A DNA stretch of 64,000 nt from positions 310,001-374,000 of the forward strand of contig NZ_CP102629.1 in the NCBI RefSeq assembly GCF_024721585.1, in the 5' to 3' direction. The notes under the pieces were generated by a model. It was not told where the DNA came from. It did not search any database and saw only the letters and a program-made list of their open reading frames with translations. How positions within the stretch are numbered: position 1 is the stretch's first letter; the number at the start of each line of letters is the position of its first letter. Source of the DNA: Sphingomicrobium aestuariivivum (GTDB lineage: Bacteria; Pseudomonadota; Alphaproteobacteria; Sphingomonadales; Sphingomonadaceae). Positions 1 through 64,000 of the stretch are shown one piece after another. The position numbers were made by a program, and so were the translations under genes.

Positions 1-1342
1 GCTCGGCAAGTCGGTGAAGTTCAAGAAGCTCGGCCTCGTCATCGTCGACGAGGAGCAGCATTTCGGTGTCGCCCACAAGGAGCGCCTGAAAGCGCTGAAG
101 TCGGACGTCCACGTCCTCACCCTCACCGCCACGCCGATCCCGCGCACGCTGCAGATGGCGATGACGGGCCTGCGCGACCTCAGCGTCATCCAGACCCCGC
201 CGGTCGATCGCCTCGCGGTGCGCACCTATGTCATGCCGCACGACCCCGTCGTCGTGCGCGAGGCGCTGCTGCGCGAACATTATCGCGGCGGGCAGAGCTT
301 CTATGTGGCGCCCCGGATCGCCGACCTTCCCGCGATCGAGGAGTATCTGCGCGACGAAGTGCCCGAGGTGAAGTATCTGGTTGCCCACGGCCAGATGAGC
401 CCGACCGAGGTCGAGGAGCGGATGAGCGCCTTCTACGATCGCAAATATGACGTGCTGCTGTCGACCACCATCGTCGAAAGCGGGCTCGACATCCCGAGCG
501 CCAACACGCTGATCGTCCACCGCGCCGACCGCTTCGGCCTCGCCCAGCTCTACCAGCTGCGCGGGCGCGTCGGTCGCTCCAAGACGCGGGCTTATGCCTA
601 TCTGACGACGCCCGAGCCGCACCTTGTCTCGGACAGCGCGGAAAAGCGCCTCCAGGTGCTCGCCAATCTCGACAACCTCGGCGCGGGCTTCCAGCTCGCC
701 AGCCATGATCTCGACCTGCGCGGCGCGGGCAACCTGCTCGGCGACGAGCAGTCGGGCCACATCAAGGAGGTCGGTTTCGAGCTTTACCAGTCGATGCTCG
801 AGGAGGCGATCGTCCAGATCAAGGCCGACGGCGGCGGCGATGTGTCGGGCGACAGCCTCAACCCACAGATCAATGTCGCGGCGCCCATCCTCATCCCCGA
901 GGATTATGTCTCCGACCTCGACCTGCGCATGGGCCTCTACCGCCGCCTCGGCGATCTCGAGAGCCGTGCCGACATCGACGCCTTCGCCGCCGAGCTGATC
1001 GACCGCTTCGGCAAGCTTCCGCAAGAGACGCAGAATTTGCTCGAGGTCATCGAGATCAAGGTCAATTGCCGCAAGGCACGCATTGCCAAGATGGATGCTG
1101 GCGCCAAAGGCGCGGTCGTCCAGTTCGCCAAGGAAGGCTTTGCCGACGTGCCCGGGCTCATCGCCTATGTCGAGCGGCTCAAGGGCCGTGCGCGCCTTCG
1201 TCCCGACGGGAAGCTCGTCGTCTCGGGCAACTGGCCGGGCGAACATGACCGCATCAACGGCGCGCTACAGCTCAGCCGCGGCCTGTCGAAGGTCGCGAGG
1301 GCAGCGGCGAAGGAAGCGAAGAAGGAAGCCGAACCGGCCTAG
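1..1342 (+). CDS. mfd: Transcription-repair coupling factor Mfd, C-terminal part (5' end outside window)
   Basis: Mfd is a cytoplasmic DNA translocase. It removes RNA polymerase stalled at lesions and recruits UvrA for nucleotide excision repair. The frame is open from base 2, so only about the last 446 residues are visible, roughly 40% of a usual ~1150-residue Mfd. Visible SF2 helicase motifs are DEEQHFG (motif II), TLTATPIPRT (motif III), the STTIVESGLDIP region and QLRGRVGRS (motif VI). After these comes the C-terminal TRCF domain with the GAGNLLGDEQSGH signature. The gene ends in a TAG that overlaps the stop of the convergent EAL gene by 4 bp. The motif order is diagnostic; the only uncertainty is the missing N-terminus. 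Confidence 0.97.
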   Translation, partial: LGKSVKFKKLGLVIVDEEQHFGVAHKERLKALKSDVHVLTLTATPIPRTLQMAMTGLRDLSVIQTPPVDRLAVRTYVMPHDPVVVREALLREHYRGGQSFYVAPRIADLPAIEEYLRDEVPEVKYLVAHGQMSPTEVEERMSAFYDRKYDVLLSTTIVESGLDIPSANTLIVHRADRFGLAQLYQLRGRVGRSKTRAYAYLTTPEPHLVSDSAEKRLQVLANLDNLGAGFQLASHDLDLRGAGNLLGDEQSGHIKEVGFELYQSMLEEAIVQIKADGGGDVSGDSLNPQINVAAPILIPEDYVSDLDLRMGLYRRLGDLESRADIDAFAAELIDRFGKLPQETQNLLEVIEIKVNCRKARIAKMDAGAKGAVVQFAKEGFADVPGLIAYVERLKGRARLRPDGKLVVSGNWPGEHDRINGALQLSRGLSKVARAAAKEAKKEAEPA

Positions 1343-2145
1343 TGGCGCTCGCGGTTGGCGAAGGCGACGAAGCGGCCGAGCGCATCCTCGTCTAGCGGGC
1401 CCGAACCGAGGAATCCCTGGTAGAGATCGGCGCCCCATTCGCCGAGCAGGTCGAGCTGCGCGGCATTCTCGACGCCTTCGACCACGGTGCGCATGCCGAG
1501 CTCCTGCGCCATCTTGAGGAGCGCGCGCACGACGATGCGGTCCTTGTCGCCGCCGACGATGTCGGCGATCAGCCCGCGGTCGATCTTGAGCGTGTCGATC
1601 GGCAGGCTGGTGAGATAGGCGAGGCTCGAATAGCCGGTGCCGAAATCGTCGACCGCGATGCGGACGCCAAGCGTGCGAAGCTTCATGAGCCGCCGCGCCG
1701 CCTCCGGATGCTCGGTGACATGGCCGTTTTCGACCAGTTCCAGCGTCAGCCGTTCGGGCGGAAACCCGCTGTCGCGCAGCATGTCCATGAAGCTTTCGGG
1801 AAAATCCCGGTCCATCAGCTCGTCGGGGAGCAGGTTCAACGACAGGCCGATTTCGCCCAGCGGCCCTTCCCACTGAGCGGCCTTCTCGAGCGCATCATAT
1901 TGCACCGAGCGCGACAGCGGGCCCTCTAGCTGGGCCGCGCGAGCCCTCTGGAACAAAGCATCGGCGCCCGTTCCCGTGGGCTCCCAACGCGCCAGCGCCT
2001 CGGCCGCGATGACGCGTCCGGAATGCAGGTCGATCATGGGCTGGTAGTGGATCGAGATCGCGCGTTCGGTCAGGGCCTCGAACAGGTCGGGGTCGTGTTC
2101 GTGAACGTCCATATCGTTCGCCGCGGGATCGGAACGGTGCAACAT
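1339..2145 (-). CDS. EAL-domain cyclic-di-GMP phosphodiesterase
   Basis: A 268-residue stand-alone EAL domain predicted to hydrolyse cyclic di-GMP to pGpG in the cytoplasm. All catalytic positions known for active EAL enzymes can be read: E49-A-L (EALARW), N104, E136 (LELVEN), D166-D167 (DDFGTGYSS), K187 (LKIDR), E223 (VVEGVE) and Q243. There is no GGDEF, PAS or membrane segment, so input sensing must come from elsewhere. The frame stays open upstream to 2430, but that stretch is antisense to nadK. The first sensible start is the ATG at 2145, which gives a divergent intergenic region of about 130 bp with nadK. The start could instead be the ATG at 2112. Catalytic activity is inferred from residue conservation only. 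Confidence 0.9.
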   Translation of the reverse strand: MLHRSDPAANDMDVHEHDPDLFEALTERAISIHYQPMIDLHSGRVIAAEALARWEPTGTGADALFQRARAAQLEGPLSRSVQYDALEKAAQWEGPLGEIGLSLNLLPDELMDRDFPESFMDMLRDSGFPPERLTLELVENGHVTEHPEAARRLMKLRTLGVRIAVDDFGTGYSSLAYLTSLPIDTLKIDRGLIADIVGGDKDRIVVRALLKMAQELGMRTVVEGVENAAQLDLLGEWGADLYQGFLGSGPLDEDALGRFVAFANRERH

Positions 2146-2278
2146 GGCCCCTAATCCACTCTCCTCTTCCTCGAGGCGCAATGGACCATCTGTCCCCTGC
2201 CCCTCTATGAGACAGTAGCCTAAAGCGGACCATTCTCCTATGCCTTGGGCCAAGACCCACGCAAAAGAGGGATTTTCG

Positions 2279-3061
2279 ATGGATAAATCGCCCCGGATCG
2301 GCCTCGCCGTGTCGCGCCGCGCCAGTGCGGCGGCAGCGGGCGACTCGTTGCGGAAGCGATTCGATTTCGCACCCATCGAGGAGGCCGACACGGTGCTGGC
2401 CATCGGCGGCGACGGCTTCATGCTGCGCACGCTGCACCAGATGCTCGAGCAGGAAATTCCCGCCCGTCCCGTCTTCGGGATGAACCGCGGGACCTACGGT
2501 TTTCTTATGAACGAATGGCGCGAGAACGACCTCGCGGCGCGGATCGCGGCGGCCAAGCCGATCGACATCCTGCCCCTCAAGATGAAGGCGACGATGGTCG
2601 ACGGCACCGTCATCACCCGGCCCGCCATCAACGAGATCAGCCTGCTCCGCGAGACCGGTCGAACGGCCAAGATCGCTATTCGTGTGGCGGGACGCCCCGC
2701 CATCGAGGAACTGGTGTGCGACGGGGTGATGGTGGCGACCCCCGCGGGCTCGACCGCCTACAACCTGTCTGCCGGCGGACCGATCCTGCCCCTGTCCGCG
2801 AACATGCTCGCGCTCACCCCCATCTCGCCCTTCCGCCCGCGCCGCTGGCCCGGCGCCATCCTGCCCGAGGACACCGAAGTCACCTTCCGAGTCCATGATC
2901 CGGAGGACCGTCCGGTCTCGGCGGTGGCCGACCAATTTGAGGTGCGCGACGTCGCCGAGGTGACCGTCACGCTCGACCGCGCACGCCCGATGACGCTGCT
3001 TTTCGACCCCGATCATGCGCTCGATGAACGCATCGCATTGGAGCAGTTCGAAACCGGATAA
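2279..3061 (+). CDS. nadK: NAD kinase
   Basis: NadK phosphorylates NAD+ to NADP+ with ATP or polyphosphate and sets the cellular NADP pool. The 260-residue product carries GGDG at 43-46, NRGTYGFL at 69-76, the NE motif in AINEISLLR near 117-124, and TPAGSTAY at 154-161, all family hallmarks. The start was placed at the ATG at 2279 because AAGAGG lies 8 nt upstream; an in-frame ATG at 2240 lacks this. The gene is divergent from the EAL gene and is followed 58 bp later by tRNA-Asn. Length is slightly short, as in other alphaproteobacterial NadK proteins. Confidence 0.95.
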   Translation: MDKSPRIGLAVSRRASAAAAGDSLRKRFDFAPIEEADTVLAIGGDGFMLRTLHQMLEQEIPARPVFGMNRGTYGFLMNEWRENDLAARIAAAKPIDILPLKMKATMVDGTVITRPAINEISLLRETGRTAKIAIRVAGRPAIEELVCDGVMVATPAGSTAYNLSAGGPILPLSANMLALTPISPFRPRRWPGAILPEDTEVTFRVHDPEDRPVSAVADQFEVRDVAEVTVTLDRARPMTLLFDPDHALDERIALEQFETG

Positions 3062-3119
3062 AAAGCGGTTGCATCACGAAAATCACGCGCTATACGCATT
3101 GCCACTGCCTTCGGGCTGC

Positions 3120-3194
3120 TCCCCGATAGCTCAGCGGTAGAGTAGGTGACTGTTAATCACTTGGTCGTTGGTTCGAATCCAACTCGGGGAGCCA
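3120..3194 (+). tRNA. tRNA-Asn (anticodon GTT)
   Basis: The acceptor stem TCCCCGA pairs with TCGGGGA, followed by G and an encoded CCA. The D-loop contains AGCTCAGCGGTAGAG, the anticodon loop reads CTGTTAA (anticodon GTT), and the T-arm contains GGTTCGAATCC. All four arms fold with standard lengths. A short T-run (TTTTTC) follows directly. Confidence 0.97.
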
Positions 3195-3216
3195 TTTTTC
3201 CTTCGCAGGCAGTAGG

Positions 3217-3246
3217 TTGAGGCGCGGTCTTCGGATCGCGCCTCAA
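3217..3246 (+). terminator. Hairpin downstream of tRNA-Asn
   Basis: A 13-bp stem, TTGAGGCGCGGTC against GATCGCGCCTCAA, closes a TTCG tetraloop and is followed by GTCGTTTG. The U-tract is weak, but the stem is very stable. It probably ends the nadK/tRNA transcript. Confidence 0.6.
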
Positions 3247-3281
3247 GTCGTTTGGGCCTACCGAAACGGACATCGCCCAGC

Positions 3282-3310
3282 AAAAAGGGGACGGGTTGCC
3301 CCATCCCCTT
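3282..3310 (-). terminator. Rho-independent terminator of putA
   Basis: Read on the minus strand, AAGGGGATGGG, loop GCAA and CCCGTCCCCTT form an 11-bp stem (one G-T wobble) running into a T5 tract, 25 bp after the putA stop. Confidence 0.85.
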
Positions 3311-3334
3311 CAGGTTACGGAACGTCTCTCCGAG

Positions 3335-6300
3335 CTAGCCTTCGAGGCTCGCCATCAGGCTCGCGTTGCCGCCCGCCGCCGTCGTGTCGACGCAGGTCAC
3401 GCGTTCGGTGGCGAAGCGTTCGACATAGTTGGGACCGCCTGCCTTGGGGCCGGTGCCGCTGAGGCCCTCGCCGCCAAAAGGCTGGCTCTCGACCACCGCG
3501 CCGATCTGGTTGCGGTTGACGTAGAGGTTGCCGACGCGCGCATGCTTTTCGACATATCGACGGTTGAGGTCGATGCGGCTCTGGAGGCCCAGCGTGAGGC
3601 CGTAGCCGGTCGAGTTGATCGCCTCGACGACCTTGTCGAGTTCACCCGCCTTCCAGCGGATGATGTGCAGGATCGGACCGAAATTCTCGCCCTGCAGCTG
3701 GGCCAGCGATTCGATCTCGTAGATGCTCGGGCTGACGAAATAGCCGAATGCGTCCAGCTCCTCGGGCACGTCGCGGCGAACCACGCATTTGGCATGATGA
3801 TCGAGCCAGTCGAGGTGGCGACGGAGCGCCTGTCGTGCCTGCGCATCGATGACGGGGCCGACATCGGTGGTGAGCAGCCTCGGATCGCCGATATGCTGCG
3901 CCTCCAGCGCGCCCTTGATCATCTCGATCATGCCGTCGGCGACATCGTCCTGGATATAGAGGACGCGCAGCGCCGAGCAGCGTTGGCCCGCCGACTGGAA
4001 GGAGGAGGCGACCACGTCGCGCGTCACCTGTTCAGGCAGCGCCGATGAATCCACGATCATCGCATTCTGCCCGCCGGTCTCCGCGATCAGCGGGACGATG
4101 GGGCCGTCCTGCCGGTCGGCGATGGTGCGGTTGATGATGCGCGCGGTCTCGGTCGAACCGGTAAAGGCGACGCCGGCGGTAAGCGGATGCGCGACCAGCG
4201 CGGCCCCCACCTTGCCGTCGCCCGGCATGAACTGGGCGATATCACGCGGGATGCCGGCCTGGTGCATCAGGTCGATGGCGAAATCGGCGATCAGAGGCGT
4301 CTGCTCGGCGGGCTTGGCCATCACCGCATTGCCCGAGGCGAGCGCGGCGGCGACAGGTCCCGTGAAGATCGCGAGCGGGAAATTCCACGGGCTGATGCAG
4401 GTCCATACCCCGCGGCCGTGAAGGCGCAGCTCGTTCAACTCGCCCGTCGGGCCCGGCAGCGGGATCGGGTGGCTGAATTTCTGCCGCGCCTCGGCGGCAT
4501 AATAGCGAAGGAAGTCGACCGCCTCGCGCACCTCGAGGATCGCGTCGGGCAGCGTCTTGCCCGCCTCGCGGATACACAGGCTGAAGAAGGTCTCGGCATG
4601 TTCTTCGAACAGGTCAGCGGTCTTGTCGAGGAGCTGCGCGCGCTTCTCGCCGCCGAGCTGGTCCCAGGCGGGCTGGGCCGCAGCGGCGGCTTCCATCGCG
4701 CGGTCGATCGCGCCTTCGGTCGCCTCGTGGACGAGGCCGATCTCGATGCGGTCGTCATGCGGGCTGGTGATGCGGCGCACCGGGTGCTCGTCCTTCGAGC
4801 GCTCGGTGGGGATCGCCTCGTAGCTTTCGTCCTTGAGCGCTTCGAGGCGCGCCATCAGCGGTTCGCGCACGAGCGGATCGGACAGGTCGACGCCCGCGCT
4901 GTTGCGGCGCCCGAGGCCGAAGATCTGGTTGGGCAGCGGGATGGCGGGATTGCGCTTGGGCTCGACCGCTTCCATCAGTGCGACCGGATCGCGCACCAGT
5001 TCCTCCACGCTCACCCGCTCGTCGGCGATGCGATTGACGAAGGAGGAGTTGGCGCCATTTTCAAGGAGGCGGCGGACGAGATAGGCGAGCAGCTCCTTGT
5101 GGCTGCCGACGGGTGCGTAGATGCGCACGGGGCTATGCTCTTCGCCGAGCCCGTCCTCGAGCGCGTGAAGCTCGGTGTAAAGCTCGTCGCCCATTCCATG
5201 GAGCCGCTGGAATTCGAAGCCGGGCGCGCCGGGGCGCGGGCCGGCGATCGCCTTGATCGCGGCGATGGTGTTGGCATTGTGCGTGGCGAAGGCGGGGAAG
5301 ATCGAGCCCGGCGCCGAGAGCAGCTTCCTCGCGCAGGCGAGATAGGACACGTCGGTACCGAGCTTACGGGTGAAGACCGGATAGTCCTCGAGGCCGGCGA
5401 CCTGCGCGGCCTTGATCTCGGTGTCCCAATAAGCGCCCTTCACGAGGCGCACGAACAGCTTGCGGCGATAGGTCTGGGCAAGGCGAATGGCCCAGTCGCA
5501 GGTGTGAACCCCGCGCTTCTGATAAGCCTGGATCGCCATGCCGAAGCCTTCCCAGCCATCGGCGAACAGGCTGTCATCGGCCGCGATCGCCTCGATGATG
5601 TCGAGGCTGAGCTCGAGCCGGTCGGCCTCTTCGGCGTCGACGGTGAGGTGGACGTTGGCGTCGGCAGCCTTGCGTGCCAGCTTCGTGAGGACGGGGAGGA
5701 TCGCGGCCTTGGCTTCGGCCGCATGGCTCCACTCGTAGCGCGGGTGGAGCGCCGAGAGCTTGACCGAGATGCCGGGGGCGCCATGGAAGCTGTCCGCCCT
5801 GCCCTCGGCGGCAAGCCGGTCGATGGCATCCTCATAGGCCTTGGCATAGCGCGCCGCATCGGCGTGCGTCATGGCCGCTTCGCCGAGCATGTCGAAGCTG
5901 TGGCTGAGCCCGCGCTTGATCTCGGGGCGGGCGCGCACGAGCGCCTCGTCGATGGTGCGGCCGAAGACGAACTGCTTGCCGAGGATCTTCATCGCCTGTC
6001 CGACCGCGGTGCGGATGACTGGCTCGCCGAGGCGGCCCACGGCGCGGCCGAGCGCGGCGCGCCAGTTGCGCGCATCGTCATTGGCTTCCTCGAGCACCTT
6101 GCCGGTCATGAGGAGCGAGAAGGTTGCGGCGTTGACGAAGGTCGAGCGAGAGGCGCCCAGATTCTCGGCCCAGTCGCGCTCCGACAGCTTGTCGTGGATG
6201 AGGTCGTCGATGGTCTCGGCGTCGGGAATGCGCAGCAGCGCCTCGGCAAGGCACATCAGGGCGATGCCCTCGTCCGAGCCGAGATCGTAAGCCTGCATGA

Positions 6301-6478
6301 AGGCATCGATGCCGACCGCCTTATGTTCGCGCATGGCGCGGATCAGCGCGGCGGCGGTCGCTTCGGCCTCATCGGCCTGCGACGAGCTCAGGCGGGCCTG
6401 TTCGATCCGCTCCGAGACAATGGCATTTTCCTCCGCGCGATAGGCAGCACGCAGAGTGGAGCGGTCGATGGTAGGCAT
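3335..6478 (-). CDS. putA: Bifunctional proline dehydrogenase / L-glutamate gamma-semialdehyde dehydrogenase
   Basis: PutA oxidises proline to glutamate in two steps: an FAD-dependent proline dehydrogenase, then an NAD-dependent P5C dehydrogenase, with channelled intermediate. The protein has 1047 residues. The N-terminal half holds the PRODH barrel (RLVKGAYWD motif). The C-terminal half is an aldehyde dehydrogenase with the general-base segment LIAETGGQ and catalytic Cys834 in AGQRCSALRV. There is no N-terminal ribbon-helix-helix domain, so it should not be an autorepressor like E. coli PutA. The start is the ATG at 6478 with AAGGA upstream. It lies 8 bp after the secA stop, so secA and putA are probably cotranscribed. 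A terminator follows the gene. Confidence 0.96.
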   Translation of the reverse strand: MPTIDRSTLRAAYRAEENAIVSERIEQARLSSSQADEAEATAAALIRAMREHKAVGIDAFMQAYDLGSDEGIALMCLAEALLRIPDAETIDDLIHDKLSERDWAENLGASRSTFVNAATFSLLMTGKVLEEANDDARNWRAALGRAVGRLGEPVIRTAVGQAMKILGKQFVFGRTIDEALVRARPEIKRGLSHSFDMLGEAAMTHADAARYAKAYEDAIDRLAAEGRADSFHGAPGISVKLSALHPRYEWSHAAEAKAAILPVLTKLARKAADANVHLTVDAEEADRLELSLDIIEAIAADDSLFADGWEGFGMAIQAYQKRGVHTCDWAIRLAQTYRRKLFVRLVKGAYWDTEIKAAQVAGLEDYPVFTRKLGTDVSYLACARKLLSAPGSIFPAFATHNANTIAAIKAIAGPRPGAPGFEFQRLHGMGDELYTELHALEDGLGEEHSPVRIYAPVGSHKELLAYLVRRLLENGANSSFVNRIADERVSVEELVRDPVALMEAVEPKRNPAIPLPNQIFGLGRRNSAGVDLSDPLVREPLMARLEALKDESYEAIPTERSKDEHPVRRITSPHDDRIEIGLVHEATEGAIDRAMEAAAAAQPAWDQLGGEKRAQLLDKTADLFEEHAETFFSLCIREAGKTLPDAILEVREAVDFLRYYAAEARQKFSHPIPLPGPTGELNELRLHGRGVWTCISPWNFPLAIFTGPVAAALASGNAVMAKPAEQTPLIADFAIDLMHQAGIPRDIAQFMPGDGKVGAALVAHPLTAGVAFTGSTETARIINRTIADRQDGPIVPLIAETGGQNAMIVDSSALPEQVTRDVVASSFQSAGQRCSALRVLYIQDDVADGMIEMIKGALEAQHIGDPRLLTTDVGPVIDAQARQALRRHLDWLDHHAKCVVRRDVPEELDAFGYFVSPSIYEIESLAQLQGENFGPILHIIRWKAGELDKVVEAINSTGYGLTLGLQSRIDLNRRYVEKHARVGNLYVNRNQIGAVVESQPFGGEGLSGTGPKAGGPNYVERFATERVTCVDTTAAGGNASLMASLEG

Positions 6479-6486
6479 AGTCGTCC

Positions 6487-9240
<2,754 letters not shown>

Positions 9241-9298
9241 GCAAATTCCCTACGAAGATCGGGGCGGGATCAGGTGGGCAAAGATGCCCCGCCCATAA

Positions 9299-9341
9299 AG
9301 AAAAACGGTCGGGCTGCGATGTAGGAGCGACCCGACCGTTC
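9299..9341 (-). terminator. Rho-independent terminator of trxA
   Basis: On the minus strand, AACGGTCGGG pairs with CCCGACCGTT around a loop of about 20 nt and runs into TTTTTC. It separates trxA from secA. Confidence 0.8.
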
Positions 9342-9359
9342 GTCAACGAAAGTGAAGGC

Positions 9360-9680
9360 TCAGAGCGCCCCTTCGATCCATTGCTGGATCTGCCCCTTGG
9401 GCGCGGCGCCGACCTTCTGGGCGACGGCCTCGCCATTCTTGAACAGGAGCATCGTGGGAATGCCACGCACGCCATATTTGCCGGGCGTCTCGGGATTCTC
9501 GTCGATGTTGATCTTGGCAATGGTCAGCTTGTCGCCGAGCTCTTCGGAGATTTCCTCGAGCGCGGGGGCGATCATGCGGCACGGGCCGCACCATTCGGCC
9601 CAGAAATCGACCAGGACGGGCTTGTCGGCGTCGAGGACGTCGGACTGGAAATTCTGGTCGGTGACAGCTTTGGTGGCCAT
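9360..9680 (-). CDS. trxA: Thioredoxin 1
   Basis: A 106-residue classical thioredoxin, the cytoplasmic disulfide reductase. The redox site WCGPC has Cys31 and Cys34. The family's cis-proline loop is present in RGIPTMLLF, and KINIDENP matches the usual core. An in-frame start exists at 9716, but the ATG at 9680 has GGAGAAGG about 6 nt upstream and gives the canonical length, so it was chosen. It lies 72 bp after the addA stop, on the same strand, and ends in its own terminator. Confidence 0.97.
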
Positions 9681-9752
9681 GCGCGCCTTCTCCTCAATAC
9701 TAGCTTGACGGCTCATATGGGGCAGCCGTGCGTCCGGCTCAAGGGTGGAGCG

Positions 9753-12700
9753 TCAATCCATCGAAATGAGTAGCGGGCCCGCTGTATAGAGAAGCGCGCT
9801 TTCAACCTGTTTTCCGGGGAAAATGACCTCGAGCGCAGCCTTGTAGGCCGCCATCTGTCTGGCATAGGCCTGGGGTACGTCCTCGCGGGCGTCGGGGACG
9901 AAGCGGCCGGTCTTGAAATCGACCACCAGCACGCGATCTTCCCCGACCAGCAGCCGGTCGACCGTGCCGGCGATCACCCGCCCGTCTGGCAGCGTCGCGG
10001 CGAGCGGCGCCTCCGCGAGCGCTCCAGGCCCGAACAGGTCGGCATGTTCGGGCGCCTCGATGACGCCGAGCGCGGCGGCGACCAGGTCGGCCGCCTCCGC
10101 TTCCGGCACGTCATGCGTCGTCGCGAGCCAGTGCCGCGCGGTGCCTTCGCGCCGATCCGGGGGCACGGCAGGGAGCCTTTCGAGCAGCGCATGGACGAGC
10201 GTGCCGCGCCGCGCGGCACCGCGTTGTTCGGCGGTGGCCGGCGGAAAGCTCAGCTCGTCCATCCCCTCGAAGGCCGAGGGGCTCAGCGGACGAGGCGGGC
10301 GCGCCTCGGCGGGCGCGGGTTGCTTCGCCCATTCGGGCAGTTCGATTTCCCGCCCTTCGCCCGGCAGCGCCCTCGCCGCGCTGCCCTTTGCCCGTCCGGT
10401 GCAATAGACGAGCCCGTCGCTCTCGGCCCAGTCGCGTTCGAGTGTCTCGCTCTCCATCGACTGAAGGGCCCGCGCGACCGCGGCGTGCCACGAGCCCTCG
10501 GGGACCGGTCCCAGCCCGCCACCGCGCTTGCGTGGACGCGGCCCGGCGATGACGAGCCGCTCCTCGGCGCGGGTCAGCGCGACATAGAGGAGCCGCCAAT
10601 GCTCCTCGCGCTCGCGAGCTTCGAGTGCTTCCAGCGAAGCGGCAATGGGCGGCCCGCGCTCGGCCTTGCGCGGTCGAAGGAGCGGCATCTCGCCAAGATC
10701 GTCCAAGGGCAGCGTGACCGTGGGGCGCGAGCCCGGCCCGTCGGGATCCCAAGTCGCGTCGGCGAGGATGACGGTCGGCGCCTCGAGCCCCTTGGCGCCA
10801 TGGACGGTCATCACCCGCACCTCGTCGCCGCGTCCGGCAGCCTCGCGCTTCACCTCGCTGTCGTCGGCCTCGATGGCGGCGAGGAAATGGTCGAGACTGC
10901 CGGTCTCGCCCCGTTCGAATTCGAGCGCGGCATTGAGCAATTCCTCGATCGGATCGCGCGCATCATGGCCGAGCCGCGCCATGAGCTTGCGGCGCCCGTC
11001 CATCGGTCCCGACAGGATCGCCTCGAGAAAGGCGCCGGGCCCCGTGAAATCGGCCATGCCGAGCAGCGGGTCGAGAACGCGGCGCGCTTCCATCGCCGGA
11101 CGCGTCTCGGCGCGCTGCAAGCTCTTCCACAAGCTCGCCCCCTCGCGGTCCATCGCCAGCGCTGCCAGTTCGTCCTGGCTCCACCCGATGAGCGGCCCGA
11201 CCAGCAGGCAGGCGAGACTGAGGTCATCACCGGGCTGGGTGGCAAAGCGCATCGCTGCCAGGAGGTCCTGCACCGCGAGCGGCCGCGACAGGAAGAGCCG
11301 GTCGACCCCCGCCACCGGGACACGGGCGGCAAAGAGGCGCGCGACGATGAGCGAGGCAAGTTCGCTGCGGCGCCTCAGGAGAATGAGGATGTCGCCGGGC
11401 CGCGTGCCCTGCTCGATCATCGCGCCGACCTCGTCGGCCAGCGTGCGGGCATAATGGCGGTCGCGAAGGTCGATCCAATTTTCCTCGCCCGCGCCGTCGC
11501 CGCCCTCCTCGGCTTCGAAGTCGAAGGCGGGCCACAGCTCGACCGCGCCGAAGCGATCGCTGTTATGGTCGGCGACGAAGTGGCGTGGCGGGTCGTCGGG
11601 TAGTCCCATCGCCCCTGCCCCGACCGTCTCGATCACGCGGTCGACGCATTCGAGCACGGCAGGCGAGGAACGGAAGCTGGTCGAGACCGACAGGTCCTCG
11701 AAGGCGCGCGGACGCTCGTCCACCGCGGCCGCGATGGCGTCCTCGGCGCGCTGGCGAAAGCGTTCGCGCGCGGCGACGAACTGTTCGGGCTGCGAGCCCT
11801 GGAAGCCGTAGATCGCCTGCTTGAAGTCACCGACCATGAAGAGCGTGCGGAATCGGTCCTCGGTCTCGGCATTACCGGCGAAGAATTCGTCGGCCATCGC
11901 AGAGATGATGCGCCATTGCTCCGCGTTGGTGTCCTGCGCCTCGTCGACGAGGACATGGTCGATGCGCGCATCGAGCTTGAAGCGGATCCAGTCGCCGATG
12001 CCGGGCTGGGCGAGCAGGTCGAGCGTCCATTCGATGAGGTCGGTGAAGTCGGCGAGCCCCCGCGCCTGCTTCACGCGCCCGTAGCGCTGCGTGAAGCGCT
12101 CGCCCGCGCGCAATGCGGCGGCGAGGTCCTCGACATAGACGAGCCGGTCGGGCAGCCGCGACAGCGGAAGCCACCAGTCGGCAAACTCCTTTGCGAGCAT
12201 CTCGTAATCGGGATCGGCGGCGACTTGCTTCGGCGACACCTTGCATAGCTCGTCCGTGCCCTTCTTGAGGATCTTGTCGGCCAGGCCCGGCAGGAGCGCG
12301 GCGCGCTGCCCCGGATCGGCTGCCTCGAAGGCCGCGATGCGTTCGGCGATGCCCTTGCCCGTCGCGGTGCCCCACGCACGGTTGGCAGCCACCAAACGCC
12401 CGAACAATATGCCGTCGAGGTGGAACAGCTCGGCGGCGAGGATTTCCTCCGCTGTCCCCGTCGCCGGCAGTTCGGACAACACACGCAGCCACGGCTCGAT
12501 CGCGCCTTTCTCCGACAGGCGCGCGAAACCGCGCGGAAAGGCCGCGCAGCCCTTGAGGAAGCCCGTCGCCCCCGCCTGCCCGAGCCTCAGGCTCATCGTC
12601 TCGAGGTCGTGGAGGAACTGGCGGTCGTTCGGCAGCGGCGAAGCGGCAGCCTCGCTGGCGAGGTCCGCGAGCACTTCGGTGACGAGCCGGTCGGCGGCGC

Positions 12701-13154
12701 GGTCGTCGATGGCCTCGAAGCCCGGCGCGATGCCCGCCTCCGCGGGAAAGCTCGCCAGCAGCGACTGCGAAAAGGCGTGGATCGTCTGGATGCGCAGGCC
12801 GCCGGGCGTGTCGAGCAGCCGCGCGAACAGTTGCCGCGCGCGCTTCAGCGTCTCCTCGTCGGTACGCTCGCCGAGATTGGCAAGGTCGAGCTTGAGGTGC
12901 TGCGCGTCCATCCGCACCCAGTTGGCGAGCCGCATCGAAATGCGGTTCGACATTTCGGCCGCCGCAGCCTTGGTGAACGTGAGGCAGAGGATCGCGCCCG
13001 GCGACACGCCGCGCAAAAGGAGCCGTAGCACGCGGCTTGTCAGCACCATCGTCTTTCCGGTGCCGGCCGAGGCCGACAGCGCGGCATGATGCGCGGGATC
13101 GGACGCGCGCCCTTGCGCGCCGCCGAGCCGCGGCAAGGGATCGAGCCGCTTCAT
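9753..13154 (-). CDS. addA: Double-strand break repair helicase-nuclease AddA
   Basis: AddA is the UvrD-type 3'-5' helicase and nuclease subunit of AddAB, the alphaproteobacterial counterpart of RecBCD. It resects DNA ends for RecA loading. The 1133 residues begin with Walker A (SASAGTGKT, 28-36). They continue with the Walker B/DEAQD segment VLVDEAQDT, the RLLYVALTRAEERLVI motif VI, and a C-terminal PD-(D/E)XK nuclease core, VLVVDFKTGR. The start is the ATG at 13154, preceded by a GGCGAGGCG stretch. It is separated from addB by about 230 bp that hold a small gene on the other strand. Such separation is unusual, because addB and addA normally abut. Confidence 0.95.
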   Translation of the reverse strand: MKRLDPLPRLGGAQGRASDPAHHAALSASAGTGKTMVLTSRVLRLLLRGVSPGAILCLTFTKAAAAEMSNRISMRLANWVRMDAQHLKLDLANLGERTDEETLKRARQLFARLLDTPGGLRIQTIHAFSQSLLASFPAEAGIAPGFEAIDDRAADRLVTEVLADLASEAAASPLPNDRQFLHDLETMSLRLGQAGATGFLKGCAAFPRGFARLSEKGAIEPWLRVLSELPATGTAEEILAAELFHLDGILFGRLVAANRAWGTATGKGIAERIAAFEAADPGQRAALLPGLADKILKKGTDELCKVSPKQVAADPDYEMLAKEFADWWLPLSRLPDRLVYVEDLAAALRAGERFTQRYGRVKQARGLADFTDLIEWTLDLLAQPGIGDWIRFKLDARIDHVLVDEAQDTNAEQWRIISAMADEFFAGNAETEDRFRTLFMVGDFKQAIYGFQGSQPEQFVAARERFRQRAEDAIAAAVDERPRAFEDLSVSTSFRSSPAVLECVDRVIETVGAGAMGLPDDPPRHFVADHNSDRFGAVELWPAFDFEAEEGGDGAGEENWIDLRDRHYARTLADEVGAMIEQGTRPGDILILLRRRSELASLIVARLFAARVPVAGVDRLFLSRPLAVQDLLAAMRFATQPGDDLSLACLLVGPLIGWSQDELAALAMDREGASLWKSLQRAETRPAMEARRVLDPLLGMADFTGPGAFLEAILSGPMDGRRKLMARLGHDARDPIEELLNAALEFERGETGSLDHFLAAIEADDSEVKREAAGRGDEVRVMTVHGAKGLEAPTVILADATWDPDGPGSRPTVTLPLDDLGEMPLLRPRKAERGPPIAASLEALEAREREEHWRLLYVALTRAEERLVIAGPRPRKRGGGLGPVPEGSWHAAVARALQSMESETLERDWAESDGLVYCTGRAKGSAARALPGEGREIELPEWAKQPAPAEARPPRPLSPSAFEGMDELSFPPATAEQRGAARRGTLVHALLERLPAVPPDRREGTARHWLATTHDVPEAEAADLVAAALGVIEAPEHADLFGPGALAEAPLAATLPDGRVIAGTVDRLLVGEDRVLVVDFKTGRFVPDAREDVPQAYARQMAAYKAALEVIFPGKQVESALLYTAGPLLISMD

Positions 13155-13213
13155 GCCACGCCTCGCCGCGACAGATGCTTTGCAAAGCCGGCATCTGTGC
13201 CTAAGGAGCGGCC

Positions 13214-13384
13214 ATGACCAAGAAGAAGACCAACGCCGCCGTCGAGACGGCGGAGAGCGCCAAGTCCAACAAGAAGAAGATCAAGGCCGCGAGCGTCGCG
13301 GTCGGCGTCGGCTCGGCCGCCATTGTTGCCGCGCTGCTCTACGCCAACCGCCGCAAGAAGTCGGGCAAGCCCAAGGCGGACTGA
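13214..13384 (+). CDS. Small basic single-TM protein, unknown function
   Basis: A 56-codon gene inserted between addB and addA on the opposite strand. It has a perfect AAGGAG 5 nt upstream of the ATG. The product begins with a Lys-rich stretch (MTKKKTNAAV). It has one hydrophobic segment at about residues 25-43 (SVAVGVGSAAIVAALLY) and ends in a second basic patch (ANRRKKSGKPKAD). This suggests an inner-membrane micro-protein with positively charged ends. The stop lies 4 bp from the convergent addB stop. The shape resembles the 118-residue protein at 26930-27286, which also has a Gly/Ala-rich TM followed by NRRNK. I do not recognise a family; reality is supported by the ribosome site and the coherent topology. 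Confidence 0.6.
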   Translation: MTKKKTNAAVETAESAKSNKKKIKAASVAVGVGSAAIVAALLYANRRKKSGKPKAD

Positions 13385-13388
13385 TTTC

Positions 13389-16319
13389 TCAGGCACCGCG
13401 TCCATACCATTCCTCTAGCCGCATCAGCTGGTCATAGTCTCCATAAGGGGCGAAGGCCGGGTTGAGCTTGGCCACGAAGGGTTCGGTGCCGAGGAGATAG
13501 TCTCGCGCCAGTTCGGCGAACTTGGCGCCCGTCTCGGCGACATAGTCGGAGACATCGCCCTTCGTCGCGGCCATGCGCTCGCCATAGCCGCCGCGCGACT
13601 TGGCCATTTTCCAATATTCGAGCGCGACGGGGCTGGTCCCCGCGCCTTCGAAGCCGCCCTCGCGCGCGATCAGGCCGAGCAGCCCGAGCTGCATGGCAAA
13701 GCCCGCGTCGACCGCCTTGCGCTGGGGTGACGAGCCGGTCTTGTAGTCGACGATCGCGAGGCCCCCGCCCTTGCAGCGGTCGATCCGGTCGGCGGTCCCG
13801 TCGAGCATGATCCCCGCGATCATCGCCTTTCCCTTGAGCTCGGCCTTCCACGGCACGCGGCCCGAGGCGCGGTCTTTCTCCACCTCCTCGAGGATGAAGG
13901 CGACCCCCTCGCGCAGGCGCGGGCCCCACAGGGCGCGCAGCATCGGGTGGATGTCGTCCGCGCCGAGCATCTCCTCGAGCGCCGGCATCAGCGCATCGGG
14001 ATCGGCATCGTCGCGCACGATCCAGGCCTCGAGCAGCGCATGGACCCGCGTGCCCTGCCACGCCGCAAGCTTCTGGCTCTCGAGCGGTTCGAGGCTGCGC
14101 AGGCGCAGGATACGCTGGGCGTAGAATGCGTAAGGGTCGGCCTTCAACCGCTCGACCGCGGTGACCGGCAGCGCCTTGGGGCGCTTGTCGGCGGGCGGCG
14201 CCGGCATGGGCTGGCCGGCAGGGCGCACCTCCTCTGGGCGGTCGAGCGCCAGCGCGAGCCGCTGGAGGTCGTCGTCGCGCTTCATCCCGCCGCTGATGGC
14301 TTCGAGCCGGAGCCAGAAGCGCGAGGCGATGGTTGGCGAACGGGCATCGCGCAGCGCCCGCGTCAGCAGCACCTCGGGCGCGCCGAGCGCGCTCATGAAG
14401 TCATGCGCGGCAAGACCGATGCGGCTGTCGAGACCCGGCAGGCCGAGCAGGCGGCGGAGGCGCGGCGCGAGCCAGGGATCGCTGCCGCTGTCGGCGGGCC
14501 AGCTGCCTTCGTTGAGGCCGCCGAGAATCATCAGGTCGCTCTGCAGCAGCCGCGCCTCGAGCAAGCCGAGGAGCTGGACGCGCGGATGCCCGCCATAGGG
14601 CTGGCGTACACTACGCCCCGCCATCAGGCTGCGCAGTAGCGCCTGCCGCTCCTCCGGCGGCACTTCGAAGGAGGCGGCGGCGGCGGACGTTTCGAGCGTT
14701 TCCACGAGCGCCGACAATTCGCGCCCTGCCGCCCCGGTCCACGCCCGCTCGCCTGCGAGGATTTCCAACGCTTCGTGCAGCGCGCGGGCAAGCGCAGCGA
14801 GCGTATTGGCGCCTTCGAGAACCTCCGCAGCGGCCTCGAGCGGCGCGCGGACGAGCGCGAAAGCGGCGCGCTGTTCCTCCCGCTCGAGCCGCTTCGACAA
14901 GCCCTCGAGACCCGGCCCGGGGCGCGGCCCGCGCAGAGCGAGATCGAGCCGTCGCACCTGCCGTAGCCAGTCGCCGCGCTCGGGGCCCTTGCCCCCGACT
15001 AGCGGATGCTTGGCGAGCGCGAGCATCGCCACCGGCGCCCAATCCTCTTCCATCGCCGCGAGGAGGAGAAGGAGGAGCGTGGCCGGCGGGCTCTGGTCGA
15101 GCGGCTGGCCAGCACTGTCATCGACGGCAATGCCCCAGCGCGTGAGGATGGCGCCGACGCGGCGGGCGAGCCCGCGGTCGGGCGTGACCAGTGCGGCGGT
15201 CTTGCCGGGTTCTTCGAGCGCGCGCCGCAGCGCCAGCGCAATCCCGGCGGCTTCGGCGGCGGGGTCGGAAAATTCGGCAGCGCGGATCCCGCCACCGAGA
15301 CGCCGCTCGACCGGCATGAGCTCCTGCCACTTGTCGGTGTAGCGCGCGGCGGTCATCGCATGGGTGATGACGCGGCTGCGTTCGGGCGCGGCGGCGGGCT
15401 CGCCGCGCCGCCTCCAGTCCTGCACCTCCCCGCGCGCCACCGACATGCGGTCGAGCAACAGGCGCAGGTGATATTGCGGATGGCTCAGCATCGTGCCCGA
15501 CGGTTCGGCCAGCGCCTCGCCCTCGCCCCGCACCTCGGCGAACGCCTTCCATTCCTCATCGGGCATCTCGCGTTCACGGGCGAGCGCGGGAAGCACGACC
15601 ATCCCCTCGGGCAGGCGCGCAATGACCTTGAGGAGATGCGCCACCGCGGGGGCGGTGGTGGTGATGCCGGCGGCCACGGTGAAGCCGTCGGGCGGCGCTT
15701 CCTGCCAACGCTTGGCAAGACGGTGGAGGAGGCGGTTGCGCCGCTCGGCGAGGTCGATCGCTCCGCGCTCCTCGAGGATGGTGGGCCATTCGGAGAAGAC
15801 GAGCCCGAGCTTGGCGTAGAGATGCTGCCAGTGCGCCTGCAACTCGCCCGCCTCGGGGGCCAGCGCGCGCAACTCCTCGGGCGTCTTTTCCTCGATGGTG
15901 AGCTGGTCGAGCGCGCGCGCGAGGTCGCGGGCCTCGCGCATCGCCGAGACTGCGCTTCCGCGTGCGTCGCTCCCGCGAAGGAGGCGGGCGAGGACCAGCA
16001 GCCGCTCCTCGGGATCGATCGAAGGCGGAAGCGGTGCCTCGTCGATCGGATCAAGCGCGAGCCCGAGCCGGTCGCCAAGCTCGGCGTCGCCGATCGGCAC
16101 GAGACGCGGAAGGAGGCAGCCCTCGCCCGCCGCGCGCACGAAGGCATCGCGCAGGGAGCGCGCGGCGCGGTTGGTCGGCACGAGAATACGCCCCCGCGCC
16201 ATTGCCAGCGGATCGCTGCCATATTTGTCGAGAAGCCCCGCGACGAGCGCGTCGACGAAGCTGCGGTGCGGGGGAATGGAGAAGACCGTGGGGCGCGTGG
16301 TCCCGTCCGCCTCACTCAT
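13389..16319 (-). CDS. addB: Double-strand break repair protein AddB
   Basis: AddB is the partner of AddA, with an inactivated helicase fold and the second nuclease of the AddAB complex. The 976-residue product has the RecB-type nuclease motif AIVDYKTGSS near residue 885. It also has the family features ILVPTNRAARSLRDAF near the N-terminus and ILGGLNEGSWP in the middle. The frame is open further upstream, but the ATG at 16319 overlaps the murU stop by 8 bp and begins MSEADGTTRP, so it was chosen. The N-terminal Walker A is replaced by PTNRAAR, in line with alphaproteobacterial AddB proteins. Confidence 0.93.
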   Translation of the reverse strand: MSEADGTTRPTVFSIPPHRSFVDALVAGLLDKYGSDPLAMARGRILVPTNRAARSLRDAFVRAAGEGCLLPRLVPIGDAELGDRLGLALDPIDEAPLPPSIDPEERLLVLARLLRGSDARGSAVSAMREARDLARALDQLTIEEKTPEELRALAPEAGELQAHWQHLYAKLGLVFSEWPTILEERGAIDLAERRNRLLHRLAKRWQEAPPDGFTVAAGITTTAPAVAHLLKVIARLPEGMVVLPALAREREMPDEEWKAFAEVRGEGEALAEPSGTMLSHPQYHLRLLLDRMSVARGEVQDWRRRGEPAAAPERSRVITHAMTAARYTDKWQELMPVERRLGGGIRAAEFSDPAAEAAGIALALRRALEEPGKTAALVTPDRGLARRVGAILTRWGIAVDDSAGQPLDQSPPATLLLLLLAAMEEDWAPVAMLALAKHPLVGGKGPERGDWLRQVRRLDLALRGPRPGPGLEGLSKRLEREEQRAAFALVRAPLEAAAEVLEGANTLAALARALHEALEILAGERAWTGAAGRELSALVETLETSAAAASFEVPPEERQALLRSLMAGRSVRQPYGGHPRVQLLGLLEARLLQSDLMILGGLNEGSWPADSGSDPWLAPRLRRLLGLPGLDSRIGLAAHDFMSALGAPEVLLTRALRDARSPTIASRFWLRLEAISGGMKRDDDLQRLALALDRPEEVRPAGQPMPAPPADKRPKALPVTAVERLKADPYAFYAQRILRLRSLEPLESQKLAAWQGTRVHALLEAWIVRDDADPDALMPALEEMLGADDIHPMLRALWGPRLREGVAFILEEVEKDRASGRVPWKAELKGKAMIAGIMLDGTADRIDRCKGGGLAIVDYKTGSSPQRKAVDAGFAMQLGLLGLIAREGGFEGAGTSPVALEYWKMAKSRGGYGERMAATKGDVSDYVAETGAKFAELARDYLLGTEPFVAKLNPAFAPYGDYDQLMRLEEWYGRGA

Positions 16320-17064
16320 CGCGCAGGATCGCCTCGGTCGCGGGAATGGCGGGCGGCGTGCCGACGTCGAACCACAGGCCCTGGTGGACCGCGCCGTAGA
16401 GGCGGCCTTCCTCGATCGCGCGGTCCCACAGCAGGTTGGTCGAGAACTTGCCCTCCGGCGCATCGCGCAGCAGCCGCTTGGACACCAGCTGGATGCCCGT
16501 GAAGACATAGGGCGCGACCTTGTTGGCGACGCGCCGCTTCAACCGGCCGTGACGGTCGAGATGGAAGTCGCCGCGCCCGCGATGATGGAAGGCACGCGCA
16601 TGGGGCACGAGCAGGAGGAGCGCGTCCATCTTGTCCGCGTCCCACTGGCTGCTGAGGAGGCGCAGGCTGTCCGAGGGGCCGTCGACCCAGAAATTGTCGC
16701 TGTTGCAGGAAATGAAGGGGTCGCTGTCGATCATCGGCAGCGCCTTCACGAGGCCGCCGCCTGTCTCGAGCAGGGCCTCGCGCTCGTCCGAAATGGCAAA
16801 TTCCATGCCTTCGCGGGTGGCAAGGTGGCCTTCGATCGCGTCGGGCAGGTAATGAACGTTGACCACGACCTTCTCGACGCCTGCCTCCTCGAGCCGGTCG
16901 AGGACATGGTCGATCATCGGCTTGCCCGCCAGTTCGATCATCGGCTTGGGCCGCGTCGCGGTGAGCGGGCGCATGCGCTTGCCCAGCCCCGCCGCCATGA
17001 CCATCGCGGTCTTCGGCACCTCGACCTCGACCTTCGGGCGCAGCGACAGGCTGGTGCGCTTCAT
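16312..17064 (-). CDS. murU: N-acetylmuramate alpha-1-phosphate uridylyltransferase MurU
   Basis: A 250-residue sugar-nucleotidyltransferase. MurU makes UDP-MurNAc from MurNAc-1-phosphate and UTP, bypassing de novo UDP-MurNAc synthesis and its fosfomycin-sensitive step. The nucleotide-binding signature MAAGLGKRMRPLT lies at 23-35. It is followed by RPKPMIELAGKPM, typical of the family, and DNFWVDGPSD holds the metal-binding Asp. The call as MurU rather than another NTP transferase rests on the gene directly upstream being the AmgK kinase. The two overlap in TGATG (the amgK stop shares one base with the murU ATG), which suggests translational coupling. Confidence 0.88.
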   Translation of the reverse strand: MKRTSLSLRPKVEVEVPKTAMVMAAGLGKRMRPLTATRPKPMIELAGKPMIDHVLDRLEEAGVEKVVVNVHYLPDAIEGHLATREGMEFAISDEREALLETGGGLVKALPMIDSDPFISCNSDNFWVDGPSDSLRLLSSQWDADKMDALLLLVPHARAFHHRGRGDFHLDRHGRLKRRVANKVAPYVFTGIQLVSKRLLRDAPEGKFSTNLLWDRAIEEGRLYGAVHQGLWFDVGTPPAIPATEAILRDE

Positions 17065-18065
17065 CAGCGATACTCCTCCCACGCATCGGCACGCAGTGCG
17101 GGCGGGACGTTGGCGTCGAACCAGGCCTTCAATGGTGCCAGCGAGGGATGCGCGAGGTTGCGTTCGACCAACCCCCACATGCGCGGCTGGAACTTGAGAT
17201 AATGCGGCTTGCCGTCGCGCTTCCACAGGCGGGTGAAGATGCCGAGGATCTTCACGTTGCGCTGGGCGCCGAGCAGTTCGTAGTCGGCGATGAAGGTCGC
17301 GGCGTGCTCGATCCCCGACCGCGTGATGAAGCGCTCGCGCATACGCGCTTCGAGCGAGGGATCGACGTCGCGTCGGGCATCCTGCAGGAGCGAGACGAGA
17401 TCGTAGCCGGCATGGCCCGCGAGCGCGTCCTGGAAGTCGAGCAGGCCGAGCCCGCCCTCCTCGAGCAGCATGAGGTTGTCGGCATGATAGTCGCGCAACA
17501 CCAGCACCGGATGCGCCGCGGTGCGCGCGAGAAGCCCGGGCCAGACCGCCTTCCACGCCGCATCGAAGCTGTCGCGGTCGATGTTCTCGACGCCAAGCGC
17601 GGGCAGGTACCAGTCGACGAACAGGTCGACCTCGCGCTTCAGTGCGTCCTCGTCATAAGGCGCCACGCCGGCGGGCAGCGGCGCCTCGTGAAGCTGCACC
17701 AGCGTATCGACCGCCTCGGCATAGATCGCTCCCTCGTCGCCCTCGCCGGCGGCCAGCACGGGCGCGACGCGCTTGTCGCCGAAATCCTCGAGCAGCAGCA
17801 GCCCCGCCTCGAGATCGCGATGCAGGATCCGCGGCGCGCGCAACCCTTGCGCATCGAGATGTTCGGCGATGGCGATGAAGGGGCGCGAATCCTCATGCTC
17901 GGGCGGCGCATCCATCAGCACGGCGCGACCGTGATCGGGATGGACCACGCGGAAATAGCGACGGAAACTGGCATCACCCGCGAGCGGCAGGATTTCGGCG
18001 CCTCCCCAACCGGCGGCATCGAGGAAAGCGGGCGCCAGCGTGGGCGGGGTCATGGAAACGGACAT
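17064..18065 (-). CDS. amgK: N-acetylmuramate/N-acetylglucosamine anomeric kinase AmgK
   Basis: An aminoglycoside-phosphotransferase-fold kinase of 333 residues. AmgK phosphorylates MurNAc and GlcNAc at C1 and feeds MurU in peptidoglycan recycling. Seen motifs are DASFRRYFRV near residue 27, the catalytic loop RDYHADNLMLL, and the metal motif LLDFQDAL followed by GHAGYDLVSLLQDAR. The ATG at 18065 has GGAAGGA just upstream and overlaps the tsaE stop by 16 bp. The ATG at 18053, with an ATGA overlap, is an alternative but has no close ribosome site. Confidence 0.88.
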   Translation of the reverse strand: MSVSMTPPTLAPAFLDAAGWGGAEILPLAGDASFRRYFRVVHPDHGRAVLMDAPPEHEDSRPFIAIAEHLDAQGLRAPRILHRDLEAGLLLLEDFGDKRVAPVLAAGEGDEGAIYAEAVDTLVQLHEAPLPAGVAPYDEDALKREVDLFVDWYLPALGVENIDRDSFDAAWKAVWPGLLARTAAHPVLVLRDYHADNLMLLEEGGLGLLDFQDALAGHAGYDLVSLLQDARRDVDPSLEARMRERFITRSGIEHAATFIADYELLGAQRNVKILGIFTRLWKRDGKPHYLKFQPRMWGLVERNLAHPSLAPLKAWFDANVPPALRADAWEEYR

Positions 18066-18481
18066 CGTTCCTTCCAAGCTTCCGGCGCGGAGGCTGTCAA
18101 GCGACGCGTGCCCGTCCGAGGATCGGGGTCGATGACCAGTGCAAGTGCATGGTCCCAGCGCCCCGCCTGCTCGGGCCATTCCACCAGCAGCACGGCGTCG
18201 GCGAGGTCGTCGAGGCCGAGCTCGTCGAGCTCGCCTTCCTCCTCGATCCGGTAGAGGTCGGCATGCCAGACCGGCGGATCGAGATGCTCGTAGGGCTGGA
18301 CGATGGCAAAGCTCGGGCTCGGCACCTCGCCCTCGTGCCCCATGGCGGCAAGGAAGCCGCGCGCGAAACTCGTCTTGCCTGCGCCCAATGGCCCCGAGAG
18401 CGTGATCACGTCGCCCGGGCGCACCACCTTGGCGAGCAGGGCGCCGGCGGCCATCGTGGCCTGTTCGTCGGCAAGGATCAT
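18050..18481 (-). CDS. tsaE: tRNA threonylcarbamoyladenosine biosynthesis ATPase TsaE
   Basis: TsaE is the P-loop ATPase that works with TsaB/TsaD to form t6A37 in ANN-decoding tRNAs. The 143-residue product has Walker A GPLGAGKTSFARG at 30-42, SPSFAIVQPY in the switch region, and the family signatures HADLYR and LVEWPEQAG. Its ATG overlaps the stop of the upstream kinase gene in ATGA. It sits in the divL-tsaE-amgK-murU-addB run. Confidence 0.95.
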   Translation of the reverse strand: MILADEQATMAAGALLAKVVRPGDVITLSGPLGAGKTSFARGFLAAMGHEGEVPSPSFAIVQPYEHLDPPVWHADLYRIEEEGELDELGLDDLADAVLLVEWPEQAGRWDHALALVIDPDPRTGTRRLTASAPEAWKERCPFP

Positions 18482-20847
18482 GCCGCCTCTCCACGCGGGA
18501 TCACGAGCGTGACGGCAGTCCCCTCGCCGGGCTTGGACGCCAGCTCGACACGCCCGCCATGGGCCTCGATGAACTGGCGCGTGAGCGGCAGGCCGAGACC
18601 CAGCGCCGCCTCGCCGCGTTCGCCCGGGTCGACGCGGTGGAAGCGGTCGAACACACGCGGTTGCTCGTCGGGGTCGATGCCGCCGCCATTGTCGGTGACG
18701 GTGATCCGCGCCTCCGCCTCGTCACCCTCGGCTTCCAGCGTGATTTCAGCACCGTGGCCGGCATAGTTGACGGCATTTTGCAGGATATTCTCGATCGCCT
18801 CGCGCAGGCGGCGGGCATCGCCCTCGACCGTCCCCGTGCTCTCGTCGATGACGAGGTCGAGCTTTTGCCCCTGTTCCTTCGCGCGCGGCAGGAAGCTTTC
18901 GCCCACGGTGGTCGCGAGCCCCGCCAGATCGACGCGATCCTGCTCGATCTGCAGTGCCCCGCCTTCGGTGCGGGTCAAGTCGAGGACGCGGTCGACCATC
19001 CGGCTCAATCGCTCCACCGACAGGAGGATGGCGTCGAGATATTCCTTGGCGCTTTCCGACAGGTCGCCCGCATAACCCGCCGCGAGCATCTGCGCGAAGC
19101 CGCCGATCGAGGTCAGCGGGGTGCGCAGCTCGTAGCTCATGTTCGCCACGAAGTCGGTCTTGACGCTGTCCGCCTCCTCCAGCGCGCGGGCGCGTTCGCG
19201 TAGCGCGCTCTCGATGCGCAGGCTGTCGGTGATGTCGACCATCGTGACGAGGACATTGCCGTCGGGCAGCGGCACGGCGGCATATTCGAAGCCGCGGCCG
19301 TCGGTCATGGTCATCCGGCCCGAGCCCGCCTGCCGTCCCGCTGTGGTCGAGCGGACGAGTTCGCGGATCTGCGCCGCCTCGGTCGGGTTGACCAGCTTCT
19401 GCGCCATCGCGGGCACCAGTTCGTCGACTCGCGGATGCTCGGACAGCCAGCCCTCCTCCAGCCCCCAGAGGCGCGAGAAACGGCGGTTCCACAGGTAGAG
19501 GCGTCCGTCCGAGGCGAACACGCTGATGACCTCGAAGAGGTTGTCGAAGGTCGCGGCGCGCACACGGAGCAGCGTGTCGCGCGCACTGGCAAGGCGAACC
19601 TGCTCGGTGCGGTCCTCGAGGATGAGGCGCAGCCCGCCATTTGGCAGCGGCTGGCCGACAACGCGGAGGTGGTCGCCATTGGCGAGGATCCAGTCCTCCT
19701 CGATCAGTTCCTCGGTCGCGGTGAACCACTCGCGCCGCTCGGCCTTCCAGCTCGGATAATCGCGCACTTCGGGCACCCGCCCCTTTTCGCGCATCGCATC
19801 GAGCAGCCGGTCGAAGGGAATGCCCTCGTCGAGATCCTCTGTGTCGAGCTGGCTCATCAGCTGGAAGGGCTGGTTGTAGAAACTGAGGCGCCCGTCGGCA
19901 TCGAACTGCGCCGCGCCCGCCGCCATGCGGTCGGCCAGTTCACGCTGCGACTGGATATTCTGCGCCAGTTCGTAGCGCACATCCTCGAGATCCTGGATGT
20001 CGAGCGCAAAGCCCGCGACCGCGCCAGTGGGCAGCGGCACGTCGACGAGGCGGAGCATGCGTCGTTCGCCGCCGATGGTCGCAGGCTGGTTGCGCGAATA
20101 GGGCGCACCCTGGTCGAGCGCCTTTTGCGCGCCCGAGGCGGCGCTGCGCTCGCCGCTCGCGTCGATGAGTTCGGCGCCGCGCGCGATGACGTCGGCGGCA
20201 TCCTCGCCTTCGACCGCGGCGACGAAGGCCGAATTGACGAGCCCGAGGCTCATGTCGGGGCCGCGATACCACATGGGGAACGGCGCGCTTTCGATCAGGT
20301 GCGTCAGGCTGTCGAGCGCATTTTCGGTCTGTTCGAGACGGCGCGCAAGGCGGCGCTTGCCCTCCTCGGCCTCCGAAATGTCGATCATCCACCCGAGGAT
20401 GGCGCCGGGTGTCCCGCCCGCGCCGGTCAGCGCGCCGCGGATTGCAAGGATGCTGCCCTCCTTGGTCTCGAGCGTCGTGTCGAGCGGTTCACCCGAGCGA
20501 CGCGTGGCTTCGATCGAGGCCTCGAGCGCTCCCACTTCCTCTTCGGGAAGAACGCCCCCTGCGGCGAGCCCGGCGAGGCTGTCGGGATCGCGCTCGAGGT
20601 GCAGGAGGTCGCGCAGCTGGCTGTCGAGTTCGACGCGGTTGTCGGGACCGATGACGAGCGGCCGCGCAGGGGAGCGCTCGATCAGGTCGTGGAGCGACCG
20701 GGCGGTCTGGAGGATGGCCTGCGCCTGCCGGACGCGGCGGGCGGCCATCGTGGTCGCGACCAGCGCGATGACGAGCCAGAGGCCGATCAGCAGCGTGAGC
20801 CCCGGAAGCTCGCTCAACGCCCCCGCTCCCGCTGCCAGTGGCGACAA
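18478..20847 (-). CDS. divL: DivL-like multi-PAS histidine-kinase homologue with Tyr at the phosphoacceptor position
   Basis: The 789-residue protein has one N-terminal TM (about 17-36), several PAS-type regions (about 45-560), a DHp domain and a C-terminal HATPase. The H-box reads NMSYELRTPL: the usual His is Tyr572 (codon TAC at 19132-19134). The ATPase domain is intact, with the N-box region ENILQNAVNYA, G1 DNGGGI and G2 GLGLPLTRQF. A Tyr here is the hallmark of Caulobacter DivL, which acts with CckA in cell-cycle control instead of as a normal histidine kinase; length and domain order agree. The start codon appears to be TTG, 7 nt after AAGG. It overlaps tsaE by 4 bp. The DivL call is strong by architecture, but function is inferred. 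Confidence 0.85.
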   Translation of the reverse strand: MSPLAAGAGALSELPGLTLLIGLWLVIALVATTMAARRVRQAQAILQTARSLHDLIERSPARPLVIGPDNRVELDSQLRDLLHLERDPDSLAGLAAGGVLPEEEVGALEASIEATRRSGEPLDTTLETKEGSILAIRGALTGAGGTPGAILGWMIDISEAEEGKRRLARRLEQTENALDSLTHLIESAPFPMWYRGPDMSLGLVNSAFVAAVEGEDAADVIARGAELIDASGERSAASGAQKALDQGAPYSRNQPATIGGERRMLRLVDVPLPTGAVAGFALDIQDLEDVRYELAQNIQSQRELADRMAAGAAQFDADGRLSFYNQPFQLMSQLDTEDLDEGIPFDRLLDAMREKGRVPEVRDYPSWKAERREWFTATEELIEEDWILANGDHLRVVGQPLPNGGLRLILEDRTEQVRLASARDTLLRVRAATFDNLFEVISVFASDGRLYLWNRRFSRLWGLEEGWLSEHPRVDELVPAMAQKLVNPTEAAQIRELVRSTTAGRQAGSGRMTMTDGRGFEYAAVPLPDGNVLVTMVDITDSLRIESALRERARALEEADSVKTDFVANMSYELRTPLTSIGGFAQMLAAGYAGDLSESAKEYLDAILLSVERLSRMVDRVLDLTRTEGGALQIEQDRVDLAGLATTVGESFLPRAKEQGQKLDLVIDESTGTVEGDARRLREAIENILQNAVNYAGHGAEITLEAEGDEAEARITVTDNGGGIDPDEQPRVFDRFHRVDPGERGEAALGLGLPLTRQFIEAHGGRVELASKPGEGTAVTLVIPRGEAA

Positions 20848-20902
20848 GCTGTCACCTTGTTCGATGCCCCGTTCATATCCCTGTCTTAGCAGGGCCGACG
20901 CA

Positions 20903-20937
20903 AAGAAAAAGGGCGGGAAGCCGAAGCTCCCCGCCCT
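20903..20937 (-). terminator. Rho-independent terminator of TonB receptor gene
   Basis: On the minus strand GGGCGGGGAGC, loop TTCG and GCTTCCCGCCC form a strong stem followed by TTTTTCTTT, 25 bp after the receptor stop codon. Confidence 0.88.
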
Positions 20938-20961
20938 CTCTCATTTGCCGTCTAAGCGAGC

Positions 20962-23900
20962 TTAGAACTTGGCGGTCGCGTTGATGAAGAAACGACGACC
21001 GATGTAGTCATAGCCCGAGTAGAGCGGGGTGTTGCCGTAGGTCGAGAAGCCGACCGCAGTGATCTGCGGCAGTTCGGCGTCGAACAGGTTACGGACACCC
21101 GCGGTGAGCTGGAAGTCTTCCGTCACGTCGAACTGGACCGACGCATAGTGCGTCCAATAGTCCGGGCTCTCGAGATAGAAGATGCTGCGATAGAACTCTT
21201 CCAGATCCGGATCGAACTCACCGGTACCTTCGTCGAACGTGAAGTACTGGTAGGTGTAGTCCGGCGAACCCGAGACGAAGTCGACGCCGTAGCGCAGGGC
21301 CACGTCACCGAAGTCGAGGCCGAGCTCGGCATTGGCGCTCCATTCCGGCGCGGTGATGATGCCGTTGAAGTCGGTGAGGAATTCTTCCTCGAACAGCTTG
21401 TTCGACTGTTCTTCGAACTTCGTGCCACGCATGGTGAGCATGGCGCCGACGTCACCGAAGTTACGCGCATAACGGAGGTTGAGGTCGAAGCCACGAACCT
21501 TGTCAGTCGCAAGGTTGATGTAGCTGTTGTTGACCGTCAGCTCGTTGTTGGCGTCACGCACGACGAGGCGGCAGAAGCCGGTCGACGGGCTGAAGTTCGG
21601 ATCACCGTAGCAGCGGCTCAGGATCGAACCGGCGCCGACCTGCGACACACCGTTGTTGATCTCGATGTCGAAGTAATCGACCGCGATGCTGAGATCGCCC
21701 CAGGCAGCCGGCAGACGCGGCTGCAGGACGACGCCCGCACCGAAGTTGGTCGAGGTTTCGGCTTCGAGACCGGCACCAGCGCCACCCAGGTTGAACACGG
21801 TGATACCGCTGTTCTGCTGGAAGTCGGCCGGAAGACCGATCGAGGCGCAGTTGGCGACGACGATCGGGTTGTTCGAGTTGCCGTAGTCGTCACACGGGTC
21901 GGCGCTGCTCGAAAGGAAGCCCGAGGTGGCACCGAGGAACTGCTCGAACAGGGCCGGGGCACGGTAGCTGGTACCGTAGCTGCCACGGAAGCCGAGACCG
22001 CGGATCGGTTCCCACTCACCGGCGACCTTGTAGGTCCAGTCACCGCCGTAGGAGTCATACTCGGTGTAACGGGCCGAACCGTTGAGGTTCAGCGTGTAGG
22101 CACCGGGCACGTCGCCGAGGATCGGGACGAAGACTTCGCCGAAGACTTCCCAAACGCTGTCCGAACCGACGGTCGGCGAGGCCGAGGTCAGGTTGTACAG
22201 GTTGCCGTTGACCGAGTCGGCCGGCGGCTGGTCGTCGATCGAGGCGTCGCGATATTCGGCACCCAGCGCCAGCTGGACGTCGCCACCGGGCATTTCGAAG
22301 ACCGGGCCGTCGACCGCGAGGGCAACGACGGTTTCGTCATACTTGGTGGTGCCGATCACGTTGGCGAGGATGTAATCCTTGTACGCCTGCGGCAGGTCGC
22401 CGCCGATGGTCGCCGCATCGAGATACGGGGCCGGGACGCAGTTCGGATCCGAGGTCGTGTTACAGACGAACACGCCGGGTTCGACTTCGGTGACGTCGAG
22501 CGAACGGGCGATGCGGTCGGTGAGGAACGTTTCGTTCTCATAGGTCGCATCGGTGCCCGAGAAGCTCAGCCACGCGTCATAACGCCAATCGTCGAGGAGG
22601 AAGTCACCACGAAGACCACCACCGACGCGGTAGAAGTTCACTTCCTGCGCGGTGTTGGTGTTGCCGAAGCCGATGAAGGCACGGGCAGCGGCGAAGTTGC
22701 CGTTGGTGATTTCGTTGGGCAGCAGGAAGATGCCGTCACGATAGGCTTCCGGGATCAGCGGGCTGCCGGTCGAATAGTCGAGCGAGAGCTGGCGATACAG
22801 GATCGACGAGCTTTCACGACGGTTGCCGAGGACTTCGAGATACGCTTCGGCGTCGCCGAGGATGTCGAGGTCGTAGGTCAGCTGGGCGTAACCGGTGAGG
22901 ATTTCTGCCGGGGTGACGATTTCTTCGAGCTGCGAACGCGGGTCGAAGCTGTCACGGGTGTAAAGGTTCACACCGAGCAGTTCGGGGGCGTCCGGGGTGC
23001 CCGCAACGCCGGGAGCCGGCACGAAGCGGTTGAAGACGCCGAGCGCACCGGTCTCACGGTCGACACCGACACGACGCGGCAGGCCGAGCGTGTTGATGGT
23101 GACACCACCGTTGAAGATGGTGAAGCACTTGGGCGCACCGGTCAGCGGGTCGATATAATCGCCCGAACCCAGTTCGCTGCCCGCACCGTCGAGATAGCCT
23201 TCGATCGGGCACGAGGTGAAATCGACGTCGTTGAGACGGACGGCGTCACGCTTGTAATATTCGACCGAGCCGATGAAGCCGAAGCGATCGCTCTGGTTAC
23301 CGAACGAAGCCGAGATGCGGCGTTCGACGCCGGCACCGATTTCGGGGATGTTCGCCTGGCCTTCGAGGACGAGACCTTCGAGACCACGGTCGGTGATGAT
23401 GTTCACAACGCCCGCGACCGCGTCCGAACCGTAAACCGACGAGGCGCCGGCCTGGAGGATTTCAACGCGCTCGAGCATCGCCGAGGGAAGGACGTTGGCG
23501 TCGACCGCGCCGACCGAACCACGGGTACCCGCGGGGGCCAGACGGTGACCGTTGAGGAGGACCAGCGTACGTGCCGGGCCGAGGCCGCGAAGACCGATGG
23601 TGTTCACACCGGTACCACCGTCGACGACGAAGCCGCCGTAGTAGTTGTTGATCTGGGCCGAGCCCTGCGAGACCTGGTTCGACTGGAGAAGTTCGGCAGC
23701 CGAGTTGAAGCCGGCCTGCGTCACTTCCTCGCGGGTGATGACGGTGATCGGCTCGGTGGTCGAGAATTCGTCGCGACGGATGCGCGAACCCGTGATGACG
23801 ATCGCGTCACCGGCGCTGCCATCAGCGTTGGTGACGGTGTCGTCCTGGTACGGGCTGTCCATTTCTTCGACAACCTCTTCGACCGCAACTTCACCGGGTT

Positions 23901-24003
23901 CGTCGGTGTCGTCGGTCTGCTGAGCAAACGCGGGCGTGCTAAACAGCGCCAGCGAGACGGCGGCGAGCGAAGAGCCAGCCAGCGTACGATTAATTCTGCG
24001 CAT
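20962..24003 (-). CDS. TonB-dependent outer-membrane receptor (large, oligo/organic-substrate type)
   Basis: A 1013-residue outer-membrane gated porin. The signal peptide MRRINRTLAG...TPAFA is predicted to be cut after Ala27. An acidic linker follows, then a TonB-box-like segment AIVITGSRIRR. Next is a plug domain with GLRGLGPARTLVLLNG and VEILQAGASSVYGSDAVAGVVNI, then a long beta-barrel ending in an aromatic residue (FFINATAKF). The start at 24003 has AAGGGAA upstream; an upstream in-frame ATG at 24117 would disrupt the signal peptide. Substrate is unknown. The barrel is longer than in siderophore receptors, as in sphingomonad/Caulobacter receptors for peptides or glycans. A terminator follows. 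Confidence 0.92.
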   Translation of the reverse strand: MRRINRTLAGSSLAAVSLALFSTPAFAQQTDDTDEPGEVAVEEVVEEMDSPYQDDTVTNADGSAGDAIVITGSRIRRDEFSTTEPITVITREEVTQAGFNSAAELLQSNQVSQGSAQINNYYGGFVVDGGTGVNTIGLRGLGPARTLVLLNGHRLAPAGTRGSVGAVDANVLPSAMLERVEILQAGASSVYGSDAVAGVVNIITDRGLEGLVLEGQANIPEIGAGVERRISASFGNQSDRFGFIGSVEYYKRDAVRLNDVDFTSCPIEGYLDGAGSELGSGDYIDPLTGAPKCFTIFNGGVTINTLGLPRRVGVDRETGALGVFNRFVPAPGVAGTPDAPELLGVNLYTRDSFDPRSQLEEIVTPAEILTGYAQLTYDLDILGDAEAYLEVLGNRRESSSILYRQLSLDYSTGSPLIPEAYRDGIFLLPNEITNGNFAAARAFIGFGNTNTAQEVNFYRVGGGLRGDFLLDDWRYDAWLSFSGTDATYENETFLTDRIARSLDVTEVEPGVFVCNTTSDPNCVPAPYLDAATIGGDLPQAYKDYILANVIGTTKYDETVVALAVDGPVFEMPGGDVQLALGAEYRDASIDDQPPADSVNGNLYNLTSASPTVGSDSVWEVFGEVFVPILGDVPGAYTLNLNGSARYTEYDSYGGDWTYKVAGEWEPIRGLGFRGSYGTSYRAPALFEQFLGATSGFLSSSADPCDDYGNSNNPIVVANCASIGLPADFQQNSGITVFNLGGAGAGLEAETSTNFGAGVVLQPRLPAAWGDLSIAVDYFDIEINNGVSQVGAGSILSRCYGDPNFSPSTGFCRLVVRDANNELTVNNSYINLATDKVRGFDLNLRYARNFGDVGAMLTMRGTKFEEQSNKLFEEEFLTDFNGIITAPEWSANAELGLDFGDVALRYGVDFVSGSPDYTYQYFTFDEGTGEFDPDLEEFYRSIFYLESPDYWTHYASVQFDVTEDFQLTAGVRNLFDAELPQITAVGFSTYGNTPLYSGYDYIGRRFFINATAKF

Positions 24004-24103
24004 TTGATTCCCTTTATGTGAGAAAGGCCTTTTGCCTGTCCTCCTGCATAAGGGGGCATGTCGAAAAGGGAATGCCTGCGGGGCACCTGAAGGCAAAATG
24101 AAC

Positions 24104-24133
24104 GGGGACTGTCGCACTGGTGCAACAGTCCCC
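24104..24133 (-). promoter_or_regulatory. Stem-loop in the leader of the TonB receptor gene
   Basis: GGGGACTGT and ACAGTCCCC form a perfect 9-bp stem with a 12-nt loop, 100 bp upstream of the receptor start and downstream of the ahcY terminator. On the minus strand it is followed by GTTCATTTTGCC. It could be a second terminator, an operator, or a 5' UTR hairpin. I recognise no named element. Confidence 0.4.
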
Positions 24134-24141
24134 GCAGGTCG

Positions 24142-24173
24142 GAAAATCAGCGCCGCTCGCCCAAGGAGCGGCG
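24142..24173 (-). terminator. Terminator of ahcY
   Basis: Minus-strand stem CGCCGCTC/GAGCGGCG with a 7-nt loop, then CTGATTTTCC, 14 bp after the ahcY stop. Confidence 0.7.
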
Positions 24174-24186
24174 GATTTGCACCAGT

Positions 24187-25572
24187 TTAATAACGGTAGT
24201 GTTCCGGTTTGAACGGGCCGTCCACCTCGACACCGATATAGTCGGCCTGTTCTTCGCTCAGCTTCGACAGTTCGACATTGAGCTTGGCGAGGTGCAGCTG
24301 CGCGACCTTCTCGTCGAGATGCTTGGGCAGGACATGGACGGTGTTGTCATAGTCCCCGCCGCGCTTCCACAGCTCGATCTGCGCCAGCACCTGGTTGGTG
24401 AAGCTGGCGCTCATCACGAAGCTCGGGTGGCCGGTGGCATTGCCGAGGTTGAGGAGACGCCCCTTCGAGAGGAGGATGATGCGCTTGCCGTCGGGCTTCT
24501 CGATCAGGTCGACCTGCGGCTTCACCTCGGTCCACTTGAAGTTCTCGAGCGCCTCGACCTGGATCTCGTTGTCGAAGTGGCCGATGTTGCCGACGATCGC
24601 CATGTCCTTCATCGCGCGGACATGGTCGACGGTGATGACGTCCTTGTTGCCGGTGGTGGTGACGAAGATGTCGGCGCGCGGTGCGGCCTCTTCCATGGTC
24701 ACGACCTCGAAGCCGTCCATCGCCGCCTGGAGCGCGCAAATGGGGTCGATCTCGGTGACGATGACGCGCGCGCCCGCCCCCTTGAGGCTGGCGGCCGAGC
24801 CCTTGCCGACGTCGCCATAGCCGGCCACGCAGGCGACCTTGCCCGCCATCATCACGTCGGTGCCACGACGGATGCCGTCAACGAGGCTTTCCTTGCAGCC
24901 GTACTTGTTGTCGAATTTCGACTTGGTGACGCTGTCGTTGACGTTGATCGCCGGGAAGGGAAGCAGGCCCTTCTTGGCGAGCTGGTAGAGGCGGTTGACG
25001 CCGGTGGTGGTTTCTTCGGACACGCCCTTGATGTTCTTGACGGTCTCGGTGAGGTAGCCGGGCTTCTTGGCGAGGAAGGCGGTCAGCGCCTTGTTGAACT
25101 CGCGCTCTTCCTCGTTGGTCGGCTCGGGCAGCTTCTCGCCCGCTTCGACGCGCGCGCCCCAGAGCGCGAACATGGTGGCATCGCCGCCGTCATCGAGGAT
25201 CAGGTTGCAGGTCTCGTCGCCCCAGTCGAACGTGCGGCCGACATAGTCCCAATATTCCTCGAGCGTCTCGCCCTTCACGGCAAAGACTGGGATATCTTGC
25301 GCGGCGATTGCGGCGGCGGCATGGTCCTGCGTCGAATAGATGTTGCAGGTGGTCCAGCGCACTTCGGCACCGAGCGCGACCAGCGTCTCGATCAGCACGG
25401 CGGTCTGGATCGTCATGTGCAGCGAGCCGGTGATGCGCGCACCCTTCAGCGGCTGCTCCTTGGCATATTCCTCGCGGGTCGCCATCAGGCCGGGCATTTC
25501 GGTCTCGGCGATGGTGATTTCGGTGCGCCCGTAATCGGCGAGCGAGATGTCCTTGACGATATAGTCGGTCAC
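24187..25572 (-). CDS. ahcY: Adenosylhomocysteinase
   Basis: AhcY splits S-adenosylhomocysteine to homocysteine and adenosine in the cytoplasm, removing the product inhibitor of SAM methyltransferases. The 461 residues include [17 protein letters not shown], the NAD-binding [18 protein letters not shown], and the C-terminal [13 protein letters not shown]...FKPEHYRY typical of the family. The start codon is GTG at 25572, with GGAGA 6 nt upstream; no in-frame ATG fits. The 100-bp leader carries a nested stem structure (separate entry). The gene has its own terminator. Confidence 0.97.
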
Positions 25573-25594
25573 GATGGTCTCCAGCTTGGATCGG

Positions 25595-25650
25595 CAGGGC
25601 GGACGCCCCGCGGTTTCGCTAGGCGCCCTAGCGGGTTCGCCCCCGCCCTG
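25595..25650 (-). promoter_or_regulatory. Structured leader in front of ahcY (possible cis-regulatory RNA)
   Basis: Outer stem CAGGGCGG (25643-25650 read on minus) pairs with CCGCCCTG (25595-25602). It encloses a perfect inner hairpin CGCTAGG-GCG-CCTAGCG (25617-25633). There is no U-tract, so it does not look like a terminator of yqgE. Location upstream of ahcY invites comparison with SAH-sensing riboswitches, but I cannot match it to the consensus of a known class. Confidence 0.35.
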
Positions 25651-25673
25651 TAAACTGGCGCCTGCAAACGGCC

Positions 25674-26240
25674 TCAGGCGGCGCCGCTGTCCGGAGAGAG
25701 GAGCGCGGGATCGATGCCCAGCGCTTCATAGGCACGCTGCCAGCGCGCGGGCGCCTTGTCCTCGAACAGGATGGCATCGCTGGCGGGCGCATCCATCCAG
25801 CCATGGCGGGTCAGCTCCTCCTCGAGCTGGCCGCCCGACCAGCCCGCATAGCCGAGACTGACGAGGAAGCGGCTCGGCCCCTCCCCGCGCCCGATGGCCT
25901 TGAGGACATCCTGCGTCGCGGTCATCCGGCACAGCCCGCCGATATCGACCGTGTCATGCCCGCCCCAGTCGTCCGAATGGAGGACGAAGCCGCGCCCGGG
26001 CTCGACCGGCCCGCCGTGCATGACGGGGGCATCGGGGGCATGTTCGAAGTCGAGGTCGAGCTGGCGCAGCAGGTCCTTCAGCTTCAACCCCTTGCGTTCC
26101 TGCCCGACGCCGATGCCGAGCGCGCCATCCTCGTCATGCGCCACCATCAGGATGATCGCCTGCTCGAACCGTGGGTCCCCCATCCCCGGCATGGCAAGGA
26201 GGAAGCGTCCGGTCAGGAAAGGCGTGGCTTTTTCGATCAT
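25674..26240 (-). CDS. YqgE/AlgH family protein (UPF0301)
   Basis: A 188-residue cytoplasmic protein of the YqgE/AlgH family. Family features are visible: an N-terminal [34 protein letters not shown] in the middle, and [15 protein letters not shown]. The biochemical role of this family is not settled; AlgH was linked to alginate regulation in Pseudomonas. The ATG at 26240 has no clear Shine-Dalgarno. It is upstream of ahcY on the same strand and divergent from the peroxiredoxin gene. Confidence 0.9.
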
Positions 26241-26351
26241 TGCAGTCGGTCAACGCAGGGATGCGGCCTTCGGGACCATTGGCCGATTGCAACTCTGCCG
26301 AAGCCCGTGCTTTAGGCAAGGGACAGACAAGACAAAAGGGATCCCCACATC

Positions 26352-26831
26352 ATGACCATTTCCGTCGGCGACCGCCTGCCCGAAACCTCGCTCAGCCTCG
26401 CCACCCCCGAGGGGCCGGTGCCGGTGAACTCGAAGGACTATTTCGCGGGCAAGACCGTCGCCCTCTTCGCCGTCCCCGGCGCCTTTACCCCGACCTGTTC
26501 AGCGCGCCACCTGCCGAGCTTCGTCGAGAAGGCGGACGAGCTGAAGGCCAAGGGCGTCGACAAGATCGCGGCCACCAGCGTGAACGATGCCTTCGTCATG
26601 GGCGCCTGGGGCAGCCAGGCCGGCAGCGAGGACATCGAGATGCTCGCCGACGGCAATGGCGATTTCGCCAAGGCGCTCGGCCTCACCATGGACGCTTCGG
26701 GCTTTGGCATGGGCACGCGTTCGCAGCGCTATTCGATGCTGGTCGAGGACGGCGTCGTGAAGGAGCTCAATGTCGAACAGCCGGGCGCCTATGAAGTGTC
26801 GGGCGCCGAGACGCTGCTTTCGCAGCTGTAA
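26352..26831 (+). CDS. Peroxiredoxin (Prx5/type II family)
   Basis: A 159-residue thiol peroxidase that reduces hydrogen peroxide and organic peroxides. The peroxidatic cysteine is Cys49 in PGAFTPTCSARHLP, exactly the Prx5 signature. The conserved Arg and aromatic region is in GTRSQRYSMLVEDG. There is no signal peptide, so it is cytoplasmic. Start: ATG at 26352 with AAGGGAT upstream. It is divergent from yqgE, and a hairpin follows the stop. Confidence 0.95.
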   Translation: MTISVGDRLPETSLSLATPEGPVPVNSKDYFAGKTVALFAVPGAFTPTCSARHLPSFVEKADELKAKGVDKIAATSVNDAFVMGAWGSQAGSEDIEMLADGNGDFAKALGLTMDASGFGMGTRSQRYSMLVEDGVVKELNVEQPGAYEVSGAETLLSQL

Positions 26832-26845
26832 ACGCCAGAACGAGG

Positions 26846-26882
26846 GCCGCCCGCGACGAATGAAGGAGCGGGCGGCGCCTTT
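26846..26882 (+). terminator. Probable terminator of the peroxiredoxin gene
   Basis: GCCGCCCGC pairs with GCGGGCGGC around a 13-nt loop, then GCCTTTAAA. The stem is strong but the T-run is short. Confidence 0.55.
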
Positions 26883-26929
26883 AAAGCGTTGGTTCCCCGA
26901 AACAATCTTCAATCAAGGGAGCCAGTAGC

Positions 26930-27286
26930 ATGAACAAGCAGCCGACCCATTCGCTCGACCAGACCGCGACGCAGGAAAGCCGCATCGAGGCGACGCGTCG
27001 CAATCTCGAGACGCGCGAAGATTTTCTCGGCTCGTCCTACAGGACCATCCGCGACAACCCCAGGACCAGCGCCGCCATCGCCGGTGGTGTGGTCGCGGCG
27101 GCCGGTGCGGGCGCATTCCTTCTCAACCGCCGCAACAAGATCGGCACCGCGACCGGTCACGCATCGTCGAGCGAGGACATCAACGATGCCGTGTCGGAAA
27201 TGAATGACGACGCCATCTCGCAGCTCGATGACGAGCGTAGCGAAAGCATCGCCGAACAGAGCAAGGCAGGTTCGGTCGCTTATTAA
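26930..27286 (+). CDS. Small single-TM protein, unknown function
   Basis: A 118-residue protein with a hydrophilic N-terminus (1-46), one Gly/Ala-rich membrane segment at about 47-66 (TSAAIAGGVVAAAGAGAFLL), a short basic anchor NRRNK, and an acidic C-terminal tail rich in Asp, Glu and Ser. AAGGGAG precedes the ATG. It stands alone between the peroxiredoxin terminator and its own strong terminator, so it is probably monocistronic. I recognise no family. The TM-plus-basic-anchor design resembles the 56-residue protein at 13214-13384. Confidence 0.75.
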   Translation: MNKQPTHSLDQTATQESRIEATRRNLETREDFLGSSYRTIRDNPRTSAAIAGGVVAAAGAGAFLLNRRNKIGTATGHASSSEDINDAVSEMNDDAISQLDDERSESIAEQSKAGSVAY

Positions 27287-27306
27287 GAGCTGATCACAAG
27301 CCATTG

Positions 27307-27346
27307 AGAAAAGGGGCTCGCAGCACGACGCTGCGGGCCCCTTTTT
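27307..27346. terminator. Bidirectional terminator
   Basis: AAAAGGGGC(T)CGCAGC / GCTGCG(G)GCCCCTTTTT with an ACGAC loop has T-runs on both strands. It serves the small membrane protein (+) and the sulfotransferase (-). Confidence 0.9.
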
Positions 27347-27353
27347 CGTGACG

Positions 27354-28925
27354 TCAGAAGAGTTCGGCGGCGGCCTCGCGCTCGCGCGCCATCCCGGCTG
27401 CGAGGCGGTCGCTGACATCGCCATAGCGGCGCCAGCGTTCGACCGAGCGACGATGCACCGGCTCGCGCACCTGCACCGAGCTGGCGGTCGTCACCGCCGC
27501 CTTGCGCCGGTGGAAATCGAGCAGGTCGTCCGACCAGTCGAGCCCGAGCCAGTCCACGATGCCCCTAGCCTCGCCCTCGAGGTCGCCGGTCATCGCCTCG
27601 TAGCGCATCGAGCGCAGCCGCGGCCCTGCGAGCCGCTTGTCGAGCAGGTCCATCAGCGCCTGCGCGCGCGCCACGAAATGGGCGGTCCATCCAAGGTCGT
27701 AATGATAGTCGTAATAGCCGAAGCTGGTGGCGAAGAGCTGGCGGTAATTGGCAATGGCCAGATCCTCGTCCCCGCGCCGCACGACCAGCACCCGCGCATT
27801 CGGCAGCGCCTCCAGAATATGCGGGACATAGAAGAAGTTGAACGGCATCTTGTCGATGAGATGCGAGCAGCCGGCAGCAAGCGGCGCGGTCTGCGCGAGA
27901 TAGGCTTTTCCGACTGCGGCGAGGTCGCTTTCGGCGCCGAGTACTTCTGGCGAGAGCACCAGCGGACCGTCCGCCTCGCTGCGCCGACGCAGCGCGAAGG
28001 CAAAGTCGCTCAGCTCGCCCGCGCTGGAAATGACGTCATGACCGCCGAGCACCCGCTCGATCAGGGTCGTGCCCGAGCGCGGCATCCCGACAATGAACAG
28101 CGGCCCTTCCTGCGCGCTGGCCGTCGTTCGCGCCGCCTCCACCGCGCCGTTGATCGCGGCCGCAGCGGCCATGAAGAGGCGATCCACGCCCGCGCGGTCG
28201 TAGTCGATCCGGTCGCGATGCCGCGCCTTTGCACGCTCGAGCCAGTCCATCGCAGCGGCATCCCCCCCTCCCCGCTCGCACAGGCGCGCGGCGGCATGAC
28301 CGTAATGCAGCCGCGCCACCGGATCATCGCTCGCCTCGAGCAACTCCCCGAGCATCGCGATATCGCCCTCGCCACCGCCGCCGACCTGCACGAAGCCGAG
28401 CCATGCCCGCGGCTGTTCGGGGTCGCGCGCCAGCATCGCCGCGAAAGTCTCGCGCGCGCCCTCGATGTCTCCGCAGAACTGCCGTGTGGTGGCAAGATTA
28501 TAGGCAAAGGCCGGATTATCCGGCGCCGCCGCGGTCGCTTGTCGAAAAAAGGGGAGCGCCATCGAGACGAGATCGACGTGGACGAGCAGGACGCCGATCG
28601 TATCGGCCTCGAGCGCGGTGGCCGACGTCACCTTCGCCAGATCCAGCGCCCGCTCGCGTGCCTCGGCACGGCGCCCGAGCTTGAGACTGGCGCGCGCTTC
28701 GAGACAGCGCAGCGCTAGGCTGTCCCCACCGTGGGCGCGGGCCTTGGCGGCGATATCGAAGAGGCTGGCCGGATTGTCCCCCGACAGGGCGACTTCGCCG
28801 AGCTCGACCCAGGCGCTAGGGCACGCGCGGTTGCGCGAAAGCGCTTCCATGGCGGTGCGATAGCGCGCTTCCAACGATTGTTGCTGCACTGCAACATCGG
28901 ACGGTCGTTCGTCGAATGTGAACAT
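27354..28925 (-). CDS. TPR-containing sulfotransferase family protein
   Basis: A 523-residue protein. Residues about 15-260 are a helical TPR-type array rich in Ala and Leu. Residues from about 275 form a sulfotransferase domain with the 5'-phosphosulfate loop FIVGMPRSGTTLIERVL, DKMPFNFFYVPHI, and the VLVVRRGDEDLAIANYR region matching the 3'-phosphate-binding element. It is predicted to use PAPS to sulfate a substrate; the acceptor is unknown. No signal peptide is seen. It is divergent from the TonB receptor at 28992, with only 66 bp between the starts, so shared regulation is likely. This pairing is common in sphingomonads as far as I recall. Confidence 0.88.
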   Translation of the reverse strand: MFTFDERPSDVAVQQQSLEARYRTAMEALSRNRACPSAWVELGEVALSGDNPASLFDIAAKARAHGGDSLALRCLEARASLKLGRRAEARERALDLAKVTSATALEADTIGVLLVHVDLVSMALPFFRQATAAAPDNPAFAYNLATTRQFCGDIEGARETFAAMLARDPEQPRAWLGFVQVGGGGEGDIAMLGELLEASDDPVARLHYGHAAARLCERGGGDAAAMDWLERAKARHRDRIDYDRAGVDRLFMAAAAAINGAVEAARTTASAQEGPLFIVGMPRSGTTLIERVLGGHDVISSAGELSDFAFALRRRSEADGPLVLSPEVLGAESDLAAVGKAYLAQTAPLAAGCSHLIDKMPFNFFYVPHILEALPNARVLVVRRGDEDLAIANYRQLFATSFGYYDYHYDLGWTAHFVARAQALMDLLDKRLAGPRLRSMRYEAMTGDLEGEARGIVDWLGLDWSDDLLDFHRRKAAVTTASSVQVREPVHRRSVERWRRYGDVSDRLAAGMAREREAAAELF

Positions 28926-28991
28926 TTGGCCCTAGTCAAACAAAGTTAATCGGCGTCTTCTGTCCGCCTCTTTCCACAACCGGACACTGAA

Positions 28992-31433
28992 ATGAAGCAT
29001 CTGAACCTCCTGAAAACCCCTGCTGCCCTGCTCGTGGCGGCCAGCGCCCTGCCCTATGTCGCCCATGCGCAAGACGCGCAGCCGCAGGCGACCGACGAAG
29101 CGCAGGACCAGCTCGTCAGCGAAGACGCCATTGTCGTTACCGCTACCCGACGAGAGGGCACGGTCCAGGACGTTCCGATCAACATCAGCGCGGTCGGCGG
29201 CGAGGAACTCGTCGAGCGCCGCCTCGATGACCTTCGCGAACTCGCGCGCGCGGTGCCCGGCGTCTATATCGTCGACCAGGGCAACCGCTCGGGCACCCCG
29301 ATCGTCTTCCGCGGCCTCAACGCGACCGGCCTCGGATCGTTCGACGGCAACAACGACGGCGGCGGCACCGTGGCCACCTATGTCGGCGAGATCCCGCTCT
29401 ACGTCGACCTGCGCCTCAAGGACATGGAGCGCGTCGAATTCCTGATCGGGCCGCAGGGCACGCTCTACGGCGCCGGCACGCTCGGCGGTGCGATCCGCTA
29501 CATCCCCGCACGACCGCAGCTGGGCGAAGTGTCGATGGCGATCCGCGGCGATGCCTATACCTATGCGCATGGCGACGGCATCAGCACCGACTTCGGCACG
29601 ACCCTCAACGTGCCGCTCGGCGACAGCCTCGCCTTCCGCGCCAATTTCGACGTGCTGCAGGACGAGGGCTTCATCGACTATCCCTTCGCCGTCCAGCAGG
29701 CGGGCGTGTCGAACCCCGACGTCATTTCGGGCGACAACCTCCAGCCGCTCGAGGACGTCAACTATGCCGACATCATCACGGCGCGCGCCGCGCTGCGCTA
29801 TGCGCCTGGCGACCTGCTCGATGTGACCGCCTCCTTCCACTATCAGGAAGACAAGACCGGTGGCCGCCAGTTCAGCCAGGCCCGCCTGTCGAGCTTCCCC
29901 GTGGAAATCGGCAAATATGAGAGCGCGCTGCGTGTGCCCGAGCCGAACAAGCGCACCACCACTCTGGCCAGCCTCGAGGCCGAACTCGATCTCGGCTTCG
30001 GCAAGATCGTCTCGGCGACCGGCTATTCGACCGCCGAGGACGACGGCCAGCGCGACCAGACCGACCTGCTGATCGGGCTGCAGTACAGCTACGAGGCCTT
30101 CCCCGAATTCACCTCCTTCACCAAGGAAGAGGGCGAGGAGAAGACCTTTACGCAGGAAGTGCGTTTCGTGTCCGACTGGGACAGCCCGTTCAGCCTGATC
30201 GCGGGGGCTTTCTACCTCGACCAGGAGATCGACACGATCTCGAACGAGTTCACCCCCGGTTTCGACCGGTTCGCGGTGGCCGAGTTCGGCGGGGTGCAAC
30301 TGCGTCCCGATGCGCTCGAATATTCGGCGCCTTTCCTTGCCGACCTCACCGAAAAGGCGGTCTTCGGCGAAGTGAGCTACCAGATCACCGACGCCTGGCA
30401 GGTCACCGCGGGCGGCCGCTTCTACGAATATGAGCTGGAAACGCAGGCGGCGGCGGACCTTCCGCTGTTCCGCACCGTCTTCCTCGGCGAGGATCCCGAC
30501 AGCATCATCTACGACTTCTCCGAAGGCGGACAGGAGGACGATGGCTTCCTGTTCAAGTTCAACACCTCCTACGAAGTGTCGGATGATGTGCTGGTCTACG
30601 GCACGGTCAGCCAGGGTTTCCGCATCGGCAACTCCAACTCGACCGCGCCCTGCCCCGACCCGCTGCCGTCGAACCAGATCATCTGCGCGCTGCCGAACGA
30701 AGTCGAATATACGGCCGACAAGACCACCAACTACGAGCTTGGTTTCAAGACGCAGTGGTTCGACCGCGCGCTGACGCTCAACGGGGCGATCTACTATATC
30801 GACTGGCAGGATCCGCAGATCGCCTCGGCGACGTTGAACGGCCAGTCGCCGATCACCATCAACGGGGCCGGTGCGCGTTCGCAGGGCTTCGAGATCTCGG
30901 GCCTGTGGGAAATCACCGAGAACCTCTCGGTGAGCGGCAACTACAGCTATACCGATGCGCAGCTGACCGACCTCAGCCCGAACATCATTCCCGTGATCTT
31001 CCCGCCGGGCTATGACAATGCCTTCGTCGACGGCCTCGATGGCGACCGCCTGCCGGGCAGCCCCGAGCATCTCGGCGGCTTCGCGGTGGATTATGACCGC
31101 CCGATCAGCGCGGACTGGGACCTGTCGCTGTCCTACGGCATGTATGCGCAGAGCGACGTGCTCACCCGTACGGGAGCGCGCGGGGACTCGCTCACACTGC
31201 CGGGCTTCGACATCCACCAGGCCTCAGTCGGCTTCGAGAACCGCTCGGGCACCCGCGTGATCCTCTATGCCGACAACATCTGGAACGAGTTCGCCGAAAC
31301 CGGCGTGCGCGTGACGCCGGCGTGGGACCAGACCGTGGTCGATATCAACGGCGATCCCGTCTACCAGCGCAGCTACGGCACCTTCGTCGCCCCGCCGCGC
31401 CGCATCGGGGTCCGGGTCAGCCAGGAATTCTAG
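28992..31433 (+). CDS. TonB-dependent outer-membrane receptor
   Basis: An 813-residue receptor with a signal peptide likely cut after Ala26 (PYVAHA|QD). A TonB box DAIVVTATRREGTVQDVP follows at about 45-62. The plug domain has IVFRGLNATGLGS and VEFLIGPQGTLYGAGTLGGAIRYI, and the beta-barrel ends RIGVRVSQEF with a terminal Phe. It belongs to the iron-complex/general receptor type by plug sequence, but the substrate cannot be told. The ribosome site is weak. It is divergent from the TPR-sulfotransferase, and the gene ends in a strong bidirectional terminator. Confidence 0.94.
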   Translation: MKHLNLLKTPAALLVAASALPYVAHAQDAQPQATDEAQDQLVSEDAIVVTATRREGTVQDVPINISAVGGEELVERRLDDLRELARAVPGVYIVDQGNRSGTPIVFRGLNATGLGSFDGNNDGGGTVATYVGEIPLYVDLRLKDMERVEFLIGPQGTLYGAGTLGGAIRYIPARPQLGEVSMAIRGDAYTYAHGDGISTDFGTTLNVPLGDSLAFRANFDVLQDEGFIDYPFAVQQAGVSNPDVISGDNLQPLEDVNYADIITARAALRYAPGDLLDVTASFHYQEDKTGGRQFSQARLSSFPVEIGKYESALRVPEPNKRTTTLASLEAELDLGFGKIVSATGYSTAEDDGQRDQTDLLIGLQYSYEAFPEFTSFTKEEGEEKTFTQEVRFVSDWDSPFSLIAGAFYLDQEIDTISNEFTPGFDRFAVAEFGGVQLRPDALEYSAPFLADLTEKAVFGEVSYQITDAWQVTAGGRFYEYELETQAAADLPLFRTVFLGEDPDSIIYDFSEGGQEDDGFLFKFNTSYEVSDDVLVYGTVSQGFRIGNSNSTAPCPDPLPSNQIICALPNEVEYTADKTTNYELGFKTQWFDRALTLNGAIYYIDWQDPQIASATLNGQSPITINGAGARSQGFEISGLWEITENLSVSGNYSYTDAQLTDLSPNIIPVIFPPGYDNAFVDGLDGDRLPGSPEHLGGFAVDYDRPISADWDLSLSYGMYAQSDVLTRTGARGDSLTLPGFDIHQASVGFENRSGTRVILYADNIWNEFAETGVRVTPAWDQTVVDINGDPVYQRSYGTFVAPPRRIGVRVSQEF

Positions 31434-31453
31434 GCCGGCCCACAGCCCAAAGG

Positions 31454-31490
31454 AAAAAGCCCCCCGGGAGACGATCCCGGGGGGCTTTCT
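31454..31490. terminator. Bidirectional terminator
   Basis: AAAGCCCCCCGGGA (31456-31469) pairs perfectly with TCCCGGGGGGCTTT (31475-31488), loop GACGA. The T-run is stronger on the minus strand (TTTTTCC), serving the M2 peptidase gene, and it also closes the receptor gene on plus. Confidence 0.92.
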
Positions 31491-31513
31491 CCTTGCGTAT
31501 GACCCGAGCCGCC

Positions 31514-33403
31514 TTAAGCGGTCGGCCACCCGCAATTCTTGCCGGCATTCTGCTCCTTGAGCCATGCCTGCAGCGGCGCGAAATATTCCTTCATCGGCTC
31601 GGCCGACATCTCGCGCGTGCCCGTGAACACCTCGAGCGCGTCGGGCCACGGGCGCGAGGCACCCATCGCCAGCATCGCGTCCAGACGCTGCCCGACCTGC
31701 TCGTTGCCATAGAAGCTGCAGCGGTGCAGCGGCCCTTCCCAGCCCGACATGTCGCAAGCGGCCTTGTAGAACTGGAACTGGAGGATGTGCGCGAGGAAGT
31801 AGCGCGCATAAGGCGTGTTGCCGGGGATGTGATATTTGGCGCCGGCGTCGAAATCCATCGCGCTGTCACGCGCAACCGGAGGCGTCACACCCTGGTACTG
31901 CTGCTTCAGCCCGACCCAGGCGTCATTGTAGGTCGCGGGCGTGATCGAGCCGTCGAAGACGCCCCAGCGCCACTTGTCCACGAGCAGGCCGAAGGGAAGG
32001 AAGGCGACCTTGTCCATCGCGCGGTCGAGTAGCAGCCCGATGTCCTTGTCCTCGCTCGGCACCTTGTCGGCATCGAGCAGGCCGATCTGGACCAGATATT
32101 CGGGCGTGACCGAGAGCGCGACGAAATCGCCGATCGCCTCGTGGAAGCCGTCATTGGCGCCGTTGAGGTAGAGATAGGGCTGCCGGTTGTAGGCGCGCTG
32201 GTAATAATTGTGCCCCAGCTCATGATGCATGGTCACGAAGTCGTCGGCATTGACCTTGGTGCACATCTTGATGCGCAGGTCGTCGACATTGTCGAGGTTC
32301 CACGCCGAGGCATGGCAGACGACATCGCGGCCCTCGGGACGGACGATCTGCGACTTTTCCCAGAAGCTGTCGGGGAGCGGGTCGAGACCGAGCGAGGTGT
32401 AGAAGCGCTCGGAGATCTTGGCGATGCCAACCGCATCGACGTCATTGTCGACGAGCAGGTCGGTGAGGTTGTAGCCGATGTCGCCGGCACCCTCGGGCGC
32501 GACGATCTCGTACACATTGCCCCAGCTCTGCGCCCACATGTTGCCGAGAAGGTCGGCGCGGATATAGCCCTCGTCGGGCTGGACGTCCTCGCCATAATGA
32601 TCGGACAGTTCCGAGCGGACATAGCAGTGGAGGTCGTTGTAGAGCGGCTCCACCTCGGTCCACAGGCGGTCGTACATGGCCGAGAATTCCTGCGGGCTCA
32701 TGTCATAATTCGAACGCCACATCGCGCCGGTGTCGTCGAAGCCGAGCTCCTCCGCACCCTCGTTGGCGATCTCGACGAGGCGGGCATAGTCACCCTTCAT
32801 CGGACGGCCGACATTCTCGTGCCAGCTCTTCCACAGCTGCGCGAGTTCTTCGGGATTGCGGTTTGTGCCCATCATTTCCTCGGCGTCATTGCCGGGGATC
32901 TGCTCGCCGTTCAGCGTCGCCTCGCCCTTGCCGTAGAGCGAATTGAGCTTGGTCGAGATGTCGTTGAGTTCTTTGGCCGCGCCCTCGGTGGTCGGGGCCG
33001 CCAGCGTCAGGCCGCCGCGCAGGATGTCGAGCTTGCGCGCGGTGTCATAGTCGAGCCCCTCGACCTGCGCATATTTGGCAGCCTTGGTGGCATATTCGAC
33101 GCCCTTCTCGGTGAAGATGGTGCCGAAATAGGAGGCAAGGCGGTCGGTGTCGTCGGTGATGTAGGTGCTGTTCACCCACTGGGCGCGGCCCGCGATGTCG
33201 GTCAGTTCGAGATATTCGGCCTCGACTTCCTCGACGAAGGCCTTGGCGCCGGCGGGGGTCAGCGGATGGGTGAGGTCCGCATCGGCGGTCAGCGCGGTCT
33301 CGGCGGCGGGCGCGATCGCGATCTCATTGTCGGCGTCGGTGGTGGCACAGCCGGCCAGCATCAGCGCACCGAGCGAAACGGTGGTGGAAAGGGTGAATTT
33401 CAC
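31514..33403 (-). CDS. M2-family peptidyl-dipeptidase (ACE-like) lipoprotein
   Basis: A zinc metallopeptidase related to angiotensin-converting enzyme, 629 residues. The N-terminus is a lipoprotein signal with lipobox LAGC (Cys19), so it is anchored in the envelope. The zinc site HHELGH is near residue 390, followed by the downstream glutamate in GFHEAIGDFVALS, as in the M2 family. It should remove dipeptides from C-termini of periplasmic peptides. The start is GTG at 33403 with AAGGAG about 10 nt upstream; the upstream in-frame ATG at 33463 would ruin the signal. It is last in a minus-strand run after asd, a small membrane protein and an alpha/beta hydrolase. Confidence 0.92.
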   Translation of the reverse strand: MKFTLSTTVSLGALMLAGCATTDADNEIAIAPAAETALTADADLTHPLTPAGAKAFVEEVEAEYLELTDIAGRAQWVNSTYITDDTDRLASYFGTIFTEKGVEYATKAAKYAQVEGLDYDTARKLDILRGGLTLAAPTTEGAAKELNDISTKLNSLYGKGEATLNGEQIPGNDAEEMMGTNRNPEELAQLWKSWHENVGRPMKGDYARLVEIANEGAEELGFDDTGAMWRSNYDMSPQEFSAMYDRLWTEVEPLYNDLHCYVRSELSDHYGEDVQPDEGYIRADLLGNMWAQSWGNVYEIVAPEGAGDIGYNLTDLLVDNDVDAVGIAKISERFYTSLGLDPLPDSFWEKSQIVRPEGRDVVCHASAWNLDNVDDLRIKMCTKVNADDFVTMHHELGHNYYQRAYNRQPYLYLNGANDGFHEAIGDFVALSVTPEYLVQIGLLDADKVPSEDKDIGLLLDRAMDKVAFLPFGLLVDKWRWGVFDGSITPATYNDAWVGLKQQYQGVTPPVARDSAMDFDAGAKYHIPGNTPYARYFLAHILQFQFYKAACDMSGWEGPLHRCSFYGNEQVGQRLDAMLAMGASRPWPDALEVFTGTREMSAEPMKEYFAPLQAWLKEQNAGKNCGWPTA

Positions 33404-33459
33404 GGGAATAAGCTCCTTGTTGCTCGCGGCGCGGAAACTGCGCCGTAACAGGAGCGAAA

Positions 33460-34221
33460 TCAAGCGCCTGCGAGGAAGCCCGCCATGGCCTGCCCGAGCT
33501 CGGGCTTGGTCACGCTCGACATGTGGGTCCCGGGCACCTCGAATAGGTCGGCATTGGGCAGCGCCGCAACGAGCGCGTGCGGATCGCCATTGTCGCGATC
33601 CTCGGTGCCGCAGATCACCGCGGTCGGCATGGTGAAGGCCGAGAGCCAGTCATCTTTCGCATCGGTGAAGGTCGGCAGCAGGAGGCGCATGGCCTCGGGC
33701 ACCACCTTCATGGTCTTCATGAAAGCGATCGCCATGAAATCGGGATCGCCGCGCTTGGCCACGTCGAAGCGGTCGAGCGCTTTCTGGAAGAAGGCTTGCC
33801 GCTTGTACCAGCCCGTCAGCCCTTCGAGCCCCATACCGCACAGCATCGCGCGGGCGGGTCGCAACCCCTCGCCCACCGCATGGACGGTCGTTCGCGCGCC
33901 GAGGCTGAAACCGCCGAGGTCATAGCCGCCGGGCAATAGTCCGAGATGGCCGACCAGTTCCTCGAGGTCGCGGGCGAGGATGCCCGCCTCGTAGAGCGCG
34001 GGATCGGTCGGCGCCTCGCTATCCCCGTGGCAGCGAAGGTCGGGCATGATTACCCGCCGCCCCGTCGCCGCGACCTTCGCGGCATGGCCATATTTGATCC
34101 AGTTGACGGTGGCGTTGGACGCCAGCCCGTGGAGCAGGAGGACAGGATCGCCCTCGCCCATCTCGTGCCAGGCGAGCCGCACGCCGTCCGACGCGGTCCA
34201 GTGGTGGGTCGTGGCGCTCAT
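33460..34221 (-). CDS. Alpha/beta-fold hydrolase
   Basis: A 253-residue cytoplasmic hydrolase. The oxyanion segment LLLHGLASN is near 28, and the nucleophile elbow GFSLGA has Ser106. Asp lies in CGTEDRDNGDP and His in PGTHMSSVTKPE, giving a complete catalytic triad. Substrate is unknown; esterase or thioesterase activity is the safe level. It starts with an ATGA overlap on the small membrane-protein gene and lies 56 bp upstream of the M2 peptidase start. Confidence 0.88.
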   Translation of the reverse strand: MSATTHHWTASDGVRLAWHEMGEGDPVLLLHGLASNATVNWIKYGHAAKVAATGRRVIMPDLRCHGDSEAPTDPALYEAGILARDLEELVGHLGLLPGGYDLGGFSLGARTTVHAVGEGLRPARAMLCGMGLEGLTGWYKRQAFFQKALDRFDVAKRGDPDFMAIAFMKTMKVVPEAMRLLLPTFTDAKDDWLSAFTMPTAVICGTEDRDNGDPHALVAALPNADLFEVPGTHMSSVTKPELGQAMAGFLAGA

Positions 34222-34541
34222 TGCTCGCGGTCCTTGGGGGTGACGTCGATCAGCGTCGGGTCATCCACCACCTCGCGCGCCTCGGTCTCGATAATCGGTG
34301 GGCGCCCCTGCGACAGCTTGCTGGCGATCATCCGGCGGGTCGCCAGCACCGCGACCAGCACCAGCGCGGCAAAGCCGAGCGAGATGTAAAAGATCGGCAT
34401 CAGCTGCTCCTCGACCAGCCCGAGGACGAGCGTGACACCGAGGATTACGCCCCAGCGGCGCACCCAGCGCCCGAGCAGTACCAGCGTCACCGCATCCACC
34501 CCCGCGCGGGCGCGCTGTTCGGCACCGGGATCGTCGATCAC
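34218..34541 (-). CDS. Small two-TM membrane protein, unknown function
   Basis: A 107-residue product starting with GTG 4 nt after the asd stop, with AAGGG upstream. Residues about 33-47 and 50-70 are hydrophobic (VILGVTLVLGLVEEQ and MPIFYISLGFAALVLVAVLA). A hydrophilic tail rich in Asp/Glu follows (DDPTLIDVTPKDREQ). No family recognised. It is translationally coupled to asd and the following hydrolase (ATGA), so it is probably a genuine operon member. Confidence 0.7.
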   Translation of the reverse strand: MIDDPGAEQRARAGVDAVTLVLLGRWVRRWGVILGVTLVLGLVEEQLMPIFYISLGFAALVLVAVLATRRMIASKLSQGRPPIIETEAREVVDDPTLIDVTPKDREQ

Positions 34542-34545
34542 GGGA

Positions 34546-35571
34546 TCAGCCCTTCTGGAGGTGGCGTCGGCCGAGCAGTTCGGCGATCTGCACCGCATTG
34601 AGCGCGGCGCCCTTGCGCAGGTTGTCCGACACGCACCACAGGGCGATGCCATTGTCGACGGTCGAATCCTCGCGCACGCGGGACACGAAGGTCGCATAGT
34701 CGCCGACGCATTCGACGGGCGTGACGTAACCCTCGTCCTCGCGCTTGTCGACGAGCATGACGCCCGGCGCCTCGCGCAGGATTTTCTGTGCTTCCTCGGC
34801 CGAGATTTCATTCTCGAACTCGATGTGGACGGCTTCGGAATGACCGACGAAGACGGGCACGCGCACACAGGTCGCCGACACCTTGATCTTGGGGTCGAGG
34901 ATCTTCTTGGTCTCGGCCTTCATCTTCCATTCTTCCTTGGTCGACCCATCGTCGAGGAAGACGTCGATATGCGGGATGACGTTGAAGGCGATCTGCTTGG
35001 TGAAGACCTGCGGTTCGGCGGGATCGCCGACGAAGATGTCGCGGCTCTGCGCGAAAAGCTCGTCCATCGCCGCCTTCCCCGCGCCCGAGACCGACTGGTA
35101 TGTCGCCACCACCACGCGCTTGATCTTCGCGGCATCGTGCAGCGGCTTCAGCGCCACCACCATCTGCATCGTCGAGCAGTTGGGGTTGGCGATGATGTTG
35201 CGCGCCTTGTAGCCGTCGATCGCCTCGGGGTTCACCTCGGGGACGATCAGCGGCACGTCGGGGTCCATGCGGAAGAGCGATGAATTGTCGATCACCGTGC
35301 AGCCCGCCTTGGCGGCCTTTTCGGCATATTTCTTCGACACTTCCGAGCCCGCGGCGAAGAGCGCCATGTCCCAGCCGGCGAAATCGAAATGCTCGATGTT
35401 CCTGACCTTGAGCTCTTCGCCCGTGTCCCCGAAATCCACGCGCTCGCCCGCCGAACGCGAGCTCGCGACCGCGGCGATCTCGTCGATCGGAAAGGTCCGC
35501 TCGGCGAGGATGGCGAGGATCTCGCGACCGACATTGCCGGTCGCGCCGACGACGACGACTTTATAACCCAT
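34546..35571 (-). CDS. asd: Aspartate-semialdehyde dehydrogenase
   Basis: Asd reduces aspartyl-4-phosphate to aspartate semialdehyde, the branch point to lysine/DAP, threonine and methionine. It has 341 residues with the NADP loop VVGATGNVG at 8-16, catalytic Cys132 in NPNCSTMQM, and the ATYQSVSGAGK motif. The ATG at 35571 is the natural start. DAP made through this route feeds dapF at 49215-50015, but the two genes are not linked in one operon here. Confidence 0.97.
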   Translation of the reverse strand: MGYKVVVVGATGNVGREILAILAERTFPIDEIAAVASSRSAGERVDFGDTGEELKVRNIEHFDFAGWDMALFAAGSEVSKKYAEKAAKAGCTVIDNSSLFRMDPDVPLIVPEVNPEAIDGYKARNIIANPNCSTMQMVVALKPLHDAAKIKRVVVATYQSVSGAGKAAMDELFAQSRDIFVGDPAEPQVFTKQIAFNVIPHIDVFLDDGSTKEEWKMKAETKKILDPKIKVSATCVRVPVFVGHSEAVHIEFENEISAEEAQKILREAPGVMLVDKREDEGYVTPVECVGDYATFVSRVREDSTVDNGIALWCVSDNLRKGAALNAVQIAELLGRRHLQKG

Positions 35572-35644
35572 GGCTAGAGAACCCTTATGTGTCCGTTTCG
35601 ATGCCTAGATGGGGCCGCGAGGGCGTAAGGCAACAGTCGCGCCC

Positions 35645-36379
35645 CTATTCGCGGCCTTCGAGCAATTGTGCAACCGTCCCGATGGCATAGCCCTCGGCGG
35701 CGAGCCGATCGAGCAGGATGGGGACCGCCTCGCGCTCCACTGCGCGCGAGGCGAACATCGGGTGGACGAGAATGATCGAACCGGGACGAACCTGCGCCAT
35801 GATCGCGTCGACATAGGCTTCGGCGCCCGCGCCCGCGCCCGGTTCCTCGACGTCCCACGTAACCATCTGCTGTCCGTTGGCGGAGACGGCATGGCCGAGC
35901 CCGACGAATTTCATTCCGTAAGGCGGCCGGAAATACGCGGGACGCGGCGCGCCCGCCGCCATCAGCGCGGCATCGGTGCGGCGCAACTCCTCGAGATAGT
36001 CGGCGCTGCCGAGCCCCGCCATATGTCCGTGCGACCAGCTGTGATTGCCGATTTCATGCCCCACATCGACCAGCGCGCGCACCAGCTCGGGGCGCTCGGC
36101 GACGGCCTTGCCCTCGAGGAAGAAGGTCGCCGTCACGCCCCGCTCCTTGAGCAGCGGGACCAGCGCCTCGACGCCGCGCGCGGTCGGCCCGTCGTCGAAG
36201 GTCAGCGCGACGCGGCGCGCCTCGCGGGGGCCATGACAGACGATCTCGCCGGTGACCGCGCGGCACGGGACGGTCATCGCCTCGCGCAGCCCCAGCGCCG
36301 CGGCGGGCAGCGCGACGAGGAGCAGCGCCCCGCCGAAGAGAAGGCGGCGCTTCCTAGCGCGCACCGCCCTCGACTCCAT
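35645..36379 (-). CDS. Polysaccharide deacetylase (NodB homology, CE4)
   Basis: A 244-residue protein with an N-terminal membrane anchor or signal (LLFGGALLLVALPAAALG). The CE4 catalytic domain follows. Motif 1 is TFDDGP (Asp62/Asp63), motif 2 is HSWSH (His113/His117), motif 3 is RPPYG, and motif 5 is ILVHPM. It is predicted to de-N-acetylate or de-O-acetylate an envelope glycan in the periplasm, for example peptidoglycan or an exopolysaccharide. The ATG at 36379 overlaps the S9 peptidase gene by 26 bp; a GTG at 36364 preceded by GAGGGCG is an alternative start. Confidence 0.9.
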   Translation of the reverse strand: MESRAVRARKRRLLFGGALLLVALPAAALGLREAMTVPCRAVTGEIVCHGPREARRVALTFDDGPTARGVEALVPLLKERGVTATFFLEGKAVAERPELVRALVDVGHEIGNHSWSHGHMAGLGSADYLEELRRTDAALMAAGAPRPAYFRPPYGMKFVGLGHAVSANGQQMVTWDVEEPGAGAGAEAYVDAIMAQVRPGSIILVHPMFASRAVEREAVPILLDRLAAEGYAIGTVAQLLEGRE

Positions 36380-38573
36380 TCTGCTCGAGGAAGCGCATGA
36401 TCGTCTCCCACAGGTGCACCGAAATCTGCGGGCCTTTCACGCCATGCGCCTGCCCGGGGTAGAACATCATGTCGAACTGCACTCGCGCCTCCTGCATGGC
36501 GAGCGCCATCTGCGCGCTATTGTCGAGCACCACATTGTCGTCGCTCATCCCGTGGATGAGGAGCAGCGGATCTCGGATTTTCGCGGCATTGGGGAAGGTC
36601 GAGGCGGCCTCATAGGCTTCCGGCACCTCGCGCGGGTCGCCCATGTAGCGCTCGGTATAATGGGTGTCGTAGAGCTCCCAGCGGCTCACCGGCGCGCCGG
36701 CGATCCCCGCGGCATAGAGGCCGGGGTCCTGCCCCAGCATGTGCAGCGTCATGTAACCGCCATAGGACCAGCCATAGGTGGCGATGCGCTCGGGATCGAC
36801 GAAATCGAGCGTCTTGAGCCACTCGGCGCCCGCTTTCTGGTCGGCGACCTCGACCCCGCCCATGCCGCGATAGATGGCCTTTTCGAACTCCACCCCGCGA
36901 TTGTCCGAGCCGCGATTGTCGAGCTGGACCCAGACATAACCCTGGTCGACGATCCACTGCTTCAATGCACCGCCCCAGTCCTTCTGGACGGTCTGCACGT
37001 GCGGGCCGCCATAATGCTGGAAGAAGACGGGATAGCGCTTGCCCTCTTCCATTCCGGCCGGGCGGATCATCTCGTAATGGAGCGTCGCGCCGTCGGCGGT
37101 CTCGATCGTTCCGAAGCTCGAGGCCTCGTGGCTGTCGAGATAGGGCGCGTAAGGGTGATCGCCATCGAGCGCATTTTCCTCGATCCACGCGATCCGCTCC
37201 GCCTTGTTGTCGGCCAGATAGAGTTGCGGCGGCTGCGACGGGTTCGAACGCGTGACGATCCCGCGCCGCGCTTTCTTGTCCATCGACCAGTCGTAGCTGA
37301 ACCCCGCCTGCGTCAATCGCTCGGGCGTCGCACCGGGCGTGCGATAATCGAGCGCGTAGAGATGCGTCTCGAGCGGCCCTTCGGCATTGGCGGTGAAATA
37401 GAGCCGCCCGCCGTCCTCGTCCACGCCATCGAGGTCGGTGACGACCCATTCGCCCCTGGTCAACTGGCGCCAGTCCCCGCTGCCGGTGTCGAGCAACCAC
37501 AGGTGCCCGTATCCGTCACGCTCCGACCACCACAGCAGGCTGCCGTCCGAGAGAAATTTGTAATGGTCGCTGAGGTTGGTCCAATGCCCCTCCGCGGCGG
37601 TCTCGGTGAAGAGGATCTCGCTCTTGCCGGTGGCCGGATCGACCTTGAGCATGTCGAGCACGGTCTGCTCGCGGTTCTGCCGCTGGACGTAGAGGGCCTT
37701 TCCATCGGGCGCCCAGTCGACGCGGGCGAGGTAGATGTCGGTCTCCTCGCCAAGATCGACCTTCTCGCGTCCTTCGCCATCGGCCTGGATGATCCACAGT
37801 TCGTTGAGCACATTGTCGGTGCCCGCCGCCGGATAGCGCTGATCGAAGGTGGTCGTGCCGCCGCCGCCGATCGAGGTCCGCGTGACCACGCCCACAGGGC
37901 TCTCGTCGAAGCGCTGCACGGCGATGTAACGCTCGTCGGGGCTCCACCAGTAACCGGTCCTGCGGCCCATTTCCTCCTGCGCGACGAACTCGGCCTCGCC
38001 CCAGTGGACGAGTTCGCTTGTCTCCTCGGGGGTGATGGCGATGGGCGTATCGGCGATCCCGCTGACCCACAGGCGGCCCTCGCGCACGAAGGCTGCATAG
38101 CGTCCGCGCGGGCTGATCGTGGGGTTGAGTTCGCCCGCTTCGGTCTCGGTCAGGCGCCGCACCCCGCCGTCGAGATCTGCGATGTAAAGGTCGCCGTCGA
38201 TCGGCACGAGGATGGCCTCGCCATCGGGGCTCCACTGGTAGCTGACAATACCCTTGAGGCTGCCGATCCGCGCACGCTCGCGCTGCATCTTCTCGGCCTC
38301 GGACAGTTCGGCACCCGTACCGACCTTCTCGCTGTCGACCAGCAGGCGCCAGTCACCGCTCGCGGTGTCGAGCGCCCACAGGTCGTAGCGCTGGCGATCA
38401 TCCTCGCGCGGGCGCAACATGGTCAGCAGGCTGCCGTCGGGCGAGAGCTTTACACCGCGCGGGCTCGCGCCATTTAAATCGGGCGAGGCGAAAACGCGTT
38501 CGAGCGTCAGTTCCTCGGCGGCGGCCGGGCTGGTCATGAACAGGATCGTGCTGGCGAGAAGGGCAAGGCGCAT
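36354..38573 (-). CDS. S9-family prolyl oligopeptidase / dipeptidyl-peptidase IV
   Basis: A 739-residue secreted serine peptidase. The signal peptide MRLALLASTILFMTSPAAA is followed by a DPP-IV-type beta-propeller with repeated SPDG/SPRG blades. The C-terminal alpha/beta hydrolase has the nucleophile in GWSYGGYMTLHML near residue 605, Asp in HGMSDDNVVL and His in GQAHGVKG. It is expected to cleave X-Pro dipeptides in the periplasm. ATG at 38573 (or 38576) has GGAG just upstream. It is divergent from the M28 peptidase gene, with 88 bp between the starts. Confidence 0.93.
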   Translation of the reverse strand: MRLALLASTILFMTSPAAAEELTLERVFASPDLNGASPRGVKLSPDGSLLTMLRPREDDRQRYDLWALDTASGDWRLLVDSEKVGTGAELSEAEKMQRERARIGSLKGIVSYQWSPDGEAILVPIDGDLYIADLDGGVRRLTETEAGELNPTISPRGRYAAFVREGRLWVSGIADTPIAITPEETSELVHWGEAEFVAQEEMGRRTGYWWSPDERYIAVQRFDESPVGVVTRTSIGGGGTTTFDQRYPAAGTDNVLNELWIIQADGEGREKVDLGEETDIYLARVDWAPDGKALYVQRQNREQTVLDMLKVDPATGKSEILFTETAAEGHWTNLSDHYKFLSDGSLLWWSERDGYGHLWLLDTGSGDWRQLTRGEWVVTDLDGVDEDGGRLYFTANAEGPLETHLYALDYRTPGATPERLTQAGFSYDWSMDKKARRGIVTRSNPSQPPQLYLADNKAERIAWIEENALDGDHPYAPYLDSHEASSFGTIETADGATLHYEMIRPAGMEEGKRYPVFFQHYGGPHVQTVQKDWGGALKQWIVDQGYVWVQLDNRGSDNRGVEFEKAIYRGMGGVEVADQKAGAEWLKTLDFVDPERIATYGWSYGGYMTLHMLGQDPGLYAAGIAGAPVSRWELYDTHYTERYMGDPREVPEAYEAASTFPNAAKIRDPLLLIHGMSDDNVVLDNSAQMALAMQEARVQFDMMFYPGQAHGVKGPQISVHLWETIMRFLEQNGVEGGAR

Positions 38574-38661
38574 CATAGCTCCGAAATATTGCGGTCTGCC
38601 CCGGTGATGACCGAGCCGCCGAATTATGGCAAGCTGCGCCGATGTAAGAGGGGGAAGTTGC

Positions 38662-40842
38662 ATGACGCGTCTCTGGATCGGTCTCATTCTGATGGCCCTT
38701 GCCATCGCCTTCAAGGCCGAGCTGGTCGCACCTCCCTCACCCCCGGCAACCCCCGCCGCGAGCGCTTTCGATGCAGTGGGTGCCAAGGCGAGGCTCGCCC
38801 GCATCCTCGCCGACGGCACGCCGCATATCGTCGACAGCGACGAAGGAGACATTGTCCGCGAACGCCTCGTCGCCGAATTGCGCTCGCTGGAACTGGAGCC
38901 GCGCATTGCCGAGCATCGCCAGTGCCAAGCCTTCACCGACAGCGCGTTAATGTCCTGTGCGACCGTACGCAACGTCATCGTGACCATCGGCCAGAATGAC
39001 GGCCCCACCCTCCTCCTCAACACCCATTATGACAGCGCCATCGCGAGCCCGGGGGGCAGCGATGCGGGCATCGGGGTCGCCACCATGCTCGAGATTGCAC
39101 GGCTGATCGCGGCCGAGCCCGACGCGGGGCGCGCCGTCACCTTCCTCTTCAACGAGGGCGAGGAACAGGGGCTGCTCGGCGCTCACGCCTTCGTCACCGA
39201 GGATCCGGCCGCCGAGACGATCGACAGTGTGATCAACTTCGAGGCGCGCGGCACCGATGGTCCTGCGATCATGTTCCGCACCAGCCAGCCCAATGACGGG
39301 CTCATCGCGCGCTATGCCGCAGCCGCCGAGCGCCCCGTGGCCAACAGCCTCGGCGCCGATATCGCCACGCTCATTCCCAATTACACCGACGTCCGCGCCT
39401 TCGCAGACCGCACCGACTGGCAGAGCTACGACTTCGCAATCGCCTTCAACGAGGCGCGCTACCATTCGATGGGCGACAGCGTCGATGCGCTGAGCATCGA
39501 CAGCCTGCATCATATGGGCAGCGAGGGGCTGGCGCTCACCCGGGCGATGCGCGCGCCGGCACCGGCCGCCGAAGGACGCCGCGTCTATGGCGACGTGGCG
39601 GGGCGCAGCCTCCTTCACCTCCCGCTCCTGCCCGCCAGCCTCCTCATGCTCGGTGCGATCCTTATCTTCTCGTTGCAGTGGTGGCGCAGCGATGGCCGCC
39701 GCGCGCTCCCGGCCGTGGCGCTGACCGCGCTCGCCGGCCTCCTCGCTGCCGCTGCGGTCGGCTGGCTCTTCCCAATGCTGCGCGACGGGCAATTCTGGCG
39801 CGGACAGCCCGGCATCACCTTCGCGGGCATATCCGTTATCGGCATCGCGGTCATGCTTTTCCTGCTGCTGCGCCAACGCCATTCGCGCGAGGCGGTCAGG
39901 GTGGCGGCCTGGTTGTTCCTGTCGCTAGCGGTTGGCGCCCTTTCCTTCGCCCTGCCGGGGGCACTTGCGGCGCTGCTCGTTCCCGCCATCATCGCGGCCG
40001 TCGGCATGTTCCTGCGCGGCCTGCTCGCCCGCGTCCTGTTCGTGGCGGCGGCGATGATCCTCTTCATCATGCAATTGCAGCTGGCTGCCCAGATCGAGGA
40101 AATCCTCATCGCCGGCCCGCTCTACGGCCCCGCGGCCTTCCTCGTCCTCGGCAGCCTGCCGCTCCTCGTCGAGCTGCTTCCCGCGCACAAGGGCAGCCGC
40201 GCCCCAGCACTGGCACTCGCGGGGGTCGGCGTCGCGCTCCTCGTGGCCGCGCTCATCTTGCCGCAGCACAGCCCGCGCAGTCCGATGCCACTCAGCATCA
40301 TCCGCATTGCTGGCGAGGAGGAAGCGCCCGACCGCGCGTATGTGATCAACGACGGCGCCCCCGTCCCTGCCGCCCTCGACGAGGCGACCGACTGGACATG
40401 GTCCGATGCGCCTTTCTCCGAGCGGCAATATCTCGCTGCCGAGCTGGGCGATCGCGCGCCCCTCCCGCTGGTCATCGAACGGTTGTCGGAACAGCCTGAG
40501 GGCAATGGTCGTCGGATCGAGCTGCGCATTCGCGCCGATGCCAACCGGGTCACTATCAGAACCGAAGAGGCAGGCGCAATCCTAGCCATGGGGATCGACG
40601 GCCAGCCGATCGCGCTCGATGATCCCGAGGGCGAGGCCTATCTGCGCTGCCAGGGCCGCGAATGCCGGGACGAGCGCTTCACCATCGTCACCAGCGGCAC
40701 CGAGCCCGTCCTCGTGCAGGTCTCGGCAGCGCGCTACGGGCTGACGGGCGAAGCTGCCGCGCTGGCTGACCATCGCCCCTCGACCCATGTCGAAAAGGGG
40801 ACGGCAGACGGCACCTATCGCTACGTCGAGGGCCTGCTCTGA
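38662..40842 (+). CDS. M28-family metallopeptidase with C-terminal membrane domain
   Basis: A 726-residue protein. An N-terminal hydrophobic signal-anchor (3-18) is followed by an M28 peptidase domain (about 40-310). Zinc ligands and catalytic residues can be read: His122 in NTHYDS, Asp134 in GGSDAG, Glu167/Glu168 in NEGEEQG, and His in RYHSMGD. From about residue 325 there are multiple hydrophobic segments, then a soluble C-terminal domain (about 550-726). This resembles the Fxna/ER-type M28 layout, an exoaminopeptidase facing the periplasm. ATG at 38662 has GGGGAAG upstream. The Cys-containing segment CATVRNV may form a disulfide. Confidence 0.9.
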   Translation: MTRLWIGLILMALAIAFKAELVAPPSPPATPAASAFDAVGAKARLARILADGTPHIVDSDEGDIVRERLVAELRSLELEPRIAEHRQCQAFTDSALMSCATVRNVIVTIGQNDGPTLLLNTHYDSAIASPGGSDAGIGVATMLEIARLIAAEPDAGRAVTFLFNEGEEQGLLGAHAFVTEDPAAETIDSVINFEARGTDGPAIMFRTSQPNDGLIARYAAAAERPVANSLGADIATLIPNYTDVRAFADRTDWQSYDFAIAFNEARYHSMGDSVDALSIDSLHHMGSEGLALTRAMRAPAPAAEGRRVYGDVAGRSLLHLPLLPASLLMLGAILIFSLQWWRSDGRRALPAVALTALAGLLAAAAVGWLFPMLRDGQFWRGQPGITFAGISVIGIAVMLFLLLRQRHSREAVRVAAWLFLSLAVGALSFALPGALAALLVPAIIAAVGMFLRGLLARVLFVAAAMILFIMQLQLAAQIEEILIAGPLYGPAAFLVLGSLPLLVELLPAHKGSRAPALALAGVGVALLVAALILPQHSPRSPMPLSIIRIAGEEEAPDRAYVINDGAPVPAALDEATDWTWSDAPFSERQYLAAELGDRAPLPLVIERLSEQPEGNGRRIELRIRADANRVTIRTEEAGAILAMGIDGQPIALDDPEGEAYLRCQGRECRDERFTIVTSGTEPVLVQVSAARYGLTGEAAALADHRPSTHVEKGTADGTYRYVEGLL

Positions 40843-40848
40843 AGCCAA

Positions 40849-40882
40849 AGAAAAAGGGCACCCGCCGCAGCGGATGCCCTCT
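40849..40882. terminator. Bidirectional terminator
   Basis: GGGCATCCGC, loop TGCG and GCGGGTGCCC (minus reading) run into TTTTTCTTT, ending the rplS operon. On plus the same stem is followed by TCTTCTTTCC after the M28 gene. Confidence 0.88.
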
Positions 40883-40910
40883 TCTTTCCGTCAGCCGGAA
40901 AAGACGTCGC

Positions 40911-41303
40911 TTACGCGTCGGTCTTTTCACCCTTGGCCGGACGGTTGTCCTTGCGCTCGGCGATACGCGCCGACTTACCGGTGCGGCCACGCAGATAGTA
41001 GAGCTTGGCACGACGCACGGCGCCGCGGCGAACCACGGTGATGCTGTCGATGTTGGGCGAGTAGAGCGGGAAGACGCGCTCGACGCCTTCGCCGAACGAG
41101 ATCTTGCGAACGGTGAAGTTCGAGTTCACGCCGCGGTTCGAACGGGCGATGCAGACGCCTTCGTAGTTCTGGACGCGGGTGCGCTGGCCTTCGACGACGC
41201 GCACGCCGACGCGCAGCGTGTCACCGGGGCGGAATTCGGGGACCTTCTTGTCCTTGGTGAGCTCGGCAATCTGTTCCTGCTCGAGCGTCTGGATGATGTT
41301 CAT
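40911..41303 (-). CDS. rplS: 50S ribosomal protein L19
   Basis: L19 sits at the 30S-50S interface. The 130-residue protein starts [11 protein letters not shown] and contains [16 protein letters not shown], the [13 protein letters not shown] segment and [18 protein letters not shown], all typical. A GTG directly before the ATG (41306) would only add one residue. It is the last gene of the ffh-rpsP-rimM-trmD-rplS operon, 11 bp after trmD, and precedes a terminator. Confidence 0.98.
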
Positions 41304-41314
41304 CACTCAAAACC

Positions 41315-42037
41315 CTATTTTTGTCGCCGCGCACCAGAGGGAGACTGACCCGAACGCTCCCCATGAGCGTCCCAAAGGTCCGGCCTCCTTAGCCGTGTAT
41401 CCTCGCAAGCCCGCTCAAAGCGCCACTTCGCGATGCGCGCATGATCCCCCGATCGCAGCACTTCGGGGATCGTGCGGCCCTCCCATTCTACCGGTCGGGT
41501 ATAATGCGGATATTCGAGGAGCCCCGTCTCGAAGCTCTCGTCTTCTCCGCTAGAAGCCGCGCCCATTACACCGGGAAGCAGGCGAACGCAAGCGTCGAGA
41601 AAGAGCATCGCGGGGATCTCGCCCCCCGACAGGATATAGTCGCCGACGCTCACCGGCCGCACGGGCCGCGCCTCGAAGATGCGCTCGTCGAAGCCCTCGA
41701 AGCGGCCGCACAGGATCACCGCCCCCTCGCCCGCCGATACCTCTCGCACCAGCCCCTGTGTCAAAGGCTCTCCGCGCGGCGTCATGGCAAAGATCGGGCG
41801 CTCGTCCGCCACCGCGTCGATCGCCCGTCCGAGCACGTCGCATTTGAGCACCATCCCCGCGCCGCCTCCCGCGGGCGTGTCGTCGACGGTGCGATGCTTG
41901 TCCTGCGCGTGATCGCGGATGTTGCGCGCCTCGAGGCTCCACTTGCCTTCCTCAAGCGCACGGCCGGCAAGGCTGGTGCCAAGCGGCCCCGGGAACATGT
42001 CGGGATAGAGGGTCAGGACGGTGGCGCGAAAAGTCAT
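41315..42037 (-). CDS. trmD: tRNA (guanine37-N1)-methyltransferase
   Basis: TrmD makes m1G37 in tRNAs to prevent +1 frameshifting. The 240-residue SPOUT enzyme shows the N-terminal [25 protein letters not shown], the knot segment [13 protein letters not shown], and [12 protein letters not shown] binding [15 protein letters not shown] lies in the C-terminal half. It has an extra C-terminal tail (about 220-240) rich in Arg, Ser and Gly. It keeps its position before rplS but is separated from rimM by three extra genes. Confidence 0.97.
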
Positions 42038-42068
42038 GACGCCCGCCCTAGCGCGCCTCGCCCGAAGG

Positions 42069-42404
42069 TCAATCGCCGACGAGCGTGATCGAATGGGGGA
42101 TCAGCGTCGCCTCGCCCTCCATGCAGAAGCTCGCATCGGCGATTTCGGCATCGATCACGACGCGCTCGCCAAAGAAGCGGTCCTCGCCATTGGCGGTCGA
42201 CAGCGACCAGCGACGCCCGTCGTCTGCGGTCAGGATCGCACATTCGGTTCCCGCCGAGAGCACGCCCTCGTAACGGTTGAGACTGACCTCGCCCGCAGGA
42301 CGCGTGCCGGCTGCACCGCCATCGCCCGACGGCAGCGGCGCAGGTTCCTCCACGGTGCAGGCGGCGGCGGTCAGGGTCGTGGCGATGAGAAGAATGTTAC
42401 GCAT
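42069..42404 (-). CDS. Putative small lipoprotein
   Basis: A 111-residue protein with a signal sequence [16 protein letters not shown]; Cys16 in an AAAC context could be lipidated, though the -3 residue is Ala, not Leu. The mature part has a Pro/Gly linker and then a compact domain with two further Cys (GTECAIL and DASFCMEG) that could form a disulfide. No family recognised. It lies between the TIGR04222-like gene and trmD, on the operon strand. Confidence 0.7.
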
Positions 42405-42437
42405 GCGCCATGAATGCGCGAAGGCGCGCGGCGTTCC

Positions 42438-43250
42438 CTAGCCGCAGCCGCCGCAGCCACTACCACAGCCGCCATCCTCGCCGCTGTCGCCGCAACCCGA
42501 CGAGCCGTCGCCCGACTGCGCCTGTCGCAACGCGTGGAGCGGCTCCCAGGGCGAGGCGACGAGCACGCCAGTGCCATAGAGCGCCACCGCCAGCATGACC
42601 TCGTCCTGACCCGGCGCACGCCGGAGCCGGTCCTCACGCTGGCGGGCAAGTCGCAGCGAGCGCACTGCGCCGCGGGTACGACGATCGAGCGTTGCCGCGC
42701 GGAGCAGGCCGATGACGAAGGCGGCGCCCATCAGCACCGCCAGCAGCCCGACGGGTTCGCCGAGCAATTGCCCCGCCTGCAAGCGCACCGCACCGAAGGC
42801 GATGAGCAGGAGGAAGGGCAGGAAGGTGAACAGCCGCAGCTGGAGAAGGTCGCCGCCCTGCGCGAGGAGCCCGCGACGTTCGAGCTGCTCGGCCATCGCG
42901 TCCGCATGCTCCCTCAGCGCCTTGAACAGGTCGGGATAGGTCAGGAGGCCCGTCTGGCGCAGCACCGCCTGCTGCGCGGGCGTCGCCCCAGCGCCGCGCT
43001 CGGCCACCATGAAATGCTTGTCGCTCATGGTCAGCTTGCGGCTGGCGATCAGGCTGGCGAGCTGCGCCTCGACATAGCGTTCGCGCCCCTTGGCAAGAAA
43101 GGCATATTGCTGGGGCTCGAGAGTGCCCGCCGTCTCGCCCTCCCCGCGCAGCCAGGCGGGAATGGCATAGGAAAGCGCGAACACCCCGAGCAGCAGCCCG
43201 AAATAAAGCCACAGGAACTCGGTCGCCGACAGGGCCGACATGTCCATCAT
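42438..43250 (-). CDS. TIGR04222-like membrane protein with Gly/Cys-rich C-terminus
   Basis: A 270-residue membrane protein. There is one TM near the N-terminus (FLWLYFGLLLGVFALSYAIP), a soluble segment (about 35-135), and two more TMs (LFTFLPFLLLIAFGAV and GLLAVLMGAAFVIGLL). The end is extremely Gly/Cys-rich (SGCGDSGEDGGCGSGCGGCG). This architecture matches what is annotated as TIGR04222 domain-containing membrane protein; function is unknown. The ATG at 43250 shares a TGATG junction with the upstream GRDP-like gene, and GGGGAAG precedes it. Confidence 0.75.
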   Translation of the reverse strand: MMDMSALSATEFLWLYFGLLLGVFALSYAIPAWLRGEGETAGTLEPQQYAFLAKGRERYVEAQLASLIASRKLTMSDKHFMVAERGAGATPAQQAVLRQTGLLTYPDLFKALREHADAMAEQLERRGLLAQGGDLLQLRLFTFLPFLLLIAFGAVRLQAGQLLGEPVGLLAVLMGAAFVIGLLRAATLDRRTRGAVRSLRLARQREDRLRRAPGQDEVMLAVALYGTGVLVASPWEPLHALRQAQSGDGSSGCGDSGEDGGCGSGCGGCG

Positions 43251-43804
43251 CACTTCCCCCACCAGATCGCCGCGAACGCCGCCCCGAGGACCAGTGCGAC
43301 CACGGCCACCACCTTCACCCGCTTGCGTGACAGGATCAGGACATCGGAAGGATTAACGCGAAAGGCTTTCGGATCGTCAACGAACCTTCGCCGTGCCGCG
43401 GGCCAGAGGTCGGCGGGCGGCACCTCTCCGAAGGCCGTCTCGTAGCTCTTCAGCGTTGCGGCATATTGATCATAGTAGCGCGTGCGCTCGGCAGCGCCGC
43501 CCTTCGTGGGCCCGTGATGCAGCGGGCGCCCGAGGACCTCCGGGCAGAAGCGCTGCCAATAGTCCTGCGTGAAGGTGAGATGGAGGTGCCACACCTGGTC
43601 GACTGCATCGGACGGGGTCACGGGATGGCCCGCCGTCATGGCGAGATAGCAGAAGCGCTTATATTCGCCGATCGCCCGCTCGGCTGTGGGGACGTCCCAC
43701 CCATTCTCGCGTGCGAGCCGCTGGGCGAAGCTGAAGGCGGCATCCTCGGGCCCGATGCGATAGGCCTCGAGGCGGGCCATCAACGCGGGGTCCGACAGCG
43801 CCAC
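43250..43804 (-). CDS. GRDP-like (glycine-rich domain-containing protein-like, DUF1399-type) protein
   Basis: About 184 residues. It contains AIGEYKRFCYLA and DAVDQVWHLHLTFTQDYW, which resemble the VD.VWH.H signature of the GRDP/DUF1399 family. A single C-terminal TM follows (VKVVAVVALVLGAAFAAIWWG). The start is uncertain: GTG at 43804 begins 8 nt after the rimM stop, while an ATG at 43858 would overlap rimM by 46 bp. Bacterial members are often found next to TIGR04222-type proteins, as here. Function unknown. Confidence 0.75.
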   Translation of the reverse strand: MALSDPALMARLEAYRIGPEDAAFSFAQRLARENGWDVPTAERAIGEYKRFCYLAMTAGHPVTPSDAVDQVWHLHLTFTQDYWQRFCPEVLGRPLHHGPTKGGAAERTRYYDQYAATLKSYETAFGEVPPADLWPAARRRFVDDPKAFRVNPSDVLILSRKRVKVVAVVALVLGAAFAAIWWGK

Positions 43805-43812
43805 CCTGTCTG

Positions 43813-44316
43813 TCAGTCGATGAAGGCGCGCGCGACGACGAGGCGTTCCGCATCCCATTCGGGCACGGCATTTTCGGTCAGCGGCACCATGAAGCGCTTG
43901 CCGTTCGGCTTCTCGATCTCGACGACGTCGCTGGCGCCGTAATTCTCGACCGCGACCACTTTACCGATCGCCTCGCCATCGTCATCGGCGACGACGGGCA
44001 GGTCCATGAGGTCGGAGAAATAGTATTCACCGTCATCGAGGTCGGGCAGCGCCTCGCGCACCACCTCCACGAGGCTGCCGCGAAGGCCTTCGGCCGCCGT
44101 CCGGTCGTTGACGCCCTCGAAACGGGCCACCGCGCCATTCTTGCCACCCTCGCGAACAGACAAGAGGCGCCGCTCGTCGCCACCGACGAACAGCGCCTCC
44201 TGTTTCTTCAGACTGGCGACACCCTCGGCAAAGAGCTTGAGGCGAACCTCGCCCTTGATACCATGGGCGCCGGCAATGGCGGCGAGCGCGATACGGTCGT
44301 CGGACCCGCCGGCCAT
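43813..44316 (-). CDS. rimM: Ribosome maturation factor RimM
   Basis: RimM binds S19 and helps assemble the 30S head. The 167-residue protein has an N-terminal RimM barrel (IAAIAGAHGIKGEVRLK and the GVNDRTAAEGLRG segment) and a PRC-barrel (DGEYYFSDLMDLPVV...VPLTENAVPEWD). It starts 6 bp after the rpsP stop and belongs to the rpsP operon. Confidence 0.97.
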   Translation of the reverse strand: MAGGSDDRIALAAIAGAHGIKGEVRLKLFAEGVASLKKQEALFVGGDERRLLSVREGGKNGAVARFEGVNDRTAAEGLRGSLVEVVREALPDLDDGEYYFSDLMDLPVVADDDGEAIGKVVAVENYGASDVVEIEKPNGKRFMVPLTENAVPEWDAERLVVARAFID

Positions 44317-44322
44317 GCTGGC

Positions 44323-44763
44323 TTACTCGCCCTTGTCTTCGGTGGCTTCTTCAGCAGCCGGCGCTTCTTCAGCAGCGGCTTCTTCGGCCGGGGCTTCGGC
44401 AGCAGCCTTGGCGGCTTCAGCGGCTTCGGCTTCCTTGGCGGCACGCTCTTCGGCGCGTTCCTTGGCCTTTTCGCCCGGCTCGGCCTTCTGCGGGTTGTTG
44501 CGGGCTTCGCGCTTCATGAGGCCTTCGGCGTCGAGGAAGCGGAGGACGCGGTCGGTCGGCTTGGCGCCAACGCTGAGCCAGTGCTGGATGCGCTCCTTGT
44601 CGAGCTTGACGCGCTCGGGGTTATCCTTGGCGAGGAGCGGGTTGTACGAACCGACGCGCTCGATGAAGCGGCCGTCACGCGACTTGCGGCTGTCGGCGAC
44701 GACGATGCGGTAATAGGGACGCTTCTTGGCGCCACCGCGGGCGAGACGAATTGCAACTGCCAT
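44323..44763 (-). CDS. rpsP: 30S ribosomal protein S16 with Ala/Glu-rich tail
   Basis: S16 is a 30S assembly protein. Residues 1-85 are the normal domain ([33 protein letters not shown]). Residues about 92-146 form a low-complexity extension of Ala, Glu and Lys, which makes the protein longer (146) than the usual 80-90 residues. Such tails occur in several alphaproteobacteria. It lies between ffh and rimM. Confidence 0.97.
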
Positions 44764-44790
44764 TTCTATATTCCTTCTGAGGTATCTGGT

Positions 44791-46251
44791 TTATTTCTTT
44801 GAAAACTTGTCGAAACCGGGGGGCAGGTTCATCGGTGCGCCGGGGCCACCCAAGCCCGGCAATCCCCCCGGGGGGAGCTGCGGCATGTCACCGCCGGGAA
44901 GGCCATCGGCCCCGCCCGGCATGCCGCCGCCGAAGAGGCTGGCGAGCTTTCCGAAGCCCCCCATCTTCTTCAATTTCTTCATCGCCCCTTCCATCTGCTG
45001 GTGCATCTTGAGGAGCTTGTTGACCTCCTGGACGGTCGTGCCCGACCCCTTGGCGATCCGGATCTTGCGCTTGGCGTTGATAAGCTTGGGCTTCTGGCGC
45101 TCGTCCGCCGTCATCGAGCTCAGCATCGCCTGGAGACGGGTCAGCGCCTTGTCGTCGACGTCGGTCGCCGCCTTCATGCCCTTCATGCCGGGCATCATCT
45201 TGGCGAGCGCGCCGAGGCCGCCCATCTTCTGCATCTGCTGGAGCTGAAGGGCGAGATCGTCGAGGTCGAACTTGCCCTTCTCCATCTTCCTGGCGAGGCG
45301 CTCGGCGTCCTCCATCTTGACCGTCTCGGCAGCCTTTTCGACGAGGCTGACGACGTCGCCCATGCCGAGGATGCGGCCGGCGACACGGTCGGGATGGAAA
45401 GGCTCGATGGCGTCGAGCGCTTCGCCCGTGCCGGCGAACTTGATCGGCTTGCCGGTGACCTCGCGCATCGACAGCGCCGCGCCGCCGCGCGCGTCGCCGT
45501 CCATACGGGTGAGAATAACACCGCTGAGGTCGATTTCCTCACCGAAGCCCTTGGCGACATTGACCGCGTCCTGGCCGGTCAGGCTGTCGACGACGAGCAG
45601 CGTCTCGGTCGGGTTTGCAGCGCCCGCAACCGCCTTCATCTCGTCCATCAACGCATCGTCGACGTGGAGACGACCCGCGGTGTCGAGCATGACGACGTCA
45701 TAGCCCTGTAGCTTGGCCGAAGAGAGCGCGCGCTTGGCGATGTCGGTCGGCTGCTGCCCCGCGACGATCGGCAGCGTGTCGACGTCCGCCTGCCTGCCGA
45801 GCACGGCGAGCTGCTCCTGCGCCGCCGGACGGGCGACGTCGAGGCTGGCCATCAGGACCTTCTTGCGATCCTTTTCCTTGAGGCGCTTGGCGAGCTTGGC
45901 GGTCGTGGTGGTCTTACCCGAGCCCTGCAGGCCGACGACCATGATGACGGCGGGCGGCGCGACGTTGAGCTGGAGCTCGGCATTCTCGCTGCCGAGCAGT
46001 TCGACGAGCGCGTCATTGACGATCTTGACGACCATCTGGCCCGGCGTGACCGAACGGATAACCTCTTCACCGACCGCGCGTTCGGTGACCTTCTCGACGA
46101 ACTGGCGGGCGACGGGCAGCGCGACATCGGCCTCGAGCAGCGCCACGCGAACCTCGCGCATGGCATCGCGCACGTCGGCTTCGGTCAAGGCTCCGCGGCC
46201 GCGGATCTTGTCGAATACACCGGAAAGGCGATCGCTCAGGCTGTCGAACAA
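44791..46251 (-). CDS. ffh: Signal recognition particle protein Ffh
   Basis: Ffh is the SRP GTPase that binds signal sequences and 4.5S RNA and docks with FtsY. The 486-residue product has the N domain, the G domain with GLQGSGKTTTTAKLA (G1), DVARPAAQEQL, DTAGRLHVD (G3) and TRMDGDARGG (G4). The Met-rich M domain ends in a Gly/Pro-rich tail. The start codon is TTG at 46251: the canonical N-terminus (M)FDSLSDRLSGVF begins exactly there and GAGGAG lies 9 nt upstream, with no in-frame ATG nearby. It heads the rpsP operon. Confidence 0.97.
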   Translation of the reverse strand: MFDSLSDRLSGVFDKIRGRGALTEADVRDAMREVRVALLEADVALPVARQFVEKVTERAVGEEVIRSVTPGQMVVKIVNDALVELLGSENAELQLNVAPPAVIMVVGLQGSGKTTTTAKLAKRLKEKDRKKVLMASLDVARPAAQEQLAVLGRQADVDTLPIVAGQQPTDIAKRALSSAKLQGYDVVMLDTAGRLHVDDALMDEMKAVAGAANPTETLLVVDSLTGQDAVNVAKGFGEEIDLSGVILTRMDGDARGGAALSMREVTGKPIKFAGTGEALDAIEPFHPDRVAGRILGMGDVVSLVEKAAETVKMEDAERLARKMEKGKFDLDDLALQLQQMQKMGGLGALAKMMPGMKGMKAATDVDDKALTRLQAMLSSMTADERQKPKLINAKRKIRIAKGSGTTVQEVNKLLKMHQQMEGAMKKLKKMGGFGKLASLFGGGMPGGADGLPGGDMPQLPPGGLPGLGGPGAPMNLPPGFDKFSKK

Positions 46252-46424
46252 ACTCGTTTCTCCTCGTCAGACCGCAGCGACAGGCGCATAACGCGAAAAA
46301 CGCCAGCGGACGAAACCTCGTCGGCTAGCGGGCGCCGCAGCGCTGTCGATACTGTCATCCTTAATGGACGGGGCGCATCTATGCCGAATGGCGCCAAAGG
46401 TCAAGCTGTGCGCGGTCCCGCGCC

Positions 46425-47936
46425 CTAGAGCAGCGGCTCGACCGCATCGAAGCGCCCGAACCAGGCAAGGATGCGGCGCATGATACCGACGTCGGGGTCG
46501 GCCACCCTGCCCTCCTCGTCGACATAGACGATCTCGCCCTCCCCGTCTCGCTCGACGCTCCACAGGAAGGCGTTGCGATCGATCATCGCGGCGAGCCGTG
46601 CCGCCGTGTCCGGATCCTCGAAGAACAACCCCATCTCGCTGTTCAATTGCGCCGAACGCGGGTCGAGGTTGAAGGAGCCGACGAACACGTCGCGGCCATC
46701 GACGATGAGGCTCTTGCCGTGGAGGCTGGCGGTCGAGCGGAAGCTGTGGCGCCAGTTGATCTGCGCCTTGTCCCCCGGCGCGGCGCGGAATTCGTAGAGT
46801 TCGACCCCGTCGTCGAGCAGTTCCTCGCGATACTTTGCATAGGCCCCGAACACGGGCGGCACGTCGGTGGCGCCGAGCGAATTGGTGACGATGCGGAAAT
46901 CCACGCCCCGCCCTGCCGCCGCGCCGATCGCTTCCATGCCGCGCCTGCCCGGGATGAAATAGGCCGAAACGATATCGACCGTCTCCTCGGCGACCCCGAC
47001 CTTCTCCTCGAGCCAGTCGACCATCTCGGTGCCGGGGCGCGGGCGGTCGATCGAAGGTGCCGGGCTGTCGGAGCGCAACTCGACGCGCGTCACCTCCCCG
47101 CCCTCGACCAGTCTGCGACGCCACTCGGATGCGGAGCCGGTGGCATCGACATAGGCACTGCCGATCATGGTCAGCTGCGCTGCCTCGGCAGCCCCGTCGA
47201 TAAGGGCCGGATTGCCGCTCTCGACGAACTGGCCGATGGGATAGCTCAGGGCGCTACCCCAAAATTGCTCGAAGATCGCGCTGGCCTCGTCCACCACCGG
47301 CCCCGCGACCAGCGCGTCCATGTCGAAGAAGTGCGTGCCCTCGCCATAATAGAAATAGTCATCGCCGATGTTGCGCCCGCCCAGGATGGCGAGCGAGCCG
47401 TCGACGATGAGCTGCTTGTTGTGCATGCGGTGGTTGAGGCGGTCACCGTCGAACAGATAGCCGAGCGGCTTCATCCAGCGCAGCACGAAGGGGTTGTAGA
47501 GCCGCACCTGCGCATTGGGCATGGCGTCCAATGTCGCCAGCGCCTCGTCCATCCCTGCAATGCCATTGTCATCGACCAGCAGGCGAACCCGCACCCCCCG
47601 GCGGGCCGCCTCGAGCAGGCGGTCGAGCATCATCCAGCCCGTCGTGTCGGCATGCCAGATGTAATATTGCGCATCGATGCTCTGCGCGGCCTTGTCGACC
47701 GACATGATCCGCACGGCGAAAGCATCGCGCCCGTCGTCGAGCAACCGCACGAAATTGCCCTCGCCATCGGCCGGAAGCTCGCGCTCGACGAGCCGCGCGA
47801 CCAGCGAGGCCCGCTCGGGCGCGGCATCCTCCGCCACCGTCATCGGCGTGTCGGGAAGCGCCCAGACCGCACGCGCCGTCACCCTCAGCAGCAGGATCGC
47901 TGCCACGGCAACAAGCAGGATGACGAGGATCCGCAT
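46425..47936 (-). CDS. Phospholipase D-family protein (cardiolipin synthase C-like)
   Basis: A 503-residue membrane-anchored protein with two HKD motifs, predicted to be a phosphatidyltransferase or cardiolipin synthase of the ClsC type. An N-terminal TM (about 3-22) is followed by HKD1 HNKQLIVDGSLAILGGRN and HKD2 LHGKSLIVDGRDVFVGSFN. The second half of each motif has the GSxN-like element typical of the family. The ATG at 47936 sits inside a 16-bp perfect palindrome; a GTG at 47945 is an alternative start. No partner gene such as ymdB is adjacent. Confidence 0.88.
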   Translation of the reverse strand: MRILVILLVAVAAILLLRVTARAVWALPDTPMTVAEDAAPERASLVARLVERELPADGEGNFVRLLDDGRDAFAVRIMSVDKAAQSIDAQYYIWHADTTGWMMLDRLLEAARRGVRVRLLVDDNGIAGMDEALATLDAMPNAQVRLYNPFVLRWMKPLGYLFDGDRLNHRMHNKQLIVDGSLAILGGRNIGDDYFYYGEGTHFFDMDALVAGPVVDEASAIFEQFWGSALSYPIGQFVESGNPALIDGAAEAAQLTMIGSAYVDATGSASEWRRRLVEGGEVTRVELRSDSPAPSIDRPRPGTEMVDWLEEKVGVAEETVDIVSAYFIPGRRGMEAIGAAAGRGVDFRIVTNSLGATDVPPVFGAYAKYREELLDDGVELYEFRAAPGDKAQINWRHSFRSTASLHGKSLIVDGRDVFVGSFNLDPRSAQLNSEMGLFFEDPDTAARLAAMIDRNAFLWSVERDGEGEIVYVDEEGRVADPDVGIMRRILAWFGRFDAVEPLL

Positions 47937-47977
47937 GCGGATCACTTAACCCAGATCAATGAGGCGGACAATCGCGC

Positions 47978-48547
47978 CTAGAAAGCGGCCCCGCCTTCGA
48001 GCGCCACCCGTTCCTCCGGCGTGCTCTCGCGGCCGAGCGCCTTGTTGCGCCCCGGGAAGCGGCCGAAATCCTCGATCTGGCGATAGTGCAGCCGTGCGAA
48101 GCGGTGCGGCCCTTCCTCGCTCAGGCCATCGAACAGCCGCACGCTTTCCTTCTGGTCGGACAGGTCTTCGGAATGCATCAGCGGCATGTAGAGCATCCCG
48201 CGCTGCTCCTTGGTCATCCGCAGGTCCCAGCCCTTGGCGATCGCCCGGCGCGTCAGGCGCCGCGCCAGCGCATCGGCCTCGAACGCCTTGGCCGAGCCGC
48301 GGTGGATATGGCGCGAGAACTGGTCGAGGACGATCACCGCCGCGAGGATCCGCCGCGGCCCGTCACGCCACACATCGGCGTCACCCTTGAGGATGTCGCG
48401 GCGCAGCCTGGCCCACTTCTCCTTCACCTCCGCATCGAGCGCGGGGTCCTTCTTCCACCAGCGCTCCTCCCCGACCGTGTCGAACCAGTAGTCGATCACG
48501 TCCTGCGCGATGCGACGCGTCTCGCTGTCGATCGGCGCGAAGGCCAT
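47978..48547 (-). CDS. DUF924 family protein
   Basis: A 189-residue soluble protein. VIDYWFDTVGEERWWKKDPALDAEVKEKW..., LAAVIVLDQFSRHIHRG, FEADALARRL, and PLMHSEDLSDQ... are the DUF924 signatures. Structure-wise the family is helical and TPR-like; its function is unknown. The ATG at 48547 gives the canonical start. A TTG at 48583, preceded by AAGGAG at 7 nt and lying 2 nt after the upstream stop, would add 12 residues and may be the true start. Confidence 0.87.
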   Translation of the reverse strand: MAFAPIDSETRRIAQDVIDYWFDTVGEERWWKKDPALDAEVKEKWARLRRDILKGDADVWRDGPRRILAAVIVLDQFSRHIHRGSAKAFEADALARRLTRRAIAKGWDLRMTKEQRGMLYMPLMHSEDLSDQKESVRLFDGLSEEGPHRFARLHYRQIEDFGRFPGRNKALGRESTPEERVALEGGAAF

Positions 48548-48585
48548 CGAGGAGGAATTGCTATTCGGTCCGCTCGTGCCCAAGC

Positions 48586-49155
48586 TCAGGCTCCTTCTTC
48601 GCTTAGTGCGGCGATACAAGCCTCGCGCGCCTGCCAGATGGCCTCGAAACTCGCCGCGATGCCGCGGTCGAGCCGCCACTGCCGCAGCGCGCGCCGGTGG
48701 ATCATGTTCTTCTCGACCAGCGCGGCAGGCTCGAGCCGCCGCTCCAGTTCGAAGCGGATCGGCTTGTCCGTGTGAGTCAGGCCGGTAAAATCGACCCGCT
48801 CGCCCGCCACTTCGGCCACGCAATGCGCCTCCAGCATGGTGTCGAGCCCGTGCGCCTCGAGCACCGGCGCCACCGTGTCGAAATGCTTGCCCGACAGCTC
48901 GAACAGGCCGACCACCAGCTCGGCATCGACCCCTTCCTCGCGCATCAATTCGACCAGTAGCGCATGCTTGGTCGAGCAGGTGCCGCGCTTTTCCGACAGC
49001 ACCGCGCGATGGTCGCGGACCGACAGGCGGCCATAAGGCAGCGCCTCGATCCAGCCCGCCGCCGCGCCAAGCGTGTCCAGCCCTTCATCCTTGAACGTGC
49101 GCGCCAGTTCGCCGCTCCCCAGCGGCTGCTCGCGCCAATTCCCCCCACTTGCCAT
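48586..49155 (-). CDS. Transglutaminase-like protein, unknown substrate
   Basis: A 189-residue soluble protein. The segment RGTCSTKHALLVELMREEG resembles the Cys motif of transglutaminase-like (papain-fold) proteins. EAHCVAEVAGERVDFTG is a likely beta strand with the His, and D of VDFTG could complete a triad. This assignment is inference. The ATG at 49155 has AAGGG upstream. It is divergent from dapF (59 bp apart) and coupled to the DUF924 gene. Confidence 0.65.
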   Translation of the reverse strand: MASGGNWREQPLGSGELARTFKDEGLDTLGAAAGWIEALPYGRLSVRDHRAVLSEKRGTCSTKHALLVELMREEGVDAELVVGLFELSGKHFDTVAPVLEAHGLDTMLEAHCVAEVAGERVDFTGLTHTDKPIRFELERRLEPAALVEKNMIHRRALRQWRLDRGIAASFEAIWQAREACIAALSEEGA

Positions 49156-49214
49156 CACTACCCTTCCGCTCGCTTGCTTGCCTCGCGCCTCCGCGCACCC
49201 TAGATCGCATCGCA

Positions 49215-50015
49215 ATGACGATCACGTTTCACAAGATGCACGGGCTAGGCAACGATTTCGTTATCATCGATGCACGGCGTCGCCCCGTCGATCCGAGCGA
49301 GGCGCAGGTGCGCGCCTTGTGCGACCGTCGGCGCGGCATCGGCTGCGACCAGCTCATCCGCCTGTCGCCCTCCGACAGTGCCGATGTGCGCATGGATATC
49401 TGGAATGCCGATGGCTCCTTCGCCGAGGCCTGCGGCAATGCCGCGCGCTGCGTCGCCGCGCTGACCCACGCCAATTCCATCGAGACCGTCGGCGGCCATC
49501 TCGAGGCCGTTGCGATTGAGGGCGAGATCAGCGTCCAGTTGCCCCCGCCGCGCTTCGACTGGGACGCTATTCCGCTTGCCGATGCGATGGACACTCACCC
49601 GCTGCCGCTCGGCTGGGGCCCGCTCGAGCGGCCCGACGCGGTCAATGTGGGCAATCCGCATCTGGTTTTCTTCGTCGACGACCTCGACGCCATCCCGCTC
49701 GGCGATCTCGGCCCCGGCATCGAGAGTGACCCCGCTTTTCCCAACAAGATCAACGTCAACGTCGCGCAAGTTCACGACAGCTATCTGGAATTGAAGACTT
49801 TCGAGCGCGGCGCCGGCCTTACCCAGGCCTGTGGCACCGGAGCCTGCGCCACCGCCATCTCGGCAATTCGAAACCGGCACCTCATCTCGCCTGTCGAGGT
49901 CCGCATGCCGGGTGGCACGCTCCACATCAGCTGGGCGCCGGGCGAACCGATCCTCATGCGCGGCGGCGCTACCCATGTGTTCGAGGGCACGGTCGATCTG
50001 GAAGCGCTGGCGTGA
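49215..50015 (+). CDS. dapF: Diaminopimelate epimerase
   Basis: DapF converts LL-DAP to meso-DAP for peptidoglycan and lysine. The 266-residue product has FHKMHGLGNDFVIID, the first catalytic Cys in EACGNAARCVA and the second in QACGTGACAT. Both halves are intact. The ATG at 49215 was chosen over an upstream in-frame ATG at 49149 because it gives the standard N-terminus; the ribosome site is weak. It heads an operon in which each next gene overlaps by 4 nt. Confidence 0.96.
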   Translation: MTITFHKMHGLGNDFVIIDARRRPVDPSEAQVRALCDRRRGIGCDQLIRLSPSDSADVRMDIWNADGSFAEACGNAARCVAALTHANSIETVGGHLEAVAIEGEISVQLPPPRFDWDAIPLADAMDTHPLPLGWGPLERPDAVNVGNPHLVFFVDDLDAIPLGDLGPGIESDPAFPNKINVNVAQVHDSYLELKTFERGAGLTQACGTGACATAISAIRNRHLISPVEVRMPGGTLHISWAPGEPILMRGGATHVFEGTVDLEALA

Positions 50016-51232
50016 CCATCGAGACCATCACCCTCGGCTGCCGTCTCAACATGGCCGAGAGCGCGACGATGAAGCGCCGCCTCGAGGCCGCTGGCGAGAC
50101 ACGCGACACCGTCATCATCAACAGCTGCGCGGTGACGGGCGAGGCGGTGCGCCAGACGCGCCAGTCGATCCGCCGCGCTCGCCGCGACCATCCGGACGCA
50201 CGCCTCGTCGTCACCGGCTGCGCCGCGCAGGTCGAGCCCGAGACCTTCCGCGCCATGCCCGAAGTCGACGCGCTGATCGGCAATGCCGAGAAGCTCGATG
50301 TCGCGCAAATCGCCAATGCTTCCAAGGCGTTGCCGGGCGACGTCATGACGGCACCTGCCCCCGCGGTCGCCGCGGGCTTCGGCAACAAGGTGCGCAGCTT
50401 CGTCGCCGTGCAGACCGGCTGCGACCATCGCTGCACCTTCTGCACCATCCCTTATGGTCGCGGCAATTCGCAGTCGCTCAGCCTCGATGAAGTGCGCCGT
50501 GCGGTCGCCGCCGAGCTCGATCGCGGCGCCAAAGAGATCGTCATCACCGGCGTCGACATTACCAGCTACGACCGCGACGGCATGCGGCTCGGCGAGATGC
50601 TCCAGCGCCTGCTCGCCGACGAGCCGCGCCTCGAGCGCCTGCGCCTCTCCAGCCTCGACAGCATCGAGATGGACGGCGCGCTGTTCGAACTGCTGAGCGG
50701 GGACCAGCGCCTCCTCCCCCACTTCCATCTCTCGCTCCAGGCGGGCGACGACATGATCCTCAAACGCATGAAGCGTCGCCACAGCCGCGCACAGGCCGTC
50801 GCCATCGTCGAGAAGCTCAAGGCCGCCCGCCCCGACGTGACCATCGGCGCCGACATCATCGCCGGTTTCCCGACCGAGACCGAGGCCATGTTCGAGAACA
50901 GCCTCGCGCTCATCGAGGATTGCGACATCATCGCCGCGCATGTTTTTCCTTACAGCCCGCGCGAGAAGACACCGGCCGCGCGCATGCCGCAACTCGACCG
51001 CAGGCTGATCAAGGAGCGCGCCGCCCGCCTGCGCGCCCGCGCCGCCGCGCACCGGCAGGCTTGGCTCGAGGCGCAGGTCGGCACATTACAGCCCTGCCTG
51101 ATCGAGAACGGTCACAAGGGGCATACGGACGGTTTTGCACCGATCGCGGTTGAAGGGGCGCCGCGCGGAGCCTACGGACAGGCGCGCATCACGCACGCAA
51201 GTGAAACGGGTTTGACGGGGATTTTCGAATGA
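50012..51232 (+). CDS. mtaB: tRNA N6-threonylcarbamoyladenosine(37)-C2 methylthiotransferase (MtaB type)
   Basis: A 406-residue radical-SAM methylthiotransferase. MtaB turns t6A37 into ms2t6A37. N-terminal UPF0004 cysteines are seen in TLGCRLN, INSCAVTGEA and VTGCAAQ. The radical-SAM cluster is CDHRCTFCTIPYGRG, and a TRAM-like C-terminus begins near 350. The start codon is GTG, overlapping the dapF stop (GTGA). The MtaB subtype was assigned from NSCAVT and length; MiaB is the alternative. It acts downstream of the t6A pathway that needs TsaE at 18050-18481. Confidence 0.92.
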   Translation: MTIETITLGCRLNMAESATMKRRLEAAGETRDTVIINSCAVTGEAVRQTRQSIRRARRDHPDARLVVTGCAAQVEPETFRAMPEVDALIGNAEKLDVAQIANASKALPGDVMTAPAPAVAAGFGNKVRSFVAVQTGCDHRCTFCTIPYGRGNSQSLSLDEVRRAVAAELDRGAKEIVITGVDITSYDRDGMRLGEMLQRLLADEPRLERLRLSSLDSIEMDGALFELLSGDQRLLPHFHLSLQAGDDMILKRMKRRHSRAQAVAIVEKLKAARPDVTIGADIIAGFPTETEAMFENSLALIEDCDIIAAHVFPYSPREKTPAARMPQLDRRLIKERAARLRARAAAHRQAWLEAQVGTLQPCLIENGHKGHTDGFAPIAVEGAPRGAYGQARITHASETGLTGIFE

Positions 51233-52146
51233 GTTGGCTTGATCGCCTTACCGGCGGCTTCCGCAAGACTGCCGATCGCCTGGGCGAGAACCTTCAGGGG
51301 CTGACCAGCCAGCAGGCACTCGACAGCGCGACGCTCGACGATATCGAGGAAGCGCTGATCGCCTCCGACCTCGGCCCCGAGGCATCGAAGCGCATCCGCG
51401 ACGCGATCGCGGCGAAGAAATATGACATGCTGGACGAGCGGGGCTTGCGCGAGATCCTCGCCGAGGAGATCGAAAAGATCTTAACTCCGGTCGCCAAGCC
51501 ACTGGATATCGTCGGCTTTCCCCGCCCACACGTCATCCTCGTGATCGGCGTCAATGGTTCGGGCAAGACCACCACCATCGGCAAGATCGGCAACCTCCTG
51601 ATGGAGCAGGACTATGGCGTCCTGCTCGCCGCCGGCGACACCTTCCGCGCCGCCGCGATCGAGCAACTCAAGATCTGGGGCGAGCGCATCCATGCCCCCG
51701 TCATCGCCGGCGCCGAGGGCGGCGACCCCGCCTCCATCGTCTTCGACGGGGTGAAGCAAGCCACCGCCACCGGCGAGGATGTGCTTATCGTCGACACCGC
51801 CGGCCGCCTCCAGAACAAGGCGCACCTGATGGACGAGCTCGCCAAGATCCGCCGTGTGCTCGGCAAGCTGAACACCGAGGCGCCGCACGACGTGCTCCTC
51901 GTCCTTGACGCGACCACCGGCCAGAACGCCCTCAACCAGATCCAGGTCTTCAAGGAAGTCGCACAGGTCACCGGCCTCGTCATGACCAAGCTCGACGGCA
52001 CCGCGCGCGGCGGCGTGATGGTCGCGGCGGCGGAGAAATTCGGGCTGCCCATCCACGCCATCGGTGTCGGCGAAGGCGTCGACGACCTGCGTCCCTTCGA
52101 TCCCCGCGCGGTCGCCCGCGCCATCGCAGGCCTGCCCCCCGCATGA
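51229..52146 (+). CDS. ftsY: Signal recognition particle receptor FtsY
   Basis: FtsY is the SRP receptor GTPase and partner of Ffh. It has 305 residues with G1 GVNGSGKTTTIGKIG, the DTFRAAAIEQL insertion region, G3 DTAGRLQNK and G4 TKLDGTARGG. The N domain begins almost at once (MSWLDRLTGGFRKTADRL). The long acidic A domain of E. coli FtsY is absent, as in many alphaproteobacteria. It overlaps mtaB in ATGA. Confidence 0.97.
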   Translation: MSWLDRLTGGFRKTADRLGENLQGLTSQQALDSATLDDIEEALIASDLGPEASKRIRDAIAAKKYDMLDERGLREILAEEIEKILTPVAKPLDIVGFPRPHVILVIGVNGSGKTTTIGKIGNLLMEQDYGVLLAAGDTFRAAAIEQLKIWGERIHAPVIAGAEGGDPASIVFDGVKQATATGEDVLIVDTAGRLQNKAHLMDELAKIRRVLGKLNTEAPHDVLLVLDATTGQNALNQIQVFKEVAQVTGLVMTKLDGTARGGVMVAAAEKFGLPIHAIGVGEGVDDLRPFDPRAVARAIAGLPPA

Positions 52147-52775
52147 CCGACCAGCATCCCGGCCCCGACATCGAGGCGCAGGCCCCCAAGCTCTCGCCCG
52201 GAAAGCAGCTGCTGCTCGATCTCGGCCCGCTCATCCTTTATTTCGTGGCCTTCAAATTCTTTCCCGGTGACGAGGTTGACCGATTGCTTGCCGCGACCGG
52301 CGCTTTCCTCGCCGCCATGATCGCGGCGATGGTCGTCGGCTACCGCGCCACCGGCAAGGTGACGACGCTCCAGATCATTTCGATCGTCCTTGTCGGCGTT
52401 TCCGCGGCCATCACCTGGTTCACCCGCGATGGCGACTTCATCAAGATGAAGCCGACCTTCTTCTACCTGCTCGCGGCGGCCATCCTCGCCTTCGGCTTGC
52501 TGACCGGGCGCAACCTCCTGAAAGCGCTCCTTGGCGCCGCCTATCCCGGCGTCACCCCCGAGGGCTGGAGTAAGCTTTCCCGGAATTGGGCCATTTTCTT
52601 CGCGTTCCTCGCCTGCCTTAATGAAGTCGTCTGGCGCAACAGTTCGACGTCGTTCTGGCTTGGCTTCAAAATCTGGGGCTTCCTCCCCCTCACCTTCATG
52701 TTCGCCGCGAGCCAGATGCCGATGCTCCTCAGGAACGGCCTCGACCTCGGCCAGGACGGGGAAAAGAAGCAATGA
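52143..52775 (+). CDS. yciB: Inner-membrane-spanning protein YciB / septation protein IspZ
   Basis: A 210-residue multi-TM protein. [55 protein letters not shown] and the [17 protein letters not shown] motif are YciB/IspZ hallmarks. The family affects envelope synthesis and septation. It has about five TMs and an N-terminal cytoplasmic extension (about 1-24). It overlaps ftsY in ATGA and is followed by an ABC transporter. Confidence 0.93.
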
Positions 52776-53701
52776 GCGTCATCGCCATCCGCGGTCTCGA
52801 AAAGGCTTACAAGGGTGGCACCAAGGCGCTGAAGGGTGTCGACCTCGACATCGAGAAGGGCGAGATCTTCGCCCTCCTCGGCCCCAATGGTGCAGGCAAG
52901 ACGACGCTCATCTCGATCGTCTGCGGCATCGTCACGAAAACCGGCGGCAGCGTCACCGTCGACGACCATGACATCGAGGGCGACTATCGCGACGCCCGCC
53001 GACGCATCGGCCTCGTCCCGCAGGAACTGACCACCGACGCCTTCGAGACCGTCTGGGACACGGTCAGTTTCACGCGCGGCCTCTTCGGTTGCCCGAAGGA
53101 CGATGCCTATCTCGAAAGCCTCCTCAAGCGCTTGACCCTTTGGGAGAAACGCAAGAGCCGGATGCTCGAACTGTCGGGGGGCATGAAGCGCCGCGTGATG
53201 ATCGCCAAGGCACTCGCCCACGAGCCCGACATCCTCTTTCTCGACGAGCCGACCGCGGGCGTCGATGTCGAACTCAGGCGCGACATGTGGGACCTCGTGC
53301 GCACATTGAAGGCCGACGGTACCACCATCATCCTCACCACCCATTATATCGAGGAGGCCGAGGAAATGGCCGACCGCGTCGGCGTGATCCGGGCTGGTGA
53401 ACTGGTCGCGCTCGGCGACAAGGCCGAGCTGATGGCGCAGATGGGCCGCCGCACCTTGAAGATTTTCCTCGACGCCCCGCTGGCCGCCCTGCCCGACAGC
53501 CTTGCCGGCTGGGACCTCGACCTTGTCGATGAAGGCCGCGAGATCGACTATCATTTCGACAGCAAGGCCGAGGAGACGGGAATCCCCCGCCTCATGCGCG
53601 CATTGGACGATGCCGGCATCTCGTGGCGCGATCTCACCACCCGCCAGTCGAGCCTCGAGGATATCTTCGTATCGCTCGTTCACGCCGGAGATGCCTCATG
53701 A
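52772..53701 (+). CDS. ABC transporter ATP-binding protein
   Basis: A 309-residue ATPase of the DrrA/ABC-2 type. Walker A is [12 protein letters not shown] near residue 36, the signature is [15 protein letters not shown], and Walker B is [16 protein letters not shown]. The extended C-terminus (about 225-309) is typical of ABC-2 exporter ATPases. It pairs with the permease that follows. Substrate is unknown; lipid, polysaccharide or drug export are possible. It overlaps yciB and the permease gene by 4 nt each. Confidence 0.93.
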
Positions 53702-54459
53702 ACCCGCGCGGCATGCTCGCCATCTACAAGTTCGAGATGGCGCGCTGGAAACGCACCTTCTGGCAGAGCGTCGTCGCCCCCGTGCTGACGACCGCGCTTT
53801 ATTTCCTTGTCTTCGGCTCGGCGATCGGCAGCCGGATGAGCGACATGAGCGGCATCGACTATGGCAGCTTCATCGTGCCGGGCCTGATCCTGCTCTCGGT
53901 CCTCACCCAGTCGGTCGCCAATGCCAGCTTCGGTATCTATTTCCCCAAGTTCACCGGCACCATCTACGAAATCCTCTCGGCGCCCCTGTCGCCGCTCGAG
54001 ACCGTCGCCTCCTATGTCGGGGCGGCCGTGACCAAGAGCTTCCTCCTCGCGCTCATCACGCTGGCGACCGCCGCCTTCTTTGTCGACGTGCGGGTCGAGC
54101 ATCCGCTGATGATGCTCGTCTTCCTCGCCGCCATCGCCACGGGCTTCTGCCTGCTCGGCTTCCTCATCGGCCTGCTCGCCGACAATTTCGAACAGCTCCA
54201 GTTCGTGCCGCTGCTCATCGTCACGCCGCTCGCCTTCCTCGGCGGCATCTTTTATTCGGTCGCTTCGCTGGCCGAGCCGTGGCGCAGCGTCACGCTCGCC
54301 AATCCCATCGTCTATCTCGTCTCCGGCTATCGCTGGACCTTCTACGATGTCGCCGATGTGCCGCTGGGCGCGAGCGTTGCGGCGATGGCGCTCGCCATCC
54401 TCCTCCCGCTCCTCGCCATCGCCTGGATCTTCCGCACGGGCCACCGGCTGAAGCAATAG
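53698..54459 (+). CDS. ABC-2 type transporter permease
   Basis: A 253-residue permease with about six TM segments ([48 protein letters not shown] and others) and the ABC-2 motif near [16 protein letters not shown]. The ATG at 53698 lies in ATGA with the ATPase stop; an earlier in-frame start would overlap deeply. Subunit of the exporter above. A terminator follows the stop. Confidence 0.93.
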
Positions 54460-54465
54460 CGCCCA

Positions 54466-54506
54466 CGAAAAAGGGCAGCAGCCGAAGCCACCGCCCTCTT
54501 TTCTTT
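54466..54506. terminator. Bidirectional terminator
   Basis: Minus reading: GGGCGGTGGC, loop TTCG and GCTGCTGCCC (with G-T wobbles) run into TTTTTCG, closing sodB. On plus the stem is followed by TCTTTTCTTTC, closing the ABC operon. Confidence 0.85.
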
Positions 54507-54519
54507 CGAGGCTTCGCTT

Positions 54520-55143
54520 TTAGCCGAGCTGGTCGGCGCGGCTGATGCCCTGCCCGTCGAGGTTCTGGGAGATGAAGTCCCAGTTGACGATGTTATTGAG
54601 CACGCTCTTCAGATAGTCGGGGCGCGCATTACGGTAATCCACGTAATAAGCATGTTCCCACACATCGACGGTGAACAGCGGGGTCATGCCGTGCGCCACG
54701 GGGCTGTCGGCATCGTGCAGGCTGGTGACCTCGAGCTTGCCATTGTTGAGGATGAGCCAGCCCCAACCGCTCGCGAAATGGTTGGCGCTCTCGTTCTGCA
54801 GCGCCTCGAGCAACTTGTCGGTCGAACCAAAGTCGCTGTCGATCATCGCCTGGAGCTTGTCCGACGGCTTGGTCGAGCCTTCGGGCGCGAGGCCCATCCA
54901 GAAGAAGCTGTGGTTCCAGATCTGCGCGCTGTTGTTGAACAGGCCCTTGTTGCCGGCCTCGCTCGCGCGCTTGATCACCGTGGTCAGGTTCGCACCCTCG
55001 AGATCATTGTCGCCGAGCATGCCGTTGGTCTTGTCGACATAGGCCTTGTGATGCTTGCCATGGTGATAGTCGAGCGTTTCGGCCGACATGTGATCGCCCA
55101 GCGCATCCTTGGCGAAAGGCAGGTCGGGAAGGGTGAAAGCCAT
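54520..55143 (-). CDS. sodB: Superoxide dismutase (Fe type)
   Basis: A 207-residue cytoplasmic Fe/Mn superoxide dismutase. Metal ligands can be read in the HHGKHHKAYVDKTN region, IWNHSFFW and DVWEHAYYVDY. The GWGWLILNNGKLEV stretch with no Gln-rich Mn signature favours Fe. The ATG at 55143 has AGGAG 8 nt upstream, and an upstream frame is not used. It is convergent with the ABC operon, and the two share the terminator. Confidence 0.96.
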   Translation of the reverse strand: MAFTLPDLPFAKDALGDHMSAETLDYHHGKHHKAYVDKTNGMLGDNDLEGANLTTVIKRASEAGNKGLFNNSAQIWNHSFFWMGLAPEGSTKPSDKLQAMIDSDFGSTDKLLEALQNESANHFASGWGWLILNNGKLEVTSLHDADSPVAHGMTPLFTVDVWEHAYYVDYRNARPDYLKSVLNNIVNWDFISQNLDGQGISRADQLG

Positions 55144-55270
55144 AGGGGCGCTCCTGTTGGTCAAGATGGTACGAACCGCCAACGCCCCGCAGGGCGAGGC
55201 GTTGCACGGGCAACCGTTTAGGAAGCGCAACGAGGCCTGTCAGCCCCTAATTTGGCCGGAAATCGGCGGC

Positions 55271-55819
55271 CTAGCGCGCGACCACCGAATAGCGACCGAG
55301 CTCGCGCTCGACCTCATACCATCCGGGCATCAGCGACTGCGCCATCTTGAGGTCGCGATAGGCATTCTCCGCCTCGCCCTTGTCCTCATGTGCGAGGCCG
55401 CGGACGAAATAGGCAATGTGCGGGCGCGCCGTGTCGAGCTCGAGCGAGCGGTCGGCAAAGCGCAGCGCCGCCTCGGCCTCCTTCTGGTGGAGCGCGAGGA
55501 TGCCTTCATTGAGATAGGCTTCGGGCTGGTCGGGATCCAGTTCGCGCGCCTTGGCGAAATCGGCCGCGGCGGCGACATATTCATCGCGGTTCATATAGAT
55601 GATGCCGCGGTTCACATAGGTGCCCGCGCGGGCCTCCACGCCGAGGAAGTCCTCAGCTAGCGCCTCGTTGCAGATCTCGAGATCACGGCGCGCATCGCTC
55701 TTGCTTTCGGCCGCGATCCAGCAGCTCGTCGACTTGGGACTACCGATGGTGACCACCCCCGCCTGGGTAGCGGTGGCGATGCCTGCAGTGGCAGCGAGAG
55801 CGACGAGGAACCTGTTCAT
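55271..55819 (-). CDS. Secreted TPR protein, unknown function
   Basis: A 182-residue protein with a signal peptide (MNRFLVALAATAGIATATQA) and three TPR-like helical units from about residue 45, such as AYLNEGILALHQKEAEAALRF. The mature part starts with GVVTIGSPKSTSCW. It is probably a periplasmic scaffold. It is monocistronic on the minus strand between pspF and sodB; whether it belongs to the psp system cannot be told. Confidence 0.8.
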   Translation of the reverse strand: MNRFLVALAATAGIATATQAGVVTIGSPKSTSCWIAAESKSDARRDLEICNEALAEDFLGVEARAGTYVNRGIIYMNRDEYVAAAADFAKARELDPDQPEAYLNEGILALHQKEAEAALRFADRSLELDTARPHIAYFVRGLAHEDKGEAENAYRDLKMAQSLMPGWYEVERELGRYSVVAR

Positions 55820-55889
55820 GGCGCGTCCTTTTCCGGCAAGGTAGAGCGCCAGCCTATCACATTGAACGATCTAGGGGAATTCGGGGAGC

Positions 55890-56960
55890 CTAGCCGTCGG
55901 CCGAAGCACTGAGGTCGAGCTTCTTCATGGCATGGCGAAGCTGGTCGTAGCTCAGCCCGAGCGCCTTGGCGGTGGCGCGCTGGTTGTAGCGATGCTTTTC
56001 CAGCGCATGGCCGATCAGCGCCTTTTCATATTCGGTCACGCTGGCCTTGAAATCGTCGGTGTCGAGGTCGGCGGCCACCCCATCCGGCGACGGCGACGAC
56101 GCAGTGGCAGCGGCGGGCGCCTCCTCTTCCTCGTCGGGCTGGCTCCGGCTCGCAGGCCCCGCCCCGCCCATCAGCGCCCAGGGCGACTTGAACGGATCGA
56201 AATTGATCGTCTCGACCGCGCGTTCGGGATCCTCGGCGCGATAGACCGCGCGCTCGACGACATTGCGCAGCTCGCGTACATTGCCGGGCCAACCATATTT
56301 CTCGAGCCGTTCCAGCGCCTTGTCTGCAAAGCCGGGCCAGTTCGGCCAGTCGAGCTCGACCGCCATGCGCCGCCCGAAATGTTCGGCAAGCAGCGCGATA
56401 TCGCCCTCGCGAGCGCGCAGCGGCGGCAGCGTCACCACCTCGAAGGACAGGCGGTCGAGAAGGTCGGCACGGAAGCGTCCCTTGTCGACGAGGCTGGGAA
56501 GATGTTCGTTGGTCGCCGCGACGATGCGCACGTCGACGCGGATCGGCTTGGAGGCGCCGATACGTGTCACCTCGCCATATTCGACCGTGCGCAGGAGCCG
56601 CTCCTGCGCCGCCGCCGACAGGGTCGCCAGTTCGTCGAGGAACAGTGTGCCGCCATCGGCCTCCTCGAAGCGCCCCTGCCGCGTTTTCGTTGCGCCTGTG
56701 AAACTACCGGCCTCATGGCCGAACAGCTCGGCCTCGATGAGTGTTTCGGGAAGCGCCGCGCAGTTCATCGTGACGAGCGGCCCCGACCAGCGGGTCGACA
56801 GGCGGTGGAGACGCTCGGCGATCAGTTCCTTGCCCGTGCCGCGCTCGCCGATGACGAGCACGGGACGGTCAAGCGGCGCGGCGCGGCTTGCCCGCTCCAC
56901 GGCATCGAGAAAGGCCAATGACTGGCCGACAAACTGGTTCGCCCGCTCCATGCCGAACAT
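55890..56960 (-). CDS. pspF: Psp operon transcriptional activator PspF
   Basis: A sigma-54 enhancer-binding AAA+ activator without a receiver domain, 356 residues, like E. coli PspF. Walker A is GERGTGKE near 41-48, and the sigma-54 loop reads GSFTGA where the norm is GAFTGA. GGTLFLDELA (Walker B) and RFRADLLDRL are intact. A Pro/Ala/Glu-rich linker of about 35 residues precedes the C-terminal Fis-type helix-turn-helix (NQRATAKALGLSYDQLRHAM). The starts at 56960 and 56951 are both plausible. It is divergent from pspA, and a possible binding repeat overlaps the start region. Confidence 0.93.
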   Translation of the reverse strand: MFGMERANQFVGQSLAFLDAVERASRAAPLDRPVLVIGERGTGKELIAERLHRLSTRWSGPLVTMNCAALPETLIEAELFGHEAGSFTGATKTRQGRFEEADGGTLFLDELATLSAAAQERLLRTVEYGEVTRIGASKPIRVDVRIVAATNEHLPSLVDKGRFRADLLDRLSFEVVTLPPLRAREGDIALLAEHFGRRMAVELDWPNWPGFADKALERLEKYGWPGNVRELRNVVERAVYRAEDPERAVETINFDPFKSPWALMGGAGPASRSQPDEEEEAPAAATASSPSPDGVAADLDTDDFKASVTEYEKALIGHALEKHRYNQRATAKALGLSYDQLRHAMKKLDLSASADG

Positions 56961-56961
56961 G

Positions 56962-56979
56962 TGGTGGAAAATCCCACCA
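56962..56979. promoter_or_regulatory. Inverted repeat, candidate PspF upstream activator site
   Basis: TGGTGG-AAAATC-CCACCA is a perfect 6-bp inverted repeat directly upstream of the pspF start at 56960. It is about 76 bp upstream of the sigma-54 -24 element of pspA, so about 100 bp before the predicted start point. That distance is right for a bacterial enhancer site and would also allow pspF autocontrol. It is a candidate only. Confidence 0.5.
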
Positions 56980-57052
56980 TCTGGCAAGATGTTTCATGCT
57001 GCGATGCGGCGGAAAATTACGTTTTTTGCCGATTTGCAATCGGTGTGACTTT

Positions 57053-57070
57053 TTGGCACGTTTCTCGCAT
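57053..57070 (+). promoter_or_regulatory. Sigma-54 promoter of the psp operon
   Basis: TTGGCACGTTTCTCGCAT fits the -24/-12 consensus: GG at 57055-57056, 10 bp, then GC at 57067-57068. A perfect inverted repeat CCGATT-TGC-AATCGG lies just upstream at 57029-57043. The pspA start codon follows at 57105. Together with pspF this gives a complete sigma-54 circuit. Confidence 0.82.
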
Positions 57071-57104
57071 AGTTTGGTGCAACCAAGCGTTACAGGAGTG
57101 CCTT

Positions 57105-57773
57105 ATGGCCATCTTCTCCCGGGTTCGGGACATTTTTGCAGCCAATATGACGGAGCTGCTCGACCGTGCGGAGGATCCCGCGCGGATGATCCGCATGATC
57201 ATCCTCGAAATGGAAGAAACACTCGTCGAGGTTCGCGCCTCGGCCGCCCGTTCGATCGCCGACGGCAAGGAAATGCGCCGCGCGCTCGAACGGCTCGAAC
57301 AGATGCAGGACAGCTGGACCGAGAAGGCCGAGCTGGCCCTGTCGAAGGATCGCGAGGATCTTGCCAAGCAGGCGCTGATCGAGCGCCAGAAGGCGGCCGA
57401 CATGGCCCACGGGCTGCGCAGCGAGATCGAGGCGATCGACGAGACGCTCAAGGCCTATGAGGCCGATATCGCCAAGCTGCAGGCCAAGCTGCGCGAGGCC
57501 CGCGCCCGCCAGAATGCCATCGCCACCCGCCTCGAGAGCGCGATGAGCCGCGCCAAGGCGCGCGAGGTCCTCAACGGCAACCGTACGCAGGACGCCTTCT
57601 CGCGCTTCGAGAGCCTCGAGCGCCGCGCCGACCTTGCCGAGGGCCAGGCCGATGCGCTCGGCATGACGGGGCCCAAGAGCCTCGAAGAGGAGATTTCCGA
57701 ATTGAAAGCGGCCGACAAGGTCGATGAAGAACTCGAGGCCATGAAGGCCGCGCTCCGCGCCAAGCGCGATTAA
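57105..57773 (+). CDS. pspA: Phage shock protein A (IM30/ESCRT-III family)
   Basis: A 222-residue helical protein. It is the main effector of the Psp response, a peripheral membrane protein that binds damaged inner membrane and also inhibits PspF. The N-terminal amphipathic helix MAIFSRVRDIFAANMTELLD and the long coiled coil (about 25-185) are clear. PspA landmarks such as EDPARMIRMIILEMEETLVEVR are present. The ATG at 57105 has AGGAG 6 nt upstream; the frame is open upstream but without a ribosome site. First gene of the sigma-54 operon. Confidence 0.96.
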   Translation: MAIFSRVRDIFAANMTELLDRAEDPARMIRMIILEMEETLVEVRASAARSIADGKEMRRALERLEQMQDSWTEKAELALSKDREDLAKQALIERQKAADMAHGLRSEIEAIDETLKAYEADIAKLQAKLREARARQNAIATRLESAMSRAKAREVLNGNRTQDAFSRFESLERRADLAEGQADALGMTGPKSLEEEISELKAADKVDEELEAMKAALRAKRD

Positions 57774-57825
57774 GATAGTCGGGCCAAGCGCGACTGAGCG
57801 ACACGTTTAAAGGGGAAAAGTAGCA

Positions 57826-58152
57826 ATGTTCGAAGACGTCTTCCTGCCAATCATGATCGTTGGCATGCTGTTCATCGGCCTGCCGTGGATCATCTTTCAC
57901 TACATCACCAAGTGGAAGACGCAGGCCACCCTCACCGTGCCCGATGAAAAGCTGCTCGAGGAACTGCACGAGGCCGCGCGTCGGCTCGATGATCGCATCT
58001 GCACCATCGAGCGCATCATGAGCGCCGAGGATCCGGCGTGGCGCGACAAGTGCGTGTCCTCGGACCGCCTGCGCGACCAGAACCTCATCGGCCGCGCCGA
58101 CCAGCTGCTCGCCGAGCATGAAGCCCTGCTCGAGCGCAAGAAGGAGCGTTGA
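57826..58152 (+). CDS. pspB: Envelope stress protein PspB
   Basis: PspB is an inner-membrane adaptor that with PspC relieves PspA inhibition of PspF. The 108-residue product has one TM (about 6-26, FLPIMIVGMLFIGLPWIIFHY) and a cytoplasmic helix with RLDDRICTIERIMSAEDPAWR, matching the RIxTLExIL...PxWR motif of E. coli PspB. It is longer than the E. coli protein (74), with an extra C-terminal helix (about 82-108). Weak AAAGGGGAAAAG ribosome site. Confidence 0.9.
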   Translation: MFEDVFLPIMIVGMLFIGLPWIIFHYITKWKTQATLTVPDEKLLEELHEAARRLDDRICTIERIMSAEDPAWRDKCVSSDRLRDQNLIGRADQLLAEHEALLERKKER

Positions 58153-58154
58153 AC

Positions 58155-58541
58155 ATGACCGGACCTGCCCGCCACACCAAGTTCTACAAGGACAAGAAGC
58201 ATGGCAAGGTCATGGGCGTATGCGCCGGCCTCGCCGACTATACCGGCGTCGACGTCACGCTGATGCGCATCATGATGCTCTTCGCCATCCTGATGAGCTC
58301 GGGTTCGGCCTTCATGCTCTATTTCCTCGCCGGCATCATCGCCGAGGACAAGCCCGCCGAGCTGGCCTATGAAAATGAGGCCGACCGCCAGTTCTGGCGG
58401 CAGGTCCGCGCCAGCCCGACCAAGTCGGCCAAGGCGATCCACGCCGAGTTCCGCTCGATCGACCGGCGCCTGGCCGACATCGAGAGCTATGTGACGAGCG
58501 AGAACCGCGTCCTCGCCCGGCAGATCGACGAACTGAAGTAA
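58155..58541 (+). CDS. pspC: Envelope stress protein PspC
   Basis: A 128-residue PspC-domain protein. The PspC core is KKHGKVMGVCAGLADYTGVDVTLMRIM, followed by a TM pair or hairpin (about 36-58, LFAILMSSGSAFMLYFLAGIIA). The cytoplasmic C-terminus contains RRLADIESYVTSENRVLARQI, a copy of the LExxVT module shared by the following genes. AAGGAG sits 8 nt before the ATG at 58155. The pspB stop overlaps an in-frame TTG, a less likely start. Confidence 0.92.
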   Translation: MTGPARHTKFYKDKKHGKVMGVCAGLADYTGVDVTLMRIMMLFAILMSSGSAFMLYFLAGIIAEDKPAELAYENEADRQFWRQVRASPTKSAKAIHAEFRSIDRRLADIESYVTSENRVLARQIDELK

Positions 58542-58567
58542 GAGACGGAAAAAGAGGGGAAAATGAG

Positions 58568-58867
58568 ATGAGTGGCGATGAGGTAATTGCCCTGTTCATC
58601 GTGGTCGGCCTACCGATGGCGCTCGGTTTCTACATCATGCACCGCCTGTTCGGCCTGAAGCAGCGCAAGATGGAGATCGAGGCCGAGCAGACCGCCGAGA
58701 AGGCGGCGCAATATGCAGTCTCCAACCATGAGCTCGAACAGCGCGTGCGCGTGCTCGAGCAGATCGTGACCGACGGCGGTGCGCATACGGCAGCACAGAT
58801 CGAGGCATTGCGCGACCTGCAAGACCGTGATCCCCTGCCCCTCCCCAAGGAGAAGGCCCGTGGATAG
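58568..58867 (+). CDS. PspB-like small membrane protein 1 of the psp operon
   Basis: A 99-residue protein with an N-terminal TM (about 6-28, VIALFIVVGLPMALGFYIMHRLF), a charged helix, and the module ELEQRVRVLEQIVTDGG followed by AAQIEALRDL. The order TM then coiled coil resembles PspB, whose core is TIERIM. It is the first of five extra genes after pspC, 26 bp downstream of pspC. Function unknown; a sensor or adaptor in the Psp response is the natural hypothesis. Confidence 0.8.
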   Translation: MSGDEVIALFIVVGLPMALGFYIMHRLFGLKQRKMEIEAEQTAEKAAQYAVSNHELEQRVRVLEQIVTDGGAHTAAQIEALRDLQDRDPLPLPKEKARG

Positions 58868-59189
58868 CGCCGAAATCCTCGCCTTCGCCCCTTACATCAC
58901 GGTTATCATCGTTGCCTCGGTGCTCGGCTGGGTGATCAACACCCACAACCGCATCCGCAACGGCTATCCGCTCGAAAGCAGCTGGGGCGTGGCCATGCAC
59001 CCCAAGAAGGACCGCGAGGCCGAAGAGCGCATCAAGCTGTTGACCAGCGAGAATGCCGAATTGCGCGCCCAGATGTCTGCGATGAAGGAACGCGTCGAGA
59101 CGGTCGAGCGCATCGTTACCGACCAGAGCTACGGCCTTGTCCAGGAGATCGAGAAACTATCGATCGAGAAGAAGGGAGCCAGCAACTGA
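58860..59189 (+). CDS. PspB-like small membrane protein 2 of the psp operon
   Basis: A 109-residue protein starting with GTG at 58860, overlapping the previous stop by 8 bp, with AAGGAG a few bases upstream. It has a TM at about 8-26 (FAPYITVIIVASVLGWVI), then NGYPLESSWG, and a coiled coil with ERVETVERIVTDQS and LVQEIEKL. An earlier in-frame ATG at 58779 lies deep in the upstream gene and is rejected. Same family module as genes 1 and 3-5. Confidence 0.78.
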   Translation: MDSAEILAFAPYITVIIVASVLGWVINTHNRIRNGYPLESSWGVAMHPKKDREAEERIKLLTSENAELRAQMSAMKERVETVERIVTDQSYGLVQEIEKLSIEKKGASN

Positions 59190-59494
59190 TGTGGGGTCCC
59201 TTCGAAATGGTCGCCGCCATCGTCGTGGTCACCACCATCGGTGGCCTCATGACCGACTGGCTCAAGGCCAAGCACGGCTATCCGATCACCGATGACGAGG
59301 GCAATGTCATCCGTCAGGAGAAGGGCACCCGCGGCGAAGCCCACGAGGCCCGTATCGAGGCGCTCGAGAAACGCCTCGCTGTCCTCGAACGCATTGCGAC
59401 CGACCGCGGCATCCAGACCGCCGACCAGATCGAGGCCCTGCGCCAGCTCGACCGGCTCGACCATGAACAGCGCATCCGGGAGACCAGCAACTAA
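59189..59494 (+). CDS. PspB-like small membrane protein 3 of the psp operon
   Basis: A 101-residue protein. TM at about 6-22 (EMVAAIVVVTTIGGLMT), motif KAKHGYPITDDEGN, then a helix with EALEKRLAVLERIATDRG and ADQIEALRQL. The ATG overlaps the previous stop in TGATG, so translation is coupled. Closest to gene 1 in the C-terminal module (RVLEQIVTD versus AVLERIATD). Confidence 0.8.
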   Translation: MWGPFEMVAAIVVVTTIGGLMTDWLKAKHGYPITDDEGNVIRQEKGTRGEAHEARIEALEKRLAVLERIATDRGIQTADQIEALRQLDRLDHEQRIRETSN

Positions 59495-59835
59495 TGCAGA
59501 GCCTCGTCATCATCGGCGCCCTCATCATCGGAATCCTCGGGGTGATCGGCTGGATCATCACCGAGACGATGAAGGTCAAGCACGGCTATCCGGTCGAGGA
59601 CAGCATGGGCCGCAAGGTCTCGCCCGGCAATCCGCAGAAAATGCTCGAACTCAAGGACGAGAATGCCGCGCTGCGCGACCAGCTCGACAAGGTCTACGAC
59701 CGCCTCGAGACGCTCGAGCGCATCGTCACCGACAAGCCCTCGCGCCTTGCTGCGGAAATCGATAATCTCAAGACCCTGCCGCCGCGGCCCGAAAAGTCCG
59801 AGCCGCTCCCCGGCAACGAGAAGGAGGAAGGCTGA
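59494..59835 (+). CDS. PspB-like small membrane protein 4 of the psp operon
   Basis: A 113-residue protein. TM at about 4-24 (LVIIGALIIGILGVIGWIITE), motif KVKHGYPVEDSMGRKV, a helix with YDRLETLERIVTDKP and LAAEIDNL, and a Pro/Glu-rich tail (LPPRPEKSEPLPGNEKEEG). The ATG overlaps the previous stop (TAATG). The HGYP linker links it to genes 2 and 3. Confidence 0.8.
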   Translation: MQSLVIIGALIIGILGVIGWIITETMKVKHGYPVEDSMGRKVSPGNPQKMLELKDENAALRDQLDKVYDRLETLERIVTDKPSRLAAEIDNLKTLPPRPEKSEPLPGNEKEEG

Positions 59836-60068
59836 TGGATCCGTTCTCGATGGTCGTGGCGATCGTCGCCATCGTCATGGGCGCCAAGGTGCTCGACAGC
59901 TTCGCCCGCGCGCGCGGCAAGGCGGCGGGCAGCCAGATGGAAGGCCCTGAAGTCAAGGCGCTGCGCGAGGAGGTATCGGCGTTGAAGGACCGACTGCAGG
60001 TCCTCGAACGCATCGCCGTCGAAAAGAATGACAGCCTGACCCAGCAGATCGAGAGTTTGCGCGACTGA
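59835..60068 (+). CDS. PspB-like small membrane protein 5 of the psp operon
   Basis: A 77-residue protein, the shortest of the set. TM at about 4-18 (FSMVVAIVAIVMGAK), then a helix with ALKDRLQVLERIAVEKN and LTQQIESLRD. The HGYP linker is missing. The start codon overlaps the previous stop in TGATG. It is the last gene of the psp run; no terminator is visible before sufE. Confidence 0.8.
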   Translation: MDPFSMVVAIVAIVMGAKVLDSFARARGKAAGSQMEGPEVKALREEVSALKDRLQVLERIAVEKNDSLTQQIESLRD

Positions 60069-60092
60069 GCCGGCCCCGCTAACAGGCAGCGC

Positions 60093-60503
60093 ATGAGCCT
60101 GCCTCCCCTCTCCGACATCGCCGAGGAATATGAGTTTCTCGAAAGCGAGGACCGCTACCGCCTGCTGATCGATCTCGGGCGCAAGCTCGAGCCCATGCCC
60201 GAGGCGCTGAAGACAGACGCCACGAAGGTGCGCGGCTGCTCGGCCAGCGTCTGGGTCTATCCCCGCCAGGACGGCGACAAGCTCCACTTCCTCGCCGACA
60301 GCAATGCAGCCATCACCAAGGGCGTCGTCGCGCTGGTGCTCGCCGCGGTCCAGGACAAGAAGGCCGAGGAGGTCGCCGAGACCGACATCGCCGCTGCCCT
60401 CGAACCCTTCGAACTCAGCCGCGAATTGTCATCGAACCGAACGCAGGGCGTGCCCAACATGATCGCGCTGGTGCGCGAGACCGCCGAGCGGCTCGCCGCC
60501 TGA
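60093..60503 (+). CDS. sufE: Cysteine desulfuration protein SufE
   Basis: SufE accepts persulfide sulfur from SufS for iron-sulfur cluster assembly. The 136-residue product has the acceptor cysteine in KVRGCSASVWV and the family segments YRLLIDLGRKLEPMP and SSNRTQGVPNMI. The ATG at 60093 lies 24 bp after the last psp-run gene. The stop overlaps the next start (TGATGG). Confidence 0.93.
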   Translation: MSLPPLSDIAEEYEFLESEDRYRLLIDLGRKLEPMPEALKTDATKVRGCSASVWVYPRQDGDKLHFLADSNAAITKGVVALVLAAVQDKKAEEVAETDIAAALEPFELSRELSSNRTQGVPNMIALVRETAERLAA

Positions 60504-60967
60504 TGGACGACAGCGAAAAGCGGCGGCTGGCGCAGGAGCGCGCCGATCTTCTCGAGAATTTCGACATCGCGCAGTTCCTCAAGCTGATCGGGTCGGTCGG
60601 TCATGGCAAGGCGCTGGGCTACGACTATGTCGCGCATGGCGACAATTGGGTCGAACTGGGCCTCACGCCCAAGCCCGAACTGGTCGGCGTCCCCGAGGAC
60701 GGCATTCTCGCCTCTGGCGCCATCGTGGGGCTGCTCGACACCTGCGGTGGGGCCTCGGTGTGGCAGAAGCTCGGGCGGTTCGAGCCGATCGTCACCATCG
60801 ACCTGCGCCTCGACTATCTCCGCCCCGCGACCATCGAGGACCGGATCATCGCGCGCTGCGAGACCTACAAGCTGACGAAATCGGTGGCCTTCGTACGTGG
60901 CATCGCGCGCCTCGAGGACGGACGCGAGCTTGCCCATGTCGCGGGCACCTTCATGGTGAAAGTCTAG
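60503..60967 (+). CDS. PaaI-type hotdog-fold thioesterase
   Basis: A 154-residue hotdog protein, probably an acyl-CoA thioesterase. GYDYVAHGDNWVELGL and ILASGAIVGLLDTCGGASVW are the hotdog helix region. TIDLRLDYLRPA is the PaaI signature, and AHVAGTFMVK ends the fold. Acyl specificity is unknown. It overlaps the sufE stop and is convergent with the J-domain gene, 3 bp apart. Confidence 0.88.
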   Translation: MDDSEKRRLAQERADLLENFDIAQFLKLIGSVGHGKALGYDYVAHGDNWVELGLTPKPELVGVPEDGILASGAIVGLLDTCGGASVWQKLGRFEPIVTIDLRLDYLRPATIEDRIIARCETYKLTKSVAFVRGIARLEDGRELAHVAGTFMVKV

Positions 60968-60970
60968 GGC

Positions 60971-61507
60971 CTAGCCGAGATCGCGGCGGCGCTGCTCGGC
61001 GACCTTGAGCACGTCATAGGCCGCCCGCACTTTCTGGAATTCGGCGGCGGCTTCCTCGTCCCCCGGGTTCACGTCAGGGTGCAGTTCCTTGGCGCGGGCG
61101 CGATAGGCCTTGCGCACCTCCTCGAACTCGGCATGCGCATCGAGCCCGAACAGGTCCAATGCGCGCATCTCGTCGCGGCTACGGCTACCGTCACCCGAAC
61201 CGGCCCATTCGTAATGTGCCGACTGGCGGAAGCCCGAGGCGTCGCGGCTCTCGTCGGCGGCGCGCTTGGCGGCTTCTTCCTTCGACAGGCCGGCGAAATA
61301 GTTCCAGTTCTTGTTATATTCGGCAGCGTGCTTTTCGCAGAAATACCAGCGTTCGGGGCTGTTGGGCGCCTTGGGCGCGGGACGATCACCGACCTCGGTG
61401 CAATGGACGCGATCGCACAGGCGCACCTTGGCCGCCTCGCGGCTCTTGTCGCCATAGCTGCGCCAGCGGGGAAAGCCCCAGTCGTCGGATCTTTTCGCTC
61501 TCGCCAT
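60971..61507 (-). CDS. J-domain protein (DnaJ-like co-chaperone)
   Basis: A 178-residue protein with a C-terminal J domain (about 115-178) containing the HPD motif in ELHPDVNPGDEEA, so it can stimulate a DnaK ATPase. The N-terminal half has Cys/His positions (LCDRVHCTEVG and YFCEKHAAEYNKNW) that could bind zinc, and a central linker. This type is common in Sphingomonadales and Caulobacterales. A hairpin lies between its start and rnpB. Confidence 0.88.
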   Translation of the reverse strand: MARAKRSDDWGFPRWRSYGDKSREAAKVRLCDRVHCTEVGDRPAPKAPNSPERWYFCEKHAAEYNKNWNYFAGLSKEEAAKRAADESRDASGFRQSAHYEWAGSGDGSRSRDEMRALDLFGLDAHAEFEEVRKAYRARAKELHPDVNPGDEEAAAEFQKVRAAYDVLKVAEQRRRDLG

Positions 61508-61519
61508 TGCGCCTAGTTA

Positions 61520-61545
61520 GGGTGGCGGGGGCAAAAGCGCCACCC
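61520..61545. terminator. Hairpin between rnpB and the J-domain gene
   Basis: GGGTGGCG and CGCCACCC form an 8-bp stem with a 10-nt loop. No T-run follows. It may mark the 3' end of the rnpB transcript, or sit in the leader of the J-domain gene. Confidence 0.35.
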
Positions 61546-61567
61546 CGCCTTTCGGGAAGAGATATGC

Positions 61568-61939
61568 CAGGGGGCCTGTAAGCCGGGTTCTGTCCATCCC
61601 AGCGAAGGCTGGGACTGTGCGACCATTCATCTCGGCGCGCCGTCGCCGACGCGCTCCAGCAGCCAACCCGGGCATCGGGTCGGAACCGACCCATGTGACG
61701 CCCCTATTCGGCCTTGCTCCCGGTGGGGTTTACCGTGCCGATGATGTTGCCACCATCGCGGTGCGCTCTTGCCGCACCCGTTCGCCCTGGCCGCCCCGAA
61801 GAGCGGTGGTATGCTTTCTGTGGCACTGTCCCTGAACGCCTCGAAAAGAGACGCCCGCCGGGCGTTACCCGGCACCGTTGTTCCGTGGAGCCCGGACTTT
61901 CCTCGACATGCAAGCATGACGCGGCCGCCCGGCCCCCTG
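61568..61939 (-). ncRNA. rnpB: RNase P RNA
   Basis: About 372 nt of RNase P catalytic RNA, which trims tRNA 5' ends. The ends pair (CAGGGGGCC with GGCCCCCTG, P1). The 5' conserved region reads GAGGAAAGTCCGGGCTCC, and the 3' region ACAGAACCCGGCTTAC is the CR-V partner. Between them lie GCCGGGTAACGCCCGGC, the CACAGAAA segment, AAACCCCACC and the GCAAGGCCGAATAGG element, as in alphaproteobacterial type A RNA. Exact ends may differ by a few bases. It starts about 17 nt after the amidase stop. Confidence 0.95.
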
Positions 61940-61955
61940 ACACGAGCGATATGGT

Positions 61956-62636
61956 CTATTGCGGGCGCGGCAGCAAGAGGGCGAGCAGCTTGGCGCGGCA
62001 TTCGCCGTCGATGATGCCGTCGATCACCTCGGGGCGGAAGCGCCGCTGGAAGGCGATGACCGCCGCCGTAGGATCGGTCACGTCATAGCCGAAGCGCTCC
62101 AATGCGAGCATGAAGCCGCTGTCGGTCCAGAAGGGATCCATCAGATCCTTGGTCGGGCTCGGCAGCGCGAGGCGCCGCTTGGCCAGCGCAGGCCAGGGAA
62201 ATTTCTCGCCCGGATCCTGCTTGCGCGTCGGCGCGATGTCGGAATGGCCGACGACATTACCGCGGCTGATGCCATGGCGGTTCTTGATGTCGGCAAGGAG
62301 CGGGATGAGCGCCGCGATCTGTTCGTCGGGAAAATCGGGATAGCCGAATTCATGGCCCGGATTGACGATCTCGATGCCGACGCTCGCCGAATTCACGTCG
62401 GTAACGCCGCGCCAGTAGCTCTTGCCCGCGTGCCAGGCGCGCTTTTCCTCGTCGACCAGCTGGAAGATGCGGCCGTCTTCCTCGATGCAATAATGCGCCG
62501 AGACCCCGCCATCGGGACTGCACATCTTGTCGAGCGCGGCCTCGCCGGTCGGCATGCCGGTATAGTGCAACACGATCATCGAGACCGGCAACAGGCGGTC
62601 CCCGCAATTGGGTGACGGACGGCGGATCAGCTCCAT
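61956..62636 (-). CDS. N-acetylmuramoyl-L-alanine amidase (AmpD-like) with peptidoglycan-binding domain
   Basis: A 226-residue zinc amidase, Amidase_2 family. Zinc ligands are likely His in VLHYTG and His in VGHSDIAPTRKQDPG (AmpD-type DPG motif). The C-terminal part (about 165-226, FGYDVTDPTAAVIAFQRRFRP) is a PG_binding_1 domain. No signal peptide is obvious, so a cytoplasmic AmpD-like role in muropeptide recycling is possible; that would fit amgK/murU. The ATG at 62636 is chosen, and rnpB lies just downstream. Confidence 0.88.
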   Translation of the reverse strand: MELIRRPSPNCGDRLLPVSMIVLHYTGMPTGEAALDKMCSPDGGVSAHYCIEEDGRIFQLVDEEKRAWHAGKSYWRGVTDVNSASVGIEIVNPGHEFGYPDFPDEQIAALIPLLADIKNRHGISRGNVVGHSDIAPTRKQDPGEKFPWPALAKRRLALPSPTKDLMDPFWTDSGFMLALERFGYDVTDPTAAVIAFQRRFRPEVIDGIIDGECRAKLLALLLPRPQ

Positions 62637-62670
62637 GACGGCGACTTAGGCGGCATCAGGGCCGGTTACG

Positions 62671-63522
62671 TCAAGTCCCGGTGGCGCGCCGGTCGGCATT
62701 TTCGCCGCCGGTGAGGCGGTAGACACCACGCCGTTCGCGGTCGGCCGAGAAACGCTCGGTCTGGCCGATCACCGTCTCGCCCGCCCCGAGCAGCAGCCCG
62801 CCCTCGGGCTTCAGCGCATCGGCCATCCGGTCGAAGGCGGCGCGGCGCTTTTCGTTGCAGAAATAGAGCAGCACGTTTCGGCACAGGACGAGGTCGAACT
62901 TGCCCGGGCGCGGCGGCGCCTCGAACAGGTTGCGCGCCTCGAAGCGAACGAATTTCTTGATCTGGTCGACAACCTGCCAATTGTCGCCCTTTTCCTCGAA
63001 CCAGCGGATGGTCTGCTGGATCCCGAGCCCGCGCTGCACCTCGAAATGGGTAAAGCTGCCCTCGCGTGCGCGGTCGGTCACAGTGCGACTGACGTCGGTG
63101 CCGACGATGTCGATCTCCCAGCCCGCCCAGGCGAGCGGGTCCTCGGCAATCATCATGGCGATCGAATAGGCTTCCTGCCCCGTCGAGCAGCCCGCCGACC
63201 AGATGCTGAGCTTGCGCTCGGCCATGTTGCGCTGTCGGATCGCGGGCAGCAGCTCCTTCTTGATCATGTCGAAGGGCGCGCGGTCGCGGAAGAAATAGGT
63301 CTCGTTGTTGAGGAGTGCCTCGATCACTTCCTCGGACAGGCGCTGATCCTTGTTCATCACCAGCTGGGTGATGAGTTCGTCGATGCTGGCGATCTGGCGG
63401 CGGCGCAGCACGGAGCTGAGCGCGGTCTCGATGCGCCAGCGGCGGCTCATGGTAAGCTGCTGGCCGGTCCGCGCCTCGAGGAGCCCCGCGAGGATGCGGC
63501 TGGAGCTGTCACTGATCGCCAT
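62671..63522 (-). CDS. cheR: Chemotaxis protein methyltransferase CheR
   Basis: CheR methylates chemoreceptor glutamates with SAM. The 283-residue protein starts MAISDSSSRIL. It has the N-terminal helical domain with NNETYFFRDRAPF, the SAM-binding WSAGCSTGQEAYSIAM, and DLVLCRNVLLYF in the C-terminal half. The ATG overlaps the cheB stop in TGATG. The frame is open upstream but that region is in cheB. Window-end context suggests a chemotaxis operon. Confidence 0.96.
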   Translation of the reverse strand: MAISDSSSRILAGLLEARTGQQLTMSRRWRIETALSSVLRRRQIASIDELITQLVMNKDQRLSEEVIEALLNNETYFFRDRAPFDMIKKELLPAIRQRNMAERKLSIWSAGCSTGQEAYSIAMMIAEDPLAWAGWEIDIVGTDVSRTVTDRAREGSFTHFEVQRGLGIQQTIRWFEEKGDNWQVVDQIKKFVRFEARNLFEAPPRPGKFDLVLCRNVLLYFCNEKRRAAFDRMADALKPEGGLLLGAGETVIGQTERFSADRERRGVYRLTGGENADRRATGT

Positions 63523-64000
63523 CAGGCACCTCCGTTGATTTTGCCGACACGCTTGCCGACGTGGCGAGCCAGTTCTGCCGGCGTGCCGAGGCGGCAGGCG
63601 AGCCCATGTTCGAAGATCGAGCGGGGCATGCCCCAGACGGCGCTGGAGGCTTCGTCCTGCGCCATCACGCCCGACCCGCAAGCAACGAGCTTCTGCGCGC
63701 CGACGGTGCCGTCGCGGCCCATGCCGGTGAGGATGACGCCGCAGGCCCGCTCGCCGCAGGCTTCGGCGGCGGAGGCGAACATCGGGTCGACCGAGGGCAT
63801 GCACCCCGTGGGCTGCTTGTCCTTGTTGATCGCGGCCATCAGCCCCTGCTTGGTGGCGCGGACCTCGAGATGGCCGTCACCCGGCGCGATATAGATGCGG
63901 TCGGCGAGCAGCGGATGCCCCTGTTCGGCGACATGGCAGGGCCGGTTGGCAAAACGGGTCAGCTGGCGCGCGAAGACGGGCATGAACGCGCCCGGCAGAT
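63522..64000 (-). CDS. cheB: Chemotaxis protein-glutamate methylesterase CheB, C-terminal part
   Basis: The methylesterase/deamidase domain that reverses CheR. The frame is open to the window edge, so the N-terminal receiver domain and start are missing. Visible family motifs are LPGAFMPVFARQL, RIYIAPGDGHLEV, VILTGMGRDGTVGA (catalytic Asp region) and AQDEASSAVWGMPRS. Coupled to cheR. Confidence 0.95.
   Translation of the reverse strand, partial: LPGAFMPVFARQLTRFANRPCHVAEQGHPLLADRIYIAPGDGHLEVRATKQGLMAAINKDKQPTGCMPSVDPMFASAAEACGERACGVILTGMGRDGTVGAQKLVACGSGVMAQDEASSAVWGMPRSIFEHGLACRLGTPAELARHVGKRVGKINGGA

Follow-up and report, generated by a model that had tools for sequence, protein, structure and literature searches.

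Other psp systems have small additional membrane proteins such as PspD, PspG and PspM. The contacts among PspA, PspB and PspC are treated in papers on enterobacteria, whose relevant sections (PMC3068692, PMC5596341, PMC6003685) deal with systems with one PspB. In the on state, PspA is bound by the C-terminal cytoplasmic domain of PspC according to the pertinent section of PMC5596341, and V105D of E. coli PspC corresponds, according to PMC6003685, to a Yersinia mutation by which the PspC-PspA contact is lost. In the two-hybrid section of PMC3068692, the E. coli PspB-PspC contact lies in the transmembrane (TM) part of PspC, the PspB zipper is dispensable and no PspB-PspA contact was detected, so pairing through the module discussed below is not a given. 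Section 17 of Ravi et al. 2024 (PMC11237479) mentions PspB duplicates in psp operons (e.g. AOL22920.1) in one phrase of its main text; counts and gene order may stand in its figures, tables or supplements. The same paper describes the PspC tail as a divergent C-terminal PspB. The source of AOL22920.1 may itself be a sphingomonad.

We analysed a stretch of 64,000 nucleotides from Sphingomicrobium aestuariivivum (the window), in which pspA, pspB and pspC are followed by five short genes, here called array genes 1 to 5. The locus shares with the operons of Ravi et al. more than one PspB-type gene per operon. The initial annotation regarded the arrangement as undescribed, which is correct only in part: psp operons with duplicated PspB have been published, and as far as that main text goes, what is new is the sphingomonad variant of the array. 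Papers retrieved on phage shock proteins in Sphingomonas mention neither of the two in their titles or abstracts.

The psp locus and its five additional genes

The number of short genes after pspABC, their coordinates and their lengths agree with the initial annotation (Table 1), and so do the four overlapping junctions, one of 8 bases between array genes 1 and 2 and three of 1 base at the starts of array genes 3, 4 and 5. All junctions from pspA to array gene 5 are short or overlapping. No terminator-like site was found on the + strand from pspC to array gene 5. The sigma-54 consensus used to scan for promoter sites was TGGCACGNNNNTTGCW. Sites with at most one mismatch lie near the pspA start in 67 of 118 psp loci, compared with none of the 118 same-size stretches after pspC. 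The array genes are probably co-transcribed with pspABC from the putative sigma-54/PspF promoter, in which case the receptor proposed below would grow on induction.

Table 1. Features of the psp locus in the window. Classes of the array genes (see below) were assigned by eye.
Feature	Positions	Strand	Basis or remark
pspF, sigma-54 activator	55890..56987	-	TIGR02974 489.4 bits, cut-off 443.55
Sigma-54 (-24/-12) promoter-like site, 5' of pspA	57054..57069	+	1 mismatch to consensus
pspA	57105..57773	+	TIGR02977 261.1 bits, cut-off 242.95
pspB (canonical)	57826..58152	+	PF06667 1.4e-25; TIGR02976 above cut-off
Module in PspB (RICTIERIMSAEDPAWRDK)	57994..58050	+	motif position
pspC	58155..58541	+	PF04024 3.8e-17; TIGR02978 above cut-off
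Module in PspC tail (RLADIESYVTSENRVLARQIDELK)	58467..58538	+	translation; array profile match 5.0e-5 in own genome
Array gene 1, 99 aa	58568..58867	+	class beta (AEKAAQYA stretch)
Module in array gene 1	58742..58813	+	motif position
Array gene 2, 109 aa, GTG start	58860..59189	+	class alpha (GYP stretch)
Module in array gene 2	59091..59162	+	motif position
Array gene 3, 101 aa	59189..59494	+	alpha-type GYP, gamma-like GPFEMV start
Module in array gene 3	59372..59443	+	motif position
Array gene 4, 113 aa	59494..59835	+	class alpha
Module in array gene 4	59701..59772	+	motif position
Array gene 5, 77 aa	59835..60068	+	class gamma
Module in array gene 5	59991..60062	+	motif position

The module that the initial annotation had read in PspB, the PspC tail and the short genes, RxxxLERI[V/A]TD and, after about five residues, [L/A]xx[Q/E]IxxL, is present in all five array genes, with small deviations from the formula in genes 1 (LEQIVTD), 2 (VERIVTD) and 5 (LERIAVE). 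Pairwise comparison of the five gave z-scores from 4.7 to 26.2, and the observed score was reached by 0 of 300 shuffles for all 10 pairs. Scores were lower against PspB (z 1.0-4.0) and PspC (1.7-5.1). Against PspA, gene 5 reached 3.8 (0 of 300 shuffles) and the other four genes -1.2 to 2.2. With pairwise scores to PspB and PspC this low, and one to PspA as high, it is the profiles that carry the case for a relationship to PspB and PspC.

Among the 302 array genes of the family (see below), hydropathy gave a single N-terminal TM in 301, and K/R is commoner after the TM than before it in 298, so the coiled part is predicted to be cytoplasmic. The AlphaFold2 models consist of a few helices (pTM 0.32 and 0.33). 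Array gene 4 is modelled with helices at residues 2-29, 47-79 and 82-94; the helix is broken at the TD of the module in this protein and unbroken in the PspC tail. A search of solved structures by sequence for PspB and PspC returned no useful match.

Relationship to PspB and the PspC tail

A hidden Markov model (HMM) of the array genes matched 60 PspB and 58 PspC proteins at E<0.01 and no PspA among 12,778 ORFs. In the first HMM round, for which the phmmer relatives of array genes 1 to 5 were used, there were already 55 matches; from round 2 on the training set could include a gene that passes the Pfam PspB cut-off, which round 1 did not contain. This gene is the second after pspC at a locus from another family of the order (L040). 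Run against the own genome, the array profile ranked array genes 1 to 5 first, followed by the PspC tail (5e-5), PspB (0.017) and two matches with E>0.05; the module of the first three classes had no other match below E 0.05 elsewhere in that genome. With hhalign, classes alpha, beta and gamma scored probabilities of 90-93 against PspB, 61-96 against the PspC tail and 0.2-2.3 against PspA. Class delta scored 0.85 against PspB and 0.7 against PspC, which is no direct link, and is linked to gamma only.

The tightest control for a generic coiled coil was to shuffle heptad blocks. With PspB, 1 of 60 shuffles attained the observed score for each of alpha, beta and gamma, and with the PspC tail 0, 2 and 0 of 60 did so, respectively; for delta the counts were 10 and 22 of 60 (PspB and PspC tail). 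A chance motif was rejected on the shuffle z-scores, the profile search and hhalign, with the heptad-block control close. The homology proposed by the initial annotation thus exceeds what generic coiled coils give in the HMM and hhalign comparisons, although the harshest shuffle comes near. Judged by these profiles, the five window genes belong, in diverged form, to the PspB/PspC-tail family.

They resemble PspB (PF06667/TIGR02976) in the single N-terminal TM, the cytoplasmic helix, the helix-1 half of the module and the place in the psp operon. They differ from it in staying under the curated cut-offs (best scores 25.3 against 51.7 bits for TIGR02976 and 14.3 against 25.6 for PF06667) and in forming an array of up to seven diverged copies per operon. 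Array gene 2 matched the NCBIfam PspB model at 1.4e-5 and array gene 5 at 1.8e-3 along most of the model length, both under its cut-off. In the class consensuses, the TD...LxxEIExLR end resembles the PspC tail, its second half (LxxEIExLR) is absent from the PspB consensus, and the DAExPxWR-type C-terminal end of PspB is missing. Both module halves of the PspC tail occur in alpha, beta and gamma, including the place of E. coli PspC V105, which aligns with the V/A of I[V/A]TD; delta ends before the second half. Unlike PspC, the array proteins have their own single TM as anchor and no PF04024 domain (no match at E<=1 in the five). They are small extra membrane proteins at psp, as PspD, PspG and PspM are, and models of these three are absent from the Pfam and NCBIfam matches to the five genes at E<=1.

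Conservation, gene classes and operon context

PspC was matched in 135 genomes, of which 119 were analysed; one locus (L110) is a placeholder stretch, and two genomes (G053 and G144) were examined later. All 61 psp loci of the same family have two to seven array genes after pspC. In other families of the order, 10 of 58 psp loci have one array gene and 48 have none. The 302 family genes (E<1e-6, 100-3500 nt after pspC; 4 weaker matches of 316 were left out) fall into four classes of largely fixed order, assigned by simple patterns; in the TM and juxtamembrane parts, GYP marks alpha, AEKAAQYAA beta, PFEMV gamma and GWxxWLALK the terminal class, delta. For each gene the start codon closest to the gene before it was taken, which biases junctions toward overlaps. 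For 300 of the 302 the best match is in another genus and not in the own array, a lean and not a proof, as candidates from other genera are far more numerous and the five window genes are outside that set. In 265 of the 302, the top match from other genera belongs to the same class. A recent tandem duplication in this strain is therefore unsupported. Of the duplicated array suggested by the initial annotation, there remain paralogs akin to PspB and the PspC tail and tied to psp; they form an old, four-class, family-wide set and not a recent local duplication. Its combinatorial contacts with PspA or PspC and its tied stoichiometry stay conjectural.

The array genes also proved to keep to psp when relatives were collected without reference to it. 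Among 80 named loci found by the alpha pattern alone, PspC was present in 79 and PspA, PspB and PspC together in 78, and the own genome agrees. The array profile matched at least 7,997 of 7,999 scored database proteins. Among the 120 matches listed, the usual name, where a source gives one, is hypothetical protein; four are named FtsX cell division protein and one ABC transporter subunit. For one relative (P0036), one source gives the name Phage shock protein B. Two-module proteins (P0059-P0064) were excluded, as a second TM would place the second module across the membrane; frame errors are possible.

In a draw across the class, at least 21 of 385 genomes matched (a lower bound, with at most 13 candidates scored per genome), five of them from the same family. 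Of the other 16, six matched through PspB/PspC-type genes at the own psp locus (two of these have an additional PspB-like gene) and nine through long ORFs of a different nature. The last, a genome of another order (G327), has a gamma-like pair that lies some 80 kb away from pspABC. Two further genomes (G561 and G570) have one weak match each (5.9e-6 and 2.8e-5) away from psp.

PspB is retained in 60 of the 61 family loci, so the array adds to PspB and does not simply replace it. Some loci lack PspB, one of them the PspC tail as well. In G053, pspA is accompanied by two array genes and a PspC that has no tail, with PspB absent genome-wide at E<=0.1. L109 (genome G146) reads pspA-pspC-beta-beta-gamma; a search of this locus found no PspB, and its PspC tail is present. 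In seven of eight genomes whose main array is delta-less, delta follows a second pspA2-pspC2 pair without pspB; the eighth has no delta. Array genes thus persist at PspB-less loci with a PspC tail (L109 and the second psp loci), which suggests a PspB-like place beside PspC. Among the matches listed for 69 family genomes (clustering judged by eye), four genomes have no array match, and three of these also lack PspA and PspC. These loss patterns hint at a PspB/PspC-like role of the array genes. Against it, G566 has pspABC and no array.

Possible roles of the array proteins

The array genes are homologous to PspB and the PspC tail, lie beside psp, are conserved across the family in ordered classes and are kept at loci that lost PspB or the PspC tail. 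Most likely, their products are divided PspB/PspC-type adaptors. We give about an even chance to a specific form of this, in which the diverged paralogs join PspB and PspC in a hetero-oligomeric receptor, with contacts to PspC and PspA and with distinct inputs. Each array protein is predicted to be a single-pass inner-membrane protein with a cytoplasmic helix ending in the module. In the resting state, the array modules and TMs might contact the tail and the membrane part of PspC; in addition or instead, under stress, the extra docking sites could pull PspA from PspF to the membrane. The on-state binding of PspA by the PspC cytoplasmic domain and the position of V105D on the V/A of the module speak for such contacts. 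Against them, the residue at the V105 place in the order's own PspC is Y in 50 of 120 rows and V in 24 (36 unplaced), and 38 of 119 PspB rows also have V, so V at this position does not indicate binding of PspA. The receptor is further weakened by the E. coli PspB-PspC contact in the membrane part, the curated PspB cut-offs that the window genes miss, the close heptad-block control, the missing direct link of delta, the score of gene 5 to PspA, the helix break modelled in gene 4 and not in the PspC tail, the psp loci without an array, and the matches away from psp in G327, G561 and G570. The differing TM and juxtamembrane parts that mark the classes may serve different inputs or positions in the complex.

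It is unlikely, though worth keeping in mind, that the array proteins do nothing but dock PspA, as membrane-anchored spare PspC tails forming an effector scaffold without sensing. The PspC-like second half of the module, absent from PspB, would fit this, as would the two array modules of G053, which has no PspC tail, and the V, A or I found at the V105 place in 293 of 297 motif-placed family genes (of 302). Docking alone sits poorly with the N-terminal TM and helix layout, which is that of PspB, with the array genes kept at PspB-less loci despite a PspC tail, and with delta, which has no second half. Somewhat less probable still are PspB-type silencers, alternative resting-state partners of PspC each freed by a different membrane signal. 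The profile link to PspB and the array genes at PspB-less loci speak for them, and Flores-Kim and Darwin reportedly found in 2016 that a contact between the cytoplasmic domains of PspB and PspC silences the psp response; yet PspB is still there in nearly all family loci, and the module ends like the PspC tail and unlike PspB.

We consider it improbable that these are unrelated small membrane coiled-coil proteins riding in the psp operon, with a motif due to coiled-coil convergence. The proteins are indeed short and helical, their pairwise scores to PspB are weak with one to PspA equally high, and heptad-block shuffles come near the observed score. However, the profile does not pick up PspA, although 118 loci encode this long coiled coil, and finds nothing else below E 0.05 in the own genome; 300 of 302 array genes are closer to a gene from another genus than to any paralog beside them, and the L040 gene exceeds the Pfam PspB cut-off.

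The divided-adaptor reading suggests a sensor split into a set of specialised parts. More tentatively, sphingomonads may have a divided Psp receptor, in which two to seven single-pass subunits, specific to their class and set in order, share the work of PspB and the PspC tail and are able to replace PspB (and in G053 also the PspC tail). Such a receptor would sense membrane stress through several inputs and offer PspA many tails to dock on, and its terminal class could move with a pspA-pspC pair and found a second stress operon. The array is a conserved multi-gene psp extension across a whole bacterial family, whereas the enterobacterial work cited above, in its relevant sections, has one PspB. 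The arrays, together with the natural loci without PspB or the PspC tail, offer ready comparisons of which contacts among PspB, PspC and PspA carry the stress signal.

The psp operon of the window and the kinship of its array genes

In the window, whose genome is a single contig of 2.35 Mb, pspA, pspB and pspC each scored above the cut-off of their own NCBIfam models and are followed by five short single-TM genes (array genes 1 to 5), for which the initial annotation had given coordinates, lengths and overlaps that all proved correct. From the end of pspC up to gene 5, no terminator-like site was found on the plus strand. The closest named relatives of gene 4 are from Sphingomicrobium.

Features of the psp region in the window and of the second psp operon (array classes in the window assigned by eye; sigma-54 mismatches counted against a consensus)
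Feature	Position	Strand	Remarks
pspF		-	next to the psp operon
sigma-54-like site	57054-57069		before pspA; 1 mismatch
array gene 1	58568-58867	+	directly after pspC; beta
array gene 2	58860-59189	+	8-base overlap with gene 1; alpha
array gene 3	59189-59494	+	1-base overlap with gene 2; alpha
array gene 4	59494-59835	+	1-base overlap with gene 3; alpha
array gene 5	59835-60068	+	1-base overlap with gene 4; gamma
sufE	60093-60503	+	after the array; then a 4HBT thioesterase
pspA2-pspC2-delta	L184:2718-4212 (G000:C1 ~1981.5-1983.0 kb)		second psp operon in the window's own genome

The five genes are related to each other, as had been proposed: their pairwise z values range from 4.7 to 26.2, and in all 10 pairs the real score was higher than that of every one of 300 shuffles. 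Each gene ends in a common module, R-x3-[L/V]E[R/Q]I-[V/A]-[T/V]-[D/E] with I-x-x-L some residues further on. Pairwise scores against PspB (z 1.0-4.0) and PspC (z 1.7-5.1) were weak and gene 5 reached 3.8 against PspA, so we used profiles instead. With hhalign, the alpha, beta and gamma classes of array genes (defined below) matched PspB with probabilities of 90.5, 93.0 and 91.4 and the PspC tail with 95.7, 60.7 and 94.8; PspA gave 0.2-2.3 against the array classes, and delta is linked only through gamma (93.5). When heptad blocks were shuffled, a control preserving coiled-coil periodicity, one shuffle in 60 equalled or exceeded the score against PspB for each of the three classes; against the PspC tail the numbers were 0, 2 and 0 of 60, respectively. 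As PspB matched PspC directly with only 6.5, and the PspC tail matched PspA no worse (6.9), the array profiles occupy an intermediate position between PspB and PspC. The first consensus helix (RLxxLERI) is common to all, whereas the array end LxxEIExLR recurs in the PspC tail and is absent from the PspB consensus.

Residue 105 of E. coli PspC (MG1655 record), the V of ERYVTSD, aligns with the V/A of the array ERI[V/A]TD. V105D (PMC6003685) was made as the equivalent of a Yersinia change abolishing the PspC-PspA contact, and PspC-dependent signalling in E. coli is reportedly lost with it. In the order's own PspC, 50 of 120 rows have Y at this position and 24 have V (36 could not be placed), and V is also found in 38 of 119 PspB, therefore the match in the alignment is suggestive only.

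Distribution and class order in sphingomonads

A PspC search recovered 135 of 147 genomes of the order, and 119 of these psp loci were analysed using an array HMM iterated from relatives of the five window genes, leaving out clear PspA, PspB, PspC and SufE matches. All 61 loci of the window's family (the window not counted) carry 2-7 array genes after pspC, 302 in total: five genes in 22 loci, six in 16, four in 12, three in 6, seven in 4 and two in 1. The other families have exactly one array gene in 10 of 58 loci, and in one of these (L040) Pfam identifies it as a second PspB. Among 12,778 ORFs, the final search returned 316 matches beyond PspA, PspB and PspC, all on the pspC strand and downstream of pspC, as well as 60 PspB and 58 PspC, but no PspA.

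An independent scan of named genomes with the alpha-class pattern yielded 503 relatives, from which 80 loci were kept, with Sphingomonas, Sphingopyxis, Sphingobium, Novosphingobium and Erythrobacter among the genera in their titles. PspC is present in 79 of the 80 and all three of PspA, PspB and PspC in 78, so relatives found by this pattern alone mostly adjoin psp genes. In a second draw of family genomes, 65 of 69 had array matches at E<=1e-4, the best at E<=2.7e-9 in every case. In a check for PspA and PspC covering 13 genomes (12 of the 69 and G327), three of the four genomes without array matches, G541, G558 and G573, gave neither PspA nor PspC at E<=0.001; the fourth, G566, does have pspABC.

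Array genes were sorted by patterns outside the module: alpha by a K-GYP stretch, beta by AEKAAQYAA, delta by GWxxWLALK and the end RIEIADLKERIRKLEAIAAGVDL, and gamma, often with a PFEMV start, also serves as the remainder class. Gene 3 of the window bears both a GYP stretch and a gamma-like start. The gene orders seen most often are alpha-alpha-beta-gamma-delta (8 loci) and beta-alpha-alpha-gamma-gamma-delta (6 loci); delta closes the array in 54 of 61 loci and does not occur at any earlier position. Best scores fell in another genus rather than in the gene's own array for 300 of 302 genes. By a counting method, dN/dS in 40 gene comparisons from nine same-genus pairs was 0 to 0.39, with one comparison at 0.52, possibly a non-orthologous pair, one dS of 0 and several dS values above 1. 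Overlaps of 1 or 4 bases occur at 117 of 241 within-array junctions, a count biased upwards as start codons were picked nearest the preceding gene. The spacing from TD to [E/Q]IxxL, measurable by pattern in 227 of the 302 family genes (loci L034-L153), amounts to 7 residues in 176 genes, 8-12 residues in 37 and 14 residues in 14.

Several other arrangements were seen. On the same strand, sufE lies less than 900 nt after the array in 57 of 61 family loci. Other families have it equally near the last psp gene in 10 of their 58 loci. Five loci of another family (L076, L142, L145, L135 and L115) have a second, tail-less PspC of 75-84 aa between pspC and the single gamma gene, which is followed by what we take to be an L,D-transpeptidase gene. 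G327, from a different order, has a gamma-like pair (L185:2727-3209) about 80 kb from its pspABC, adjoined by ORFs resembling dut, coaBC and ubiB. In the alphaproteobacterial psp loci L170 and L173, two PspC-domain ORFs flank an additional PspB-like gene. Database proteins P0059-P0064, each of which seems to combine two complete or partial array modules in one chain, may be gene fusions or frame errors.

Loci lacking PspB or the PspC tail

In each of the following cases, in which PspB or the tail of PspC is absent, PspC is accompanied by array-type genes. Genome G053 (L271) has pspA, then a tail-less PspC, then two array genes, and PspB was not found in the genome at E<=0.1; the locus is a natural test case for replacement. 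The G146 locus (L109) reads pspA-pspC-beta-beta-gamma, with no PspB found in a search of the psp locus. The second psp operon of the window's genome, in which no pspB was found, has 4-base overlaps at both junctions and a sigma-54-like site (1 mismatch to the consensus) about 0.2-0.3 kb before pspA2. Eight genomes, the window's own and seven from the set of 61, have a main array that lacks delta. In seven of them (six of the window's genus and one of another) delta is found in a second operon of this type, and G146, the remaining genome, is without delta. Conversely, there is no array in G566 and in 48 of the 58 loci of other families.

Precedents and the putative role of the array

The author of the initial annotation had not seen such an array described, which is only partly right: PspB duplicates in psp operons are already in print, as stated by Ravi et al. 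2024 (PMC11237479). For the ordered four-class array we found no description in the literature searched; the accessible part of Popp et al. 2022 (PMC9239133) mentions neither sphingo nor a PspB array.

In E. coli two-hybrid assays (PMC3068692), PspB contacts PspC in the TM part and does not need its zipper, the PspC zipper is needed for PspA, and a PspB-PspA contact was not seen. AF2 models predict helices 2-29, 47-79 and 82-94 in array gene 4, with a break at TD (pLDDT 76.9, pTM 0.32), and a PspC tail of one helix, 88-127, with no break (pLDDT 64.4, pTM 0.33). The E. coli data oppose a module-mediated contact between PspB-type proteins and PspC, which is why our estimate for a receptor role fell from slightly above even to even: with that chance, the array proteins would be further subunits of the Psp receptor, offering docking tails for PspA and/or contacting PspC.
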